64,000 bases of DNA, from positions 1-64,000 of the forward strand of contig LUYE01000013.1 in the NCBI GenBank assembly GCA_001602645.1, written 5' to 3'. The notes under the pieces are model-generated. The model saw only the letters and a list, made by a program, of their open reading frames with translations. It ran no database searches and was not told the DNA's origin. Below, one piece after another: positions 1-64,000 of the stretch. The number at the start of each line of letters is the position of its first letter. Position 1 is the stretch's first letter. Both the position numbers and the translations under genes were made by a program. The DNA comes from Methanosarcinales archaeon Methan_01 (GTDB lineage Archaea; Halobacteriota; Methanosarcinia; Methanotrichales; Methanotrichaceae).

Positions 1-142
1 AACCAGGAGCTGGAGGATAGCAGCCCCTGATCTCGATTTAATAGGGTTTTACATGGGAAATACGATGAGAATCCTTTAAATTAAGAATAACCGCTAAATC
101 GGAATTTTATTCCAACACTGTTTTTTCACAGATGGAAAAATT
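1..142. other. Left edge without a recognised gene
   Basis: AT-rich sequence at the edge of the window. I see no open frame worth calling. Read on the minus strand, the part next to the tRNA is T-rich just after the encoded CCA, which would suit termination of the tRNA transcript. Confidence 0.4.
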
Positions 143-267
143 TGGCGCTGAGGGTGAGATTTGAACTCACGAGGCGCGTGAGCGCCACCGGTTCCCCCGT
201 CGGAGTTTCGCTTTCGCCGATGGTCCGAGTTCAAGACCGGCGCCGTGGGCCGCTTGGCTACCTCAGC
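143..267 (-). tRNA. tRNA-Ser(UGA) with a 36-nt intron
   Basis: On the minus strand the acceptor arms GCTGAGG and CCTCAGC pair perfectly, followed by discriminator G and an encoded CCA. The D arm closes GCC/GGC, the T arm closes GTGAG/CTCAC around TTCAAAT, and a long variable arm (GGCGC TCAC GCGCC) marks it as class II, as serine tRNAs are. The anticodon stem CCGGT/ACCGG only forms if about 36 nt (roughly 194-229) are removed after position 37. The mature loop is then CTTGAAA with anticodon TGA. An intron after position 37 is the common archaeal site, cut by the splicing endonuclease at a bulge-helix-bulge. The exact intron borders are inferred by folding by eye. Confidence 0.92.
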
Positions 268-289
268 CCGCGCCTTCTTCTTGGAGCCG

Positions 290-303
290 GGACTTTTTAA
301 GGC
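290..303 (-). promoter_or_regulatory. TATA-like box of tRNA-Ser
   Basis: The minus strand reads CCTTAAAAAGTCC, centred about 30 bases before the tRNA 5' end, the usual spacing of an archaeal TATA box from the transcription start. Confidence 0.55.
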
Positions 304-359
304 TGGCGATCTGGCCCCTCGCAAAGGTTTTAACGCCGATGGCGGTAGATGGGGAAACC

Positions 360-1610
360 ATGCTGATCAAAGACGCCTCGATCGTGGAGGGGGGAAGGCT
401 TTGCCGGGACGTGAACATCGCCATCGACGGCGGCCGGATCGCCGGGATCGGCCCGGGGATCAAAGACGAGTCGGGCGACGGCGAGGTGATCGATGGCAGA
501 GGAAAGCTCGCCATACCGGGCCTGGTAAACGCCCATACCCACCTCGCCATGACCCTCTTTCGGGGGTACGCCGACGACATGGAGCTGATGCCCTGGCTCT
601 CGGAGAAGATCTGGCCCCTGGAGGCGAAGCTGACCGCCGAGGACGTCCGCTGGGGGACAAAGCTCGGCTGCCTCGAGATGATTAGATCGGGGATCACCTG
701 CTACAACGACATGTACTACTTCATGGACGAGACGGCGGAGGCGACGAAGGAGATGGGGCTTCGGGCCTTCCTCGCGGAGGTCGTCTTCGACATGAGGCCG
801 GACCAGATCGAGGGGGTCGAGCCCTTCGTAAGACGCTGGAAGAACGACGACCTGATCGTTCCTGCCGTCGGCCCCCACGCCGTATACACCTGCTCGGAGG
901 AGACCCTCCTAAAAACAAAAGAGATCGCCGAAGAGCACGACCTCCTCCTCCACATCCACCTCTCGGAGACGAGGTCGGAGGTGGAGAGCTTCGAAAAGAG
1001 CAGCGGCAAAAGCCCCGTCGAGTACCTCGACTCCATCGGCTTTCTCAGCGACCGGGTGGTGGCGGCCCACTGCACCTGGCTCTCGCCAAAGGACGTCTCG
1101 ATCATCGCAGAGCGGGGAGTCTCCGTCGCCCACTGCTCCATCAGCAACCACAAGCTCGCCTCCGGGATCGCCCCCCTCGACCGGCTCCAGGAGGCGGGGG
1201 CGAGGATATGCCTTGGGACCGACGGCGCCTCCTCGAACAACAGCCTCAACTTATTCCAAGAGATGAAGACGACGGCGATAGCCCAGAAGTGCGCCCATTC
1301 CCGCCCCGACCTCTTCGCCGCTGGCGAGGTCTGGAGGATGGCGACGGAGAACGCCTACATCGCCTTCCGCCTCGATATGGGCCTCCGGGCTGGCGCCATC
1401 GCCGACCTATCCCTCATCGACCTCAAAAAGCCCTGGTTCTGTCCCCTCGCCGACGACAACATCGTCTCCCACCTCGTCTACAGCGCCCAGGGCGGCGTGG
1501 ATACGACGATCGTCGGCGGCCGGGTCCTGATGAGGGATGGGGTCATACCGGGGGAGGTGGTGATCCTGGATCGGGCCCAGGAGCAGTTCAACGACCTCCT
1601 GGCGAGGTAG
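360..1610 (+). CDS. dadD: Amidohydrolase: S-adenosylhomocysteine / 5'-deoxyadenosine deaminase
   Basis: Cytosolic zinc amidohydrolase of the MTA/SAH/5'-deoxyadenosine deaminase family. Methanogens use this enzyme to deaminate SAH and the 5'-deoxyadenosine left by radical SAM enzymes, giving inosyl products for recycling. Seen: the GLVNAHTHL metal motif near residue 65, HIHLSET, the VAHCTWLS segment and the GTDGASSNN motif carrying the last metal ligand. Length about 416 residues fits the family. I prefer the ATG at 360 (MLIKDAS...) over the in-frame ATG at 339, because a TATA-like GGTTTTAA lies about 30 bases before it and the family usually begins this way. It is divergent from tRNA-Ser. The choice among MTA, SAH and 5'-dAdo as substrate is not readable here. 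Confidence 0.88.
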   Translation: MLIKDASIVEGGRLCRDVNIAIDGGRIAGIGPGIKDESGDGEVIDGRGKLAIPGLVNAHTHLAMTLFRGYADDMELMPWLSEKIWPLEAKLTAEDVRWGTKLGCLEMIRSGITCYNDMYYFMDETAEATKEMGLRAFLAEVVFDMRPDQIEGVEPFVRRWKNDDLIVPAVGPHAVYTCSEETLLKTKEIAEEHDLLLHIHLSETRSEVESFEKSSGKSPVEYLDSIGFLSDRVVAAHCTWLSPKDVSIIAERGVSVAHCSISNHKLASGIAPLDRLQEAGARICLGTDGASSNNSLNLFQEMKTTAIAQKCAHSRPDLFAAGEVWRMATENAYIAFRLDMGLRAGAIADLSLIDLKKPWFCPLADDNIVSHLVYSAQGGVDTTIVGGRVLMRDGVIPGEVVILDRAQEQFNDLLAR

Positions 1611-1748
1611 ACGGCCAGATGGCCAGTGATCATTTCGTGGACCTATCTCGAAATACGTGGCCCAACGGCCTAGGGGCGTTCGGCTGGATCTGAGGGTGGC
1701 GGTAGAAGGGAGCGGTAGCCGAGGGGATCGGCGGCGGCCCCGAGAGGG

Positions 1749-2816
1749 TCACCACCGCTTCTTCCTCCGGAGCCGGGGGAGGCGGAGCCCCCTCCTCACC
1801 CCGCCGAGGTAGATCAGGGTTATGAGGATGGCGACGATTGGGACGACGAGGAGGGCCCTAAGTCCAGTCGGGGCCTTCACGTCCACCAGGGCCGCCAGCT
1901 CCTCCGACCTCTCCTCTCCCTCTCCGGCCCGGTATCGGACCTGCCAGACGAGGGCCCGTTCCCCCGGATCGGCCAGTCTATCCACCTCCAGGGGATACTC
2001 GGCCCCTGACCTCTTACCCGGCTCGACATCACCCAGCTCTATCTCCTCGCCGGTGGAGTTGAAGGGCGGATGGACGAGGAGCCTCGCCCGGAGATCCCGA
2101 GCAGGAAGGTCACCTCGATTGGCCACCACCAGCTCCAGGGCGGTGGAGCGGCCTGGGGATATGGAGCCCTTCACCACCTCCAACTCGAGGATCGGCCCCG
2201 CCATCACTGGGACCTCGATGGATATCGTCTCCGTCGTATTGCTCCTCTGAAAATGAATCTCAGGATAAAGGGGGTTTCCCCGGACCAGGACGTCCTCCAG
2301 CCTCTCGTAAGATATCTCCAGTACCATAGGGTAGACCCCGGCGCTGGCGGTGCTGTCGGCCCGGACCGAGAACTCCATCGGCCTATCTAGGACCTCGCCC
2401 CCGGCGAGGGAGCCCGCCAGCTGGGGGCGCGATAGGACCTCCACCCGATCGTCCCTCGAAGAGAGCCTCCCCCGGATACCGATGGCCTCCGACCCTTCCA
2501 TCTCCATCTCCCCCTCCAGAAGGGCGAGCATCTTATCGTCCTCGGTTTGGGGGGCTTTCTTCTCCACGAGGCCCGTGACCTCCCCCTGGTTCTCTATCTT
2601 CACGAAGATCGACCCCGTCTTTCCCGTTTCGAGGGTCGAGTTGACGGAGGTGACAAAGATCCGGGGTCCCCCCTCGGACCCGTAGAAGTCCTCCTCTGCC
2701 AGGGCGAGAGGCAAGAGGAGGAGAACAAGAACCGCCGCCCCCATCATAAGAGTGAATTCGGTCATCTCATATCTCCGAAGACCGTCCTTTCGGCCGTCTA
2801 ATTTCATCCGCATCAC
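1749..2816 (-). CDS. Secreted, C-terminally anchored surface protein (COG1361-like)
   Basis: An N-terminal signal sequence (hydrophobic AAVLVLLLLPLALA, then EED) is followed by beta-rich exported domains with many Val/Glu/Arg alternations. A single membrane helix near the C-terminus (ALLVVPIVAILITLIYLGG) is followed by a basic tail (RRGLRLPRLRRKKRW). That layout matches the CARDB/S-layer-like proteins that are numerous in Methanosarcinales, some of which support the cell envelope. The N-terminal start is uncertain: the upstream ATGs add an arginine-rich region, and an ATG at 2765 (MTEFTLMMG) gives a compact signal peptide. No catalytic motif is visible. Function beyond envelope location is unknown. 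Confidence 0.7.
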   Translation of the reverse strand: MMRMKLDGRKDGLRRYEMTEFTLMMGAAVLVLLLLPLALAEEDFYGSEGGPRIFVTSVNSTLETGKTGSIFVKIENQGEVTGLVEKKAPQTEDDKMLALLEGEMEMEGSEAIGIRGRLSSRDDRVEVLSRPQLAGSLAGGEVLDRPMEFSVRADSTASAGVYPMVLEISYERLEDVLVRGNPLYPEIHFQRSNTTETISIEVPVMAGPILELEVVKGSISPGRSTALELVVANRGDLPARDLRARLLVHPPFNSTGEEIELGDVEPGKRSGAEYPLEVDRLADPGERALVWQVRYRAGEGEERSEELAALVDVKAPTGLRALLVVPIVAILITLIYLGGVRRGLRLPRLRRKKRW

Positions 2817-3080
2817 CCACGTTATGACCTATCGCCAGGATCTCCACCCTGGGTCCTTCAACCTTCTTCTTCATAGCTTCCGTGATATAAGGAAGTCCCC
2901 GCCAAGATTCGGCCCTGGAGACGGTGGGAGTCCGGCGTCTTAGGGGAGATGGATGATCGTGGGCGACGGAATTGGATGAGGCAGAAGGATGATGACGGCG
3001 GATATTGAAGGTCGGGAGAGGTATGGTCATCTGGGAGGTGGAGGATGATTATGAGGACGGATGAGGGCAGGGGGGACCCC

Positions 3081-3887
3081 TCAAACCCCCTCGCCCTCCA
3101 TCTCCAGGGCTTCCTCCGCTGTCATTCCCCCGTGGACTATGGAGCAGATCTGCCTGGTGATAAGGGTCGGGTCCCTGTGCTGGAAGACGTTCCTCCCGAT
3201 GGCGACGCCCCGGGCGCCGGCGCCGATCGCCTCGGCGACCATCTCCAGAAACTTCACCTCCGTCTCCGTCCGGGGCCCTCCGGCGACGACCACGGGGACG
3301 GGACAGCCCTCCACCACCTCCCGGAAGGAGTCGGGGTCGCCGGAGTAGCTCGTCTTGACGACGTCCGCCCCCAGCTCCGCCCCCACCCTGGCGGCGTGGG
3401 CGATGTACTCGGCCCGGTGCTCGTCCTCGATCTTCTTTCCCCGGGGGTACATCATGGCGAGGAGCGGCATACCCCACTCCTGGCACCGCCTGGAGGTCTC
3501 GCCCAGGGTGGCGAGCATCCTCGCCTCGTCCTCGGCCCCCACGTTCACCTGAATGCTGACGCCGTCGGCTCCGATCTTCAGCGCCTCCTCCACCGTCGCC
3601 ACCAGGACCTTGTTGTTGGGGTCTGGGCCGAGGTTGGTGGAGGCCGAGAGGTGGAGGATCAGCCCCAAATCCCTGCCGTAGCCCCGATGGCCAAAGGTGG
3701 CCGCCCCCTTGTGGACGACGGCGGCGTCGGCTCCACCGGCAGCGACGAGGTCTGCCGCCTCCCTCACGTTCTTTATCCCCTGGACCGGCCCGACGGTGAC
3801 GCCGTGGTCCATGGGGATGATCACCGTCCTATCCGTCTCCCTGTTGAAGATCCTCTCCATCCTGACAGATTTTCCTATCAATGACAT
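3081..3887 (-). CDS. aroA': 2-amino-3,7-dideoxy-D-threo-hept-6-ulosonate synthase (ADH synthase)
   Basis: Class I aldolase of the DhnA/FbaB family. In methanogens ADH synthase joins a 6-deoxy-5-ketofructose phosphate with aspartate semialdehyde, starting the archaeal route to 3-dehydroquinate and aromatic amino acids. Seen: [12 protein letters not shown] at the N-terminus, the KTSYSGD segment that carries the Schiff-base lysine, VVVAGGP and GRNVFQH in the phosphate-binding C-terminal barrel. The ATG at 3887 (MSLIGKSV...) is chosen over a TTG three codons upstream, since a TATA-like box sits about 25 bases before it. This makes the message nearly leaderless. About 268 residues, normal for the family. 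An FBP aldolase role cannot be excluded by sequence alone. Confidence 0.9.
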
Positions 3888-3904
3888 CTCTCCCAATTTT
3901 GATG

Positions 3905-3930
3905 TATTTATAAGTACATTAAAGTACTTT
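3905..3930 (-). promoter_or_regulatory. TATA box and overlapping palindrome before ADH synthase
   Basis: The minus strand reads ACTTATAAATACATC, a good archaeal TATA box about 25 bases before the ATG. Overlapping its upstream side are AAGTAC and GTACTT arms (3912-3917 and 3924-3929), with AAAGTACTTT itself a perfect palindrome. A factor bound here would sit on the TBP/TFB site, so this is a candidate operator. That is inference from position only. Confidence 0.5.
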
Positions 3931-4030
3931 ATTGACCTTTGATGTGCATAATTTTTTGGTATTTATATCTTCCCACTCCCCGGCTCGCCAGGCTAAAATA
4001 CGATCACCGTCTTTAGCTGTGGATCGGGGA

Positions 4031-5089
4031 GTGATCATCATCGAGAGTTCAAGATCCAATCCAAAGCGGTCGGGAGGAGGCCCGCGATCGGGACTTCTTT
4101 GGCCCTGGAGATCATGTCGTCCTCATAGATCGGCGATCTCATTTCTCATCTTGGGAGTTCTCCTCGTCGGCAGCGCCTCTGCTGGGGGGAACATGAACTG
4201 TCCGGACTGTCCTGACTGGTCAAATCTGGATGCCTGGTGGGCCAAATACCACAAGACCAACGCGGTGACGGACCCGTCGCCATCGACGGCGGTGCTCAAT
4301 CAGGCGGCTCAGGCCCAAAACAGCTCTTCAGAGGCCCAGGAAGGGGGGGGAGGGTATCCCAATGATGAGATCCTGATCCGTCCGGGGGCCGATCTTGATG
4401 GGAAAGTCCTCCTGGACGCCCGGTCCCCCGAGGATTACGAGAAGGGACATCTTCCTGGAGCAAGGAACCTCTACTGGAGGTTGGTTAGGGAGGGAGAGGT
4501 CTTGGACCCGAATCTGGCGGTCGAAGAGCTCCGCCGTCTGGGGGTGAACGAGACCGACCCGGTCGTCGTCTACGGTCGCGGTGACGACTCAGCCTACCTC
4601 TTCTGGGTCCTCGATTACCTGGGCCACGAAGACCTCAGCCTTCTCGACGGGGACGTGGAAGCCTTCCCTGAGCTGGATCTGGTCGAGAACGCCCCCGAGG
4701 CAGCATCCTCCAACTACACCCCTGCGTTGAGGTCGGGGATCCTGGTGAACGGAACGATGCTTGCTCAGGCGAAAGGAAGCATCGAGGTCCAGATCGTGGA
4801 CACTAGGTCGAGCTACTCTGACTTCGCTTCATCCCGAATCTCAAACTCCATGTACGTCAGGCCGATCGACATCTACTCAGACCCCGAGGCCCGGACCCTC
4901 AAGAGCCCGGAGGAGCTAGATCAGCTCTTCTTGGGCCGGGGGATCGACAAGGATAAGGTCCAGATCGTCTACGGGACCCCTGAGGCTTGTGGCTTCTACT
5001 TCGCCCTGAAGGCGATGGGGTATCGAGCGACGGTCCTGGACGGGACCTGGTGGAAGAAGACCGATTTTGCCGTCAGCTCGATATCCTGA
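4031..5089 (+). CDS. Secreted protein with two rhodanese-like domains
   Basis: Signal peptide (SAISFLILGVLLVGSASAG), a cysteine-bearing segment (NCPDCPDW), a Ser/Ala linker, then two rhodanese folds. The first has LLDARSPEDYEKGHLPGARN, the second VDTRSSYSDFASSRISNSMYV, both classic strand-helix starts. In both, the loop where active rhodaneses carry CxxGxR reads otherwise (VVYGRGDDS and IVYGTPEACG), so the catalytic cysteine is missing from the usual place. The protein probably binds or recognises rather than transfers sulfur, or uses the cysteine in PEACG or the CPDC pair. Start uncertain: GTG at 4031 or 4019; a TATA-like TATTTATAT lies about 60-70 bases upstream. Divergent from ADH synthase. 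Confidence 0.75.
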   Translation: MIIIESSRSNPKRSGGGPRSGLLWPWRSCRPHRSAISFLILGVLLVGSASAGGNMNCPDCPDWSNLDAWWAKYHKTNAVTDPSPSTAVLNQAAQAQNSSSEAQEGGGGYPNDEILIRPGADLDGKVLLDARSPEDYEKGHLPGARNLYWRLVREGEVLDPNLAVEELRRLGVNETDPVVVYGRGDDSAYLFWVLDYLGHEDLSLLDGDVEAFPELDLVENAPEAASSNYTPALRSGILVNGTMLAQAKGSIEVQIVDTRSSYSDFASSRISNSMYVRPIDIYSDPEARTLKSPEELDQLFLGRGIDKDKVQIVYGTPEACGFYFALKAMGYRATVLDGTWWKKTDFAVSSIS

Positions 5090-5438
5090 AGCCCATAAGC
5101 TGCCATCTGCCGTCCGCTGCCCCAGGGGGCGGATGATGGGCAGTTGTAGGGCCAAGGGGAAGGGTGGCGGTGTTATCCCGTCCCGGGAACCCGCCCATCT
5201 CTTCATGGGAGGAGAGGAGAAGGCCGAGGCATGATGCTCAAGGCCTTCTGATCTATGAGGGTTTGACTATTTTTCCGCAAGGGCCGTTCTATGGCTATGC
5301 TTGCGGCTCTGCTCTTCTTTTGAAAGCAGGCGATCTCTCCGTTCGACGGACCGAGTTAAATAAATTGTGGTTGACTGAACGCAAAATAATTTGTTTAGAA
5401 CCAAACACTTAATACGTATTAATTTCGACCGTATAGCC
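5090..5438 (+). promoter_or_regulatory. Leader/promoter region of the ectoine operon with perfect palindrome
   Basis: No gene seen. The last 100 bases are AT-rich, unlike the flanks. They hold TTAAATAAA (about 5354-5362, TATA-like), an inverted repeat TGTTT/AAACA (about 5393-5406), and a perfect 14-base palindrome TTAATACGTATTAA at 5409-5422, ending 16 bases before the first start codon. The palindrome is placed to cover the core promoter or transcription start and is a good operator candidate. Confidence 0.5.
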
Positions 5439-5893
5439 ATGCCCAGATCTGAACAGGTCTCCATACGGCGATGTATGGCCATCGAGGACCTCGACGCCAG
5501 GATAAGGGAGCTGGAGAAATGCGTCAGGGTCCTGAGGAGGCTGCGCTTTGTAAGATACCGTTATCAGGGATTCAGCGTTGCGACCTCGTCTCATCTGGTG
5601 GGCGTCACCAAGAGCGTAGGGTATACCTGGCAGAGGAGGTGGAACGCCGGGGGCTGTAAGGGTCTGATGCCTAGGCACGGCGGCGGAAGGCCGACGAAGC
5701 TCTCGCAAGTTCAAAGAGAAAAGCTTGTTGTGCTTCTCCGTCAAAGGGGACCTTGGGGTACGGGAGAAGTCAGAGATCTCATACGCAGCGAATTTGGCGT
5801 GGAGTACACCACAAAACAGATAAGGATCATCCTGAAAGGGCTCGGCGTTGGCATCTCCCGGAGCTCCGCCTCACAGAACCCGGAGATTTTAGA

Positions 5894-5897
<4 letters not shown>
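5439..5897 (+). CDS. Transposase-derived winged-helix protein, candidate regulator of ectABC
   Basis: About 152 residues made only of the DNA-binding half of an IS630-type transposase: a first helix-turn-helix (HLVGVTKSVGYTWQRRWN), the GLMPRHGGGRPTKLS linker, and a second winged helix (TGEVRDLIRSEFGVEYTTKQI). It stops before any DDE catalytic domain (full IS630 proteins are about twice as long). It is not obviously broken: it has a clean start, and its TGA overlaps the ATG of ectA in the sequence ATGA, as do all later junctions of the operon. I infer a domesticated transposase DNA-binding domain acting as local regulator, with the palindrome just upstream as likely target. The alternative is a truncated IS remnant that happens to abut ectA. 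Confidence 0.7.
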
Positions 5898-8279
<2,382 letters not shown>

Positions 8280-8289
8280 AGAGCTGAAT

Positions 8290-8646
8290 TTAGGGGAGGT
8301 AGTCGGTTCTGATCGGAGAAAATACCTCAATAGCTACCGAATCCTTGATGATACGAGCACCATGTTCCACGTTGCTCGGGATGCACCAGCTGTCACCTGG
8401 TTCTGCCTCGAATTCGTCTGGGCCGATGGAGAGCAATATTCTTCCTGACACCAAGTACCCGGTCTGTTCTTGAGGGTGGCTGTGTTTGGGTAGCAGCCCT
8501 CCCTCAGATAGCCTGAACTCGGTGAGGAGGCTCTCACTTCCGTAAACTAAGGTCTTTTGGCGTATGCCGACCAGGGTCTGTTTATATCCGTCGTTCTCAT
8601 GCTTGTAGAACATGCTAAAACCTCTTATGCGCACGTACGTCACCAT
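8290..8646 (-). CDS. Small cupin-domain protein
   Basis: About 118 residues with one cupin barrel: PKHSHPQEQTGYLVSGRI carries the first motif (two His, a Glu/Gln) and PGDSWCIPSNVEHGA the second (final His). Such single-domain cupins bind a metal and serve many functions, so no substrate is assigned. The ATG at 8646 (MVTYVRIRGF) is preferred because a TATA-like AGTATATGTTA lies about 25 bases before it. It converges on ectC with only 10 bases between the stops, so the two may influence each other's 3' ends. A link with ectoine metabolism is only positional. Confidence 0.75.
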   Translation of the reverse strand: MVTYVRIRGFSMFYKHENDGYKQTLVGIRQKTLVYGSESLLTEFRLSEGGLLPKHSHPQEQTGYLVSGRILLSIGPDEFEAEPGDSWCIPSNVEHGARIIKDSVAIEVFSPIRTDYLP

Positions 8647-8818
8647 CGGATATGCTTCGGTCCATAACATATACTTGAGGCCTGAGGAAGCTCGAACTTA
8701 TCACCGGCATCGCCATACAAGAATGGCGCCTATTATGGCCCCGCCTTTGAGCGGGCTTTGAGGAGGGTCAGAGACGGAAGGGAGAGATCTCTATCATATC
8801 TGCGCCTTCGGAGACGGT

Positions 8819-9439
8819 TTGAGCTGCGAAGCTTGCGCCCTCCGCCGAGAGCTTATCTGCCGGGATCTGCGGGGAGAGCGGAGGCTCTTCGTCCTGAGCC
8901 AGGTTCCCTTCTTCCTCCTCTCCTTCTTCGGGATGGGGGCGGTGGGCGTCGCGACGGGGGTCTGGTGGCCTATCTTCGCTTATTCAGCGGCTGGAATGGC
9001 ATTTCTCGGCCCTGGAGAGATGGCACTCTTATGTCGTCACTGCCCCCACTATGCGAGGGTGGGCCCGCGGCTCCGCTGCATCGGGCCTAACCCCTTCCCC
9101 AAGCTATTTTCCCCTCGCCTCCAACCGATGAGCGGTCTCGAAAAAGGCTTCCTCCTCCTCTTCATCGCCTCTCTCCTCCTCTTTCCCATCGCTGTACAGG
9201 CATATGGGGCATGTTTCTTCTTCGCCGAGGGGTGGGAGTGGGGGCTTCTGGGGATGGCGTTGGCGGCCCTTGGGACGGCGGTGGCCGCCCTCCACCTCCT
9301 CCGAGTCCTCACCCGCCATTTCTGTCTCCGGTGTGTCAACTTCTCCTGCCCGCTAAACAGGGTCCAAGACGACGTCGTCGAGAGGTACCTGGAGATGAAC
9401 CCGGCGATGGGGGCGGCCTGGAAGGAGGGCGGCAGCTGA
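8819..9439 (+). CDS. Membrane protein with three cysteine clusters
   Basis: Not recognised as a characterised family. About 206 residues: an N-terminal CEACALRRELIC motif, two hydrophobic helices (about 27-65), a cysteine/histidine cluster CRHCPHY...RC after the second, two more helices (about 108-160), then CLRCVNFSC near the C-terminus. The layout suggests metal or iron-sulfur sites on the cytosolic side of a four-helix membrane protein. The only start that keeps CEAC is TTG at 8819; a TATA-like CTATCATATC lies about 25 bases before it, consistent with a leaderless message. Confidence 0.65.
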   Translation: MSCEACALRRELICRDLRGERRLFVLSQVPFFLLSFFGMGAVGVATGVWWPIFAYSAAGMAFLGPGEMALLCRHCPHYARVGPRLRCIGPNPFPKLFSPRLQPMSGLEKGFLLLFIASLLLFPIAVQAYGACFFFAEGWEWGLLGMALAALGTAVAALHLLRVLTRHFCLRCVNFSCPLNRVQDDVVERYLEMNPAMGAAWKEGGS

Positions 9440-9544
9440 GGGGATCAAGGGCCAGGCATTGAGAAAGGATCACCGCAAGGAGAGACAGGCTCAGCGGTCT
9501 TGCTATAAACGAATCTTTTATAGAAAAAGGTAGTAAGGCTGGGG

Positions 9545-10003
9545 CTACAGGCTGCTCTCAGTCCTCCATGAGGCTTCTTTGAATATGGTCCCGGGATACT
9601 TAACATCGGAGGTGAACTCCTCGGTCACCAGACGGTACTGCCTCTGGTTTCTGTTGCCGCGACGTTCCAGGACGCCGTCGTAGTACATCCTCGAAAGGTA
9701 TGTGGAGACGGTGCTGAGCTTTATGTCGTCGGATATGGTCTCATACCGGTCTCTGAGGTCGTTTGAAGAGAACCAGGAGTCGGGGAACTCATCCCTGACG
9801 AAGATCTCCAGCCTGTCTCTGAGGGTCCGGCTGTTGTCAGGTTTCGCCAGGACGTCCTCGGGGAAATGATCTGGGGCTTCTGAGAAGACGCCGGCTGCGT
9901 CCAAGAAGTCTATGATCCTCTCTCGGACTATGGCGCCCTCAAATACGTGGGTAGACTTCATCCCCTTATCTTCGATCTCGATCTTGATCTTCATTCGACC
10001 CAT
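9545..10003 (-). CDS. Small protein with a C-terminal winged-helix domain
   Basis: About 152 residues. The N-terminus is a strand-rich charged region (MKIKIEIEDKG), the middle LRDRLEIFVRDEFPDSWFSSNDLRDRYE and IKLSTVSTYLSRMYYDGVLERRGNRNQRQYRL form a clear winged helix with the recognition helix at STVSTYLSRM. This resembles archaeal proteins that use a wHTH to bind DNA or other proteins. No ligand domain is evident. Stands alone on its strand; convergent with the cysteine-rich membrane protein gene. Start ATG at 10003 or 9994. Confidence 0.65.
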   Translation of the reverse strand: MGRMKIKIEIEDKGMKSTHVFEGAIVRERIIDFLDAAGVFSEAPDHFPEDVLAKPDNSRTLRDRLEIFVRDEFPDSWFSSNDLRDRYETISDDIKLSTVSTYLSRMYYDGVLERRGNRNQRQYRLVTEEFTSDVKYPGTIFKEASWRTESSL

Positions 10004-10092
10004 CCTTCAGTGGGGACCCCTTTTTACGAGCCTTCCCTCTCTGAGATTATGGAGACGGAGAAGCTTGGCAGAAAGATCGAGGGAATTGTGAA

Positions 10093-10248
10093 TGGCGAAT
10101 CAGGACCATATGGAGCAGAACTCCTGATCCGCCCGCCCCCTTCATTTCAACCCTTCATCTGATGATATCTACCTTTGAGTGATGAAGGGCGAATCAAGAC
10201 GAGAGCCGTCTCGGAAGCTCCATCCGATTCGCCCGCCCCCCTTCATTG
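10093..10248. repeat. Two tandem hairpin-forming repeats
   Basis: Two units about 94 bases apart share the layout GGCGAATCA-GAC ... GAT(C/T)CGCCCGCCCC-CCTTCATT. In unit 1 GGCGAATCAGGA pairs with TCCTGATCCGCC (one mismatch). In unit 2 GGGCGAATC pairs perfectly with GATTCGCCC, with a smaller inner hairpin GAGA-GCCG-TCTC. Both the repeat and the pairing are conserved, which suggests structured RNAs or a small mobile repeat. No coding frame explains them. Confidence 0.55.
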
Positions 10249-10284
10249 CTATCTCCCTTACCAGCTACCTAGTTAAATGTGAAT

Positions 10285-10320
10285 TTGGAGCCCCGGGATC
10301 GATCCCGAAGTCGCTCCAAA
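10285..10320. repeat. Long two-part stem-loop
   Basis: TTTGGAGC and GCTCCAAA are perfect inverted arms, and between them lies the perfect palindrome CGGGATCGATCCCG (10294-10307). Together they can form an extended hairpin or cruciform. It is in line with the two hairpin repeats just upstream. It could be part of a non-coding RNA, a terminator element or a protein site. Confidence 0.55.
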
Positions 10321-10781
10321 GACAGAGGTAAACTCACGATCTTGCCTCCCTTCACTTCCCCTACCAATGAAGAACCTCCACCCCCTTCAAAGCAGAGATC
10401 CCCCCTTCATTGCTTTGTGATCAGGCTGGATGTGAATTTGCTTCTGCAACCATCCCTTGTGTTATATTGGTATATAAACTTTTCTGAGTGTAGGGAGATG
10501 TAGTAGCCAGGTAAAACTTGATAAATACAGTTTAATTAAGGATTTAATTCAAAATATTGGGTTAAATCATATTCACAAGACTTCAAATAGGTTTAGTATT
10601 TGATAGATTCAAAAATGAGATAGTTGACGACCAAAAGACCGGCAAAAATCGGAAGACTCTCTTTCCTCCCCAGGAGAATGGAGAATGCCCAAAAAGATCC
10701 TGCCGTCGTCCTCATCGAATATATATCGGAGTTTGAAATGAGGCGCCCCCCCGCGGGGCAGTAGACGGCTCAGTCGCGCCC
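10321..10781. other. Non-coding stretch, G-poor then AT-rich
   Basis: The first 120 bases repeat pyrimidine-rich words such as CCCCCTTCATTG and CCTCCCTTCACTTCCCC, reminiscent of the 3' part of the hairpin units. From about 10460 it becomes AT-rich with TATA-like words (TATATTGGTATATAAAC). I see no convincing gene. Confidence 0.4.
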
Positions 10782-10937
10782 TCAGAGGACGGGCCTGAAG
10801 CTCCGGCCGCCTTTGCATCGGCGGCAGACCCCGGAGCTCGGGTCAAAGCATCGCGCACATACAAGCCCCCCACAGAGCCGACAGGTGAAGAGCTTTCCTG
10901 TCGTGCCGCATATGCTGCATATCCCCAGAAGTTCCAT
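10782..10937 (-). CDS. 51-residue zinc-finger protein
   Basis: Starts MELLGICSICGTTG and contains paired knuckles CSIC, CRLC, CARC and CRRC within 41 residues, a double treble-clef/RING-like or HIT-type zinc binding pattern with eight cysteines. Basic C-terminus. Small orphan zinc fingers of this type are common in Methanosarcinales and usually mediate protein or RNA contacts; I cannot name a partner. It follows a 40-codon gene by only four bases between stop and ATG, so they probably share a transcript. Confidence 0.7.
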   Translation of the reverse strand: MELLGICSICGTTGKLFTCRLCGGLVCARCFDPSSGVCRRCKGGRSFRPVL

Positions 10938-10941
10938 GATA

Positions 10942-11064
10942 TCAAGACGCCTGATACGGTTCGAAGTACTCCTCCACCAGCCAGTCGCCGATCTCCTTCA
11001 TATACTTGCGCTTCCGCTCGTCCTCCAGAGCGGCCTGGTAGATCTCGGATAAGTCTTCGTACAT
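10942..11064 (-). CDS. 40-residue helical protein, cotranscribed with the zinc finger
   Basis: Sequence begins MYEDLSEIYQAALEDERKRK and continues with an amphipathic helix ending in GDWLVEEYFEPY. A TATA-like AGATTTAAATGG is centred about 31 bases before the ATG, so the reading frame begins where a leaderless transcript should begin. This supports it as a real gene despite its size. No known family recognised. The role is likely shared with the zinc finger that follows. Confidence 0.55.
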   Translation of the reverse strand: MYEDLSEIYQAALEDERKRKYMKEIGDWLVEEYFEPYQAS

Positions 11065-11161
11065 GGATATCCAAGGGGCTGGCTAGAACCCATTTAAATC
11101 TGTCGCGCCCCAGGGGCGGCCTTCCCAGGATATAGCCCCATCGAAGGGGTAATGAGGCCCA

Positions 11162-11962
11162 TCATGGAGGCCTGAAGGGGGCGGAGGCACGGCGGCTTCG
11201 GCCGCCTCTCCTCTTTCCCAGGATCAGAGCCACGGAGCTCGAATCGAAGACCCCCTGGAGTTCTCCGGCATGGATGGGGTGGTCACCGCAGATTATCATC
11301 ATGCTCTCTTCCGGGACCGCAGCGGCGATATCTCCAATATGGTCGTCGACGTCGGATGCAGCCTCTCTTACCTCGTCAATCCCTCCGCCCTGATGAGCTA
11401 CCCGATCGATCCCTATGAAGTGAGAGACGAGGACCCTCGGGTCGGCATCCAGAGCCTCGAGGGACCGGGCAAGTATCTCCCGGTCGAAATCCCGGACGCT
11501 CAGGCCTCGGGGAACGCCCAGGGCCGCCTCTACGAACCCCTCGAAGGTCCGGGCCCCCTCCTCCTCCATCACCACCGCCGATCGAACCCCCTCAAAGCTG
11601 GCCCACTCCAGGAGGCTTCTGATCTCCGATTCGGAGGCCTGGCGGGTGCTGCCGATCCCATGGTTTTCGGGGAGGAGGCCTGTGAGGATCGATGCGATCG
11701 CCGGGGTGGTGGATGCCGCCACAGCCTCGGCGGCGAGGAGAAGCCCCTCTTCCGCCATGCCCCTCATATTCGGGAGGAAGGTCTCCAGGAATCGGTATAG
11801 TCCGTAGCCTAGGCTATCGACGATCGCTAGGACGACCCTTTCGCATCCCCATCCCTCCACCCCGTCGATCGGCCTCCCGTCGATGGGAGGGGTTCTCGCC
11901 CCCAGGACCCGGGCCATGGTGGGGGCTACGTCCACGAGCTTGATAGATCCCAATACAATCAA
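11162..11962 (-). CDS. Alkaline-phosphatase-superfamily hydrolase
   Basis: Phosphodiesterase/sulfatase-like fold: VVLAIVDSLGYGLYRFL supplies the first metal aspartate, AASTTPAIASILTG the Ser/Thr nucleophile region, GIDRVAHQGG the Asp/His pair, and ICGDHPIHAGE the final Asp-His and His ligands. Substrate unknown. Odd: the segment LVDVAPTMARVLGARTPPIDGRPI lies at the N-terminus, whereas in most family members a near-identical block sits just before the C-terminus, suggesting a permuted order. Start is TTG with GGAGGA directly before it. Length 266 residues is short for the superfamily. Confidence 0.75.
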   Translation of the reverse strand: MIVLGSIKLVDVAPTMARVLGARTPPIDGRPIDGVEGWGCERVVLAIVDSLGYGLYRFLETFLPNMRGMAEEGLLLAAEAVAASTTPAIASILTGLLPENHGIGSTRQASESEIRSLLEWASFEGVRSAVVMEEEGARTFEGFVEAALGVPRGLSVRDFDREILARSLEALDADPRVLVSHFIGIDRVAHQGGGIDEVREAASDVDDHIGDIAAAVPEESMMIICGDHPIHAGELQGVFDSSSVALILGKRRGGRSRRASAPFRPP

Positions 11963-12034
11963 TCCTCCGGGAGGAGGCTCTGGAGATCGGGTGGCTGAAC
12001 CGTTTCACTGGTCCGACCCAAAACCCCACCCTCT

Positions 12035-12373
12035 TCAGTGGAGGGGTCCGACCTTCGGCCTTCCGGCCCCCTTCGCCGCCCCGCCAAAGTGCTCTTTGAT
12101 CTCCAGCTCCACCTCCATCTTTTTCTTCTTGGGGTCTTCCCTGTAGCTGATCTCCAGGGTGACGGGCTCGTCGGGGTTGAGCCTGATCTGCTGCTGAGAG
12201 ATGCCCATCTCTATCCCCTTCCCCCTCTCCAGGACGTCTGCCAGCTCTCGGAGGAAGGCCGCCGCCTCGGCGAAGCTGAGGGGGCGCTCCTCTTGGACTC
12301 GGTTTCTTTTTTCGTCCTTCTCTGAGGTCTGTCCGGAGCTGCCCTCTGATTCCCTTGGGTTTAGAATCGACAT
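12035..12373 (-). CDS. Amphi-Trp-type domain protein
   Basis: About 112 residues. After a polar N-terminus (residues 1-28) comes RPLSFAEAAAFLRELADVLERGKGIEMG, a helix followed by alternating strands (RLNPDEPVTLEISYRED, KKMEVELEIKEHF). This matches the small amphi-Trp domain found widely in archaea and bacteria. The domain has no assigned biochemical function. It stands alone between an upstream relic region and the phosphatase-like gene on the same strand. Confidence 0.7.
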   Translation of the reverse strand: MSILNPRESEGSSGQTSEKDEKRNRVQEERPLSFAEAAAFLRELADVLERGKGIEMGISQQQIRLNPDEPVTLEISYREDPKKKKMEVELEIKEHFGGAAKGAGRPKVGPLH

Positions 12374-12735
12374 TCAAATTCACCTCTCGCATCGGATTTG
12401 TGGTTATATCTGATCTCTATCGCTAAAATAGGTTTGGCCCTTTCACGAAGTAGAGCCGCTATCGAATCTATTTTTATTAAATATTCCTTCAGCTCTTCAG
12501 AGGTTCTTCCCCCTCCTCTTCTGCTTGGGTTCATCGGCTCGGCTCTCCAAGAGGTCGGGATCTTTAGAGACCCTGTAACGACCGTTGATCCCCGCTCTAT
12601 TCTTGATCCTAAGTGACCACCGTCCCTGCTCAAAATATGGAGCCCAGGGGCGTGAGGAGAGCTTCATCGAGACCCCGATTCGACCCCAGGAGGTGCGCTG
12701 GCTAGCTGTGCATGCCTTGCCTCTCCTGAGGGGGC
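12374..12735. other. Gene-free region upstream of the DUF362 relic
   Basis: Mixed composition, AT-rich for the first 100 bases and then GC-rich. Short open frames exist on both strands, but none shows a start signal or a recognisable domain. It may be decayed coding DNA. Confidence 0.35.
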
Positions 12736-13050
12736 GATGAATCTGGGCTGGGAGAGGATGCTGATCTTCATCTAGCGGGTGGTCGAGTACGCCTTCAGAG
12801 CCGTCTCCGGCAAGGTTGTATCGGTCGGGTTCATCAACTCCGTCATGGACGTCGCCCCGGAATGCGACTTGCGTTCCCTGGAGCGACACCCCGCCAGTCC
12901 CTGAGGCGCGGATCCTCGCTTCGAAGGACCCCTTGGCCATCGATGCGGCTAGCTTCGACCTCGTCAACGCCCAGGAGAGGCAAGCGGCCTCCGCCCTGCG
13001 CTCCCAGCACGGACCCGAAGGTGGACGGAAGTCTCCAGATAGAATAAGGC
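12736..13050 (+). pseudogene. Relic of a DUF362 (ferredoxin-like) protein
   Basis: Two frames together read like the C-terminal part of a DUF362 protein. First VVEYAFRAVSGKVVSVGFINSVMDVAPECD, then after a shift near 12870 PWSDTPPVPEARILASKDPLAIDAASFDLVN. The words GILAS.DP.AID.AS.DLVN and the C.PWSD.P.VPD motif are characteristic of the family. An in-frame TAG just upstream and the shift show that it is dead. Only this fragment remains. An intact but different DUF362 fusion lies at 53.8-56.0 kb. Confidence 0.65.
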
Positions 13051-13283
13051 GAGGAGATCGGCCTTGTATCCTTCCGGCATCGGCTTGTTGAGATCCGAAT
13101 CCTCGACGGAAAGGTTTAACGCGAGCGGAGAGAGAGGGTGACGGTGCTGGGATCGATGGGCCTAGATCGGGTGGGAACGACGAAAGATCACGCCGCGGGT
13201 GCTGATGGACGGCACGGACGGCAACACCTTTGAATCTATCGGAAGATCCGATCCCTGTTATTCAGCTTATGGAGTGGTAGAAG

Positions 13284-15350
13284 ATGGGAGATCTGTTCGC
13301 GGAGGTTGCTGCCAGGGCAAAAGCGGAGGATAGAGCTTACCTGATGGAGCACGAGTGCAAGGCCGTCCTCGAGGGCCTCGGCATATCGACGACGGGTTCC
13401 CAGGTCGCCCGGTCTGAAGAGGAGGCGGTCAGGATGGCGGAGGCGATCGGCTACCCCGTCGTCCTCAAGATCGTCTCTCCCGAGGTCGTCCACAAGTCCG
13501 ACGCCGGCGGCGTCAAACTCGACCTGAAGGGGGCGGAGGAGGTGAGGCAGGCCTTCATCGAGATCAGGGAGGCGTTTGGGGAAAAGAAGATCGTCGGGGT
13601 CGCCGTCCAGAGGATGGCCCCGCCGGGGACGGAGGCGATCGTCGGGGTCGCCCGGGACCCGACCTTCGGCCCAATCCTGATGTTCGGCCTCGGGGGGATC
13701 TTCGTTGAGATCCTCCGGGACGTCTCGCTCCGTTCGATCCCCATCACCGAGGCCGACGCCGAGGATATGATACGGGGGATAAAGGGGCGTGCCCTCCTAG
13801 AGGGCTACCGCGGTCGTTCCGCGGACATCCTGGCTCTCAAACGCCTTTTGATGCAGATATCCGACCTGGTGGTGAAACACCCCGCGATCGCAGAGATGGA
13901 CTTAAACCCCGTCATCCTATACCCTGACGGCTACGCCGTGGTGGACGCGAGGATTATATTGGGGGAGGCGCTGGAGGAGGCGGACGCGGCCCCGCCGAAG
14001 GTCCAGGACCTCCACGACCTCTTCTACCCTAAGAGCATCGCCGTCATCGGAGCCTCGGGGACGAGAGGAAAGCTCGGCTGGAACGTCTTCTGCAATCTGA
14101 TAAACCACGACTTCAAAGGAGAGCTCTACCCCATCAACCCCCGGGCCGAGTCGATCCTGGGGATAAAGGCCTACCCGCGGATCAGCGCCGTCGGAAAGCC
14201 GATAGACGTCGCCGTCATCCTCGTCCAGGCGTCGATGACCCCGGAGGTGGTGAAGGAGTGCTGCGACTGCGGCGTCAAGTACGTCATCGTCGAGTCCGCC
14301 GGCTTCGCCGAGATGGGGGATTCCGGACGGCGGATCGAGGAGGAGATGAAGGCGATCACCGACAGCTACGGCGTGCGGCTCCTGGGGCCGAACTGCTCGG
14401 GGATCATAAACACCCACTGCAGCATGGTCCAGTCGATAGGGATAGTCGACGCCCTCTCCCGGGGCAACATCGGCCTCATATCCCAGGCCGGGGTCTGCGC
14501 CGCCGGGATGCTCTGGGGGCTGCGGCACATCATGGACTTCGGGATCGTGGCGACGATCGGAAATAAATTAGACATCAACGAGACGGACATGCTGGAGGCG
14601 GTGAGCAAGGACGAGAACGTGGACGTCGTCTGCATGTACCTGGAGTCGGTGAAGGGCGGAAGGAGGTTCATCGACGTAGCCAAGAGGATCACGAGGGAGA
14701 AGCCGATCATCGCCCTCAAGTCCGGGAGGACTGAGGCGGGGAAGAGGGCTGTCGCTTCCCATACCGCCTCCATGGCTGGCGACGACCTGGTCTACAGCGC
14801 CGTCTTCTCGCAGGCGGGGGTGATCAGGGCGAGGGACTACGAGCATATGTTCAACCTGGCGAGGGCCGTCTCCAAGCAGCCCTTCCCCAAAAAAGATGGG
14901 GTCTTCATCATCACCTATGCCGGGTCCCTGGGGGTCATATCCGCCGACGCCGTCATCGACGAGGGGATGAGGCTCTCCGAGCTGGAGCCTCACCTCAAGG
15001 AGAGGCTCCTCTCCCTCCTGCCGGAGTACGTCGGTGGGACTAACCCCGTCGACTACACCTTCAGCATGGACGCTGATACGGTTAAGAGGACGATCGAGAT
15101 CGGGGTCGAGAGCGAGGACGTGGGAAGCTTCATCGTCATCCTCCAGGCGGAGATCCTGGGAAGCTACGTTGCACCTTTGGGGAAGATCGACTACCGGGGA
15201 AAGCCGATCATGGTCTGCGTCGCCGGAAAGGAGTTCGCCATGGACGACGTCATCAAGATGGAGAATGTGGGGATACCCGTCTACCAGACCCCGGAGCAGT
15301 GCGCCGACGCCTTATCGGTGATGTACAGGCACTGGAAGATGTCCGGCTGA
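13284..15350 (+). CDS. acd: ADP-forming acyl-CoA (acetyl-CoA) synthetase, beta-alpha fusion
   Basis: 688-residue enzyme coupling acyl-CoA cleavage to ATP formation, or the reverse. Residues 1-230 are the ATP-grasp beta domain (VVLKIVSPEVVHKSDAGGVKLDL). From about 250 the alpha part follows: CoA-binding Rossmann fold (IAVIGASGTRGKLGWNV), GPNCSGIINT, SQAGVCAAGM and the phospho-histidine segment ASHTASMAGDD. Here ATP-grasp precedes alpha, the opposite of the alpha-beta order known in the single-chain M. jannaschii enzyme. In this organism it could make acyl-CoAs from acetate or from aryl and branched acids produced by the ior enzymes. Start ATG at 13284. Confidence 0.9.
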   Translation: MGDLFAEVAARAKAEDRAYLMEHECKAVLEGLGISTTGSQVARSEEEAVRMAEAIGYPVVLKIVSPEVVHKSDAGGVKLDLKGAEEVRQAFIEIREAFGEKKIVGVAVQRMAPPGTEAIVGVARDPTFGPILMFGLGGIFVEILRDVSLRSIPITEADAEDMIRGIKGRALLEGYRGRSADILALKRLLMQISDLVVKHPAIAEMDLNPVILYPDGYAVVDARIILGEALEEADAAPPKVQDLHDLFYPKSIAVIGASGTRGKLGWNVFCNLINHDFKGELYPINPRAESILGIKAYPRISAVGKPIDVAVILVQASMTPEVVKECCDCGVKYVIVESAGFAEMGDSGRRIEEEMKAITDSYGVRLLGPNCSGIINTHCSMVQSIGIVDALSRGNIGLISQAGVCAAGMLWGLRHIMDFGIVATIGNKLDINETDMLEAVSKDENVDVVCMYLESVKGGRRFIDVAKRITREKPIIALKSGRTEAGKRAVASHTASMAGDDLVYSAVFSQAGVIRARDYEHMFNLARAVSKQPFPKKDGVFIITYAGSLGVISADAVIDEGMRLSELEPHLKERLLSLLPEYVGGTNPVDYTFSMDADTVKRTIEIGVESEDVGSFIVILQAEILGSYVAPLGKIDYRGKPIMVCVAGKEFAMDDVIKMENVGIPVYQTPEQCADALSVMYRHWKMSG

Positions 15351-15470
15351 AGATCCTGCCCGGCCCCCCAGATCCATCATGCTCGGAGGGGCCGTTCTCG
15401 CTCCGGGGCCGGGCTGCCCCTGGGAGAAGGCATAATCTCTCGCCGGCAAATACACAGGTCGATCGATCGG

Positions 15471-15956
15471 TCAGTACATCTTCTGGACGTCCCGGGGCTC
15501 CGTCCATTCTCCACCCTCGAAGACCTTCACGGAGGATCGGTTAGTTGCATACTCCATCGTTCGGGTCCAGTTCTTGCTGGACTTCAGAGTCTCCGGGTTG
15601 ATCATCCTTCTGTACCTGGGGCTCAAGGCGGAGGCCGACTCATTCCCCGTCGATGGGCTCGATTTTGCCATCTCCTCGGCGAGCTCTCTCGCCACCTTCC
15701 CCAGGACTGAGGGCGCCTTAGACGATCCTCCCAGAGACGCCGGAGTCCTGAAGATCTCCGAGCCGAAGTAGGGGTAGTACTGGCTGTAGTCGACCCTCGA
15801 GGGGGCGCCCCCGGAGAAGAATATGGGGTCGGAGAAGTAGGACCTCCACTCGGAGTAGCTGGGACCGCCGCTGGGGTCCAGGTAGTCTCCGCCAGCCTGC
15901 CCGACTGCGAGGGCGAGGGCAGTCGCGACTAAAATCGAAATACGGCATGAAATCAT
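15471..15956 (-). CDS. Secreted protein of unknown function
   Basis: Signal peptide (ISILVATALALAVGQAGG) and about 140 exported residues rich in Tyr, Ser and Pro in the first half (YSEWRSYFSDPIFFSGG, DYSQYYPYFGSEIF). No domain recognised, no membrane anchor, a single cysteine inside the signal. The AT-rich upstream region with TTTAAATT is consistent with its own promoter. Likely a small envelope or sheath-associated protein, which is inference from export alone. Confidence 0.6.
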   Translation of the reverse strand: MISCRISILVATALALAVGQAGGDYLDPSGGPSYSEWRSYFSDPIFFSGGAPSRVDYSQYYPYFGSEIFRTPASLGGSSKAPSVLGKVARELAEEMAKSSPSTGNESASALSPRYRRMINPETLKSSKNWTRTMEYATNRSSVKVFEGGEWTEPRDVQKMY

Positions 15957-16042
15957 ATTCAGATCACTCTCCCTGAAGGGAGTTATCCCGGCTCCAATTT
16001 AAATTCTTTGCCCGGAAAATTACAGGATGATCTTTCCGCAGG

Positions 16043-16510
16043 TCAGCGCCGGGAGATCTTCATCACGCAACCGTCGTCCTTCTCCTCGACCTCCAGGTTC
16101 ATCCCCAGGTCGGCGAAGACCTTCCGCCAGTGGCTCTCGATGCAGGTCTTGCAGTGCTGCTTCGCCACGAGCCCCGCCCCCAGTCGGGCGAAGGCGTTGA
16201 TCCCATCCTTGATGGCGCACCTCTCCCTTCTGATCTCCGCCCAGCCGTCCCCCTCCTCCACCGAGACGGCGGACCCGAAGAGGTTCTTGTCGTTGGTGGC
16301 GACGGCGATGGCGAGGTCCTTCGGCTCGGATAGCTCGAGCCTCTTGAAGGTGTCGGCGACCTGGTGGGCTCCCATATCCTGAAATTCGCGAAGCCCCTTT
16401 TTGCCGAGCCTCTTCGCGACGTAGCCGCTGCTTCCGTAAAAGCTTCCAAGCCACATCGCCACCACTCGCTGCTGGATCTCCTCGACGGGGATCTCGGGAA
16501 CGTCGGTCAT
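16043..16510 (-). CDS. Conserved hypothetical protein (DUF6125-like)
   Basis: 155 residues, cytosolic, starting MTDVPEIPVEEIQQRVVAMW. It contains helix-rich N-terminal sequence and a C-terminal half with ERCAIKDGINAFARLGAG and KQHCKTCIESHWRKVF, where three cysteines and a histidine could bind a metal or form the active site. It resembles proteins annotated as DUF6125 or amino-thiazoline carboxylate hydrolase-like, but I am not certain. The longer open frame extending upstream lacks coding character before this ATG. Confidence 0.6.
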   Translation of the reverse strand: MTDVPEIPVEEIQQRVVAMWLGSFYGSSGYVAKRLGKKGLREFQDMGAHQVADTFKRLELSEPKDLAIAVATNDKNLFGSAVSVEEGDGWAEIRRERCAIKDGINAFARLGAGLVAKQHCKTCIESHWRKVFADLGMNLEVEEKDDGCVMKISRR

Positions 16511-16925
16511 GGTGGCGATTCGGACGGGAGGCGATATAACCCTTCCGCGCTGGTCGATGGTCTCATGTCGAGACGGTGGCGATCGAGTTCTTGCCCTCGG
16601 CCGGTACACCAACGTCGTCATCGTTGACCCAATATCCGTCGATGGCCTCGTCGTCGGGCCGGTGACCGCCACATGCGTCGTCGAGGTCGGATCCCTCGAG
16701 GAGTGCGGACCGACCTCCCGCGAGATCTGGAGCCCTCCGAACTGGGACCTCCAGCACAGCGGATACGAGCCGGCCGAGGTGGCCTCCGAGGATCTTACCT
16801 GCACCGCCTCCGATGGGAGGGGGTCGTGCCCTGCGCCGTGAGGGGGCGCGGGGCCGTAACCATCATTTATCCTCATCGTGGGGTTCGGCTTAGCGACGAG
16901 GGGATCTCAGAAGAAAAGGGGACGA
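16511..16925. other. Region without a convincing gene
   Basis: A plus-strand open frame of about 110 codons runs here and includes ALGRYTNVVIVDPISVDGLV, but it lacks a start signal, family likeness or proper ending. It may be decayed coding DNA. Nothing else seen. Confidence 0.35.
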
Positions 16926-16948
16926 CTGGCGCTCGGATGGAGCGCCAG
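16926..16948 (-). terminator. Hairpin terminator-like element after mtd
   Basis: CTGGCGCTC and GAGCGCCAG form a perfect nine-pair stem with a five-base loop about 25 bases past the mtd stop. On the minus strand it is followed by CCCCTTTTCTTCT. A stem plus T-rich tail at the 3' end of the gene suggests transcript termination or 3'-end protection. Confidence 0.55.
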
Positions 16949-16973
16949 GGCCTCTTTCATGATGCTTTTGCCT

Positions 16974-17798
16974 TCAGACCGGCTCGGGCTTGTCGAGGAG
17001 CCCCGTCTTCGCGAGGATCGCCCCGGACCGGGCGTGGGGCCTCCGAGAGACCGAGTCCGTCGACTTCTCCAGCTCCCTCGCCTCGTCGGCGAGCCTCGCC
17101 GCGGCCCGCATCACCTCATGGCCCGCGGCGGCGGTGAGGGCGATCCTATCCATCTCCTTCAGCCTGAAGCAGGCCGCCGCGTCGATCGCCGCCACCGTCT
17201 GGGCCATGTGCAGCGCGCCGATCGCCTTGGCCCGAGCGTAGGGATTCTCGAAATCCATCCGTTCTGTGCACTTCTCGGGGCTGGCGAGGATGTGGGGAAG
17301 CGTTGGGGAGCCCGAGACGATGCTGGCCATCGATCGGTCCAGCTCCTCCTGGACGAGCCTGACGGACCCACAGATGCTGAGGACCTTGAGGGCGTCGGAG
17401 TTGAAGAGGGCCATCTCCGCCGGGTCGAGGAACTCCCGCTTCGCCCCGATGAGGGGGTCGAAGGGGAGGATGATGTAGCCGAATCCCTCCGCCTCCAGCG
17501 CCTCTCGAGCCTCCTTCTTGGAGGGACCATCGGAGATGACGATCGTCGGCACCTCCCTGTACAAAGCCCGGGCTGCAGTAGGGCCGGGGGTGGAGGCGTT
17601 GGGGCCGACGATCACCACCAGCTGGGGCCTCCAGCCCTTCAGCTCCGCCGACATCTCCGCCTCCTTCACCGTCATCTTGGCTCCGAAGGATAGGGATCTC
17701 ACCTCTACGTCGGTCCGCTCGGCGATCTCGTCCAGGGCCAGGTCTGCGACCAGGGAGGATGCGACGTTGCCGAGCTTGATGAATCCGATCTTGAACAT
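16974..17798 (-). CDS. mtd: F420-dependent methylenetetrahydromethanopterin dehydrogenase
   Basis: Cytosolic enzyme that reversibly oxidises methylene-H4MPT to methenyl-H4MPT with F420, a core step of the C1 pathway of methanogens. The start MFKIGFIKLGNVASSLVADL and the blocks GAKMT, VIVGPNASTPGPTAAR, VISDGPSKK, GYIILPFDPLIGAKREFLDP and NPYARAKAIGALHMAQTVAAID are diagnostic. About 274 residues, the family norm. A TATA-like TTTTATGA about 35 bases before the ATG indicates its own promoter, although the dehydratase small subunit gene lies only 53 bases upstream on the same strand. Confidence 0.96.
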   Translation of the reverse strand: MFKIGFIKLGNVASSLVADLALDEIAERTDVEVRSLSFGAKMTVKEAEMSAELKGWRPQLVVIVGPNASTPGPTAARALYREVPTIVISDGPSKKEAREALEAEGFGYIILPFDPLIGAKREFLDPAEMALFNSDALKVLSICGSVRLVQEELDRSMASIVSGSPTLPHILASPEKCTERMDFENPYARAKAIGALHMAQTVAAIDAAACFRLKEMDRIALTAAAGHEVMRAAARLADEARELEKSTDSVSRRPHARSGAILAKTGLLDKPEPV

Positions 17799-17851
17799 GG
17801 CAACAACCCGCCCCTGAGACGCCGCAGTATCATAAAAGAGTTCCGATTCCC

Positions 17852-18253
17852 TCAAAGATCATCGACGATCACCCTCTCCCGATCGGCGTCGACGGTCACG
17901 AGGGCCCCCTCTTCTAAGCGGAGGATCTCAGCGGGGAGGCCGTCGACGAGGGGTATCCCGCTGATGATGGCGCCGACGGCGACGATCGGCTCAGACCTCA
18001 GGTTTATCATCGCCAGGGGAGCGACGCCCCTCTTCTTCAGCTGGTAGATGACGTAGGACCCGACGGTCGATCCCTTGCCACCGGGGAAGATCAGGACCTT
18101 GCCGCCGACGCCCTTCCCGAAGAGCTGGTGACCGGGATCGACGACCATCCCCGTCTCCGGGTCGACGGTACCGAGGAAGGATATCGATTCCGTCGACGCC
18201 AGGGCGGGGCCGGAGGCCTTTCCTCCTGATATCCGGTGGCAGGGGATCTCCAT
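17852..18253 (-). CDS. Phosphomevalonate dehydratase small subunit (aconitase X swivel)
   Basis: 133-residue swivelling domain of aconitase X. With the large subunit it dehydrates (R)-5-phosphomevalonate to trans-anhydromevalonate 5-phosphate in the archaeal mevalonate pathway, feeding archaeal lipid synthesis. Seen: CHRISGGKASGPALAS at the start, FLGTVDPETG, IFPGGKGSTVGSYVIYQL (the conserved Gly/Lys/Ser loop), and NLRSEPIVAVGAIISGIPLVD. The ATG (MEIPCHRI) lies two bases after the stop of the large subunit, so both are translated together. Confidence 0.92.
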   Translation of the reverse strand: MEIPCHRISGGKASGPALASTESISFLGTVDPETGMVVDPGHQLFGKGVGGKVLIFPGGKGSTVGSYVIYQLKKRGVAPLAMINLRSEPIVAVGAIISGIPLVDGLPAEILRLEEGALVTVDADRERVIVDDL

Positions 18254-18255
18254 CT

Positions 18256-19419
18256 TCAGCCCCTCCTGGTGGCGGCTTCGACGCATTCAGCAGCGCTGCC
18301 GTAGGCGGCCCTCATCTTACAGAGGCCCGGAACGTAGGCGAGGGCCTTTCCGGAGTTGACCATCATCTTATTGTACCGGTCGCTGGCGGGGGAGACTACC
18401 ATGCAGGTGTCGCAAAAGACCCGCGCCCCCGATCTCTCGATCTTCTCGACGAGGCGGGGGCACCTCTCGGCGATCCTCCGGGCGGTGCAGATCCAGAGCT
18501 CCCGTTCCACCCTTTTCCCCTCCAGGAGGCGGGCGAGCTCCTCCAGCTCGTTTGGCGAGGAGTGGGGGCATCCAACGGCTACGATGTCTACGTCACCGTC
18601 GGGGGCGTTCTCTTCGCGAACCGCCCGGAGATCTTCTGCGGTCAGAGCGATCTCCTCAGCCCCCTTCGGGGCATCGGGGGCATCTTCATCGAAGTAGTAC
18701 AAGGCAACCGAACCGCTGGCGGCCATGGCGGCGCCGAGGGCCTTCAGCTCATCGACCTCAGGCCTTCTTCTAAAGCGAAAACGAGGCACTCCCTCGCCCA
18801 CCTCTCTTCCCACGATGAAGCCCAAGATGCCGTAGTCGGAGGGTTCGAGGTCTGCATCTACTGCGATTTTGTGGGTGGGGATCCGGTTCTCCTCCAGGTG
18901 GTAGCCGTACCTTGGGGTTTTGCCCACCAGGGCCGCCGCCAGGGCCGAGGGCCCTCCCTCCCGGTTCGTCCTCGCCCCGATTACGGAGTTGGCGAAGGAT
19001 ACGGCGGAGGACTCGCTCCAGGCGAGGTGATCGTCCCTCCGGGCGAGCTCCGGCCTGATCTGGTAGGGGGTGCAGGTGCAGTCCGGCGAGACCCCGAGGC
19101 GGCGGTAGGCCTCTACGACCTTGAGCTGCTTTTTTGCGAAGTTCTCGCCGATCTTCATCTCCCTCCACCGGGCGAGGTCCATCCCCGCGGGGTTCAGGAC
19201 CGCCGGGACCGCGACCTTCCCCCGGAGGTCTGAGATCCACTCCAGCCCCGCCTCGCCGATCGTCTTGAAGGAGACCCCAGCGACCTGGACGGACCTGATG
19301 GGGATCAGTTGGTCGGCGCCGTAGATCTCGCCGAGGGCCACCAGGATCTCCATCGCCTTCCTGAGGCTCTCGCCGAGCTCCCCCTGGTACGCCCGCTCCT
19401 CCTCCCGCGATAGGTGCAT
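18256..19419 (-). CDS. Phosphomevalonate dehydratase large subunit (aconitase X catalytic)
   Basis: 387 residues carrying the iron-sulfur catalytic domain of aconitase X. Seen: MHLSREEERAYQGELGESL at the N-terminus, VQVAGVSFKTIGEAGLEW, the CTCTPYQI segment with a cluster cysteine, WSESSAVSFANSVIGARTNREGG, VGCPHSSPNELEEL and VFCDTCMVV followed by NSGKALAY near the end. All are family hallmarks. A TATA-like TTTTTATATC lies about 27 bases before the ATG, so this operon has its own promoter separate from mtrH. Acts with the small subunit directly downstream. Confidence 0.93.
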   Translation of the reverse strand: MHLSREEERAYQGELGESLRKAMEILVALGEIYGADQLIPIRSVQVAGVSFKTIGEAGLEWISDLRGKVAVPAVLNPAGMDLARWREMKIGENFAKKQLKVVEAYRRLGVSPDCTCTPYQIRPELARRDDHLAWSESSAVSFANSVIGARTNREGGPSALAAALVGKTPRYGYHLEENRIPTHKIAVDADLEPSDYGILGFIVGREVGEGVPRFRFRRRPEVDELKALGAAMAASGSVALYYFDEDAPDAPKGAEEIALTAEDLRAVREENAPDGDVDIVAVGCPHSSPNELEELARLLEGKRVERELWICTARRIAERCPRLVEKIERSGARVFCDTCMVVSPASDRYNKMMVNSGKALAYVPGLCKMRAAYGSAAECVEAATRRG

Positions 19420-19469
19420 GTCCTCTTCCTGGAGCCGGAGATATAAAAAGGCTCAGATCGGGTGGAAGC

Positions 19470-20399
19470 TCAGATCAGCCTCCCGATGGGATGTCCAGCT
19501 GCGGGCCAGACCTCCAGGTCCTTCGCCGCCTCGGAGACGAGGATGTCGGTCATCGCAGCCACCGGGAAGACGATCCCAGCCCGCTCGATGGGGCCGTAAA
19601 GTACGAAGTCGCCTCCGGCCAGGATCTCGAGGCCAGCGGAGGCGGCGTCGCAGGCGCGCCGGGCGTTCGCCTCCCTCGATCGGAGCCACCGCCAGGAGGA
19701 GACGGCGTTGTGAATTCCCGAGCCCGCGGGCAAACCGAACCTCGCCTTCGCGAGGACGGTGGCCCGCAGGGACCTACCTGCCCCGTCCCCCAGGGGGACG
19801 ACGCCGGGGTCTATGAGGATGTTGTTGATCTCGAGGCGGCGAGCGAGGTCGACGAGCCCCTCCTTCCGCCCCGGACCCCCCTCCGCCAGGGCCCGGATCG
19901 TCCCCTCCACGGTGGAGTCGGCGGGGCTATAGCCGAGGAGGATGGCGGAGTCGACCTCGCCGTGGGCCAGGGCCACCTCCTCCTCGGGGGTGGTGGCGAT
20001 GCCGATGCTGTTGTATATGCACCTGTCAGCGAGGCCGATCTCCGAGACGAGCTCCGCCATGGCGATCCGCGTCCCCGCCTCGGCGGAGTCGAGGATCAGC
20101 GGGCCGGACCAGAGGCCGTCGACGAATTCGAGGTACCGGCCGAAGGCCTCTGGAGTTTTCGAGTAGAGGTGCAGAATTGCCGGGTTCCCCGTCTCCTCTG
20201 ACAAGGCCCTCTGACGGCAGATCAGCTCCTCGGCCGTCAGCTCATCGAATAGACCCCGATCTTCATCCTCCACGATTCTCTGGCCCTGGTAAAATATCGT
20301 TCCGCAGAGGGCCGTCGGGTTCTCCCCTGGCTGCCCCCCGATCTTTACGCCGGCGACGTTCACCACCTCTTGATCTCTCGCAAACCTGAACAACTCCAC
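19470..20399 (-). CDS. mtrH: MtrH-type tetrahydromethanopterin S-methyltransferase subunit
   Basis: 309-residue TIM-barrel methyltransferase that carries methyl groups between H4MPT and the corrinoid of MtrA. Seen: VVNVAGVKIGGQPGENPTAL, GTIFYQGQRIVEDE, ILDSAEAGTRIAMAELVSEIGLADRCIYNSI and NNILIDPGVVPLGDG, in MtrH order. It stands alone, with no other mtr subunits in the window, so it may be the cellular MtrH encoded apart from its complex or a paralogue serving another corrinoid protein. A TATA-like GGCTATAGAG lies about 28 bases before the ATG. Confidence 0.85.
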   Translation of the reverse strand: MELFRFARDQEVVNVAGVKIGGQPGENPTALCGTIFYQGQRIVEDEDRGLFDELTAEELICRQRALSEETGNPAILHLYSKTPEAFGRYLEFVDGLWSGPLILDSAEAGTRIAMAELVSEIGLADRCIYNSIGIATTPEEEVALAHGEVDSAILLGYSPADSTVEGTIRALAEGGPGRKEGLVDLARRLEINNILIDPGVVPLGDGAGRSLRATVLAKARFGLPAGSGIHNAVSSWRWLRSREANARRACDAASAGLEILAGGDFVLYGPIERAGIVFPVAAMTDILVSEAAKDLEVWPAAGHPIGRLI

Positions 20400-20485
20400 C
20401 GCCTCGAACTCGTCAGAGCTTCAACTCTATAGCCACGTCGCTCCTACCAGGCCAAAAAAGTTCGGATCGGCCTTCCTTCCGGGGG

Positions 20486-22087
20486 CTAAGCGTCGATCGC
20501 CTTCTTCTTCAGCAGTCGATGATAGGTGATGGCAAATCGATGGGCCTCGTCCCTCATCTCCTGAACGAAGAGGGAGGCCCTATCGTCTCTTTTGATCGGA
20601 AGAGGCCGGAGGCGGCCGGGGGCGTATATCTCCTCCTCCCGCTTCGCGATGGAGATGACGGGCATGGTGAGGCCAAGCCTCCGGAGCTCCTGGGAGGCGG
20701 CAAAGAGCTGCCCCTTCCCGCCGTCGATGACGATCAGGTCGGGCATCTCCCCCCCCTCCACCTTCAGCCGGAGGTAGCGCCTCCTGACGATCTCGCCGAT
20801 GGAGGCGAAGTCGTCGATCCCGTCGACGGTCCTCACCTTGAAGCGGCGGTACCCCTTCTTGTCCGGCTGGCCTCCCCGGAACTGGACCATCGAGCCGACG
20901 GTGAAGCTTCCGGCGAGGTGGGAGACGTCGAAGACCTCGACGACGTTCGGAGGCCCCGGGAGGGAGAGCGCCTCGGCGAGGGCGAGGAGCTTCTTTTTGT
21001 CGCCCAAGAACCGGACCGTTACGTTCTTCTCCGCCAGATCGAGGAGCTTCCTCTTCTCCCCCTGCTTCGGGACGGTGACCCGGACCCGTCTTCCTTTGAT
21101 GTAGGAGAGGAAGTCGACGATGGAGTCGTCGAGGGCTTCACCCAGGATCAGCTCCTCGGGAGGCGTTTCCTCGGAGTAGTGCTGGACGAGGAACTCCTCA
21201 AGGAAGCTCTCGGTCCGGGGGAAGACGTGCTCCTCCTTCCCCTCCAGGGTCCCCCGGTAGACCTTGAAGAGCATCAGGTAGACGGTCTCGCCGTCGACGA
21301 TCCAGCTCAGGACGTCCTCGTCGTACCTCTTGTCCCGCTCGATCTGCTGGCGCTCCTGGAGGCTCTCCAGGGCCCGGATCTCGTCCCGGAGCTCCATCGC
21401 CTGCTCGAACTCCCGCCGCTCCGAGAGGGCTGCCATCTCCTCCTTCAAGGAGCCGATCAGCTCCCGGGTCCTGCCCCGCAGGACCGCCTCGGCCCTCGCC
21501 ACCCGCGCCCTGTACTCCGCGGGCGCGATCTTCCCGATGCAGGGGCCGGAGCAAAACCCCATGGAGTAGCGGAGGCACTCCCTCTTCGGAAGCCGCCTGC
21601 AGGTCCGCAGGCCAAAGGTCTTCCGGACGGCGGAGAGGACGAGGTCCCTCTCCCTCGCGGAGACGAAGGGGCCGAAGTAGCTGCCGCCGCCCGCTCGCAG
21701 GCGGGAGAGATGGATTCGGGGAAACTCCTCGTCGGTGAGGTGGATCGAGGCGTATCGGGAGGAGTCCTTCAGCCGGACGTTGTACTTCGGCCAGTGCTTT
21801 TTGATGAGGGCGTTCTCGAGGAGCAGCGCCTCCACCTCGCTTTTGGTGACGATGAAGTCGAGGCCGCTCGCCGCCGAGACGAGGGCCGAGGTCTTGGGAT
21901 CGAGCTCCCTCTTCTGGAAGTAGCTGGCGACCCTTTTTTTCAGGTCCCGCGCCTTTCCGACGTAGATGACGGCTCCCTCGTCGTCCTTGAAGAGGTAGCA
22001 GCCGGGGAGGTGGGGGAGGGGTTCGGGGTCGATCATGGGGCTATCTGGCTTTTGTCGGCGGCGATCATTGAAAGCTTCTCCGGTCAA
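20486..22087 (-). CDS. uvrC: Excinuclease ABC subunit C
   Basis: Nuclease of the bacterial-type nucleotide excision repair system, making both incisions around a lesion bound by UvrAB. Residues about 20-100 are the GIY-YIG domain (LPGCYLFKDDEGAVIYVGKARDL), followed by the cysteine cluster CRRLPKRECLRYSMGFCSGPC, a UVR coil (EFEQAMELRDEIRALESLQ) and the RNase-H-like 3' nuclease (VEVFDVSHLAGSFTVGSMV, LIVIDGGKGQL). The chain ends at RFAITYHRLLKKK and lacks the usual C-terminal double helix-hairpin-helix, giving 533 residues instead of about 600. Start ATG at 22087 or, closer to the domain, 22036. UvrA and UvrB are not in the window. Confidence 0.93.
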   Translation of the reverse strand: MTGEAFNDRRRQKPDSPMIDPEPLPHLPGCYLFKDDEGAVIYVGKARDLKKRVASYFQKRELDPKTSALVSAASGLDFIVTKSEVEALLLENALIKKHWPKYNVRLKDSSRYASIHLTDEEFPRIHLSRLRAGGGSYFGPFVSARERDLVLSAVRKTFGLRTCRRLPKRECLRYSMGFCSGPCIGKIAPAEYRARVARAEAVLRGRTRELIGSLKEEMAALSERREFEQAMELRDEIRALESLQERQQIERDKRYDEDVLSWIVDGETVYLMLFKVYRGTLEGKEEHVFPRTESFLEEFLVQHYSEETPPEELILGEALDDSIVDFLSYIKGRRVRVTVPKQGEKRKLLDLAEKNVTVRFLGDKKKLLALAEALSLPGPPNVVEVFDVSHLAGSFTVGSMVQFRGGQPDKKGYRRFKVRTVDGIDDFASIGEIVRRRYLRLKVEGGEMPDLIVIDGGKGQLFAASQELRRLGLTMPVISIAKREEEIYAPGRLRPLPIKRDDRASLFVQEMRDEAHRFAITYHRLLKKKAIDA

Positions 22088-22341
22088 ACCGGGGACCCTC
22101 GGGGGTGTGGATAGGTGGATCTGACGGATCCGGCCGCTGGAAGCCTTTTTCCAGCCTCAAGCCGGACGGGCTGCGGCGATGGCAGCCGTTTCGGCGTCCC
22201 CCGCAGGGCTCGGTCGAGGGCGCCCTGGGATCGATCGTCCGGGTGCTTCACGGCATGGTTTTTGGAGTGGCGAGATGATCCGCTCGCCTGAGGCAGCGGC
22301 GGAAATGGCGTTGATGGCGCTTATCCTCCTCATCGTTAACG

Positions 22342-22782
22342 GTGATGAGCCAGACCCTGCCGGCTAAAGACGTATATACGAGCAAGGAGGGAGGAGGAAG
22401 CACGTCCTCATTGCTGGATGCTTTAGCCGAAAGGATCATAGCGCGTCTCGTCGGGCCGATGAGCCTTCGATTCGTATTTCAACCACTGGTAGCGGTGCTG
22501 CTGGGGATACGCGACGGGGCGATGGATGCAAAGGCGGGCGAACCGCCGTTCATCATTGATCTGATCATCGACCGTGGTAACCGAAGGACCAAACTTGCGG
22601 GAGTTCTCAAGTCTCTCTTCAAGACGATCATCATAGCAACCGTCTTCGATATGATCGCTCAATACCTCATCTTCGATCAGGTCCGCGTCATCCCGGCGAT
22701 TATAGTCGGCGTATTCCTCCTCACCGCCCCTTATTCTCTGGCCAGGGGGATGACCAACAGGATTCTTACTGTAAGAAGATAA
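22342..22782 (+). CDS. Small conserved membrane protein
   Basis: About 145 residues. Residues 40-55 form a hydrophobic segment (LRFVFQPLVAVLLGIRDG), then a polar stretch, and two further helices (LFKTIIIATVFDMIAQYLIF and VIPAIIVGVFLLTAPYSLA) ending LARGMTNRILT. The GRFRP-like central turn and final ARGMTNR motif are shared by a widespread uncharacterised family of three-helix membrane proteins. No function known. Start GTG at 22342 or ATG at 22345. Alone on its strand. Confidence 0.65.
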   Translation: MMSQTLPAKDVYTSKEGGGSTSSLLDALAERIIARLVGPMSLRFVFQPLVAVLLGIRDGAMDAKAGEPPFIIDLIIDRGNRRTKLAGVLKSLFKTIIIATVFDMIAQYLIFDQVRVIPAIIVGVFLLTAPYSLARGMTNRILTVRR

Positions 22783-22908
22783 GACGATCGGATAAAAGTC
22801 TGGAATCAACGCGATTGTAGCAGTCTTGCAAGCCGTCTCCGGAGTTCTTCTTATCCCTTGCATTTCAGTTGCTCATCGTATGATCGACGGCAATAGTTCT
22901 GGATTCTG

Positions 22909-23085
22909 TCAAGCTTCTCCGTCTTCAAGGATATCCTTCAAGTGGAGTGATATCGCGTCCTCCACGTTCTCCAGGGCCTCTTCGTAAGCGTCTCCCTGAG
23001 TGTAGCAGCCCTGAAGCTCGGGACAGAAGGCGAAGTACCCGTCCTTGTCCTTCTCGATCACCACGGAGAAGCGATAATTCTTCAT
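22909..23085 (-). CDS. HicB-like antitoxin domain protein, short
   Basis: 58 residues starting MKNYRFSVVIEKDKDGYFAF, then CPELQGCYTQGDAYEEALENVEDAISLHL. This is the partial RNase-H fold of HicB antitoxins with the conserved DGYFAFCPELQGC strand pattern. No C-terminal DNA-binding helix follows. No intact HicA-like toxin lies next to it, so it is a solitary HicB, or an antitoxin left behind. A relic resembling HicA lies between this gene and another HicB gene upstream. Confidence 0.8.
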   Translation of the reverse strand: MKNYRFSVVIEKDKDGYFAFCPELQGCYTQGDAYEEALENVEDAISLHLKDILEDGEA

Positions 23086-23119
23086 TCATCCACCATCTGT
23101 GCTTTTCAGATTCAAGTTT

Positions 23120-23235
23120 ATACCTGGAAAGGAGCCGATAAATACCTATCTTTTCATGGATTCGATGGGCCATCCTGTGATTTATAAGGACTCTTAAATC
23201 CCAGGGCGTGTAACCGCCTAATCAGCTCATTTCAG
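23120..23235 (-). pseudogene. Probable HicA toxin relic
   Basis: On the minus strand one frame reads ELIRRLHALGFKSPY, the typical start of a HicA double-stranded RNA-binding fold (family pattern ELIRRLRALGF.GPY). It then loses sense and meets stops. It directly follows a HicB gene, where hicA sits in many archaeal hicBA pairs. The match is short, so the call is tentative. Confidence 0.4.
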
Positions 23236-23262
23236 GAGGCTGGCGAAAGCCGGGACGTGATT

Positions 23263-23514
23263 CTAAGCTTCTACCGGCGCCTCCGGCACTTCGATCTCAT
23301 ACCCCCCGATAGCGGGCATGGGAAGATCAAACCGCAGGCTGAAAGCTATCCAGTCTTCTATAGCGAGCCTCAAGTTCTCGCGGCACTCGACCTCGGTCTT
23401 GCCGCTTGCCCAGACGCCATTCAACTCCGGCACCTCACCGTAATAGGGCTCTTCATCATCGATGACCTCGTAGACCGCCCTGGACATCGCCGCCTGGATG
23501 TACTCGCAGAACAT
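23263..23514 (-). CDS. HicB-family antitoxin-like protein
   Basis: 83 residues. Starts MFCEYIQAAMSRAVYEVIDDEEPYYGEVPELNGVWASG and continues TEVECRENLRLAIEDWIAFSLR, the strand-turn-helix of HicB. The ending GYEIEVPEAP is a common C-terminus for HicB proteins without a DNA-binding helix. It lies 28 bases before a decayed HicA-like segment on the same strand, so this looks like a toxin-antitoxin pair whose toxin died. It may still bind other HicA proteins in the cell. Confidence 0.8.
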   Translation of the reverse strand: MFCEYIQAAMSRAVYEVIDDEEPYYGEVPELNGVWASGKTEVECRENLRLAIEDWIAFSLRFDLPMPAIGGYEIEVPEAPVEA

Positions 23515-23659
23515 ATCAAGATCTTATTTGACGGTCCGAGATATAAATCAGTTCTTCTTCGACAGGGTGATCCGTGGTCGCTCAGGCCGGAAAGCCTCCA
23601 TCAAGAAGCCGGCACAGCTCTTCCATGCCACCAGAGCGGCTCACCTTTGCCCTCCCGCC

Positions 23660-24253
23660 CTAAGGCGGAAACCGCCTCGCCACCATCTCCCGCACCTCCC
23701 CAAGCCACCCCCGCCTCTCCTCCTGGGTGCTGGTCACCACTACGGAAAACGTCCTCCGGCGGACGTCGTCGACGCCGCAGAGGCCGAAGACGCACCTCTT
23801 CCAGAGCGCCTCCAGGGGGTCGCCGAAGGCCGCAAGCTCCCGCTCCTCCGGGGTGTTGGAGGTGTTGAAGACGAGGGCGGACCTCGCCCGCAAAAGGCCG
23901 ATCGGGACGCCCTCGCCGCCATCCCCCTCGACGAACTCGTAGGCTACGCCGGGCCTGATAACCCGGTCGACCCATCCCTTCAGGATCGCCGGAGGCTGAC
24001 CCCACCAGTTGGGGTGGACGATGACGATCCCGTCGGCGGCGGCGATCTCGTCGCAGTATCTCTGGACGACGGGATCGACCGGGCCGTCCCTGGGGATCTC
24101 GGGGCCGGGAAGTATGGGGTCGAACCTCTCGGCGTAGAGGTCGTGGAAGGAGACGTCGTGGCCGTTTTGGGTCAGCGCCTCCACCGCCGCCTCCGCTATG
24201 GCGTGGTTGAAGCTTCCGGGTTCGGGGTGGCCGAGGATCACTGAAATTCTCAT
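23660..24253 (-). CDS. Flavodoxin-fold NAD(P)H dehydrogenase (quinone)-like protein
   Basis: 197 residues of the DT-diaphorase/MdaB family, cytosolic, with FMN or FAD. Seen: ISVILGHPEPGSFNHAIAEA (flavin phosphate loop), HDVSFHDLYAERFDPILPG, DGIVIVHPNWWGQPPAILKGWVDRV (the WW.PA.LKGW.DRV signature of the family) and ALVFNTSNTPEE. Likely reduces quinones or similar compounds, perhaps as protection against redox stress. A TATA-like AAGATAAATCC about 30 bases before the ATG marks a leaderless start. Confidence 0.87.
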   Translation of the reverse strand: MRISVILGHPEPGSFNHAIAEAAVEALTQNGHDVSFHDLYAERFDPILPGPEIPRDGPVDPVVQRYCDEIAAADGIVIVHPNWWGQPPAILKGWVDRVIRPGVAYEFVEGDGGEGVPIGLLRARSALVFNTSNTPEERELAAFGDPLEALWKRCVFGLCGVDDVRRRTFSVVVTSTQEERRGWLGEVREMVARRFPP

Positions 24254-24379
24254 GGGCTTTTAAAAGTGAGCGGATTTATCTTAAGCTTTGTTTTCTGTTG
24301 GAAAAGCCTTTGAGGGCGATGGCGGAGGCGCGGCCCCGGCGCCGATGGCCTCCGGCCCCTCGATCCCGCCCATAATCCC

Positions 24380-24934
24380 TTACTTCTTCTCGGGAACCTT
24401 CGCCTGCTCGTAGGCGAGGATCGAGGCCTTGGCGTGGACCCGGACGAAGGGGCTCTCGTCCTCCTCGGCCGCCCTCTTCAGGATCCCCAGAGACTTCTCG
24501 TCCATCATCTCGCCGAGAACCCAGGCCGCGCCGCCCCGGATCTCCTCGTTCGTCTCCTTATTCAGAAGGAGTTCTGCCATCCTGTCCTGAACCAGCTCTT
24601 TTCCCATGGCAGCAAGCCCCACCATGGCGTTGGCCTTGACGACGTCCTCGGGATCCTTGAGGGCGGAGACGAGGGGCTCCACCGCCTCCTGCCCGCCCTT
24701 CTTGGCGAGGGCGTTGACGGCGTTCGCCCTCAGAAGCATGTTCCCCTCCTTGGAGATGACCTCGGCGAGCTTCTCGACCGGCCATGTGGCGTCGGGGAGG
24801 TTCTCGGGGACCTCGGGGCCCGCCAGGGCGTCGATCGCCTCCGTCTCGCCGAGGGGGACCGCCTTCTGCTTCTCCTTCTTCGCCTTCTCCGCGGTCGCCT
24901 TCTTCTCCTTCTTCGCCTTCTTCGCTTCTGCCAT
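24380..24934 (-). CDS. HEAT-repeat protein with a lysine-rich N-terminus
   Basis: 184 residues. The first 26 are almost only Ala, Lys, Glu (EAKKAKKEKKATAEKAKKEK), like a histone tail. Then come four HEAT or PBS-lyase type repeats: LLRANAVNALAKKGGQEAVEPLVSAL, VVKANAMVGLAAMGKELVQDRMAELL, EIRGGAAWVLGEMMDEKSLGILKRA, VRVHAKASILAYEQA. Such proteins act as scaffolds; the basic tail could touch nucleic acid. Lies 17 bases after iorB on the same strand, probably in the same operon. Confidence 0.75.
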   Translation of the reverse strand: MAEAKKAKKEKKATAEKAKKEKQKAVPLGETEAIDALAGPEVPENLPDATWPVEKLAEVISKEGNMLLRANAVNALAKKGGQEAVEPLVSALKDPEDVVKANAMVGLAAMGKELVQDRMAELLLNKETNEEIRGGAAWVLGEMMDEKSLGILKRAAEEDESPFVRVHAKASILAYEQAKVPEKK

Positions 24935-24951
24935 GGACTTTTGAATGAAGC

Positions 24952-25539
24952 CTATTCTACTTCAATTTTTCCAAGTTCGAAGGCCTTCCTGTTGATATCC
25001 AAAAACTTTGCTGGGACCGACTCCGTTAGCGCCTCCAAGAGGGTTGCCCCTCCTATTGGCAGGTACCTCGCGAGGCCCCCCAGCATCACCACGTTCGTCG
25101 CCTGGGGGCTTCCCGCCCTCGCCGCAAGGCCGGTGGCGTCTATGGCCCTGACCATCGAGGCGATCCCCCGAAGGAGGTCGAGGATCTCCTCGACGGCGGG
25201 GTAGCTGGCCTGGCCAGTGGTGACGGTTATGGGGAGGACGGGCGTTGTATTGACCAGGGCGACCCCCTCTGGAGAGAGGTAGTGGGCATACCTCAGGCCT
25301 TCTGCCGGCTCCATCGCCAGGAGGACGTCGGCGCTCCCCGGGGATATCATGGCGCTGTACCGGCAGCCGACCCTGATGTGATTGATGACGCTGCCGCCCC
25401 GCTGGGCCATCCCGTGGGTCTCGACCCCCCGGACCGAGAGCCCCTCCTTCAGGGCGGCCCTGCCGATGATCTCGGATATCAGGATCACGCCCTGGCCGCC
25501 GACTCCGACGACGACGACGTCGCATTCCGAGGTTCTCAT
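24952..25539 (-). CDS. iorB: Indolepyruvate:ferredoxin oxidoreductase, beta subunit (copy 1)
   Basis: Gamma-domain type subunit of a 2-oxoacid:ferredoxin oxidoreductase. With IorA it converts aryl pyruvates to aryl acetyl-CoA, or the reverse, with ferredoxin. Seen: VVVGVGGQGVILISEIIGRAA at the N-terminus, SVRGVETHGMAQRGGSVINHIR, and VMLGGLARYLP. 195 residues from the ATG at 25539, which overlaps the iorA stop (ATGA). In methanogens this enzyme also allows aromatic amino acids to be made from imported aryl acids. Confidence 0.92.
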   Translation of the reverse strand: MRTSECDVVVVGVGGQGVILISEIIGRAALKEGLSVRGVETHGMAQRGGSVINHIRVGCRYSAMISPGSADVLLAMEPAEGLRYAHYLSPEGVALVNTTPVLPITVTTGQASYPAVEEILDLLRGIASMVRAIDATGLAARAGSPQATNVVMLGGLARYLPIGGATLLEALTESVPAKFLDINRKAFELGKIEVE

Positions 25540-27329
25540 CTCACCACCTCCATCGCCCCCGCGGGGCATATCTCAGCGCAGACCCCGCAGCCGGTGCAGA
25601 GGGCGTTGATCCTCGCGACCTTTCCGTCGAACTCGATGGCGGGGCAGCCGAACCTGACGCAGACCTTGCACCCGCTGCACTTCTCGACGTCGACGGCGAG
25701 CCGAGGCCGCCGGACCCCGGCCCTGATGGCACTGATGACACAAGGCCTCCTCGCCACCACCACCGAGAGGCCGGGATAGGCCTTCGCCCTCTCGAAGGTC
25801 GCGATGGTGGATTCTAGGTCGTAGGGGTCGGTGGTCTCGACGAAGCCTGCGCCCAGGGATCGGCAGATCTCCTCCAGGGAGAGGGGGGGCGAGGGGTCGC
25901 CGGCGGCCGTAGCCCCCGAGCCGGGATGGGGCTGGTGGCCGGTCATGGCGGTGATGGAGTTGTCGAGGATCGCGACCGTCATCCGAGCCCCGTTGTAGGC
26001 GGCGTTGAGAAGGCCCGTCAGCCCCGCGTGGAGGAAGGTGGAGTCCCCGAGGACGGCGCATATCGGCCTCTCCTCGCCCCCGAACCTGATTCCGGCGCCG
26101 ACGGTGATGCTCGCCCCCATGCATAGGCAGGTGTCGACGGTCCCCATCCCCACCCCCATGGTGTAGCAGCCGATGTCGTTTGGAAAGATCGCTTCCTTCC
26201 CGAAGGCCTTGATCATGGCATAGTAGGCGGCCCGGTGGCTGCATCCCGGACAGAGGGCAGGAGGCCTCGACGGGAGGATCGAGAGGGCCTCGGGGCAGAG
26301 GGACGGAGCCGCCCTCTGCCGTAGGTCGATCATCTCGGAGATGGCGTTTATGACGGTGAGGGGGTCCAGCTCTCCGACGGCGGGGACGTGCCCCGACCTC
26401 TTACCCAGGATCTGGACGTCGGGGTTCCTCTCCTTCGCCACCATCTCGACGAGCTCCTCGACTACCGGGTCCATCTCCTCGACGACCAGGACCCGGTCGA
26501 CCCTCTCCAGGAAGTCCCCGACTATCTTCCTCGGGAGGGGGTAGGTCCCGATCCTCAGGAGGGAGAGGTCCGCCTCCATTCCTGCGATCGCCTCCTCGGC
26601 GTAGAGCCCCGAGATCCCCGAGGCGATGACTCCAACCTCGCCCCTCATCTCTGCCCTGTTCCACGCCTCTTTTGCGAGGGCCGCCTCGATCCCAGGCTGC
26701 TTATCGAGGAGCTCGACGTGCAGTGGCCGCGCGTGGGCCGGGAGGGCGACCCTCCTCGCGGGGTCCTTCTCGAAGCCCGGCTTGTCCCTCCTCTCCTCAG
26801 GTGGGCCCACCTCCACGTCGGCCCTGGCATGGGAGACCCTCGTCGTCGGCCTCAGCATCACGGGAACCCCGAACTCCTCCGATAGGCTGAAGGCCCGGAG
26901 GGTCATATCCCTCGCCTCCTGGGGGTCGGCGGGGTCGAGGCATGGGACCCGGGCGAATTGGGCATATCGGCGGGAGTCCTGCTCGTTCTGGGAGGAGTGG
27001 CAGTAGGGGTCGTCGGCGACGCAGGCGACAAACCCGCCCCCGGCCCCGAGGTATGCCAGGGTCATGAAGGGGTCTGCGGCGACGTTGAGGCCGACGTGCT
27101 TCATGGTGACGGCAGCTCGGGCACCGGTCCAGGAGGCACCGATCGCCACCTCCATGGCCACCTTCTCGTTCACAGACCATTCGACGTGGATCCCCCGCTC
27201 TTTTGCAAGGGGGGCGAGGTAGTCCACGATCTCGGAGGAGGGGGTCCCGGGGTAGCCGGAGACGACCCCCGCCCCAGCCTCCAGGATGCCCTTGGCGATG
27301 GCGACATTTCCCAGCAGATATTCTCTCAA
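25536..27329 (-). CDS. iorA: Indolepyruvate:ferredoxin oxidoreductase, alpha subunit (copy 1)
   Basis: 597 residues. N-terminal domain GNVAIAKGILEAGAGVVSGYPGTPSSEI and SVNEKVAMEVAIGASWTGARAAVTMKHVGLNVAADP; the thiamine diphosphate domain GCSHRAAYYAM...FPNDIGCYTMG, GDSTFLHAGLTGLLNAAYNGA; and a C-terminal ferredoxin domain with CSGCKVCVRFGCP and CTGCGVCAEICP. The first cluster has the CxxCxxxxxCP spacing typical of IorA. A TATA-like GGACGATAAAAC about 25 bases before the ATG suggests a leaderless message. Operon: iorA-iorB-HEAT protein. Confidence 0.95.
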   Translation of the reverse strand: MREYLLGNVAIAKGILEAGAGVVSGYPGTPSSEIVDYLAPLAKERGIHVEWSVNEKVAMEVAIGASWTGARAAVTMKHVGLNVAADPFMTLAYLGAGGGFVACVADDPYCHSSQNEQDSRRYAQFARVPCLDPADPQEARDMTLRAFSLSEEFGVPVMLRPTTRVSHARADVEVGPPEERRDKPGFEKDPARRVALPAHARPLHVELLDKQPGIEAALAKEAWNRAEMRGEVGVIASGISGLYAEEAIAGMEADLSLLRIGTYPLPRKIVGDFLERVDRVLVVEEMDPVVEELVEMVAKERNPDVQILGKRSGHVPAVGELDPLTVINAISEMIDLRQRAAPSLCPEALSILPSRPPALCPGCSHRAAYYAMIKAFGKEAIFPNDIGCYTMGVGMGTVDTCLCMGASITVGAGIRFGGEERPICAVLGDSTFLHAGLTGLLNAAYNGARMTVAILDNSITAMTGHQPHPGSGATAAGDPSPPLSLEEICRSLGAGFVETTDPYDLESTIATFERAKAYPGLSVVVARRPCVISAIRAGVRRPRLAVDVEKCSGCKVCVRFGCPAIEFDGKVARINALCTGCGVCAEICPAGAMEVVR

Positions 27330-27533
27330 GATGAAGACCGTCCTTCTAGTTTTATCGTCCGCGAGGCGGATAGATGGCGTTCAATAATCGTCCGGAGAGG
27401 GGTGATCGCCCCTTCGATAAAGCCGTTTCGAGGCCGGACTGACGGTCTGGGCGCCGACGGTCCCGGCCGAGGGAGCTGGACCAAAAGATTATTCGTCCTG
27501 TGGCTCCCAGGAGGATGAGGAGGAATCTTCTTG

Positions 27534-27755
27534 GTGAGATCTGTCAGCATGATCATCGCTCTGATGATGGCGGCGGCCCTCGTCGCCCTCTCTGGCTGCG
27601 CCGAGAGATCGACGGGACCGGAGGCTGGAGAAGATGGGGCTATTGCAGCCTCCGGGGATGGGCTCTCGAACGAGACGGTGGAAGAAGCCTGCGAGGATGA
27701 TTACACCAAGGTCACCGTCTGCCCCGCCGACGAGATAGGGCCGGATCTGGAATAG
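27534..27755 (+). CDS. Small lipoprotein
   Basis: About 73 residues. VRSVSMIIALMMAAALVALSGC is a short signal peptide ending in a lipobox (LSGC), so the mature protein should carry a lipid on its N-terminal cysteine. The remainder is short, acidic and holds two further cysteines (EEACEDDY, VTVCPADE). GTG at 27534 is preferred: it keeps an arginine in the n-region and has GGAGGATGAGGAGGAA about nine bases before it. Function unknown. Divergent from iorA. Confidence 0.65.
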   Translation: MRSVSMIIALMMAAALVALSGCAERSTGPEAGEDGAIAASGDGLSNETVEEACEDDYTKVTVCPADEIGPDLE

Positions 27756-27865
27756 AGGGGCCTCTGCCGGCGGGATTTCGCGGAGCAAGGCCGAAGGGCC
27801 TTCATCGGTTCGGGGGCAGGGGAAGGTCTCCCCTCACCGAGGAACCGGGCTGGATTGGAGGCGGC

Positions 27866-27882
27866 CGAACTTATTTAAGATC
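27866..27882 (+). promoter_or_regulatory. TATA-like box of the acetolactate decarboxylase gene
   Basis: GAACTTATTTAAGATCC matches the archaeal TATA consensus well. It would start the transcript near 27905, leaving a leader of about 45 bases before the ATG. Confidence 0.5.
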
Positions 27883-27949
27883 CCGACCCAGAGGTTTCGG
27901 GGGAGGGGTGGATCGATCACCCCGCCCTTCTCAGGATGTGATCTGCACG

Positions 27950-28759
27950 ATGAAATTCGAATCTCTTACATCAGCCTCTGCCCTTCTGGTGGCGGCCCTG
28001 GCCGTCATCCCTACGGCAGCCGTCGGGGCGAGCCCAGCAGAACCGGAGTTCGACCAGGACCGGGAGGTCCTCTTTCAGGTCTCGACGATCGACGCCCTCC
28101 TCCTCAGCGTCTACGACGGGATCCTCACCATAGGGGAACTGAAGGAGAAGGGCGACTTCGGGATCGGCACCTTCGATAAACTGGAGGGAGAGATGCTGGT
28201 CGTCGACGGCGAGTGCTATCAGGTGAAGGTCGACGGGGTAGCCTATATAGTCCCCGACGAAGCGACCACCCCCTTCGCCACCGTCACCTTCTTCGACCCC
28301 GACGAGACGGTCCTGATCGAGACCGCTAACTTCTCCGAGCTGAAGGAGATCCTCGAGGCGAGCTTCCCCTCGAAGAACGTCTTCTACGCCGTCAGGATCG
28401 ATGGGACCTTCCCCTACGTCAAGACCAGGTCCGTCCCCGCCCAGGAGAGGCCCTACCCTCTCCTCGTCGACGTCACGGCCAACCAGACGGTCTTCGAGTT
28501 TGAGGACGCCTCCGGGACGGTCGTCGGGTTCTGGTGCCCCGAGTTCGCCACCGGGATGAACGTCCCCGGCTACCACCTCCACTTCATCACCGACGATCGG
28601 AAGGCCGGCGGCCACATCCTCGACCTCCGGGTTGAAGGGGCCGAGGTGGCCTTGGACGTCACCCCCAACATCTTCATGGCCCTCCCGACGGCGGGCGACT
28701 TCTATGACGTTGACCTATCCCGCGACCTCCAGGAGGACCTGGAGAGGGTGGAGAAGTAA
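27950..28759 (+). CDS. Secreted alpha-acetolactate decarboxylase
   Basis: 269 residues. A signal peptide (SASALLVAALAVIPTAAVGAS) precedes a complete BudA/AlsD domain. The zinc site is visible as YHLHFITDDRKAGGHILD, giving His-x-His and a third His 11 residues on, the spacing of the Brevibacillus enzyme. DGEMLVVDGECYQV-like and RSVPAQERPYPL blocks also match. The enzyme turns acetolactate into acetoin. An exported form in a methanogen is odd, since acetolactate is an internal intermediate of valine synthesis. It may act on another 2-hydroxy-3-oxo acid outside the cell. A hairpin terminator follows. Confidence 0.88.
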   Translation: MKFESLTSASALLVAALAVIPTAAVGASPAEPEFDQDREVLFQVSTIDALLLSVYDGILTIGELKEKGDFGIGTFDKLEGEMLVVDGECYQVKVDGVAYIVPDEATTPFATVTFFDPDETVLIETANFSELKEILEASFPSKNVFYAVRIDGTFPYVKTRSVPAQERPYPLLVDVTANQTVFEFEDASGTVVGFWCPEFATGMNVPGYHLHFITDDRKAGGHILDLRVEGAEVALDVTPNIFMALPTAGDFYDVDLSRDLQEDLERVEK

Positions 28760-28773
28760 TGGGGGCCTAGAGG

Positions 28774-28807
28774 GGCGGGTTTTTGGTAGAGCCCGCCTTT
28801 AATAAAA
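28774..28807 (+). terminator. Hairpin terminator after acetolactate decarboxylase
   Basis: GGCGGG and CCCGCC arms flank a 12-base loop and are followed by TTTAATAAAA. It begins about 15 bases after the stop codon. A second, weaker GGGC/GCCC hairpin follows. Confidence 0.55.
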
Positions 28808-28941
28808 GGGCCTAAAAAAGCCCTGAATTGGGCGTCAGGCCGAAAACAGGAGGGTTCAAAGGGCGATGGAGGAGGCGATCTTTGGCCTGATGGCCCGCGA
28901 GACCTCCCCACCCCGACGGACCTCTCTTGACCTATCAGCCC

Positions 28942-30249
28942 TCAGACCCGTTCTGGCTTCTCTTTGGCCAGCCTCTTTCTCACCGACTCGGCGTGGGCGT
29001 CGAGCCCCTCCGCCTCGGCGAGGATGGTGATGGCGTCCTTCAGGAGACTGAGCCCCTCCTTCGAGATCTTCTGGACGGTGATCTTCTTTACGAAGGCGTC
29101 GACGTTGAGGCCAGAGAAGGCCCTCGCGTACCCCGAGGTCGGGAGGACGTGATTGGTCCCAGAGGCGTAATCTCCGGCGGCGACGGGGGTGTACGGCCCG
29201 AGAAATACGCTTCCAGCGTTCCTGATCTTCCCGAGGACGTCCATCGGATCCCGGACGATGATCTCCAAGTGCTCGGGGGCGAAATTGTTCGAGAAGGCGA
29301 CCGCCTCCTCCATCGACTCCGCCACGAGGATCGCAGCCCTCTCCAGGCTCTTTTTGACGATCTCCCGCCGGGCTGCCTCCAACGCCTGCTTCTCGACCTC
29401 GGCCCTGGTGGCGATGGCCAGGTCCTCGTCGTCGGTGACCAGAACCGATATCGACTGGGGGTCGTGCTCCGCCTGGGCGATCATGTCCGATGCCAAAACC
29501 ACCGGCTCCGCGGAGTAGTCGGCTATTATGAGAACTTCGCTGGGGCCCGCGGGCATGTCGATCTCGACGGTGGACCGGAGGAGGAGCTTGGCGGCGGTGA
29601 CGTAGATGTTCCCCGGCCCCACGATCTTCTGGACCGGCCGGATCGACTCCGTCCCGAAGGCCATCGCCGACACCGCCTGGACCCCTCCGACCCGGTAGAT
29701 CTCGTCGGCTCCCGCCATCTCGGCAGCGACGAGGGTGATGGGGTTCACCTTCCCCTCCTTTCCCGGCGGGGTGCAGACGATGACCCTCTCGATGCCAGCG
29801 ACCTTCGCCGGGACGACGGTCATAAGGGCGGAGCTGGGGTAGGCGGCCCGGCCGCCGGGGACGTAGGCTCCCACGGAGTCGAGGGGGACCACCATCTGGC
29901 CGGCCAGAACCCCCGGGGACGTCTCGGTCATCCAGAGGTCCCGGTCGAGCTCCTGGTGGTGGAAGGCGGCGATGTTCTCCAGGGCGATCTCCAGGGCCTT
30001 CTTCAGCTTCTCCGGCACCTGGTCCCCGGCTTTCTCTATCTCGTCAGCGCCGACGCGGACCTTCCCTATCCGGACGCCGTCGAACCTCTCGGTCAGGTCG
30101 GCGAGGGCCCTGTCCCCCCGCTCCTGGACCTCGTTCACTATCTCCACCACCGCGGGCATCACCGCCTGGACGTCCAAGCCCCTCGATAGAAGGCCTTTCG
30201 CCTCCTCATCGACCAGTTCGCTCATCTTCTTGAATAACAACGCCGACAA
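28942..30249 (-). CDS. hisD: Histidinol dehydrogenase
   Basis: Catalyses the last two steps of histidine synthesis, oxidising histidinol to histidine with NAD and a zinc ion. Seen: YVPGGRAAYPSSALMTVVPAKVAGI, the VGGVQAVSAMAFGTESI block, VGPGNIYVTAAK, MPAGPSEVLIIADYSAEP and SDMIAQAEHDPQS with the zinc-binding Gln and His, then NHVLPTSGYARAFSGLNVDAF. 435 residues, family norm. Last gene of a close-packed run ACT-hom-lig-hisD, 21 bases after the ligase stop. No other his gene is near. Confidence 0.96.
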   Translation of the reverse strand: MSALLFKKMSELVDEEAKGLLSRGLDVQAVMPAVVEIVNEVQERGDRALADLTERFDGVRIGKVRVGADEIEKAGDQVPEKLKKALEIALENIAAFHHQELDRDLWMTETSPGVLAGQMVVPLDSVGAYVPGGRAAYPSSALMTVVPAKVAGIERVIVCTPPGKEGKVNPITLVAAEMAGADEIYRVGGVQAVSAMAFGTESIRPVQKIVGPGNIYVTAAKLLLRSTVEIDMPAGPSEVLIIADYSAEPVVLASDMIAQAEHDPQSISVLVTDDEDLAIATRAEVEKQALEAARREIVKKSLERAAILVAESMEEAVAFSNNFAPEHLEIIVRDPMDVLGKIRNAGSVFLGPYTPVAAGDYASGTNHVLPTSGYARAFSGLNVDAFVKKITVQKISKEGLSLLKDAITILAEAEGLDAHAESVRKRLAKEKPERV

Positions 30250-30270
30250 CTCCCTAATCTATCCTCTAAA

Positions 30271-31950
30271 TCACCCCGGCGATCTGCCGTTCCTGCCCCG
30301 CTGGGTGGCGTAAAGGTTTGTCACCCTTTCGAGGGTGTCCGCCTCCTCCACCGCCTTGTCGTCCCTGACCCGGACGAGCCTGGGGAACCGGAGGGCGTAG
30401 CCGGATGAGTAGTTGGGGCTCCTCTGGATCTCCTCGAAGGCCACCTCGAAGATCACCTCCGGCTTCAGCTCCACCTCCATCCCCTCCGAGACCAGGATCA
30501 GGTCTCGGAAGAGGTCGGTAAGCTCGCTGAGCATCTCGTCGGTGATCCCCGTCGCCACCCACCCCACGTCCTCCAGCCGTCCCGTATCCGGGTCCGGGGA
30601 GGCGAGCCGATAAGATCCGAGAAAGCTCGCCCTCCTCCCTTCGCCCCACCGGGCCCCGATGACGACGAGGTCGAGGGTCTCCATCACCGGCTTTATCTTC
30701 AGCCAGTTCTTCCCCCTCTTCCCCGGAGCGTACGGCGACTCGGGGCTTTTGAGCATCACGCCTTCGTGGCCCGCCCCGATCGCCTCCTCATATATTTCTG
30801 CCACCTTCTCGGGGTCGGAGGTGACGGTCTGGGATGCCAGGATCTCCGAATCTGCGACCTCTTCGAGGAGCCTCCTCCTCTCCCGGAGGGGCTCGTCGAT
30901 GAGGACTCGCCCGTTCAGGTAGACGAGATCGAAGAGCATCAGCTCCAGAGGTATCTTCTTCGCCGTCCCCTCGACCTTGTACTTTCTCCGGAACCGCTTC
31001 AGGATCTCCTGGAAGGGCAGCGGCCTTCCGTCCTCGCCCCTCGCCACCGCCTCCCCGTCGAGGATGGCGGCCTCCGCCCGGACCCCCTCCTTGACAAAGG
31101 ATACGATCTCGGGGAGGGAGCGGGTCACCCTCTCCAGGCGGCGGGAGAATATCTCGATCTCGTCGCCCTTTTTGTGGATCTGAACCCTGGACCCGTCGAA
31201 CTTCCACTCGACTGCGGCCGTCCCTATCTCCGCCATGGATCCGGGTATCCCGGAGCCCAGCTGGGCGAGCATCACCTTGATCGGCCGTCCGATCTCTATC
31301 GTCAGGTCAGAGAGCCGGCGCTCCTTCGCCCGCTGGGCCACAAGGCCCAGGTCGCTCGTGAAGTTGTAGCTCCGTTCGACCTCCTCCGGCGACGCCCCGA
31401 AGGCCTTTGCGATGGCGTCCCGGACCAGGCCCTCCCCGACCCCGATCCTCATGTCATCGAGGGCGAGCCGTGCGATGTACCTCGCCTCCAGGGGTCTGGC
31501 CTCGCCGAATAAGTATCGCAGATGCTTCATCTTCACGCCCTGGCTCCTCTTTCCCGAGGCCCGGGCCAGGTCCGCAAACCTTGAATAAACTTCGAGGATG
31601 GAGAGGCCATCGGCCTCGATGAAGGCCGAAAGGGTGGCGGGCTTCCTCTTCTCCACCACCTCGAAGGCGACGGCCCCCACGTCCCCGGTCCTCCGGAGGA
31701 TATCGTTGATCTCCGAGGGAGGAGCTCCCGAGGCCCTGGAGAGGGCGTCGTAGAGGGTGCTCGGCCCCACGCCCAAAAGCTGCTCGGAGCTGGCGGGAAA
31801 GGGCGAGCCCATGACAAAAGAGGGGACGACGGCCAGCTCAGCCTCGTCGAGCTCCGAGAGGAAGGAGGCGAGGAGGGCGGTCTTCTCCAGGGAGCTTCCG
31901 ATCTCCTCGATCTTCTTACAGAGCTCTGCGAAGCTTTCGAAGCTGGTCAT
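30271..31950 (-). CDS. lig: ATP-dependent DNA ligase
   Basis: 559-residue archaeal replicative ligase that seals nicks and joins Okazaki fragments. N-terminal DNA-binding domain (residues 1-200), then the nucleotidyltransferase core with the nucleophile lysine in EWKFDGSRVQIH, motif IFSRRLERVTRSLPEI, ILDGEAVARG, LMLFDLVYLNG, EGVMLKSPESPYAPGKRGKNWLKIKP (motif V), then an OB domain (VGWVATGITDEM, RFPRLVRVRDDK). All motifs look intact. It lies 11 bases after hom on the same strand. Confidence 0.96.
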   Translation of the reverse strand: MTSFESFAELCKKIEEIGSSLEKTALLASFLSELDEAELAVVPSFVMGSPFPASSEQLLGVGPSTLYDALSRASGAPPSEINDILRRTGDVGAVAFEVVEKRKPATLSAFIEADGLSILEVYSRFADLARASGKRSQGVKMKHLRYLFGEARPLEARYIARLALDDMRIGVGEGLVRDAIAKAFGASPEEVERSYNFTSDLGLVAQRAKERRLSDLTIEIGRPIKVMLAQLGSGIPGSMAEIGTAAVEWKFDGSRVQIHKKGDEIEIFSRRLERVTRSLPEIVSFVKEGVRAEAAILDGEAVARGEDGRPLPFQEILKRFRRKYKVEGTAKKIPLELMLFDLVYLNGRVLIDEPLRERRRLLEEVADSEILASQTVTSDPEKVAEIYEEAIGAGHEGVMLKSPESPYAPGKRGKNWLKIKPVMETLDLVVIGARWGEGRRASFLGSYRLASPDPDTGRLEDVGWVATGITDEMLSELTDLFRDLILVSEGMEVELKPEVIFEVAFEEIQRSPNYSSGYALRFPRLVRVRDDKAVEEADTLERVTNLYATQRGRNGRSPG

Positions 31951-31961
31951 GATCTGGGGCT

Positions 31962-32963
31962 TCAGGGGTCTATCTGTCTTGATGTGTAGATGCTGACGAC
32001 GTCGGAGACGATGGCGCTGGCGGTCTCGATGGAGCCTGCGCCAAGGCCGGTCACGGTGATCGTCCCGGAGAGATCGGTCTCGATGGAGGCGACGTTGAGA
32101 GTCCCGCCTACGGCGAGAGGGCTTCTCCGGGGAACCAGCATCGGCTTCACGGTCAGGGCCGGGACCTCCCCTATCAGCTTGACGAGGTAGCCCCTCTCCC
32201 AGGCTAGGTTGAGAGCCTCGGGGGTGATGTCCCTGATCCCGGTGACTGAGACGTCGTCGTACTTCGCATCCATCCCGAAGATGGAGTTGGCGAGGATGAC
32301 GACCTTCCCGGCGGTGTCGATCCCGTCGACGTCGTAGGCGGGGTCGGCCTCGGCGATCCCCAGCTCCTGGGCCTCGGTGAGGGCGTAGCTGTAGGTGTAT
32401 TTCTCCTCCATCATCCGGGTCAGGATGTAGTTACAGGTCCCGTTGAAGATCCCCCTTATGCTGAGGATCTCGTTTCCCACCAGATTCTTCTCGATGAGGC
32501 TGATCAGAGGCATCGTCCCGCCGACCGTCGCCTCGTACTTGAGCATCACGCCGTTATCCTGTGCCAGCTCCTGGAGGTGGTTGAAGGCCACCACCAGCGG
32601 CCCCTTGTTGGAGGTGACGACGTGTTTTCCGAGCTTCAGGGCCTCCTCGATGTGGCCGAGGCCGGGCTGGCCGTGGACGATGTTGGTGGGGGTGACCTCC
32701 ACCACCAGGTCGGAGTCGATCTCCTGGATCGCCTCCTTCCCGATGATCCCGAGGTTTGCGATCCCCTCGAGGGTCTTGGCGCCGTGGAGCCTGGAGGGGT
32801 CGATCCCGTCGCCGTCGAAGAGGGTCCCCTTGATGTCGGTGACCGAGACGACCCGGAGGTCCAGTCCCATATTCCTCAATAGCTCCCTCTTCCTCCTCAC
32901 CACCTCCAGAACGCCGTGGCCGACGATCCCAAACCCCACCAGAGAAATCCTCACCTCTCTCAT
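31962..32963 (-). CDS. hom: Homoserine dehydrogenase
   Basis: Reduces aspartate-4-semialdehyde to homoserine for threonine and methionine synthesis. Seen: ISLVGFGIVGHGVLEVV (dinucleotide loop), VVEVTPTNI, GKHVVTSNKGPLV with the catalytic lysine, EATVGGTMPLISLIE and IRGIFNGTCNYILTRMM, and DPAYDVDGIDTAGKVVILAN. 333 residues, without a C-terminal ACT domain; instead an ACT-domain protein is encoded just upstream and overlaps it by four bases. It competes with EctB for aspartate semialdehyde. Confidence 0.95.
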   Translation of the reverse strand: MREVRISLVGFGIVGHGVLEVVRRKRELLRNMGLDLRVVSVTDIKGTLFDGDGIDPSRLHGAKTLEGIANLGIIGKEAIQEIDSDLVVEVTPTNIVHGQPGLGHIEEALKLGKHVVTSNKGPLVVAFNHLQELAQDNGVMLKYEATVGGTMPLISLIEKNLVGNEILSIRGIFNGTCNYILTRMMEEKYTYSYALTEAQELGIAEADPAYDVDGIDTAGKVVILANSIFGMDAKYDDVSVTGIRDITPEALNLAWERGYLVKLIGEVPALTVKPMLVPRRSPLAVGGTLNVASIETDLSGTITVTGLGAGSIETASAIVSDVVSIYTSRQIDP

Positions 32964-33466
32964 ATCTTCTCAGCCTCGATAGGTTCTATCACCAGAAGGT
33001 CCTTCTCCGCCCCCACCTCGCGGAGGATCGAGAGGGACTTTCGGATCTCCTCCTTCCCCGTCGCCCTGATCCTCAGGTAGGCGGAGGAGGGCTCTTCGAT
33101 CCCCGGCATCCTGAGGGAGAGGTCCTCCACCTCGGCAAAGCCGGTAGAATCGATCCGGTCGATGGTGTCCCCGAGGTCGGTGTGGACGACGTGGCCGATC
33201 AGAAGGACGGAGATCTCCTCGATGAAACGGTCCTCCCCCGCCCTCACCACCACTATCCCGTTATCCTCAAGGTGCCGTTTGACGTTATCGATATTTGAAG
33301 GATCGATCTCGAAGACGATCTGGACCGGGACCGTGCCCCTCGGCGTCTTCCGGTCCCGGTGATGGACCACGCTGATGATGTTCCCCTTGTACTTCTTGAA
33401 TGGCTCGAGGGACTGCATCAGCTGTCCCGGCACATCTTGCAGTTCCAAGTCCATCGAAAGTCGCAT
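32960..33466 (-). CDS. ACT-domain protein, likely regulator of homoserine dehydrogenase
   Basis: 168 residues made of two ACT-like folds: MRLSMDLELQDVPGQLMQSLEPF at the start and ISVLLIGHVVHTDLGDTIDRI in the middle. ACT domains bind amino acids. Its stop overlaps the start of hom by four bases, so the pair is translationally linked and may form a complex sensing threonine or a related amino acid. Archaeal hom genes often have this separate ACT partner. The regulatory role is inferred from this context. Confidence 0.85.
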   Translation of the reverse strand: MRLSMDLELQDVPGQLMQSLEPFKKYKGNIISVVHHRDRKTPRGTVPVQIVFEIDPSNIDNVKRHLEDNGIVVVRAGEDRFIEEISVLLIGHVVHTDLGDTIDRIDSTGFAEVEDLSLRMPGIEEPSSAYLRIRATGKEEIRKSLSILREVGAEKDLLVIEPIEAEKI

Positions 33467-33570
33467 AAAACTTATTCCTCGTCAAATTGCTGCTCTCCCC
33501 CATCAGCTTATCGAACATAAAGGTTGTGCAGAAAAAAGTACTTTATTTGAGAGTTCCCATCCCATAGGCG

Positions 33571-34326
33571 ATGGCAGAAGATGACGTGAAGCTGATAACG
33601 AAGTTCATAAGGGACCAGGTGGAGGCGGCTGGGGCGGAAGGCGCCGTCCTTGGGATTAGCGGCGGCCTCGACTCGGCGACTGTCGCCTTCCTCGCCGCCC
33701 GGGCCCTGGGGAAGGACCGGGTCTTTGCCCTCCTCCTCCCGGAGGTGGGGATGACGCCGGAGGCGGAGGTCGAGGACGCAAGAGAGGTCGCCTCGATCCT
33801 CAAAATCGACGCGAAGGAGATCGATATCTCCCAGGTGCTGAGGAGCTACTTCGCGGTCCTCCCCGCCGAGGCGGCACCAGCAGTGGTGAACGGAAACCTG
33901 AAGGCCAGGGTGAGGATGACGATCCTCTACTGGCACGCAAACCTCCTGGAAAGGCTCGTCCTGGGGACTGGGAACAAGACCGAGATCATGCTCGGCTACT
34001 CGACGAAGTTCGGCGATGCCGCCGCCGACATCTTCCCCATCGCGGGCCTCTACAAGGACGAGGTGAGGGATCTCGCGAGGCGCCTGGGCGTTCCGGGGCG
34101 GATCATCGATAAGGCGCCGACCGCCGGCCTCTGGCCCGGCCAGACCGACGAGGGGGAGCTGGGGATAACCTACGACGACGCCAACGCCATCCTGAGGGGG
34201 ATGGAGGCTGGAAGAGGCCGGGAGGATCTTGCGGCGGAGTTTGGCTCCGGCAAGGTGGGGCTGATCGAGAGGAGGGTCGAAGGAGGGAGGCACAAGAGGG
34301 AGCCTATTCCGACTCCAGACCTTTGA
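33571..34326 (+). CDS. nadE: NAD+ synthase, ammonia-dependent
   Basis: Adenylates deamido-NAD and amidates it with ammonia, the final step of NAD synthesis. Seen: GISGGLDSATVAFLAARALG (ATP pyrophosphatase loop), LLPEVGMTPEAEVEDA, NLKARVRMTILYWHANL, VLGTGNKTEIMLGYSTKFGDAAADIFPI and GLWPGQTDEGELGI. 251 residues, so the short form without a glutaminase domain. Divergent from the ACT-hom operon; the intergenic region carries the TATA-like ACTTTATTTG. Confidence 0.95.
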   Translation: MAEDDVKLITKFIRDQVEAAGAEGAVLGISGGLDSATVAFLAARALGKDRVFALLLPEVGMTPEAEVEDAREVASILKIDAKEIDISQVLRSYFAVLPAEAAPAVVNGNLKARVRMTILYWHANLLERLVLGTGNKTEIMLGYSTKFGDAAADIFPIAGLYKDEVRDLARRLGVPGRIIDKAPTAGLWPGQTDEGELGITYDDANAILRGMEAGRGREDLAAEFGSGKVGLIERRVEGGRHKREPIPTPDL

Positions 34327-34597
34327 TCCTCTTTGATTTCTTTTTTCTATTTAAAAGTACCAGCGATCGGCACTATCTAGAAATCTGTGAAATAGGGCTT
34401 TTCGATTGCTATAGCCCTTCAATCTTCATGGACGGCGAAGTAGATTACGGACCCTTCCTAAAAGCTTTATCTTATGAAATGGGAATAAGATGTTGGATGA
34501 ATGTTTTCATCTCGGAAGGATATCCCGAAGTTGGCGAACTTGATTTATGATGCAGCGTGATATAATATTGTATTGAGCTTGTTCAAGGAGACGATCG
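34327..34597 (+). other. AT-rich left edge of a foreign-looking segment
   Basis: Markedly more AT-rich than the flanks. An open frame of 75 codons begins with TTG at the nadE stop and has no recognisable domain. I would not call it a gene. It may be the remnant at the edge of a DNA segment acquired together with the two secreted-protein genes that follow. Confidence 0.35.
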
Positions 34598-35911
34598 ATG
34601 AACCTTATTGGGGCTGTACACGGGAGGCTCTTCACCGCACTTGGGCGGCTTCTCATTGCCGGATGTGTTCTCTTCTGTCCGATCACGGGGCTGGGCGACA
34701 CTATGCGCCCGATGGCGCCGTTTGACGATCTGGATATCCTGGGACCGTTTGCGAATCAAGCATACTCGAAGATCGAGGGCCCCTCGCTGACGAACCCGGC
34801 GTACGGCTATATCAGCCGACTTCCGGAATTCTTGCCGGGCATGCCAGAAGGCGAACCTGTTGACGGGGGACAGTGGTACCAAAAACCGCCCACCGATGCC
34901 GCAGGCAGGATACTCGGAAGTCCAGAGTGGGTGGGCCGCCGCATCGAGTACGCGGTCTTCGCCTTCGCCTCGCCCGAGCAAGCGCAGAGGGCCATAGAGG
35001 GTCTCTTCAGCGACGAAGGCCGAAAGGCGTGGGAGACGAGGTCAGACGAGGGCCGCCAGGATGCTCGCGACACTGAACCGATCGGCACATATGGAGGGAC
35101 GCTAACGGCCCAGGAATGGCGCGCTACCGGCTACGAGACGGCATTCAGCTGGGAAAATACGAGGCTGGGAGAACGTGAGTGGTTCGAAGTCGCCATCTAC
35201 CCGGATGGCACTGCAACAAGGAAGGTCTTCAACAACGTCGTGCGTGTGGCGCGGACCTTCACTGGCGACCGAGACCATGGGGGGTCCGACTACACGACCA
35301 CTACGATTGCGGGTGAATGGCAAAATGCTGAGGAACGGACGTGTTTCGTCAGGAGGGGACAGCACGTCCTTGCCGTGACGGTGAGTCAGTGGGCGAACCT
35401 TAAGGAATACGACTATGTCGCGCATCAAGCGCTCGACCATTACGTCTTTTACAACCCGGCATTCCCAACGGATCTGTGGAACCAGGTCCTCGTGATCGTG
35501 GGGCACGAAAGCGCCGACGTGCAAGGCTCCGGATCGACAGAAAGCCGACAGGAGCTGGAGGAAAAGCTAGCATTCTACCTGTGGATCAGGGACACAACGC
35601 TGACGAGCATCAGCAACATCCAGAAGCAGATCGATGCCCTAAGCAAGCCCGACCCTCGGAACACAGGGTATCTCAATGAGTACCAGAACAACGAACTGGG
35701 GAACGATCCTGTGTGGACCAAGGAAGAGCTGAGGATTCTGGAGGGAGCTTGGCCGGCAGTGCCGTATCTGTACAACAAGGAGGACTGGGTCAAGGAGCTA
35801 CAGACATCGTTGCAGCTTCAGCAACAGAGCCTTGCGCTGACCGACGCCTTGATTGCCGATATTCAGCGCAAACTGCTTGATCTGACCTCACGCGAAGAGG
35901 GAGGGTGGTAG
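34598..35911 (+). CDS. Secreted protein of unknown function, probably acquired
   Basis: 437 residues, starting with a signal peptide (LGRLLIAGCVLFCPITGLGD). No domain recognised. The middle has a long globular segment (RIEYAVFAFASPEQAQRAIEG, EWRATGYETAFSWENTRLGEREWF); the C-terminal third is helical with likely coiled coil (ELEEKLAFYLWIRDTTLTSISNIQKQI, LQTSLQLQQQSLALTDALIADIQRKLL). Codon use favours CGC and CGA arginine and differs from the AGG/CGG-rich neighbours, which suggests transfer from bacteria. The next gene begins two bases after its stop, so the two form an operon. Confidence 0.7.
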   Translation: MNLIGAVHGRLFTALGRLLIAGCVLFCPITGLGDTMRPMAPFDDLDILGPFANQAYSKIEGPSLTNPAYGYISRLPEFLPGMPEGEPVDGGQWYQKPPTDAAGRILGSPEWVGRRIEYAVFAFASPEQAQRAIEGLFSDEGRKAWETRSDEGRQDARDTEPIGTYGGTLTAQEWRATGYETAFSWENTRLGEREWFEVAIYPDGTATRKVFNNVVRVARTFTGDRDHGGSDYTTTTIAGEWQNAEERTCFVRRGQHVLAVTVSQWANLKEYDYVAHQALDHYVFYNPAFPTDLWNQVLVIVGHESADVQGSGSTESRQELEEKLAFYLWIRDTTLTSISNIQKQIDALSKPDPRNTGYLNEYQNNELGNDPVWTKEELRILEGAWPAVPYLYNKEDWVKELQTSLQLQQQSLALTDALIADIQRKLLDLTSREEGGW

Positions 35912-35913
35912 CC

Positions 35914-37302
35914 ATGAGAACGCGCGCACTCCTGATGACGATTGCGATGATGCTGACGGCTGTTTCTGTTCTTGCGAACCCTTCTTCGCTCTCCCTGGAG
36001 GAGTACAGCGAAACCCTGCTCAGCCTGAAGCAGGATGAGCTGGTGCGCCTTCAGAACGGGGAGACTGGCGTGGAGGGGTACGCCCTGTTCGGAACCGAGC
36101 CCCCAGCCTACCTGTTGACGGGCGACCCCTGGGTGGATCAACACGTGTCCACGGCGAGCCGTATTGAGGTGCTCAACGAGGAAATTGCCTCCCTGAAGTT
36201 CGTCTTGAGTCAACTTAAGGATCTGAAGAGCGATGAACCCTCTGGAGACCTTGCCCTCACGTGTATCGCGGACTCCCATGTCTACGCCTACAGCTATTCG
36301 GGCTGGAACCAGGCCAACTTCGGAAGGTATGAGATCCTGGGGGCAGGTTGGCATCCGACGGGCGGGGAGAAGAGGGCGTACCTGAGGTTCGATCTTTCGG
36401 GCGTCGATCCGGCGAGCGTCGGCAAGGCTACGCTTCGCCTCTACCATTACCATACCGGCGGCAGTGACGCCCTGGCGCTGGGCGTCCATCGGGTGACAAG
36501 CTCCTGGACGGAAGGGGAGGGAACGTACAAGCCGACGACGGTAGCACAGCCCGGCGAGATCGCCTGGGTGCATCAGCCCTCCTTCGACGCGAACCCGGTG
36601 GCGCAGTTTCATCCTGGTAGCGAGATCGGTCAGTGGGTCGAGGTCGATGTGACTGGGCTTGTCGCGGCATGGCTTTCGGGGACGCCGAACTACGGCCTGA
36701 TGATCGGGGCTGTCGGTGAGCTGACCGGTGCCGTTCCACACTCTGAATACGGCTTCTACTCACGGGAAGACGAGGAGGGGAGGGGGCCGGTCCTGGTCCT
36801 ATCAGATGCCTCCGCTCCCGCTGGGGAGTTCGACCGAGCCTGCGCGCTGCTCTGCGCTTCGGACGAGGAGTTCATCCGCTCGCTGTACCACTGCATCACC
36901 CACCGCGAGCCCACCGCCGAGGAACTCGAGGCACAGGTCGGCCGGTTAGGGAGCGGGACGCTGCGCCGGGACATGGTCCAGTACTTCTTCGCGAGCCCCG
37001 GATACGTCGCGGAGAACCACCCCGACGTCCGGTTCATCACCGATGCCTGCCAGGCCATCTACGGGCGGGAGCCGAGCGACGCGGAGACGAGCGCGTGGCC
37101 GCGAACGGATCGCAGCTTCATCGTCATCGAGATGCTCGACAGCCCGGAGCACCTGGCCGCAACGCAGGGCTGTGCCGCCCTGTGGCGCAGGGACGCGGCA
37201 TCCGTCCCGACCCCGCCGTACGCCGACGACCTCTCGTCCGGCCTCGCCCACTGGGACGTCTCCAAGGTCACGCTGCAGGAGGCGGACGGCGCGCTCTTGT
37301 GA
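35914..37302 (+). CDS. Secreted DNRLRE-DUF4214 protein, cut short by an in-frame TGA
   Basis: 462 codons to the first stop. Signal peptide (LLMTIAMMLTAVSVLANP), a helical region, a DNRLRE-like beta domain at about 110-300 (KRAYLRFDLSGVDPASVGKATLRLY, TSSWTEGEGTYKPTT, WVEVDVTGLVAAWLSGTPNYGLMI), then a DUF4214-like helical repeat (EFIRSLYHCITHREPTAEELEAQVGRL and a second copy near CQAIYGREPSDAETSAW). It ends at QEADGALL-TGA, but the same frame continues for about 150 codons with clear coding sense after a second stop. Known homologues of these domains are mainly bacterial extracellular proteins. Probably a recent pseudogene, or a recoded gene. Confidence 0.65.
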   Translation: MRTRALLMTIAMMLTAVSVLANPSSLSLEEYSETLLSLKQDELVRLQNGETGVEGYALFGTEPPAYLLTGDPWVDQHVSTASRIEVLNEEIASLKFVLSQLKDLKSDEPSGDLALTCIADSHVYAYSYSGWNQANFGRYEILGAGWHPTGGEKRAYLRFDLSGVDPASVGKATLRLYHYHTGGSDALALGVHRVTSSWTEGEGTYKPTTVAQPGEIAWVHQPSFDANPVAQFHPGSEIGQWVEVDVTGLVAAWLSGTPNYGLMIGAVGELTGAVPHSEYGFYSREDEEGRGPVLVLSDASAPAGEFDRACALLCASDEEFIRSLYHCITHREPTAEELEAQVGRLGSGTLRRDMVQYFFASPGYVAENHPDVRFITDACQAIYGREPSDAETSAWPRTDRSFIVIEMLDSPEHLAATQGCAALWRRDAASVPTPPYADDLSSGLAHWDVSKVTLQEADGALL

Positions 37303-37779
37303 CAGAGCGGCAACCACCTGCCGGTCTAGTGGCGCTATCCGATCCCGATGGAGGACGTGGTGATCGAGTTCGACGGCTGGTGCGAGAAGAACGGGCTGGG
37401 CGTGATGCGGATCAACGAGGAGAGCGTCGGCTACTTCGCCACGTTGGGCGGATGGTTCAACACGCGCTCGTGCTCGGACGGACGCATTCGAGGCTTCGGC
37501 CTGCCCGCCGAGGAGCGCGAGTACTTTGATGGCGCTCACATTCAGCTGGGGGAGTGGCAGCACTACCGGCTCCTCCGCAGCGGAGACTGGCTGGACTTCT
37601 ATGTGGACGGCACGCGGATCATCCACCGCGAGATCCTCCATCGGTACGAAGGCCAAGGCACCCTGACGTTCGCTTCCTACGGTTCGTTGGTAGGCATCGA
37701 CAACCTGAGGGTCTACACGACTGCGGAAGAAGGATCTGACGCTGATGGTGTGCTGGGAGCGGGGAACAGATCATCCTGA
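37303..37779 (+). pseudogene. In-frame continuation: lectin-like C-terminal domain
   Basis: Continues the same frame as the preceding gene after TGA: QSGNHLPV, then TAG, then WRYPIPMEDVVIEFDGWCEKNG and on to HIQLGEWQHYRLLRSGDWLDFYVDGTRI and SLVGIDNLRVYT, a concanavalin-like domain of the DUF1080/3-keto-disaccharide hydrolase type. Reading through both stops gives an unbroken protein of about 620 residues. TGA is one base from a Cys codon and TAG one base from a Tyr codon, so two point mutations explain it. An internal ATG at 37348 could start a separate protein, but no ribosome site is obvious. Confidence 0.6.
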
Positions 37780-37957
37780 GGATGTGCCGGTGGCTGGGAG
37801 ATCAACCAAGCGCTGCGGCTGTTGCCGTCGCTTCACACCTGAGAGGAGGAACGGGGCATGATCAGCGTTCTTGGCACTCTTCTATATAGCCCACGCGTTC
37901 TCACCGGATCGTTGAGCTTCGGGAAACTCTTTTCATCTTTGCGGCCTTCGTGGCATC

Positions 37958-39115
37958 ATGGAGCCGAAGGAGGATTTCAGAAGGGTCGAGGAGATGAATC
38001 TGACCCCGGTGACGGAGATCGATATTCGAGGGCTGGCCGAGATATATGACCAGTTGGACGTCTACCTCTCAGTCTACCTCCCCACCGCCTCAAGAGATGA
38101 CGAGGCAAAAAACCGCGCCTTCGTGGACGGCAGGAAAAGGGCGATCGAGGCGGCCCTTCCCTCGGACCAGAAGGAGTGCTTTAGGGAGACGATGGCCATC
38201 GTCGACGACCTCCTCTTCGAAAAGCCCATACCCGGCGAGAGGGGGAGGATCGTCTTCGCCTCTGCCCCCGCCTCCCTCCTCGCCATCTATCGGATCGGGA
38301 TCGAGCCCGTGCGGGCGATGGTCCTGGACACCTCCCCCTTCCTCCTCCCCCTGGCCAAGCTTCGGGATGACTATTCGGATTACGGCGTCCTCCTCCTGGA
38401 CTCGAAGGAGGCGAGGCTCTTCTGCGTCCGGTCCAATGTTCCCCAGGAGATGAGCCACCTCTCGACCGACCTGATGAACAAGCACAAGAAAGGAGGATGG
38501 AGCCAGATGAGGTTCAACCGGCTCCGAAAGGGGGCGATCAAGTCCTTCCTCTCGGAGGTGGTCGAGGACGTCCAGGATTCGTGCAGCCGCCACCAAACCA
38601 GGGGGATCGTCATCGCCGGGCCCGGCGACGCCAAGCACCAGCTCGTTGAGATGCTCCCCGCCGAGATGGGAAAGAGGGTCCTCGCCGTGGTCGACCTGCC
38701 CATAGACGCGCCGGGAAAGGATATCGTCGAGGTGGGGGATGAGATCGCCATCGCCGACGAGAGGGCGAGGTCGGAGGAACGGGCCGAGGAGCTGCGGGCC
38801 GAGATTCTGAAGGGCGGCCTGGCGGTCCGGGGCGTCGAGGAGACGAGGGACGCCCTGAACTCCGGGAGAGTCGGCGTCCTGGTCCTTCTGAAGGACGCAT
38901 CGATGCCGGGCTGGATCTGCGAGAGGTGCCAGGCCCTGGAGGCGAGGAGGCGGCCGCCTCCGGCCTGTCCGAGCTGCGGTGGGCCGACCTCGGCCGTCGA
39001 CGTCGTCGAGGAGCTCTACGAGCTCGCTCTCAGGACCGGGGCCGAGGTGGAGTTCGTCGAGGAGGATTCGTGCCTCGCCTCGGGAGAGGGGGTGGGGGCG
39101 CTTCTGAGGTATTAG
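37958..39115 (+). CDS. Vms1/eRF1-like peptidyl-tRNA hydrolase (ribosome rescue)
   Basis: 385 residues of the Vms1/Ankzf1 (baeRF) group, relatives of release factor aRF1 thought to free nascent chains on stalled ribosomes. Seen: DQLDVYLSVYLPT at the start, the eRF1-like core DYSDYGVLLLDSKEARLFCV, and the loop KKGGWSQMRFNRLRKGAIKSF whose glutamine fits the catalytic position. Then GIVIAGPGDAKHQLVEML, and near the C-terminus a zinc ribbon CERCQ...CPSCGG and an L7Ae-like end (ALRTGAEVEFVEE). Upstream TATA-like TCTATATAGC near 37890. A start at 37994 (MNLTPVTEI) is also possible. Confidence 0.82.
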   Translation: MEPKEDFRRVEEMNLTPVTEIDIRGLAEIYDQLDVYLSVYLPTASRDDEAKNRAFVDGRKRAIEAALPSDQKECFRETMAIVDDLLFEKPIPGERGRIVFASAPASLLAIYRIGIEPVRAMVLDTSPFLLPLAKLRDDYSDYGVLLLDSKEARLFCVRSNVPQEMSHLSTDLMNKHKKGGWSQMRFNRLRKGAIKSFLSEVVEDVQDSCSRHQTRGIVIAGPGDAKHQLVEMLPAEMGKRVLAVVDLPIDAPGKDIVEVGDEIAIADERARSEERAEELRAEILKGGLAVRGVEETRDALNSGRVGVLVLLKDASMPGWICERCQALEARRRPPPACPSCGGPTSAVDVVEELYELALRTGAEVEFVEEDSCLASGEGVGALLRY

Positions 39116-39272
39116 GGGAAGAATATCCGCCAGATCGCCGGCGGATACCGTCAAAAATAAGGGGCTCACTTCATCCTTCCGGGCTGCGATTAGCCGTAAC
39201 GATCATGTACCATTCCCGCATAAAAGGGCTGAGGGGGAGGAAAATATCGGGAAGAGACCTTCAATAGCAACC

Positions 39273-40145
39273 TTGATCGCTGCCCTCGGGATCGTCGCCC
39301 TCTTTATAGGAGTCTTCCTCTCCTCGGAGGCAGGCGTTGAGTGGAGGGTTTCTGAAGAGGGATTGCTGGATTACCGGAGACCTGCGCCGGAATATCGTTT
39401 GATCTCATCCGAGGAGGCTGGAGCCTCAAGCCTCCAGGAGTTCCGCTTCATTAGCCGGGGGGCGGAGGTGGCGGCCCTCCTCCGCGAGCCCTCGGCTCAG
39501 AGGCCAGAAGGCTTTCCAGGCGTTGTCCTCCTCCCCGGGGCGAGCGTCACCAAAGAGCAGGAACAGGGCCTCGCAGAGCTCCTCTCCGGCCTGGGATACG
39601 CGACGATCGCCCTCGATCAGCGGAACCGCGGCGGCGTTGACGTCGGGGGCGATCTGGAGATGTTTCTGAACGGCCAGGAGCCGACGGAGCACAAGATGGT
39701 CCACGACGCCCTGGCGGCGGCCGAGGTTCTGAGGATGCAGCCCGAGATCGACCCCGCCCGGATCGTATACCTCGGCGAGAGCAACGGCGGCCGCTTTGCC
39801 ATCATCGCCTCTGCCCTGGACAGGAGGTCTCGGGGCGTCGTCGCCATCAGCACCTCTGGCTACGGCGTGGAGGAGGAGATAGATTTTCTGAGGATGAAGG
39901 GGCCGGAGACGGTCAGGTTCCTGCGATCGATCGATCCCGATACCTATCTAGAGAGAATCCCGCCCCGAAGGTTCGTGATGATCCACTCGAAGAACGATAC
40001 TGTAATTCCCGTCGATTCGGCGAGCCGGACCTACCAGAAGGCGCTTTCTCCAAAAGCGATGCACCTCGTCGATTGCGCCACCCACGGCCGCTGCTGGGAG
40101 ATGGACCCTTATATCGGAGAGGAGCTGGCGCGGATGGCGTCGTGA
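39273..40145 (+). CDS. Membrane-anchored or secreted alpha/beta hydrolase
   Basis: 290 residues. An N-terminal hydrophobic segment (LIAALGIVALFIGVFLSSEAG) acts as signal or anchor. The alpha/beta hydrolase core shows VVLLPGASVTKEQEQGLAELL, ATIALDQRNRGG, the nucleophile elbow GESNGGRFA, and the acid and base in SKNDTVIPVDS and DCATHGRCWEM. Dienelactone-hydrolase-like; substrate unknown. The TTG at 39273 is the only start codon close to the hydrophobic stretch. Stands alone. Confidence 0.78.
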   Translation: MIAALGIVALFIGVFLSSEAGVEWRVSEEGLLDYRRPAPEYRLISSEEAGASSLQEFRFISRGAEVAALLREPSAQRPEGFPGVVLLPGASVTKEQEQGLAELLSGLGYATIALDQRNRGGVDVGGDLEMFLNGQEPTEHKMVHDALAAAEVLRMQPEIDPARIVYLGESNGGRFAIIASALDRRSRGVVAISTSGYGVEEEIDFLRMKGPETVRFLRSIDPDTYLERIPPRRFVMIHSKNDTVIPVDSASRTYQKALSPKAMHLVDCATHGRCWEMDPYIGEELARMAS

Positions 40146-40375
40146 CCCTAGATCTCTGTAAAGCAGCCCTGTCCGGCTCTGCCAATATGAGAGGATGAGG
40201 GATGGCGGTGTTTTACCGTTTCGCTGGAGCTTTGAGCCCTATCGAGGTCGGAGATGGCGAGGCATCCGATTTGGCGATGAATATTCGAGCTCTTGAAGGC
40301 GGGGCATGCTCTCGTCCCCCTCAAATCGGCTCTTCCTTCAGGCTCGCCCCCCTCCTCTCTCCTTCTGTCACTTTT

Positions 40376-41335
40376 TCAGCTACAGATCCCAGGATACCCC
40401 GCCATCGTCGCCCGGAGGAGGATGTCCACGATCAGGGCGGCGAATAATACCGCCCGGTAGTTCGCCCCCTGGTAGAAGGTCCTCTCCCCCCTCGCAGCCG
40501 TCGGGTTTCGGATGAAGTCGAAGGTCTGTCCGACCATCCACCCCCCCGCCACCAGGGCCGCGGCGAAGTAGATCGGCCCAAGGCCGGTGGCGGCCCCCAG
40601 GGCTATTGAGAGGATGACCCCGACGACCCAGGCGGCGGCGACGAGCTTTGCGGTCCTGGGGATGCCATAAGTCACGGGAAAGGTGGGGATCCCCTCCCGC
40701 CGGTCGCCCTCGACGTCCCGGGAGGCGTCGCAGTTGGTGAACCCCCAGTCGGTGATGCAGATCATCGCCCCCAGGAGGAGGGCCCCGGCGTGGAGGCCTG
40801 GGCCATCCTTGAGGATCCCAGCCGGGGCCATGGCGAGCCAGACCCCCACGGGGACGATCCCGAAGGAGAGGCCGACGAGCGCCCAGGAGAAGGGGGTCGT
40901 TCTCTTCGCCGCCTTCGAGTATAAGACCATGACCAGGGTCGCGGCGATGAGGGCGACGAGGCTCTCAGGGTTGAGGTAAAAGGCGACGGCGGCCGCTATG
41001 CCGAATAAGAGGGCCGAGTAGGCGAGGGCCGCCGACCTCGTCACCTGGGACGACGGGAGCGGCCTCCCCGGCATCCCGACGGCGTCGACGTCGACGTCGC
41101 AGCAGTCGTTGTAGACGTAGGAGCTGGTGATGGCGAAGTACGCCCCCAGGGTGGCGATGGCGAAGGGGAAGGCCGCTGGCAGGCCCCCAGAGGTGGCATA
41201 GGCGGCCAGGAGGGCCGCCGCCCCGGGGAGGGCTATGTCCATCGGCGCGAGAGGCGGGCGGAGGAGCTCCGCGTAGGCCCTCAGCTTCCCTCCCTCTGCG
41301 GTCTTATCCCCTCTACCATCCTCGCCGCCGCTCAA
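40376..41335 (-). CDS. UbiA-family prenyltransferase
   Basis: 319-residue integral membrane enzyme with about eight helices. The two aspartate motifs are present: YVYNDCCDVDVDAVGMPGRPLP after helix 2 and NCDASRDVEGDRREGIPTFP after helix 6. These bind magnesium and the prenyl diphosphate. In methanogens the family includes digeranylgeranylglyceryl phosphate synthase for membrane lipids and enzymes for methanophenazine; I cannot tell which from sequence. Start is TTG (SGGEDGRGDKTAEGG). It follows pgi by 13 bases on the same strand. Confidence 0.85.
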   Translation of the reverse strand: MSGGEDGRGDKTAEGGKLRAYAELLRPPLAPMDIALPGAAALLAAYATSGGLPAAFPFAIATLGAYFAITSSYVYNDCCDVDVDAVGMPGRPLPSSQVTRSAALAYSALLFGIAAAVAFYLNPESLVALIAATLVMVLYSKAAKRTTPFSWALVGLSFGIVPVGVWLAMAPAGILKDGPGLHAGALLLGAMICITDWGFTNCDASRDVEGDRREGIPTFPVTYGIPRTAKLVAAAWVVGVILSIALGAATGLGPIYFAAALVAGGWMVGQTFDFIRNPTAARGERTFYQGANYRAVLFAALIVDILLRATMAGYPGICS

Positions 41336-41348
41336 TCCCTCCCCCCCC

Positions 41349-42065
41349 TCAATCGAGAAAACCCTCGAAGATCTCCAGGTAATCCTGGGGGCGGACGAGC
41401 CAGGCGAGCTTCCCCACCTCGCGGCCGATGGGGTAGATCTCCCGATTCCGAGAGAGCCCCAGGGCCTTCACCTTCGGAACCTCAATCTCCCGGAGGGGGG
41501 CCGCCTCTTCGCATCGCGGGTTCTCGACGAACCCGTCTTCGGTGAGGAAGTAGGCGCCCCCGCCCCTCTCCTTGATCGGCTCGTAGATCGACGAGAAGCC
41601 CCGGGCGACGAAGTTCGCCATCTTCAGCCTCTTGTTCGACTCGTTTATGGTGATGTGGCCGTATCCAGGAGGGACGACCACCTTGTCGCCTTCCATCGCC
41701 CTCACCACCACCACGTCGCTGAGGTCCTCCCTCTGGAAGAGGTAGGTAGCCTCCCCCTCCAGGACCTCGTAGACCTCGGGGTAGGTGACGGATTGGCCCG
41801 GCACCTGGGGGTGGTAGTGGCCCGCCGTCTTGACGTACTCTAGTCCCAGCATCCGGGGCGGGATGATGGTGATGTCGTACCTGATCCCCTCCTCAACGAA
41901 GAGGTCGGCGTCCCTCCTGCTGAGGAAGAGGTCCCTGTACATGTAGTAGAGCTCCTGGTCCTCGGCCCCCTCTGCCCACCTCCTGTCGTAGAGGACGTCG
42001 TCCATATCGCGGAGCATCCTCACGTCCGGCTCCTTCACCTTCCCGCCGAATTCGAGCTCGTTCAA
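41349..42065 (-). CDS. pgiA: Glucose-6-phosphate isomerase, archaeal cupin type
   Basis: 238-residue cupin metalloenzyme that interconverts glucose 6-phosphate and fructose 6-phosphate. Seen: the family block YDITIIPPRMLGLEYVKTAGHYHPQ with the metal histidines, TYPEVYEVLEGEATYLFQ with the glutamate, and VPPGYGHITINESNKRLKMANFVAR with the last histidine. The open frame extends far upstream, but the coding likeness begins at NELEFGG. A TTG at 42065 is placed about 33 bases after the TATA-like TTATAAATT. This TATA region also faces the divergent gene at 42129. Confidence 0.9.
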   Translation of the reverse strand: MNELEFGGKVKEPDVRMLRDMDDVLYDRRWAEGAEDQELYYMYRDLFLSRRDADLFVEEGIRYDITIIPPRMLGLEYVKTAGHYHPQVPGQSVTYPEVYEVLEGEATYLFQREDLSDVVVVRAMEGDKVVVPPGYGHITINESNKRLKMANFVARGFSSIYEPIKERGGGAYFLTEDGFVENPRCEEAAPLREIEVPKVKALGLSRNREIYPIGREVGKLAWLVRPQDYLEIFEGFLD

Positions 42066-42128
42066 GTCAGAACACCCGATGAAGGATGGAACGGCAAATT
42101 TATAACGTTTTTCCGAGGATAGAATATC

Positions 42129-42617
42129 ATGGAAGATGACGCCATGGCAACCCCCTTCTGCCAGGACCTGAAGAGGTTCATCATGACCTTCGTCTCCACC
42201 ACCGCTGAGGCGATTCAGGCGACCCAGGGGGCCGGAGGCCTCATGATCATGTCCGTCGCCATCGGGACCCGGCTCTGGGAGGAGATGGAGCAGTTCAAGG
42301 AGTGCGACATGCCGGGCTTCGAGACGAGGGATGAGAAGATCAATTGCTTCATGAAGACCCTCGAGGCCTCGGGGGCGATCGGAGGCTCCTCCTTCGAGGA
42401 GAGGGAGGGCCGGCTCGTCGTCACCATAAAAGGATGCTTCTTCGCTCCCGCCAGCGATCGCCAGATCGAGGTGGGCCTCTCCCACCCCCTCTGCCCCATC
42501 GGCGGTCTTATCGTCGCGGGGCTCCATAGGACCGCCTCGATCCTCGCCGCCCTGGAGCGGGTCGATCGCGACGTGGCGAGGAACGTCTCCACCCTCACGT
42601 TCAGGCTCTACTCCTGA
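42129..42617 (+). CDS. Conserved hypothetical protein
   Basis: 162 residues, cytosolic. N-terminal helices (DLKRFIMTFVSTTAEAIQATQGAGGLMIMSVAIG...), then ETRDEKINCFMKTLEASG and a C-terminal strand region GRLVVTIKGCFFAPASDRQIEV and LSHPLCPIGGLIVAGLHR. The paired cysteines in KGCFFAP and HPLCPIGG look like a V4R-type or ligand site, but I do not recognise the family with confidence. Divergent from pgiA, with about 60 bases between starts. Confidence 0.65.
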   Translation: MEDDAMATPFCQDLKRFIMTFVSTTAEAIQATQGAGGLMIMSVAIGTRLWEEMEQFKECDMPGFETRDEKINCFMKTLEASGAIGGSSFEEREGRLVVTIKGCFFAPASDRQIEVGLSHPLCPIGGLIVAGLHRTASILAALERVDRDVARNVSTLTFRLYS

Positions 42618-42684
42618 CTTCACCCCTTCCCACCGGCTTGGAGCTCTCCCATTGGAGGGCGGGACGGATCCGGACGCCCCCCTG

Positions 42685-43539
42685 TCAGAGCCTCGCCCTG
42701 ATCTTCCCCCATAGATCCCGGATGGCTTCCCCGACGGGCCCCTCCACCTCGACGAGGGTCTCCCCGCGGATCATGGCCCCCACCACCTCGGGGTCGAAGG
42801 GGAGCCTTCCCGCGAGCTCGACGCCAAGATCTCCGCAGAGTCCGCCGATCTCTTCGGTCATCTCGGGGTTGAGGTCGTGCTTGTTGACGGCGACGAGGGC
42901 CTCGACCCCGAAGTGCTCGGCGACGGCGAGGATCCTCTCCAGGTCGTGGGCCCCGGAGATGGAGGGCTCCGTCATCACCAGGGCTAGGTCGGTCCCGGTG
43001 ATGGATGCGATGACGGGGCAGCCGATCCCCGGAGATCCGTCGATGATGACGAGGTCCTTATTCTCCTCGGCTGCGATCCTGGAAGCGAGCTCCCTCACCA
43101 TCGTCACCAGCTTTCCGCTCGCCTCCTCTCCGGGGAAGAGCTCGGCGTGGACCATCGTCCCGAACCTCGTATCGGAGACGAAAGCGTGGCCCGAGATTCT
43201 ATCGACCATGGTGACCGCCTCTGAGGGGCAGACGACGGTGCAGACCCGGCACCCCTCGCAAGCGGCGGGGTCGACGGCAAAGTCGGAGATGGCGCAAAAC
43301 CTGCAGGCCTCCTCGCATTTGCCGCAGCGGGTGCATTTATCGGGGTCGATCGAGGCTGCCTGTAGCCCCAAAAAATCGAAGGTCTCCCGGACCTCGGGCT
43401 TCAGGAGGAGGTGGAGGTCGGGGGCGTCGACGTCGCAGTCCGCCACCACCATCTCGCCTCTCGCGAGGGCGGCGAGGGATGCGGTCATCGTAGTCTTCCC
43501 GGTCCCGCCCTTCCCGCTGATGACCACCAGCTGCTTCAT
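42685..43539 (-). CDS. MinD-superfamily ATPase with inserted ferredoxin domain (second of pair)
   Basis: 284 residues. P-loop with deviant Walker A VVISGKGGTGKTTMTASLAAL, ADCDVDAPDLH, then a two-cluster ferredoxin insertion (CTRCGKCEEACRF and CEGCRVCTVVCP), then LVIIDGSPGIGCPVIASITG and LVMTEPSISGAHDLERIL. Such proteins (COG1149) probably load iron-sulfur clusters or drive electron transfer at the cost of ATP. Four-base overlap with the upstream relative suggests a heterodimer. Function not established. Confidence 0.85.
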   Translation of the reverse strand: MKQLVVISGKGGTGKTTMTASLAALARGEMVVADCDVDAPDLHLLLKPEVRETFDFLGLQAASIDPDKCTRCGKCEEACRFCAISDFAVDPAACEGCRVCTVVCPSEAVTMVDRISGHAFVSDTRFGTMVHAELFPGEEASGKLVTMVRELASRIAAEENKDLVIIDGSPGIGCPVIASITGTDLALVMTEPSISGAHDLERILAVAEHFGVEALVAVNKHDLNPEMTEEIGGLCGDLGVELAGRLPFDPEVVGAMIRGETLVEVEGPVGEAIRDLWGKIRARL

Positions 43540-44375
43540 CTCGACTCCACCTCCTCTGCGATCCTTTCGAGGAGGAGGACGAACTTATCCCGCCACTCGG
43601 CCATCGCCGTCGTGAAGAGGACCCCCCGGGAGTAGAGCTCCGCTATCTCTCGCTTCATGGGGATCTCCAGAAGGATCGGGATCGACTCTTTTTTGCAGTA
43701 GTCGTAGACCCCTCGGTCTCCGATGCCAGACCGATTCACCACCACCCCACAGGGTATGTCCATCCCCCTCACCACTTGGACGGCGATCGATAGATCGTAT
43801 AGGCCGAAGGGGGTCGGCTCGGTGACCAAGAGACAGAAGTCGCTCCCCCGAACCGCCTCGATGACGGGACAGGCGGTCCCCGGCGGCGAGTCGACGAGGA
43901 CGAGGTCACCTCTCGCCTCGGCCTTGACGGCCCTTATGAGGGGCGTTGCCATCGGCTCGCCGACGAAGAGCTCCCCCCAGAGGAGCCTCACCTCTCCCGA
44001 CCTCCCCCTGTGGATTCTGCCTATGGATCTGGAACCCTCGGAGATCGCCCCCTCGGGGCAGAGGAGGGCGCACCCGCCGCAGCCGTGGCAGAGCTCCGGG
44101 AAGAGGAGGACTTTCTGCGGAAATACAGCGAGGGCGTGGTAGGCACAGAAATCCGAGCATCTGCCACATCTTGTGCACCTGTCTTCGTCGATCACCGGGA
44201 TCGGCACCATACAGTCGGAGCTCTCCCTCTCGTCCATCTCGGGAAAGAAGAGGTACGAGTTCGGCTCCTCTACGTCGCAGTCCAAGAGCTCCACTCCGCC
44301 GATGGATGCCGCCATGTTCGTCGTCACCAGGGTCTTTCCAGTCCCGCCCTTGCCGCTGGCTACGGATATCATCAT
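43536..44375 (-). CDS. MinD-superfamily ATPase with inserted ferredoxin domain (first of pair)
   Basis: 279 residues with the same layout as its downstream partner: ISVASGKGGTGKTLVTTNMAAS, LLDCDVEEPNSYLFF, cluster motifs CTRCGRCSDFCAY and CHGCGGCALLCP, LVLVDSPPGTACPVIEAVRG and LLVTEPTPFGLYDLSIAVQ. The two share a fold but not close sequence, so they probably form a heteromer. A strong ribosome site AAAGGAGGT lies about ten bases before the ATG. A TATA-like TTTAAAGTATA at about 44525-44535 would leave a leader of about 130 bases. Confidence 0.87.
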   Translation of the reverse strand: MMISVASGKGGTGKTLVTTNMAASIGGVELLDCDVEEPNSYLFFPEMDERESSDCMVPIPVIDEDRCTRCGRCSDFCAYHALAVFPQKVLLFPELCHGCGGCALLCPEGAISEGSRSIGRIHRGRSGEVRLLWGELFVGEPMATPLIRAVKAEARGDLVLVDSPPGTACPVIEAVRGSDFCLLVTEPTPFGLYDLSIAVQVVRGMDIPCGVVVNRSGIGDRGVYDYCKKESIPILLEIPMKREIAELYSRGVLFTTAMAEWRDKFVLLLERIAEEVESR

Positions 44376-44385
44376 CTACAAAACC

Positions 44386-44395
44386 TCCTTTCAGC
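44386..44395 (-). promoter_or_regulatory. Strong Shine-Dalgarno site of the MinD-ferredoxin pair
   Basis: The minus strand reads GAAAGGAGGT before ATGATGATA. It is among the best ribosome sites I noticed in the window, contrasting with the many leaderless genes, and decides the start of the gene. Confidence 0.6.
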
Positions 44396-44614
44396 TGGTC
44401 GATCCCCCTTGCGATCCCGATGGTCCGCACGAGAATCCCCTGCGAACTTCCGGAGGCTAAAAGCTCCAGAGGCCATCTCCTCAGGATGCCGGAGATCCGA
44501 GAACATCTTCCCATTTGGGACGATATACTTTAAAGCTTCCCTACCGGGATAAAGCCAGAGCTGATGCCTCTTGGAATATCTGCCACATCCCAGGGGAGCG
44601 TCAGCCAAAAATGG

Positions 44615-45067
44615 CTAACATGGGACGTACTGGCCGCCGATGTTGAACGATTCGGTCTTGATCTTCATCCAGTCCCTGAAGATGTCCACCCTCCAGGTCC
44701 CCTGCAGCCTGGCGGCGTCACATCCTCGAATCTGGATGGCGCTCCAGGTCTTTCCTTCCCAGTCTCCGCTGGCGAAGTTCTTCGGCGGGACGACGGCGAA
44801 AGTCCGGGCGTAGAGCTGGCCGTTGGGTGCGTACCATCGCCACTCCATCTCGTGGGGCTCGAGGTCTCTTGCGAACCTGATCCAGGAGACCGCCTGGTCG
44901 TCCTCGGTGGAGAAGGAGTAGGTCCTGTAGATCGGATTCCAGTGGGCGTCTACAGACTTGGCCATGGAGTGATCGCTGAGCGGAATGAAGGGAAACCATA
45001 TCGCCCCGCCCAGGGACGCTGTCGACATAACGGCAATAAAGGCCAGGATAGCCTTGATCTTCTTCAT
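44615..45067 (-). CDS. Small secreted protein
   Basis: 150 residues with signal peptide (IKAILAFIAVMSTASLGGA). The mature part has many tryptophans and aromatic strands (MEWRWYAPNGQLYARTF, GDWEGKTWSAIQIRG, LQGTWRVDIFRDWMKIKTESFNI), which suggests a beta-sandwich of the type that binds or decorates surface polymers. The GTWRVDI.. ending is common in small exported beta proteins. Two cysteines may form a disulfide. Function unknown. Confidence 0.65.
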   Translation of the reverse strand: MKKIKAILAFIAVMSTASLGGAIWFPFIPLSDHSMAKSVDAHWNPIYRTYSFSTEDDQAVSWIRFARDLEPHEMEWRWYAPNGQLYARTFAVVPPKNFASGDWEGKTWSAIQIRGCDAARLQGTWRVDIFRDWMKIKTESFNIGGQYVPC

Positions 45068-45189
45068 CTAGTATTTACCCCCTACATTGCCATGATCTAT
45101 GGTTATACACCCTTGGTCATGGATATAATAAATAACTATAGGAAGGTCGGAGCTTCTGAGGACTAAAGATTGGAGGATCTGGTCAAAAG

Positions 45190-45909
45190 TCAGAGGATCA
45201 GGGGGCTTATACCCCTCCTCTTCGCGACCTCGGCGGGGAGGTCGACGGCCTCCAGGGCGACGTCGATGATGGCGCCGTCGCCGGTGGCGACCGGATGGGG
45301 CGCGACCTTAAGCCTTCTGTCGGCGTCCCTCGCCGTCGTCGCGAACCCCGGGACGCCAAAGTCAACCATCATCCCCTGGATCGTCGCCGCCAGCTCCCCG
45401 CTCCGGCTGATCTGTTGGTCGAGGATCACCTCGGCCCCGGCGACTCCGCTCTCCTTCAGGATCGATAGGACCTCCGATATGGCTGGCACCGTCGCCTCGG
45501 AGGATCTGTACCTCCTGAAGATCCCGCGGGCATCCCGCAGGAAGCCGTCGTCGCAGAGGTAGACGGAGGCTCCCGAAAGGAGGCTCTCGGCGGTGATGAG
45601 GACGTTGTAGCCATCGATGGCGATCCTCCGGCCCGCGAGCCTCTCAGCGGGGACCCGTTTATTCCTCCGAGCCGCCGCCAGGGCCGAGGGGACCGCCACC
45701 CTCGAGAGGATGAACCTATCCTCTCGGGGGAGGAGTCGGTGGTCGGAGACGAACCTGACCGCCGGCCCCGAGGGGTAGCCCCGGTCGAGGAGGTATCGGA
45801 GCTCCTCGGCGGCGAGGTTCAGGGCTTCGTGTCCATCATCAGGCAGCGGCTCGCCTCCCGGTAGAGGTCTCCACCGTGGGGGTCGATGGCGACGATCATC
45901 GGCCCCCAT
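45190..45909 (-). CDS. DUF434 protein
   Basis: About 239 residues. ALNLAAEELRYLLDRGYPSGPAVRFVSDHRLLPREDRFILSR followed by IAIDGYNVLITAESLLSGA and VYLCDDGFLRDARGIFRRY matches the archaeal DUF434 family, whose second half resembles PIN-like or Rossmann folds (AIDGYNV, EVILDQQISRSGELA, DGAIIDVALEAVD). Function unknown. The nearest ATG would overlap fumB by about 90 bases; no better start codon lies closer to the conserved part. End of the DUF166-fumA-fumB operon. Confidence 0.75.
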   Translation of the reverse strand: MGADDRRHRPPRWRPLPGGEPLPDDGHEALNLAAEELRYLLDRGYPSGPAVRFVSDHRLLPREDRFILSRVAVPSALAAARRNKRVPAERLAGRRIAIDGYNVLITAESLLSGASVYLCDDGFLRDARGIFRRYRSSEATVPAISEVLSILKESGVAGAEVILDQQISRSGELAATIQGMMVDFGVPGFATTARDADRRLKVAPHPVATGDGAIIDVALEAVDLPAEVAKRRGISPLIL

Positions 45910-46358
45910 CCTTCCGCCTCCAGCTCCCAGAGCCCCTCAGCCATCCCAAGCTCGGGGAGGTGGAGCCGTTTCACCAACAGGTGGCGGGCCGCGAGGGCCC
46001 CGCAGCCTCCGGGGTAGGCGAGATAGGCGGCCCTTCCCCGGAGGGCCTCCGCCTCCTCGGATATCCCCCCCTTCCCGACGATAAGCCTCACTCCCCGACC
46101 AACGACGTCTTTTGTGTACCTTGAGACCCTGCCGCTGGTGGTGGGGCCGGCGGATAAGATGGTCTCGTCCCTGATCAGAGGGCCGCAGTGGTATATTACC
46201 GCCCCCGCGAGGTCGACGGGGATATCCTCTCCGGATGCGAGGAGGGCGTGGACCCGGTCTCGAGCGGTGTAGACCTTCCCGCTGATCCAGACCAGGTCTC
46301 CGGCCCGGAGGGCCGAGACCTCCTTTTCGCCGATGGGCGTCTTTAGTCTATGCTCCAT
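45819..46358 (-). CDS. fumB: Fumarate hydratase, beta subunit (class I, C-terminal part)
   Basis: 179 residues of the iron-sulfur fumarase beta part, which together with the alpha part hydrates fumarate to malate. Seen: LKTPIGEKEVSALRAGDLVWISGKVYTARDRVH, YHCGPLIRDETILSAGPTTSGRVSRY and GKGGISEEAEALRGRAAYLAYPGGCGALA. A separate beta gene is typical of archaea and some bacteria. It overlaps the fumA stop by 16 bases, so the subunits are coupled. Confidence 0.94.
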   Translation of the reverse strand: MEHRLKTPIGEKEVSALRAGDLVWISGKVYTARDRVHALLASGEDIPVDLAGAVIYHCGPLIRDETILSAGPTTSGRVSRYTKDVVGRGVRLIVGKGGISEEAEALRGRAAYLAYPGGCGALAARHLLVKRLHLPELGMAEGLWELEAEGWGPMIVAIDPHGGDLYREASRCLMMDTKP

Positions 46359-47173
46359 CCGTCATCCCTCACCGTTGCGGAGGCGGATCTGTTCGCCCAG
46401 CACTGAAGGTTCACCGCCACCGGGAGCGATGCGGTGTGGCATAGGGCCGTCTCGATCCTGACCCCCAGGGCCGTGGAGTCGCCGCCGAGCCCCATGGGGC
46501 CGGTCCCGATCCTGTTGATCTCCGATAGAAGTGCCGTCTCCAGATCCGAGGTGCCGGGCATCCGGAAAAGCGCCCTTTTGGCGAGCCTCGGCGCGAGATC
46601 GAAGGTCCCGCCGATCCCCACCCCCACGAAGACGGGGGCGCAGGCTCTTCCCGACCGCTTTGCCACCTCCCGGGCGACGAAATCGAGGGGGTCGTCGGCG
46701 GGGTTGAGCATGGCGAGGAAGGACGCGTTCTCTGAGCCCGCCCCCTTGGGGAAGGCGGTGATCCGCAAGGACTTCCCAGGGACGAGGTCGACGATCAGGT
46801 CTGGCATCCCGGGGCCAGTGTTGTCGCCGCTGTTCTTCCTCGTCAGAGGGTCGACGGCGTTGGGGCGGAGGGGTACCTCTTCCGTCGCCCGGCGGACCCC
46901 CTCGGCTATCGCCTCCTCCAGGAACGGTGGTATCGAGAGGTCCCAGCCGATCTCCAGGCAGAAGACGGGGAGGCCCGTATCCTGGCATAGAGGGACGCCT
47001 TCGGATGAGGCGATTCTGACGTTCTCCAGCATCGCCTCGAGCTGGGACCGGGCGATGGGATTCGTCTCTCTTTCTGCCGCCTCCTCGATCCTCTCCATAA
47101 CCCACGGCGGAAGGCTCGTCTCGGCCTTGGCTAGGACCGCCACCGTCGCCTCGACCACGTCCTCTCGCCTCAT
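46343..47173 (-). CDS. fumA: Fumarate hydratase, alpha subunit (class I, N-terminal part)
   Basis: 276 residues carrying the 4Fe-4S cluster ligands: GVPLCQDTGLPVFCLEIG, KNSGDNTGPGMPDLIVDLVPG, TAFPKGAGSENASFLAMLNP, and GRACAPVFVGVGIGGTFDLAPRLAKRAL. With FumB it forms the oxygen-sensitive fumarase used in the partial TCA pathway of methanogens. Its start overlaps the DUF166 stop by four bases. Confidence 0.95.
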   Translation of the reverse strand: MRREDVVEATVAVLAKAETSLPPWVMERIEEAAERETNPIARSQLEAMLENVRIASSEGVPLCQDTGLPVFCLEIGWDLSIPPFLEEAIAEGVRRATEEVPLRPNAVDPLTRKNSGDNTGPGMPDLIVDLVPGKSLRITAFPKGAGSENASFLAMLNPADDPLDFVAREVAKRSGRACAPVFVGVGIGGTFDLAPRLAKRALFRMPGTSDLETALLSEINRIGTGPMGLGGDSTALGVRIETALCHTASLPVAVNLQCWANRSASATVRDDGWSID

Positions 47174-47895
47174 GGTGGGTCCCTCCCCCGGATCTTGATC
47201 GGCCTCGACTGCTCTGGGATCTTCAGCTCACTCTCGAGCCCAAGAGCCCTCTCCATGGCGGCCTTGTGGAGGTCGCCGGAGGTGTGAATCCCCCCCTCGC
47301 CTCCCCGGACAGCCCGGCAGGGGTACATCTGGCAGAGGAGGCCTGCCCGGGGCGGGGCGTCTTCAAGCCGGACTCCAACGATATCCTTCGCGACATGCCA
47401 GGTGCTGCCGCAGGGGGAGCCCCGGAGGACCTCGGCCCGCGTTATCCTCCCATCCTCCACCTCCACCTCCAGCAGGGGCCGGCCGAGCTTCTCGGCGAAG
47501 GAGTCCACCGCCTCGATGCCGCAGGGATCGAGGGTGCAGCAGATCTCGTCGACCTCGATGTAGATCCCGTAACTGTCGGCGATCTTCTGCAGCTCTGGGA
47601 CCGACCCCGCCCTCCCGATCCCGCCGGGGACGATCACCGCCTCGGCCCCGCCCTTCCCGGCCCTGGTGGCGATCTCCGGGGTGATGTCGGGGTGGAGGGA
47701 GTAGGTGATGATCAGCTCTGAGCTGAAGAACTCGGGGTCCAGGCCGAGGCCGTCGAGGAACTCCTCGGGGTCCTCGATGAACTCCGGCAGGGCTTGGGGG
47801 ATCTCGATGGAGACGACCTCGAAGTCGGTCCTCTCCTTTATCGTCTCGATGAGACGCTCGCCGTATTTGCCCCTGGTGACGACTCCGACTCGCAT
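47170..47895 (-). CDS. DUF166 family protein
   Basis: 241 residues starting MRVGVVTRGKYGERLIETIKE. It contains LIITYSLHPDITPEIATRAGKGGAEAVIVPGGIG, YIEVDEICCTLDPCG and VLRGSPCGSTWHVAKDIVGV, then LCQMYPCRAVRGGEGGIHTSGDLHKAA. The cysteines in ICCTLDPC, GSPCGS and QMYPC could hold a metal cluster. This archaeal family was once predicted to relate to thymidylate synthase, without proof. Head of the operon with fumAB and DUF434. Confidence 0.82.
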   Translation of the reverse strand: MRVGVVTRGKYGERLIETIKERTDFEVVSIEIPQALPEFIEDPEEFLDGLGLDPEFFSSELIITYSLHPDITPEIATRAGKGGAEAVIVPGGIGRAGSVPELQKIADSYGIYIEVDEICCTLDPCGIEAVDSFAEKLGRPLLEVEVEDGRITRAEVLRGSPCGSTWHVAKDIVGVRLEDAPPRAGLLCQMYPCRAVRGGEGGIHTSGDLHKAAMERALGLESELKIPEQSRPIKIRGRDPP

Positions 47896-48029
47896 GATCC
47901 ACTGACGACGGGGGCGGTTATAGAGTTTGTCTCGAAGTCCATTCCTCCGTAGATCTCGCATTCGATCCGCCAGTCCGTCCTGGCTTCCCGCTCGAAAGGG
48001 TAAATTAGCCCCGGATACGATGAAGGTTC

Positions 48030-49394
48030 ATGATACCTGCCGTCCTCGTCGCGGGGACCTCCAGCGGCGTCGGCAAGACCACGGTGGTTCTGGGGATGAT
48101 GGCGGCCCTCAGGAGGCGGGGTCTCGTCGTCGCCCCCTTCAAGGTGGGGCCGGACTTCATCGATCCATCTCATCATGCCGCCATCTGCGGCAGGCCCTCC
48201 CGAAACCTCGACACCTTCATGATGGGGATGGACGGCGTCCGTCGCTCTTTCGCGCGAGGCGTCGAGGGCGCCGACGTCGCCGTCATCGAGGGCGTCATGG
48301 GCCTCTACGACGGCCTCGACGCGACGGAGGTGGCGTCGTCGGCCTCCGTCGCGAAAGCCCTCGGAGCCCCCGTCCTCCTGGTGATGAACGTCCACGGGAC
48401 GAGCCGGTCCGCCGCGGCGATGGCCCTCGGCTACAGGAGCTACGACCCCAAGGTCGAGGTCGCGGGGCTCATCCTCAACAGGGTCGGAAGCGAACGGCAT
48501 CGCAGCCTCCTGGAGGATGCCCTCGCGCCCCTGGGGATACCGATCCTGGGGACCCTTCCGAGGCGGGGCGAGATAGCCCTTCCGAGCCGCCACCTGGGGC
48601 TGGAGATGGGCTTTGAGAGCCGCCACGACCTGGATGCTTTAGCCGACTTCGTCGAGGAGAACGCATACCTCGACCGGATCCTCGAGCTCGGCTGCCAGGT
48701 CCCGGCCGTGGAGCCTGAAGCGCAGGCTGAGCCTGAGGCGGAGACGGTGCAGGACCAGGAGGGCGGGAGGATAAGAATCGCCGTCGCATACGACGAGGCC
48801 TTCTGCTTCTACTACGCCGAGAACTTCGAGATCCTCCGGAGGCTCGGCGCCGACCTCCGCTTCTTCAGCCCGATCCGCGACCCCCTCCCGGAGGCCGACG
48901 GCCTCTACCTCGGCGGCGGCTACCCCGAGCTCTACGCCGGGGCCCTGGAGGAGTCGCCGACCCGTCATGAAATAAAAAAGGCCGCCGAGGACGGGATGCC
49001 GATCTACGGCGAGTGCGGCGGCCTGATGTACCTATGCGAATCGGTCGTCTCCAAGGACGGTTTCAGCGAGAAGAAGATGGCCGGGGTCCTGCCGGCCACT
49101 ACCACCATGACCGGCAGGCTTCAAGCCCTCGGCTACGTCGAGGGGGACGTCGTCGCCGAGAACCCCGTCGTCGCGAGAGGATCGGCGATCCGGGGGCACG
49201 AGTTCCACTACTCGAAGATGGACTGCGCGAGGGACGCGCGGTTCGCCTACCGGTTCCGGCGAGGGAAGGGGATCGATGGTAACAAAGACGGCCTCGTCGA
49301 GCACGAGGTCCTGGGAAGCTACCTTCACACCCACTTCTCCACCTTCTCCGTGGAGAGGTTCGTTGAGAGCTGCAGAGGCTATAGAAGGAGTTAG
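48030..49394 (+). CDS. cfbB: Cobyrinate / Ni-sirohydrochlorin a,c-diamide synthase
   Basis: 454 residues of the CbiA family: an ATP-dependent amidoligase (VLVAGTSSGVGKTTVVLGMMAAL, VGPDFIDPSHHAAICGRPSRNLDTFMM, EGVMGLYDGLD) and a C-terminal glutaminase (LYLGGGYPELYAGALEES, IYGECGGLMYL with the nucleophile cysteine, EFHYSKM and SYLHTHF). It amidates side chains of a corrin or of nickel-sirohydrochlorin on the route to F430 or cobamides. Methanogens may use one enzyme for both. A low-complexity linker (EPEAQAEPEAE) separates the halves. Confidence 0.9.
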   Translation: MIPAVLVAGTSSGVGKTTVVLGMMAALRRRGLVVAPFKVGPDFIDPSHHAAICGRPSRNLDTFMMGMDGVRRSFARGVEGADVAVIEGVMGLYDGLDATEVASSASVAKALGAPVLLVMNVHGTSRSAAAMALGYRSYDPKVEVAGLILNRVGSERHRSLLEDALAPLGIPILGTLPRRGEIALPSRHLGLEMGFESRHDLDALADFVEENAYLDRILELGCQVPAVEPEAQAEPEAETVQDQEGGRIRIAVAYDEAFCFYYAENFEILRRLGADLRFFSPIRDPLPEADGLYLGGGYPELYAGALEESPTRHEIKKAAEDGMPIYGECGGLMYLCESVVSKDGFSEKKMAGVLPATTTMTGRLQALGYVEGDVVAENPVVARGSAIRGHEFHYSKMDCARDARFAYRFRRGKGIDGNKDGLVEHEVLGSYLHTHFSTFSVERFVESCRGYRRS

Positions 49395-49400
49395 ATAAAA

Positions 49401-49976
49401 ATGAAAGTCGTCGCCTTCAACGGGAGCGCCCGGAGGAATGGAAACACCGCCATCCTCGTGCGAAGGGTCCTCGAAGAGCTGGAAAAAGAGGGTATAGAGA
49501 CGGAGCTTGTGCAGCTCGCGGGAGAGCGGATCCGGGGATGCACCGCCTGCCGCGGCTGCGTCGCGAATCAGGACGGACGGTGCACCATCGACGACGACGT
49601 CGTCAACGAATGCATAAGAAAGATGGTCGAGGCGGACGGGATCATCCTCGCCTCGCCGACCTACTTCGCCGACGTCTCGGCGGAGATGAAGGCCCTCATC
49701 GACCGGGCCGGCTTCGTCGCTCGGGCCAATGGCGGGCTCTTCAGAAGGAAGGTGGGGGCGGCGGTCGTCGCCGTTCGGAGGGCGGGGGCGATCCACGCCT
49801 TCGACTCGATAAACCACTTCTTCTTCATCAGCGAGATGGTCGTCCCCGGGTCGAGCTACTGGAACCTCGGCTTCGGCCATGCGCCCGGCGAGGTGGAGTC
49901 GGATCAGGAGGGGATCGAGACGATGAGAGTCTTAGGCTCGAATATGGCTTGGCTGCTGAAAATGATCAACGTATGA
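49401..49976 (+). CDS. Iron-sulfur flavoprotein / NADPH-dependent FMN reductase family
   Basis: 191 residues with a flavodoxin fold: [22 protein letters not shown] binds FMN phosphate, [24 protein letters not shown] carries the compact cysteine motif that binds a 4Fe-4S cluster in archaeal iron-sulfur flavoproteins, and [23 protein letters not shown] follows. It likely passes electrons from ferredoxin. A ribosome site AGAAGGAG precedes the ATG, and the upstream amidotransferase ends six bases before, so they share an operon. Confidence 0.87.
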
Positions 49977-50021
49977 GGCTGTTGGTGGAGGGCAGGGGCC
50001 GGGGTGGGGCATAGACTGATA

Positions 50022-52826
50022 TCAGAAGTCGAAGAGGGACTTCTGCTTCTGCTCCGGCCCCTCGCCTGGTGGCCCGGCCGGAGCCCTTCCTTTCGCCGCC
50101 GCCCGGGGAGGGGCGATGTCGAAGAGCCGCTGCTGCTCGGGGCAGCAGACGAGCTGCTCCTTAGATACGCCGAAGGGCGCGAGGAGGCGCAGCAGCGGCG
50201 GCAGGATCTGCTTATTGATGTAGTAGTCGGTGTCGATCTTGAGCCCCTCGTCGAGGGCGTACGAGGGGTCCTCGGCCCGGTCGACGAAGAGCCCCTTCCC
50301 CCGGACGATGACGAAGGGGACTCGGTCGCCGACCTGCGGGACCCGGCCGCCCCTCGCCCTCATCTTCTCGGCGAGCTGGACGTGAGGCTGCTTGTTCTTG
50401 TACGCTGCTGTGCTCTTGGTGTACCTCCGGGTCAGGACCAGGTCGTCGAGGATCTCCGGGTCCTCTCGGAGGTCGAGCCTCTGGAGGCGGTCTATCACCG
50501 ACTTCGCGAGGTCGACGGCTTCGTCGACCTTCCCCTCCATGAGGACGAGCTCTAGGCACCGGTTGAGGGTCTTGCTGGTAAGCTCGCACCAGTCCCTTCT
50601 TACCGTCTCCATCCCCCGGACCTTTATTTTATCGCGCCACTCGCTCCCGACCTTCTCGAAGACCCAGAGGGCGTACCTCTTCTTGACGAGGAAGAGCCCC
50701 CGGCGGGCGAAGGCCTCGAAGACCAGCTCCATCGGCGGCGGCAGGCGGGACGTCACCGTCTCGGCGATCTTTCTTCCCACCAGCTCCGCCTCCTCCAGGT
50801 TCGGCTTTTCCCCGCGGCCGCCGAAGGGCTTGAGGCGGATGAAGACGCTGTCGGTGTCGCCGTAGACGACCGACAGGTCGAACCGCTTGAGCTCTCCGAC
50901 GGCTGGGAAGGAGTCGCCCGGATCCGAGGCCATCTCCTCCGGGAGGAGGGCCTTCCCGTCCCGGACGTAGACCGAACCGATCTCTTCGACCATATTCTTG
51001 GTGTTCTGGATGTTCGATCTTCCGAAGCTCGTCACGGCGTTGGCGAGGGGGAGGCTGTAGAGCCTCGCCCGAGCGTAGCCGGAGTAGCCGTAGAAGGAGT
51101 TGAGGAGGATCTTGAGGGCGTACTGCTGGGCGTCCAGGATGTTCCGCTCCTCATCCGAGGCAGACTTCATGCGGCGCTTGATATCGGTCCTCTGGGCGAG
51201 GAGGTCGCGGAGGACGCCGGGGACGATCCCCGGCGACGCTGACGGAAGGACGAACTCCCCCCCTGATGGGGGTCGAACGACCACCTCCGACGGCGGGTGC
51301 TCGTCGGTGACGACCGTCGAGTAGCAGAGGTTGTGGGCCATCATGATCGACGGATAGAGGGACCGGTAGTCGAGGATGAGGACGTCCTCTACCAGCCCCT
51401 TCTTCGGCTCCAGGACCGCCCCCCCCTTCAGTTCGAAGCTCTGGGCCGCCCTCGCCGATGAGAGGTCGGCGTCGGGCTTCGGGGGGATGACCCTGCCCCG
51501 CTCCTGGAACTTCCGGAAGAGGAAGTTTTCGACCATCCCCGTCTGGCCGCCGTCGATGACGTCCTGGAGGAGGGAGCCGCTCGTCTGGGCGAGGGCGATG
51601 TACTTGTCCAGGAGCTTCAGGTCGGTGAGGAGGTGAAGCGCCAGGTACGAGTCGCGGCGGGAGTAGCTGACGAGCCGGGCGAACTCCTCGCCGCTGGCAG
51701 ACCAGAGCGCCTCCATCTCCTTCGGCTCGACGTCGTGCTTCTCGACGCCGAGGAGCTCCAGGCTCGCGTTTCTGAGGGTGTAGCGCTTCAGGCTGAAGGA
51801 CGACCTCACCAGGGGCAGAAGGTCGACGACGACCCGGCCGGTGATCTCGACCCGGGTCTGGTTTACGATCTTCCTCACCCGCCAGGGGCTTCTGTCCCTG
51901 CCGACCCGGACGTCCAGGTTCAGCCTCCTCGCCCTCTCTTCCAGGTACGGAAAGTCGAACTCCGCCGAGTTGTAGCCGGCGACGACGTCGGGGTCGTAAT
52001 CCTTGAGGATCTCGATGAACCTTGAGAGCATCTCCCTCTCGCCCCTGGAGCAGAGGACGTCCCCCCGGGGGCAGTCCAGATCCCGGCCGACGAGGACGAG
52101 GTCCTCCTTTCCCCGGCAGGGCGGATCGAAGGCGAGGCTGATCATGATCACCGGTGAAGTCTCAGGGTTGGGCATCGCCCCGTGGAGGGGGAGACACTCG
52201 ATATCGAAGGCCATGGTGTGGAGGGGGGCGTTGGGCCTCGCCTTCGCTCCTCCCGCCTCCTTCACCTCCTCCGCGCCGTCTCCCTCGCTTCCGCTCCTAT
52301 CCAGCCCCTTCCCTCCCGGGCCGGACGCCGCTGGCCGCAGGGACGCATAGGGGACGGGGCCGATAATGGCGACCTCCGCCTTCTCTCTCTCCTTTCCCCC
52401 CCTCTCTTCCTCGGCGTCCACCTCCGCCCACCTCATCCCTCCGAGGTCGAGGTCGATCAGGAACCGGTTCTTGAAGAGGACGTCCGTCTCGTAGACCTCC
52501 AGAATCCCAGGGACGGATAGGACCGACTCCCTGAACTCCCGGACCGACTTGGGGTCTTTGGCTACGACCTTCAGCATCTTGGTGGGCCATCTCTGATAGC
52601 CGACGGGGCGGAACCGCTCCACCACTTCAGCAGATAGGCCCATGGCCCTGATCCCATCGATGGCGGCTTCAATCCGGCTCTCGTCGATGCGGGCGTAGAA
52701 GTAGGGGAGAAATCCAGAGGCTTGGACGGTGACGGGTCCGCCCGAGGGGGTAGTACCGAAGAGCTGGACTATAGGAAACCCGTCGGGGTCGTAGACGTAG
52801 TTGGCGTCCAGGATCTGGAAGATCAT
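50022..52826 (-). CDS. polB: DNA polymerase family B (PolB)
   Basis: 934 residues, replicative or repair polymerase. N-terminal domain, then 3'-5' exonuclease motifs (HTMAFDIECLPL; GYNSAEFDFPYLEERA; YSRRDSYLALHL), polymerase motifs DYRSLYPSIMMAHN, KILLNSFYGYSGYARAR and VYGDTDSVFIRL. The tail ends QKQKSLFDF, a PCNA-binding peptide. Residues about 136-200 form a charged low-complexity linker between the N-terminal and exonuclease domains. A TATA-like AACTATAAGACTT about 30 bases before the ATG suggests a leaderless message. A damaged copy of its first 100 codons lies at 56.45-56.75 kb. Confidence 0.96.
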   Translation of the reverse strand: MIFQILDANYVYDPDGFPIVQLFGTTPSGGPVTVQASGFLPYFYARIDESRIEAAIDGIRAMGLSAEVVERFRPVGYQRWPTKMLKVVAKDPKSVREFRESVLSVPGILEVYETDVLFKNRFLIDLDLGGMRWAEVDAEEERGGKEREKAEVAIIGPVPYASLRPAASGPGGKGLDRSGSEGDGAEEVKEAGGAKARPNAPLHTMAFDIECLPLHGAMPNPETSPVIMISLAFDPPCRGKEDLVLVGRDLDCPRGDVLCSRGEREMLSRFIEILKDYDPDVVAGYNSAEFDFPYLEERARRLNLDVRVGRDRSPWRVRKIVNQTRVEITGRVVVDLLPLVRSSFSLKRYTLRNASLELLGVEKHDVEPKEMEALWSASGEEFARLVSYSRRDSYLALHLLTDLKLLDKYIALAQTSGSLLQDVIDGGQTGMVENFLFRKFQERGRVIPPKPDADLSSARAAQSFELKGGAVLEPKKGLVEDVLILDYRSLYPSIMMAHNLCYSTVVTDEHPPSEVVVRPPSGGEFVLPSASPGIVPGVLRDLLAQRTDIKRRMKSASDEERNILDAQQYALKILLNSFYGYSGYARARLYSLPLANAVTSFGRSNIQNTKNMVEEIGSVYVRDGKALLPEEMASDPGDSFPAVGELKRFDLSVVYGDTDSVFIRLKPFGGRGEKPNLEEAELVGRKIAETVTSRLPPPMELVFEAFARRGLFLVKKRYALWVFEKVGSEWRDKIKVRGMETVRRDWCELTSKTLNRCLELVLMEGKVDEAVDLAKSVIDRLQRLDLREDPEILDDLVLTRRYTKSTAAYKNKQPHVQLAEKMRARGGRVPQVGDRVPFVIVRGKGLFVDRAEDPSYALDEGLKIDTDYYINKQILPPLLRLLAPFGVSKEQLVCCPEQQRLFDIAPPRAAAKGRAPAGPPGEGPEQKQKSLFDF

Positions 52827-52889
52827 CGACGGGAGATAGGCGTCCAGGAAGTCTTATAGTTTGTTATGTGCTTGCTGAAAGACTTTAAA

Positions 52890-53080
52890 CGCTCGATGGC
52901 ACCAAAAGTCGGGAGCAACAGCCAGATCATCGTTGAGAAGGCCTTGAAGGAGGCCTCGGGCTTCGGCCCCAAAGGAGGGCGTACGCCCCATCGGCGGCCT
53001 GTCCCGTCGGGAAGGGAAGACGAAGAGGGTCTTTTGCTAGAAGGCTGGGAGGAGGGGCGGGCTGCCCGGCCTCGTATCTT
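52890..53080 (+). pseudogene. Relic of the 3' end of an aryl-CoA ligase gene (paaK tail 1)
   Basis: The frame reads VGSNSQIIVEKALKEASGFGPKGG, then after a shift VRPIGGLSRREGKTKRVF and a stop. The intact ligase at 59.3-60.6 kb ends VGSNYQIIIEETDG...VVEKALKEALGFSPKGDVCPIGGLPRQEGKAKRIF. The relic lacks about 30 codons between QII and VEKALKEA and has a frameshift. It directly faces the polB promoter. Confidence 0.75.
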
Positions 53081-53084
53081 TTGA

Positions 53085-53637
53085 TCGCTTTTGCTTATGT
53101 AATCTTATCCGCGACAGGGGTTTTATGCCAGAGATATTTAAACTACTATCTGTATTCATCGCAAGCTCTGCGGGGGCTGCCGAGCACCGTTTACATATTT
53201 TATTTTTTATTTGAAATATATCTTGTTTCGATCAAAACATCTAAATGAAATCTATCTGGAATATCTATTTATAGTACAAACGTTTTTCTTCAGAGGCGGG
53301 CCAGAAGCACCGGCACCGAAATATCCAGAAAGGGATGGCTAGGTGATCGAACGCAGACTATCTGGTAGGATATTGGATCATATTATACTAGATAGCAGGT
53401 GAATAGCAACAGTATCTAAAACGCATCGGATGATCTCCAAATAAGGGATCGGATAAATTTCATCTATCGGAGCTACAAATAGTTAGAAATTATATGAATC
53501 TAGGTCTGATACCAAGGAGAACATTCAGGTTTATGTTATAAATTTGGTCGCGCAAATCTGCTCGTTTACCAGGATGTCACCTGGCATCTTCAAATAAAAA
53601 AATGGACCTGGTTTGAAGATGGGAGTCTCTGGCCGCT
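53085..53637. other. AT-rich gene-free stretch
   Basis: Strongly AT-rich compared with the rest of the window (runs such as ATATTTTATTTTTTATTTG). No open frame of note on either strand, no tRNA-like fold and no clear repeat. It separates the polB/paaK relic from the AOR-like mini-gene and may be an insertion scar or a long regulatory region. Confidence 0.4.
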
Positions 53638-53652
53638 TATTATTATAAGCGT
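53636..53652 (+). promoter_or_regulatory. TATA-like box before the AOR-like mini-gene
   Basis: CTTATTATTATAAGCG lies about 70 bases before the mini-gene ATG. It is a reasonable archaeal TATA box for the coupled pair that follows. Confidence 0.4.
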
Positions 53653-53714
53653 GGATAGGCTTTGGGTCCGCGAGCGTTTCGATCGATCTGGATGTGAGCC
53701 GGGGAGGGAAGGAA

Positions 53715-53843
53715 ATGCCATACGGTTACATGGGTAATGACTTCTGGGTAGATTTATCTCGAAGAAAATTTAGATACAGGGTAATCCGTGAAGATCACTA
53801 CAAGAAGCTCCTTACGGGTTATGGTCTGGAGAGATCACCATGA
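53715..53843 (+). CDS. 42-residue protein resembling the AOR N-terminus, coupled to a DUF362 fusion
   Basis: The peptide begins MPYGYMGNDFWVDLSRRKFR and ends YKKLLTGYGLERSP. The pattern GY.G..L.VDLS..K......E..Y.K.L.G.GL is that of the first strand pair of tungsten aldehyde ferredoxin oxidoreductases (GYAGKILRVDLS...GGRGL). Nothing of the cofactor or cluster domains follows. A ribosome site GGGAGGGAAGG precedes the ATG, and its TGA overlaps the next ATG (ATGA), so it looks like a working small gene. Alternatively it is the stub of a truncated AOR gene whose end has been joined to its neighbour. Confidence 0.6.
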   Translation: MPYGYMGNDFWVDLSRRKFRYRVIREDHYKKLLTGYGLERSP

Positions 53844-56038
53844 GTTTCCTGATAGACCCGCCTCTGCTCTTCCTCTCAGGACTCGCCCTCTACTTTGGGG
53901 GAAAGGGGCTTGACTGGAACTGTCGATCGAAGATCGTGGTGGGAGTCGCCATCACTTTGACCTTCATCGTCTTCAGCACCCTGTTGTATGCCGACATCAT
54001 CCGATGCGTATTTCCCTTCTTCTCCAGCTTGACGGGCTCTGAGTTCATGTTTCACACCAACATCACGGGAATATCCAAATCGGATGTCCCGCTGGAGATC
54101 GTGATAATCCTCTTCTTGCTTTATCCGTTCTGGCTCTATGCCGGTTACGCTTCCGCCTGGAAGATCGATAGGAGAAAGCTGAGGCCGTCCAAGACGATCT
54201 ACTCCCGCCAGGACGTAAAGAGCCGGAGAGCGGTGCCATCTTCTTCCAAATACGCCGTAATTAGAGGTCCAGAACCCCGAGAGTCCGTCAAGAAAGCGGT
54301 GGAACAGCTCGGAGGCATCAGGCACTTTGTCAAAGATGGCGACAAGGTCCTGATCAAGGTGAACATCTGCGGTGGCGTTCCAGATCGGAAGGGAACTTTC
54401 ACAAGTACTGAGGTGGTCGATGCTCTGGTGGACCTGGTGAGGGCGGAGGGCGGAGTACCTACGATAGCCGATTCTGATATGATCTGGACGAGGTTCTGGC
54501 CAGCGGCCACGGATTCCGGATGGAAGGAGTGGGCCGAGAAGAAGGGCGTGAGGCTCGTAAACCTCGCAGATACCGAGATTGCAAAGTTCGATTTCGGCAA
54601 GGATAGCGTCGTGGGAGTGGACTATGTCTCCAAGGAGGCGATAGATGCTGACGTCATCATCTCTGTCCCCGTGATGAAGACCCATCTCTTGACGGCAGTA
54701 ACCCTCGGCATGAAGAATATGTACGGCACCCTCCCAGAGATAAACAAGGCGAAGTATCATCGAAAGGATATAGAACAGGTCATATACTGGATAAACAGGG
54801 CCTTCGCCCCTAACCTCACGGTGATCGATGGGACCATCGGCGGCGAGGGAATAGGCCCTCTAAGCTGCGAGGACGTGGACTTCGAGACCGTCGTCGCCTC
54901 CAACGACGTGGTGACTGCGGACGCGATCGCATGTCAGCTGATGGGCTACAAACCCCTGGAAGAGGTGACTCACATCAAAATTGCGGACGAACGTCATCTC
55001 GGCGACGGCTCCAAGGTGTACGACTTTGGCGACCTGCCCTACAAGCACATCGCCGGAAAGGATGGAAACTGGATCCGTCCAGATCCTGGAGTGAAGAACT
55101 TCTATGACTGGGCAACCAAACTGGTATTGAAGTTTCCCGGCTGGGAGACCTTCTTCAACATAAGCGCCGACTTCTTCCTATACGACCTTGCACGGTTGCC
55201 CGTTTTGGGCTACCTGACCCCGGCCCTCCTCAGGTTTATGAACGATGTCGTATACGACAGCCTGGAGGGGCAGGGAAATACGAAGGCCGACAGAAGACGT
55301 CGGAGGATAAACCTCTCTCTGGTGCTGATGGTGGCCCTGATATCTCTGGCGGGGTTTTATTACAGCGGCTACCTCTGGCGGTCCCTGCTCTTCGAGTTCA
55401 GCTATCTGATCGCCATCGGGGTATCGCTTCTGGTGGGCTTGAGGATGAAGACTCGGCCTCTGCTGACCATGATAGGGGTGACGGCGGCCGTCTCCTTTTT
55501 TGTTGAAAAGTCTCTCATCTCGACGAACGTTCTGACCTACGACGGCTCCAACTCCTTCCCCTTCATGGTCACGGGATGGACTCTTTTGATGATCTCGATC
55601 CTGGGCATATCAGACCTCTCCAGGAAGTGGCTCGTCGATCTCGATATCTTCACGAAGCTGCATAAGTGGCGGGCCGTTCCCGCCGTCTTTGCCTCCCTGG
55701 TATTCGCCGCCTTCTACTTCTGGGAGGGTTATTACAAGCTCGCGGGCCCCAATATGGCCCTGATCTACCTCGGGATGGTGGCCCTGGGCCTCCTCTCCTC
55801 GAGGAGGTGCTCCATGGAGTGGAACTGCTCCCTGGTTATTGTGAGCCTGGTTTTGGGCGGCTGCATCGAGCTTTTCGGCTCCCTCGCCGGTTTCTGGAAC
55901 TACCATTACGGCGAGACGCTGGCGATCTTCATCACCCTGGCCTGGATCCTGAACGCATGGGCTGTCCATGGAGTCGTCCTCCTGACGGGAGTTAATCTAT
56001 CGGGCTCGATGGTAAAGGGAAGCAAAGAAGTGAGCTGA
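53840..56038 (+). CDS. Membrane-DUF362-membrane fusion protein
   Basis: 732 residues in three parts. Residues 1-110 hold three hydrophobic helices (LLFLSGLALYFGGKGL, IVVGVAITLTFIVFSTLLYA, LEIVIILFLLYPFWLYAGYA). Residues about 135-430 are a DUF362 domain: VLIKVNICGGVPDRKGTFTS, DVIISVPVMKTHLLTAVTLGMKNMYG, VIDGTIGGEGIGPLSCEDVDF, VASNDVVTADAIACQLMGY. It has no ferredoxin motif. Residues about 490-720 form about seven helices with repeated E....G.WNY-type patterns (FVEKSLISTNVLTYDG; IELFGSLAGFWNYHYGETL), reminiscent of carotenoid/lycopene-cyclase-like membrane domains. No characterised protein with this order is known to me. Coupled by ATGA to the AOR-like mini-gene. Confidence 0.75.
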   Translation: MSFLIDPPLLFLSGLALYFGGKGLDWNCRSKIVVGVAITLTFIVFSTLLYADIIRCVFPFFSSLTGSEFMFHTNITGISKSDVPLEIVIILFLLYPFWLYAGYASAWKIDRRKLRPSKTIYSRQDVKSRRAVPSSSKYAVIRGPEPRESVKKAVEQLGGIRHFVKDGDKVLIKVNICGGVPDRKGTFTSTEVVDALVDLVRAEGGVPTIADSDMIWTRFWPAATDSGWKEWAEKKGVRLVNLADTEIAKFDFGKDSVVGVDYVSKEAIDADVIISVPVMKTHLLTAVTLGMKNMYGTLPEINKAKYHRKDIEQVIYWINRAFAPNLTVIDGTIGGEGIGPLSCEDVDFETVVASNDVVTADAIACQLMGYKPLEEVTHIKIADERHLGDGSKVYDFGDLPYKHIAGKDGNWIRPDPGVKNFYDWATKLVLKFPGWETFFNISADFFLYDLARLPVLGYLTPALLRFMNDVVYDSLEGQGNTKADRRRRRINLSLVLMVALISLAGFYYSGYLWRSLLFEFSYLIAIGVSLLVGLRMKTRPLLTMIGVTAAVSFFVEKSLISTNVLTYDGSNSFPFMVTGWTLLMISILGISDLSRKWLVDLDIFTKLHKWRAVPAVFASLVFAAFYFWEGYYKLAGPNMALIYLGMVALGLLSSRRCSMEWNCSLVIVSLVLGGCIELFGSLAGFWNYHYGETLAIFITLAWILNAWAVHGVVLLTGVNLSGSMVKGSKEVS

Positions 56039-56229
56039 GCATCCGAGTCTTTATCTGGAGAAGGATGGCCCCGGTTCGATTTCGAGCAGGAGATTGGGTG
56101 AACGATCGTGGTAGTATCGGATCTGCATCTGGCAGAAATGCCCAAAGATGGTGAGGATGATAGAAACGAAGACTTAGTGCCCACTCCCGCCAGGACGGGA
56201 TTTGAGGGGCGATCTTCTAAGCTTCCATC

Positions 56230-56440
56230 ACGGTGCGATCCACCAGATCATCACCGAGGAGACTGGCGGGATGAAAGCCGTCCAGATCGACGCCGAGGCG
56301 AGGTGGGGTCGCCGGCTGCGTCGTCGAAAAGGGTCTGAGGGAGGCCCTCAGATTCAGCCCCAAGGGTGCTTTGCCCCATCGGCGGACTGCCCGCCAGAAG
56401 GGGAGGGCTAAGGGGGTCTTTTACAAGAAGGGGGGGAATA
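56230..56440 (+). pseudogene. Relic of the 3' end of an aryl-CoA ligase gene (paaK tail 2)
   Basis: Fragments in shifting frames read QIITEETGGMKAVQIDAEA, then VEKGLREALRFSPKG, PIGGLPARRGR and GVFYKKGG. They follow the order of the last 70 codons of the intact paaK downstream (IIIEETDGMKEVRINVEAEAG, VEKALKEALGFSPKG, PIGGLPRQEGKA, IFYKKAG). Frameshifts mean no product. It abuts the polB relic. Confidence 0.75.
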
Positions 56441-56444
56441 GGCA

Positions 56445-56753
56445 AGATCGGGACCCTGAACTCCCGGACGGACTTGGGGTTCTTGGCTTTGCCCTTCGGC
56501 ATCTTCTGAGGCCGCCTCCGGTAGCCGACGAGGCGGAACCGCTCCACCGCCTCGTCGGATAAGCCCATCGACTTGACCTCCAAGATGGCGGCTTCGATCC
56601 TCTTTTCGTCGACCCAGACGCAGAAGTTGGGGCAGAATCCAGATGCGTGTGCGGTGACCGGTCGATTCGGAGGTGTCGTCCCGAAGAGCTGGACTGTCGG
56701 AAACCCATCGGGGTCGCAGACGCGGTTGACGTCCAGGATCTGGAAGATCATCG
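56445..56753 (-). pseudogene. Relic of the first 100 codons of polB
   Basis: The minus strand reads MIFQILDVNRVCDPDGFPTVQLFGTTPPNRPVTAHASGF..., nearly the polB start (MIFQILDANYVYDPDGFPIVQLFGTTPSGGPVT). Likeness runs to KNPKSVREFRVP and then breaks at the paaK relic. The frame stays open into antisense paaK sequence, so a chimeric peptide could be made, but polymerase domains are absent. The matching promoter position reads AACATGG instead of TATA, so it is probably silent. Confidence 0.8.
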
Positions 56754-56979
56754 TCGGAGAATGGGGTGGGGAGGTAACATGGTTTGTTGTGGAGGGGGGA
56801 CGGAAAATTCGATAACCAGAAAGGTTATAACCGAAACGCCCGATCGCTGATGCGTGCTCAAGGATCTGCGAGGATGGGCAACAGTGAGAAAAAGCCATAA
56901 TCCGTGGCCCGTCGACGACATCAATTATTGTAGGTCTCATCGATGGGTCGGATGATCGATCTTCTTTTGATGAGGGAGG

Positions 56980-58737
56980 ATGGACTTGAGAGAGCTATTG
57001 TCAGGCAACGAGGCGATCGCCCGGGGGGCGTACGAGGCGGGGGTGACGGTGGCGACGGGCTATCCCGGGACGCCGTCTACGGAAATTCTCGAGAACGTGG
57101 CGAAGTACAAATCCGAGATATACTCCGAATGGTCGCCGAACGAGAAGGTGGCCTTCGAGGTGGCGGCTGCCGCCTCCTGCGCCGGAGCCCGGTCGATGGT
57201 GACGATGAAGCACGTCGGCCTCAACGTCGCCGCAGACCCCCTGATGACGTTGAGCTACCTGGGGGTCGAGGGCGGCTTTGTCGCCTGCGTCGCCGACGAC
57301 CCCGGAATGCACTCGTCCCAGAACGAGCAGGACACCCGCCAATACGCCCGGTTTGCGAAGGTCCCCGTATTCGAGCCGGCTGACAGCCAGGAGGCGAAGG
57401 ACTTCTTTCGTCTCGCGATGGAGATCTCGGAGAGGTACCAGACGCCTGCGATCCTACGATCGACGACGAGGGTGAGCCACTCAAGAAGTTTGGTGGAGCT
57501 GGGGGGCCGGGAGGAGGTCGATCGTGAGATCGGGATCGAGAAGAATCCGCCCCGGTTCGTGCCGATACCGGTCTGGGGGAGGGTTATGAGGGAGAAAGTG
57601 GCCGACCGGCTCGTCCAGATGAGAGAGGAGGCAGAGGGATCGGCGGCCAACAGGATCGAGGAGCGAGAGACGTCCCTGGGGATCATCACCGCCTCCATCG
57701 CCTACCAGTACGTCCGGGAGGTCTGGCCCGAGGCCTCAGTTTTGAAGCTGGGCTTCTCCTACCCCTTCCCCGACCGGCTCATCAGGGAGTTCGCCGAAGG
57801 CGTCGACCGCCTCCTCGTCGTCGAAGAGCTGGACGACTTTCTCGAGGAGCACGTAAGGTCCCTGGGAATCGATTGCAGCGGTCGATTGTTCATCCCGGGG
57901 GTGGGAGAGCTATCCGTAGACCGCCTCCTCGCCTCAAAGGCGAGGATGGAGGGGGGCAAGGTTCCCATATCCCCAGAAAGGAGCTTCGCCGAGGGGCTTC
58001 CGGCAAGGCCGCCGCTCCTGTGTCCGGGCTGTCCCCATCGGGGGATATTTTACGCCCTGGGACGGCACGACGTCGTCGTGGCCGGAGACATCGGCTGCTA
58101 CAGCCTTGCCGCCTTCAAGCCCCTGGACCGGATCGACATCATCCTCTGCATGGGAGGAGGGGTCTCGATGGCCCACGGCTTCGACAAGGCTGGCGAGCGG
58201 AGGAGGGTGGTGGGGGTCGTCGGCGACTCTACCTTCTTCCACTCGGGGATCACGGGGCTCATCGACATCGTCTACAATAGGGGGACCTCGACGATCATAG
58301 TCCTGGACAACAGGACGACGGCGATGACCGGCCACCAGGACCATCCGGGGACGGGAAGGACCCTCGGAGGCGAGGCGACGAAGGCGATCTCCATCCAAGA
58401 GATCGGCAGGGCCTGCGGGATCGATCGGGTGACGACCATAAACCCCTACGACCTCAAGGCGACGGAGGCGGCGATCGCCGAGGAGCTGGCCGCCCAGGAG
58501 CCGTCCCTCATCGTGTCCCTAGCGCCGTGCCCGTTGCGGGAGAGGAGGCCCGTCGGTCCCGTCAGGACGATAGACCCCGAATTGTGCAAGGTGTGCAAGA
58601 GGTGTCTGAAGCTGGGGTGCCCAGCCATCGAGCTGGAGGTGGGCGTCCCCAGGATCAACAGATTCCTCTGCGGCGGTTGCGGCCTCTGTCAGGAGGTCTG
58701 CCCTCACGACGCCGTATCTTCGGTGGAGGGAACGTGA
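56980..58737 (+). CDS. iorA: Indolepyruvate:ferredoxin oxidoreductase, alpha subunit (copy 2)
   Basis: 585 residues, same layout as copy 1: GNEAIARGAYEAGVTVATGYPGTPSTEI, SPNEKVAFEVAAAASCAGARSMVTMKHVGLNVAADP, CPGCPHRGIFYALGRHDVVVAGDIGCYSL, GDSTFFHSGITGLIDIVYN, and ferredoxin motifs CKVCKRCLKLGCP and CGGCGLCQEVCP. The two copies are clearly diverged paralogues, so they probably prefer different aryl or branched 2-oxo acids. This one heads an operon with iorB and paaK. A ribosome-site-like GAGGGAGGA precedes the ATG. Confidence 0.94.
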   Translation: MDLRELLSGNEAIARGAYEAGVTVATGYPGTPSTEILENVAKYKSEIYSEWSPNEKVAFEVAAAASCAGARSMVTMKHVGLNVAADPLMTLSYLGVEGGFVACVADDPGMHSSQNEQDTRQYARFAKVPVFEPADSQEAKDFFRLAMEISERYQTPAILRSTTRVSHSRSLVELGGREEVDREIGIEKNPPRFVPIPVWGRVMREKVADRLVQMREEAEGSAANRIEERETSLGIITASIAYQYVREVWPEASVLKLGFSYPFPDRLIREFAEGVDRLLVVEELDDFLEEHVRSLGIDCSGRLFIPGVGELSVDRLLASKARMEGGKVPISPERSFAEGLPARPPLLCPGCPHRGIFYALGRHDVVVAGDIGCYSLAAFKPLDRIDIILCMGGGVSMAHGFDKAGERRRVVGVVGDSTFFHSGITGLIDIVYNRGTSTIIVLDNRTTAMTGHQDHPGTGRTLGGEATKAISIQEIGRACGIDRVTTINPYDLKATEAAIAEELAAQEPSLIVSLAPCPLRERRPVGPVRTIDPELCKVCKRCLKLGCPAIELEVGVPRINRFLCGGCGLCQEVCPHDAVSSVEGT

Positions 58738-59321
58738 TGTCGACCGGCAAGACCAAAGGCGTCGTCTTCGTGGGGGTTGGAGGGCAGGGGATCCTCCTCG
58801 CCAGCACCATCACCGCCCGGGCCGCGATGCTGGCCGGTTTCGAGGTGAAGACGAACGAGGTCCACGGGATGGCCCAGCGGGGCGGCTCGGTGATCGCCCA
58901 CGTCCGATATGGTGCCGAGGTATTCAGCCCCACCGTGCCCGAGGGGACGGCCGACGCCCTCGGCGCGCTGGAAGAGATTGAAGCCCTCAGGTACGCCCAC
59001 TATGCCGCCCCCACGGGCCTTGCCGTCGTCAGCGCCACTGCCGTCGTCCCCGTGACGGTATCCTCAGGGTCTGCGACTTACCCGGAGGACGTCGCCGAGC
59101 GGCTGAGGAGGGCCTTTCCGCGGCTCGTATACTTTGACGCAGGAGAGCGGGCGGCTGCCCTGGGAAACATCAGGGCCGCAAACATCGTCCTCCTGGGGAC
59201 CCTCTCTTTGGGGCTCGACCTACCCCAGGAGGCCTGGGCGGAGGCGATCACCAGATCGGTCAAGGACAAGCAGAGGGACCTGAACTTGAGAGCCTTTGAG
59301 ATCGGGAGAACTATCAGATGA
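58737..59321 (+). CDS. iorB: Indolepyruvate:ferredoxin oxidoreductase, beta subunit (copy 2)
   Basis: 194 residues: VVFVGVGGQGILLASTITARAAMLAGFEVKTNEVHGMAQRGGSVIAHVR is the cofactor-contact domain of the family, and VLLGTLSLGLDLPQEAW follows. The ATG shares its first base with the iorA stop (TGATG), so translation is coupled. It partners with the alpha subunit just upstream and is followed by the aryl-CoA ligase within 14 bases. Confidence 0.93.
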   Translation: MSTGKTKGVVFVGVGGQGILLASTITARAAMLAGFEVKTNEVHGMAQRGGSVIAHVRYGAEVFSPTVPEGTADALGALEEIEALRYAHYAAPTGLAVVSATAVVPVTVSSGSATYPEDVAERLRRAFPRLVYFDAGERAAALGNIRAANIVLLGTLSLGLDLPQEAWAEAITRSVKDKQRDLNLRAFEIGRTIR

Positions 59322-59334
59322 GGGGGAAGGGCAA

Positions 59335-60624
59335 GTGAGAGGAAAGGGCAATTTTCACAATGAGAAGATGGAGACGGCGTCGCTGAAAGTGATCAAAGAG
59401 CTTCAGGGCCGTCGCCTCAAAGAAATAGCGAAGCACGTCTACTCGTCGAACGCGATCTACAGGAGGCTCTTCGACGACCACGGCGTAGCTCCCGAGGATA
59501 TAAAAACCGTCGAGGACATAACGAAGCTCCCCCTGACGAGCAAGGACCTCCTGCGGGAGAGCTACCCATTGGGCCTGGCATGTGTCGATCGGAAGAAGAT
59601 CGTCGAGATGCACATGTCGAGCGGGTCGACGGGGACGCCGGTCGTCATGCCCTATACCCAGGGAGACCTGGACCAGTGGGCGGAGTGCATGGCCCGCTGC
59701 TACCGGATGGCGGGAGCGGTCCCCGGAGACGCCGCCCAGATCACGCCCCTATTCGGACTATTCAACGGCGGGTTTGGGATGTACCACGGCGCCCGGGCGG
59801 CGGGCCTCTTCGTCATCCCGGCGGGGCCGGGGAACACCGCCCGCCAGATCCGGCTCGCCAGGGACTTCAAAACCCGGGTGATCACCGGCGTCGTCAGCTA
59901 CGGGATCCGGCTGATGGAGGTTATGGAGGAGATGAACGAGTCCCTCCCGGACCTCGAGATCGGGATCTTCGGCGCCGAGGTCTTTTCCGACTCCATGAAG
60001 AGGAAGATCTCCTCGGGCCTCTCGATCGAAGCCTTCGACATCTACGGGATGACCGAGTCGGGGGGCGTCGGGACCCTGGGGATGGACTGCAAAGCCCACG
60101 ACGGCCTCCACGTCTGGGAGGACCACTACATCGTCGAGGTGATCGACCCCGAGACCTGCGAGCCCGTCGACGACGGCGAGACCGGGGAGCTCGTGGTGAC
60201 TGCCCTGACGAGGGAGGCCCTCCCCGTCATCCGGTTCAGGACGGCGGACCTGACCAGGGTCGTATCCCGAGAAGAATGCGACTGCAGCAGAACTCACGTC
60301 AAGATCGCCCCCATCACTGGGAGGATCGACGACATGCTGATCATAAAGGGGGTGAACTTCTTCCCCAAGCAGGTGGAACAGGCCCTGATGCAGATCCCCG
60401 GTGTCGGATCGAACTACCAGATCATCATCGAGGAGACCGACGGGATGAAGGAGGTCAGGATCAACGTCGAGGCCGAGGCGGGGGTGACCGGCTACGTCGT
60501 TGAGAAGGCCCTGAAGGAGGCCCTCGGCTTCAGCCCCAAGGGGGACGTCTGCCCCATCGGCGGGCTGCCCCGCCAGGAGGGGAAGGCGAAGAGGATCTTT
60601 TACAAGAAGGCGGGGGAGGGGTGA
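59335..60624 (+). CDS. paaK: Phenylacetate-CoA ligase (aryl-CoA ligase)
   Basis: About 430 residues of the adenylate-forming PaaK family. Seen: HVYSSNAIYRRLFDDHGVAPEDIKTVEDITKLPLTSKDLLRESYP, the phosphate loop MHMSSGSTGTPVVMPYT, DIYGMTESGGVG, FRTADLTRVVSREECDCSRTH, and GRIDDMLIIKGVNFFPKQVEQALM, then the C-terminal lid. GTG at 59335 has AGGGGGAAGG before it; ATG at 59368 is the alternative. In this operon it probably activates aryl acetates so that IorAB can carboxylate them to aryl pyruvates for aromatic amino acid synthesis, or works in the reverse direction. Confidence 0.92.
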   Translation: MRGKGNFHNEKMETASLKVIKELQGRRLKEIAKHVYSSNAIYRRLFDDHGVAPEDIKTVEDITKLPLTSKDLLRESYPLGLACVDRKKIVEMHMSSGSTGTPVVMPYTQGDLDQWAECMARCYRMAGAVPGDAAQITPLFGLFNGGFGMYHGARAAGLFVIPAGPGNTARQIRLARDFKTRVITGVVSYGIRLMEVMEEMNESLPDLEIGIFGAEVFSDSMKRKISSGLSIEAFDIYGMTESGGVGTLGMDCKAHDGLHVWEDHYIVEVIDPETCEPVDDGETGELVVTALTREALPVIRFRTADLTRVVSREECDCSRTHVKIAPITGRIDDMLIIKGVNFFPKQVEQALMQIPGVGSNYQIIIEETDGMKEVRINVEAEAGVTGYVVEKALKEALGFSPKGDVCPIGGLPRQEGKAKRIFYKKAGEG

Positions 60625-60781
60625 GGGCGAGAGGGGCGGAGAGAAAACGGCTTCGGCGCATACGGCGAACAATCTCATCTGACGCATCCCTCAGTTAGTG
60701 GGATTCGTTGCCTGGATTCCCGGAATGGTGGAGAGGGCGCTTGCCTCCTCCGGTGGAGCTGGCCCGGCTGAATGTGAGGGC

Positions 60782-61018
60782 CTACCCCTGGGAGAGGTCC
60801 GCTTCGGCCTCACCGGAGGAGGCCGGCGGCGCATAAGACGGCTCTGGGCCGGCGGTGGGTATGGTGTCGGTGGGCGCTCCCGACGGCGGGCCGCGGATGG
60901 AGCTCTCCGGTAGAGCTTCCTCTTCGGGCTCGAAGGGCGAGGAGGGGGCCTTGACGGCGAGGGCCGAGGCTGAGAAGATCACCTCGAAGGCGAGCAAGAT
61001 GCAGATTGATTCACTCAT
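60782..61018 (-). CDS. Small proline-rich secreted protein (tentative)
   Basis: 78 residues. MSESICILLAFEVIFSASALAV looks like a signal peptide; the rest is acidic and rich in Pro, Ser and Gly (PSSPFEPEEEALPESS, PPSGAPTDTIPTAGPEPSYAPP), like an extracellular linker or cell-surface peptide. No domain. Its reality rests only on the signal peptide and composition. Confidence 0.45.
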   Translation of the reverse strand: MSESICILLAFEVIFSASALAVKAPSSPFEPEEEALPESSIRGPPSGAPTDTIPTAGPEPSYAPPASSGEAEADLSQG

Positions 61019-61137
61019 AGCAAAAAATGAGCGCATTTATTGGAGCGGAATCTCGAACAAATAATCCGCATCAAACCAAAGGCGGCAACTGCCTACTTAG
61101 AATCGGTGAAAACGTCTGGGGAGGATCCTTTTGGGGC

Positions 61138-62163
<1,026 letters not shown>

Positions 62164-62209
62164 TCAGTTTCACCATCTCTCCCACCGAATTCGTCCATCC
62201 ATCTCGCCT

Positions 62210-63640
62210 TCATGAGGTGAGGCCGATGTCCCGGCGGTACCTGATCCCGTTGAACCTGATCCTTTTTATGTTCTCGTAGGCCCTATCCCTAGCTGCTGCC
62301 AGAGAGGCGCCACGGCCGACGACGGTGAGGACCCTCCCGCCGGTGGTGTAAAGCTGCTCGTTCCCCTGGACGTCGGTCCCGAAGGCCGTCCCGTTGTGGT
62401 AGACGAGGACGTCGGGATCGATATTATCCAGACCCCGGATCGGCATGTTGGTATAGTGAGGGCCGGGGTAGCCGGGCCTCTCCTCCCCGACTCCGCCGCT
62501 AGTCACCGGCTTCACCACCCTCCCGCTGATGGCGCAGACCCCGACGCAATAGTCGGGGGACCATTTCAGCTCCACGGAGTCGAGCTTTCCATCCAGGATC
62601 GCCCGGGATAGAAGATACATATCGGTCTTCAGGCGTGGAAGGATCACCTCCGCCTCGGGGTCGCCGAGCCTTACGTTGATCTCCAGGACCCTCGGGACCC
62701 GTTCGCCCTCCTCCTCTGAGATCATCAGGCCGAAGTATATCATCCCCCGGTACTCAGAGCCCGTCTTCTCTCGAAGCCCCCGGATGGTGGGGACGGCGAT
62801 CGTCTCCATGATCCTCTCCGCTAGCTCACCGTCGAGCCAGGGGTGGGGGGAGTAGCCTCCCATACCACCGGTGTTGGGGTTGTGGTCGAGGTTCGGGTTT
62901 CCCGCGAGCCTGTTGTAGAGGCGGATCGCCACCTCCTCGCCGGGGCCGAAGGCCCGCTTGTAGTCCATCGCCGACTCCAGGGGGTGGACCGTCCGGCCGT
63001 CGGTGACGGCGAAGAACATCAGCTCTTTCCCCTCTAGCCTCTCCTCGATCTCGACTCGCCGGCCCGCCTCCCCGAATAGGCGGGGCTCCACCATGATCCT
63101 CTCGATCGCCGAGATCGCCTCCTCGGCAGAGCTGCAGACGATCGACCCCTTCCCAGCGGCGAGGCCGTCGGCCTTTACCACCAGGTTCTTATTTGGGTTC
63201 TCTTGATAGAAGGCCGCTGCGTACTCTATAGCTTCCTGGGGGTTGCTGAAGTTTCGGTGGGGGGGGATGGGAACCCCGATGGCCTTGAGAAAGTCCTTCG
63301 TGTCGCACTTGCTCCCCTCGAGGATCGTCGCCTCCCGCCGCGGACCGATGGCGTCGAGCCCTTCATCGCAGAAGACGTTGACGATCCCTTCGGATAGGTA
63401 TCCCTCCGGGCCGACGAAGGTCAGGCCGACCTCCTCTTTTTTGGCGAAGGAGACGAGGCCGGGGATCTCCTTGAGGGGCCCTCCCTTCGAGAGGGCGATC
63501 TCGCACTTCTCGATCATGGAGCTCCCGGCGTTCCCGGGGGCGACGTAGACCCGCTCGACCAGGGGGCTTTTCGCGAAGGCGTGGGCTATGGCGTTTCCCC
63601 TCCCGCCGGCATCGACTACCAGAACCTTTGCACCAGACAT
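62210..63640 (-). CDS. purD: Phosphoribosylamine--glycine ligase
   Basis: ATP-grasp enzyme of purine synthesis that joins glycine to phosphoribosylamine. Seen: KVLVVDAGGRGNAIAHAFAKSPLVERVYVAPGN, LTFVGPEGYLSEGIVNVFCDEGLDAIGPRREATILEGSKCDTKDFL, NLVVKADGLAAGKGSIVC, NPNTGGMGGYSPHPWL and EINVRLGDPEAEVILPRL with the metal residues. 476 residues, slightly longer than the bacterial norm. ATG at 63640 (MSGAKVLVV) is chosen over the upstream frame extension. Same strand as kae1, 61 bases upstream. Confidence 0.95.
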   Translation of the reverse strand: MSGAKVLVVDAGGRGNAIAHAFAKSPLVERVYVAPGNAGSSMIEKCEIALSKGGPLKEIPGLVSFAKKEEVGLTFVGPEGYLSEGIVNVFCDEGLDAIGPRREATILEGSKCDTKDFLKAIGVPIPPHRNFSNPQEAIEYAAAFYQENPNKNLVVKADGLAAGKGSIVCSSAEEAISAIERIMVEPRLFGEAGRRVEIEERLEGKELMFFAVTDGRTVHPLESAMDYKRAFGPGEEVAIRLYNRLAGNPNLDHNPNTGGMGGYSPHPWLDGELAERIMETIAVPTIRGLREKTGSEYRGMIYFGLMISEEEGERVPRVLEINVRLGDPEAEVILPRLKTDMYLLSRAILDGKLDSVELKWSPDYCVGVCAISGRVVKPVTSGGVGEERPGYPGPHYTNMPIRGLDNIDPDVLVYHNGTAFGTDVQGNEQLYTTGGRVLTVVGRGASLAAARDRAYENIKRIRFNGIRYRRDIGLTS

Positions 63641-63858
63641 TTGATCTACCGCCGAGTTCGAAGGATATGCCAATAGATAAGGGTAATTGAGCCCCCGTCG
63701 GGCCGATGACTATATTAAAGGAGGTCGGTCCATCTGGGGTCTTTAGAGGAATATGCCGCCGCCTCCGTCTGCAGCCCGGCCAGAGTGGGCTGGTCCCGGA
63801 GGGGGACGGGCGTTGATGGCGACATTAGAGACCCGCATCAAGGGGTGTATGACCAATC

Positions 63859-64000
63859 ATGTACTCAATAGACCAGTTGTTAGAGACGATCCGTGACAGG
63901 AACGTCGAGTCTCTTCGGTTGCAGTTCACCGACATCCAGGGGCTCGTGAAGAGCGTCTCGATCCCCGCCACCAGGATTGGAAAGGCCCTCGACTCGGGGA
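63859..64000 (+). CDS. glnA: Glutamine synthetase, N-terminal part (cut by the window end)
   Basis: The first 47 codons read MYSIDQLLETIRDRNVESLRLQFTDIQGLVKSVSIPATRIGKALDSG, the beta-grasp start of type I glutamine synthetase as found in archaea and firmicutes. The enzyme makes glutamine from glutamate and ammonia. A TATA-like ACTATATTAAAGG lies about 145 bases before the ATG, leaving room for a leader and regulation. The rest lies outside the window. Confidence 0.85.
   Translation, partial: MYSIDQLLETIRDRNVESLRLQFTDIQGLVKSVSIPATRIGKALDSG

Follow-up and report, generated by a model that had tools for sequence, protein, structure and literature searches.

A predicted multi-motif leader RNA upstream of a winged-helix gene in Methanotrichaceae and a candidate trans-encoded small RNA complementary to its repeats

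The abstract describing sRNA162 of Methanosarcina mazei presents it as a base-pairing sRNA with two interaction domains, a trans target that encodes a transcription factor, and a single-stranded linker through which it pairs, masking the ribosome-binding site (PMC3510493). On that description it is the nearest precedent in this archaeal class for the small RNA that we call RNA2 below: both are archaeal sRNAs of the same methanogen class and each has a regulator-type trans target, predicted in the case of RNA2. The abstract describes no multi-site target array (PMC3510493), and RNA2 instead exposes a C-rich loop and a 3' tail. The comparison with sRNA162 is by description only; our covariance model of RNA2 (R3) had no match in 150 genomes of the class outside the family.

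C-rich loops are also found in the Staphylococcus aureus sRNAs IsrR and RsaE (PMC9410917, PMC9217828). Unlike RNA2, these are bacterial, are unrelated in sequence and are not known to have a family-wide multi-site leader partner. The exposed C-rich motifs of the S. aureus sRNAs pair with G-rich leaders of several mRNAs, as is predicted for RNA2; their targets, by contrast, are typically Shine-Dalgarno regions. Sponges of the CsrB/RsmZ type carry many short G-rich motif copies in hairpin loops, as does the second RNA of this study, RNA1; they sequester the protein CsrA, whereas the repeats of RNA1 complement another RNA. Bacterial sRNA sponges and decoys carry sRNA sites and may titrate the sRNA, usually through one or two sites and with a narrow distribution. 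RNA1, in contrast, has 4 to 14 motifs, occurs throughout an archaeal family and lies upstream of a conserved regulator gene.

Archaeal sRNAs with known partners are few. Methanothrix is a dominant acetate-using methanogen, and no Methanothrix sRNA was found in the open literature searched. The two undescribed RNAs reported here offer a testable base-pairing partnership, whose contact sites co-change by lineage, and candidate target mRNAs. If our reading is correct, they form a conserved archaeal system of sRNA and multi-site leader or sponge, and offer a defined model for a question still open in archaea: how sRNAs locate their targets when no chaperone has been clearly identified.

A preliminary description of the window (the whole 64,000-nucleotide stretch of DNA that was analysed) had reported a three-hairpin array at 10093-10320. 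All three hairpins were recovered at these positions:

10094-10132, minus strand: hairpin A, the second module, related to hairpin B and diverged from it; degenerate in three of seven relatives
10187-10234, minus strand: hairpin B, GGGCGAAUC/GAUUCGCCC pairing with an inner stem
10284-10320, minus strand: hairpin C, an optional inserted hairpin

Two of the units had been called akin and about 94 bases apart, and they are: direct repeats D3 and D4 link hairpins A and B at spacings of 94 and 100, and a covariance model of hairpin B recovers hairpin A at 29.4 bits. The repeated CGCCCCCCTTCATT, on the other hand, had been assigned to a stem and lies outside the stems; read from the minus strand it is AAUGAAGGGGG, which is complete at three places in the region and has variants at several more. 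In the genus alignment, hairpin C is present as an insert in four of seven genomes and is cleanly missing from the other three.

The 246-nt stretch folded modestly better than its dinucleotide shuffles (z = -2.2 on the plus strand, -2.5 on the minus strand), and comparison across genomes is stronger evidence for structure than these scores. The covariance analysis proposed in the preliminary description gave a divided result for hairpin B. Its pairing is kept (97.7% of cells paired across seven species) and 9 of its 19 pairs vary, but only two of them by double change. The pairing collapses on sliding, yet shuffles of the 3' letters attain the same values. Covariation inside hairpin B alone is therefore poor evidence, and the structural case depends on strand asymmetry and on the wider comparison.

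That comparison makes the hairpins part of a predicted structured RNA of about 285 nt on the minus strand (RNA1), with the following features:

10177-10461, minus strand: conserved structured domain of RNA1, from alignment A4 and its consensus fold; 255-300 nt in relatives
10471-10486, minus strand: predicted RNA1 promoter with BRE and TATA box, AGAAAAG-TTTATATA, near-invariant in seven genomes
10487-10508, minus strand: conserved element GCTACTACATCTCCCTACACTC just upstream of the promoter, near-invariant in seven genomes
9545-10003, minus strand: gene for a winged-helix-like protein of 152 aa, downstream of RNA1, with a conserved start at 9994

Absence from relatives would have spoken against a function, and relatives do carry the region: 9545-10520 is kept in seven of the nine genomes of the genus, own genome included, and the whole region is 73-81% identical in the six others. 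A search for further copies in the own genome returned a single one. The alignment folds at -70.7 kcal/mol on the minus strand vs -39.6 on the plus strand, because A-C and C-A mismatches of the plus strand are U-G and G-U pairs on the minus strand; a plus-strand RNA was dismissed on this energy difference and wobble asymmetry. The consensus fold in the window genus has a closing helix of 5' GGGAUG with 3' CAUC. In oriented alignments, the near-invariant block ends in TTGGTATATAAACTTTTCT, which on the minus strand is an archaeal BRE/TATA box of consensus sequence. From archaeal promoter spacing, the start site would lie at about 10445-10455, and GCTACTACATCTCCCTACACTC is conceivably an activator site.

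The preliminary description missed the strand, the full span (about 10177-10455, with further modules downstream) and the fact that the feature kept across genera is the repeated C-rich motif, not the stems. It had recognised no known RNA family, and we agree: neither the window region nor 17 of the orthologous loci gave RNA1 a match to any Rfam 15 family at gathering score, the CsrB/RsmZ family included. Weak matches, some resembling the fluoride riboswitch, were rejected as they fell under gathering scores and in some cases on the wrong strand. Searches of two genomes of the genus, G006 and G007, recovered neither RNA1 nor the winged-helix gene, and both of these keep RNA2. With 94% completeness, genome G007 may truly have lost them.

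RNA1 is most likely, judging from its position, the 5' leader of the winged-helix gene. Orthologues of the protein (49-84% identity) occur at 33 named Methanotrichaceae-type loci, which belong to Methanothrix/Methanosaeta, M. harundinacea MAGs being nearest to the window. No known identity could be given to the protein, which had no Pfam or NCBIfam family above cut-off and no PDB relative by sequence. A diverged version of RNA1 lies upstream of this gene in every Methanotrichaceae genus examined. Most loci have 4 to 14 AAGGG(A/G) motifs in the sense direction and 0 or 1 in antisense; across the 33 loci, AAGGGA occurs 146 times in sense vs once in antisense (13-fold over background) and GAAGGG is present upstream in all 33. 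Most orthologous loci of other genera have one TATA box, which precedes the motif array, and no separate promoter for the winged-helix gene was seen at most loci. The GAAAGGGA motifs form hairpin loops whose stems differ between loci yet match: 3.92 of 5 flanking pairs form, vs 2.95 after permutation (permuted maximum 3.42). The unpaired probability of the motif G residues did not rise in 2 of 15 cases.

Other features of these loci were seen in passing. Two paralogous copies of the winged-helix gene (L036 and L037) have neither AAGGG(A/G) motifs nor the upstream RNA; L037 sits on a contig with the label Candidatus Micrarchaeota, probably Methanothrix DNA that was misbinned. Most other genera (L040-L066) have a conserved small ORF, MRGxIKLFTLxxxx, between the array and the gene, for example from 181 to 13 nt before the gene in L041; no such ORF was seen in the window genus or g5. 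Upstream of the RNA1 TATA box in three Methanothrix loci (L041, L044 and L062) are the conserved repeats ACTATTCTGAxTACTATTA and TTGTGAA, which are candidate transcription-factor sites.

A pattern search for clustered RNA1 motifs identified the RNA2 locus, with an almost identical 42-mer in nine genera. It lies apart from RNA1 in the own genome (contig C34 vs C63) and is syntenic in the trm1-npdG interval:

C34:82455-82569 of the own genome, plus strand: RNA2, between trm1 and npdG

Model R3 found RNA2 in 48 of 50 family genomes. The RNA takes the form of a hairpin, in which a GGCACGAG/CUCGUGCC stem closes an invariant C-rich loop, ACCCCCUUCAUUGCUACUCCC, followed by a 3' tail; its 5' hairpin (hairpin 1) covaries, and the loop is identical in all nine genomes of the window genus. 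The TATA-like element of the locus is conserved and sits on its far side, so the transcript would be the C-rich strand. This strand is confirmed by RNA2 paralogues in genus g6, which differ in their stem and have a canonical TATA box that reads the C-rich strand:

L127, G023:C1:1194711-1194837: predicted second C-rich-loop sRNA, genus g6
L129, G021:C3:161803-161929: predicted second C-rich-loop sRNA, genus g6

The converse, RNA2 as a G-rich strand resembling a miniature RNA1, was rejected on both the side of the TATA-like element and the strand of the paralogues. Against Rfam, RNA2 loci gave only sub-threshold chance matches (E up to 0.5). With its separate locus, apparent promoter of its own and exposed complementary region conserved above background, RNA2 qualifies as a putative trans-encoded sRNA. 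No description of RNA1 or RNA2 was found in the open literature, most subscription journals being outside its coverage.

The complementarity of the two RNAs was well above expectation. In 15 genomes, 8-mers of RNA2 had 413 perfect complements in RNA1, vs 24.2 in shuffled and 26 in antisense sequence, and the matches sit in the loop and 3' tail of RNA2 with hardly any in its stems. The own RNA1 has four sites for the RNA2 loop and one for the tail:

10236-10262, minus strand: main predicted RNA2-binding site, GGUAAGGGAGAUAGCAAUGAAGGGGGG, 24 bp with the RNA2 loop and one bulged A
10378-10408, minus strand: predicted RNA2-binding site, two GAAGGGGG runs, one of them in a hairpin loop
10344-10365, minus strand: predicted RNA2-binding site, GUGAAGGGAGG
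10135-10163, minus strand: predicted RNA2-binding sites, AAUGAAGGGGG (in a loop) and GAUGAAGGGUUGA

The best duplex in the own genome, at 10236-10262, reached -46.7 kcal/mol, vs a mean of -25.5 and a lowest value of -32.9 for shuffled RNA1. Genome G015 showed no excess of duplex energy, and sites of moderate duplex energy for the RNA2 loop were barely more numerous than in shuffles. What sets RNA1 apart from shuffles is exact k-mers and the best duplexes, not the number of moderate-energy sites.

The GAUGAAGGGUUGA stretch of RNA1 complements a genus-specific RNA2 tail, AACCCUUCAU. Tails vary by lineage (GCCAACCCUUCAUUG, GCCAUCCCUUCU and GCAAAUCCCUUCUUUG), and the RNA1 of each lineage fits its own tail best. 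Matching 9-mers per RNA1 to the g1, other and g5 tails numbered 5.0, 0 and 0 for RNA1 of g1; 0, 2.5 and 8.0 for g5; and 1.5, 6.5 and 1.4 for the others. Co-change of tail and RNA1 is thus seen across three lineages. A second co-changing stretch, on the 3' side of the loop, separates the window genus, g1, from the others (CUCCCUUAC vs CUCCCUUUCGC). The g5 RNA2 loop had been expected to follow the g5 repeats; it is unchanged and the g5 site pairs through one G-U, although the g5 tail does co-change. Some of the lineage-specific matches could have arisen by the copying of reversed RNA2 sequence into RNA1 modules, and not through selection for pairing. That the repeated motifs of RNA1 match the loop and tail exposed by RNA2 suggests a control system made up of two RNAs.

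RNA2 may have other targets. The nine genomes of the genus contain AATGAAGGGGG 60 times, vs 2 for the reversed pattern, and about 32 sites lie outside RNA1 and RNA2. Many of these are loops of leader hairpins, and they precede the histidyl-tRNA synthetase gene hisS (in six genomes) and genes for a C25-family peptidase, Cdc6/Orc1 and a DUF1538 protein. AAGGGAG stands just upstream at 11 of 33 sites vs 7 of 639 control positions, and a 7-bp stem surrounds 21 of 33 vs 201 of 639. Single RNA2 sites in the hisS, C25 peptidase, cdc6 and DUF1538 leaders suggest a putative regulon in this genus. In other genera, extra AATGAAGGGGG sites are rare, mostly coding-like or unrelated and only in a few cases leader-like; we therefore rejected general leader targets there, and the regulon may be special to the window genus. 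Separately, seven loci (L136, L154, L166, L169, L171, L173 and L179), several of them in genome G003, have similar hairpins with GCAATGAAGGGGG in the loop and no obvious gene directly downstream. This family is possibly another RNA2-linked non-coding RNA or leader.

We consider it likely, from the sequence comparisons, that RNA1 is a minus-strand leader that serves as both multi-site target and decoy of a trans-acting sRNA, RNA2. RNA1 would be transcribed with the winged-helix gene as its 5' leader, and its G-rich repeats (AAUGAAGGGGG, GGUAAGGGAG and UGAAGGGUU) would base-pair with RNA2, whose hairpin would display the complementary C-rich loop and 3' tail. RNA2 would act in trans as an antisense sRNA, with single-site targets in the hisS, C25 peptidase, cdc6/orc1 and DUF1538 leaders. 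Since RNA1 is a multi-site target, RNA2 would control the winged-helix mRNA through it, and since the sites are many, expression of RNA1 would in turn soak up RNA2. The comparisons support the strand and structure of RNA1, RNA2 itself, the complementarity and its co-change; we infer that the RNAs are transcribed, that they form duplexes in the cell and that RNA1 is co-transcribed with the gene, as well as the sign of regulation and the sponge role. That the sponge is the main role of RNA1 has slightly less than an even chance. The wider proposal is evenly balanced: a family-wide archaeal post-transcriptional network, with one highly conserved C-rich-loop sRNA acting on a set of mRNAs at hairpin-displayed UGAAGGGGG sites in leaders, the long winged-helix leader as main target and sponge and, in every lineage, joint evolution of the two RNAs where they pair.

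In one alternative, RNA1 is a non-coding sponge in its own right, separated from the gene by processing or termination and with no role in winged-helix expression. The multi-site architecture and, in the window genus, the closing helix that ties the two ends of RNA1 together are consistent with this; it is nonetheless unlikely, as RNA1 directly precedes the same gene in all the genera examined and that gene has no visible separate promoter at most loci. The latter observation, that a second TATA box is not seen at most loci, would equally suit a cis-acting leader (riboswitch-like or autoregulatory) in which the G-rich motif is a protein-binding site and RNA2 either arises as a by-product or competes by masking the motif. 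The many hairpin-loop copies upstream of a putative regulator gene fit such a leader too, and GGA motifs of bacterial CsrB RNA bind CsrA. We know of no CsrA in archaea, however, and a protein site predicts neither the 24-bp complementarity, nor its confinement to loop and tail, nor the lineage-specific co-change. We hold this explanation to be very unlikely.

Tandem-like modules A and B, C-rich repeats and a GC-rich genome could also point to a repetitive DNA element or MITE, or to DNA sites for a transcription factor or G-quadruplex. We find this extremely improbable: the element is single-copy and fixed in position without dispersed copies, the motif has a strand bias of 146:1, the structure is kept as RNA with G-U pairs, and the UGAA part of the motif is conserved beyond the G run. 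Of the two interpretations in the preliminary description, RNA function or a small non-autonomous mobile repeat, only the former is supported. The mobile repeat was rejected on its single copy per genome and synteny, the same gene being always downstream and terminal repeats absent. An RNA function is favoured by the strand-asymmetric wobble pairs in a conserved structure, the predicted archaeal promoter, the family-wide upstream position and the complementary partner RNA.

Elsewhere in the window, a 122-nt Rfam tRNA match at 146-267 on the minus strand, missed by ARAGORN, is probably an intron-containing tRNA.
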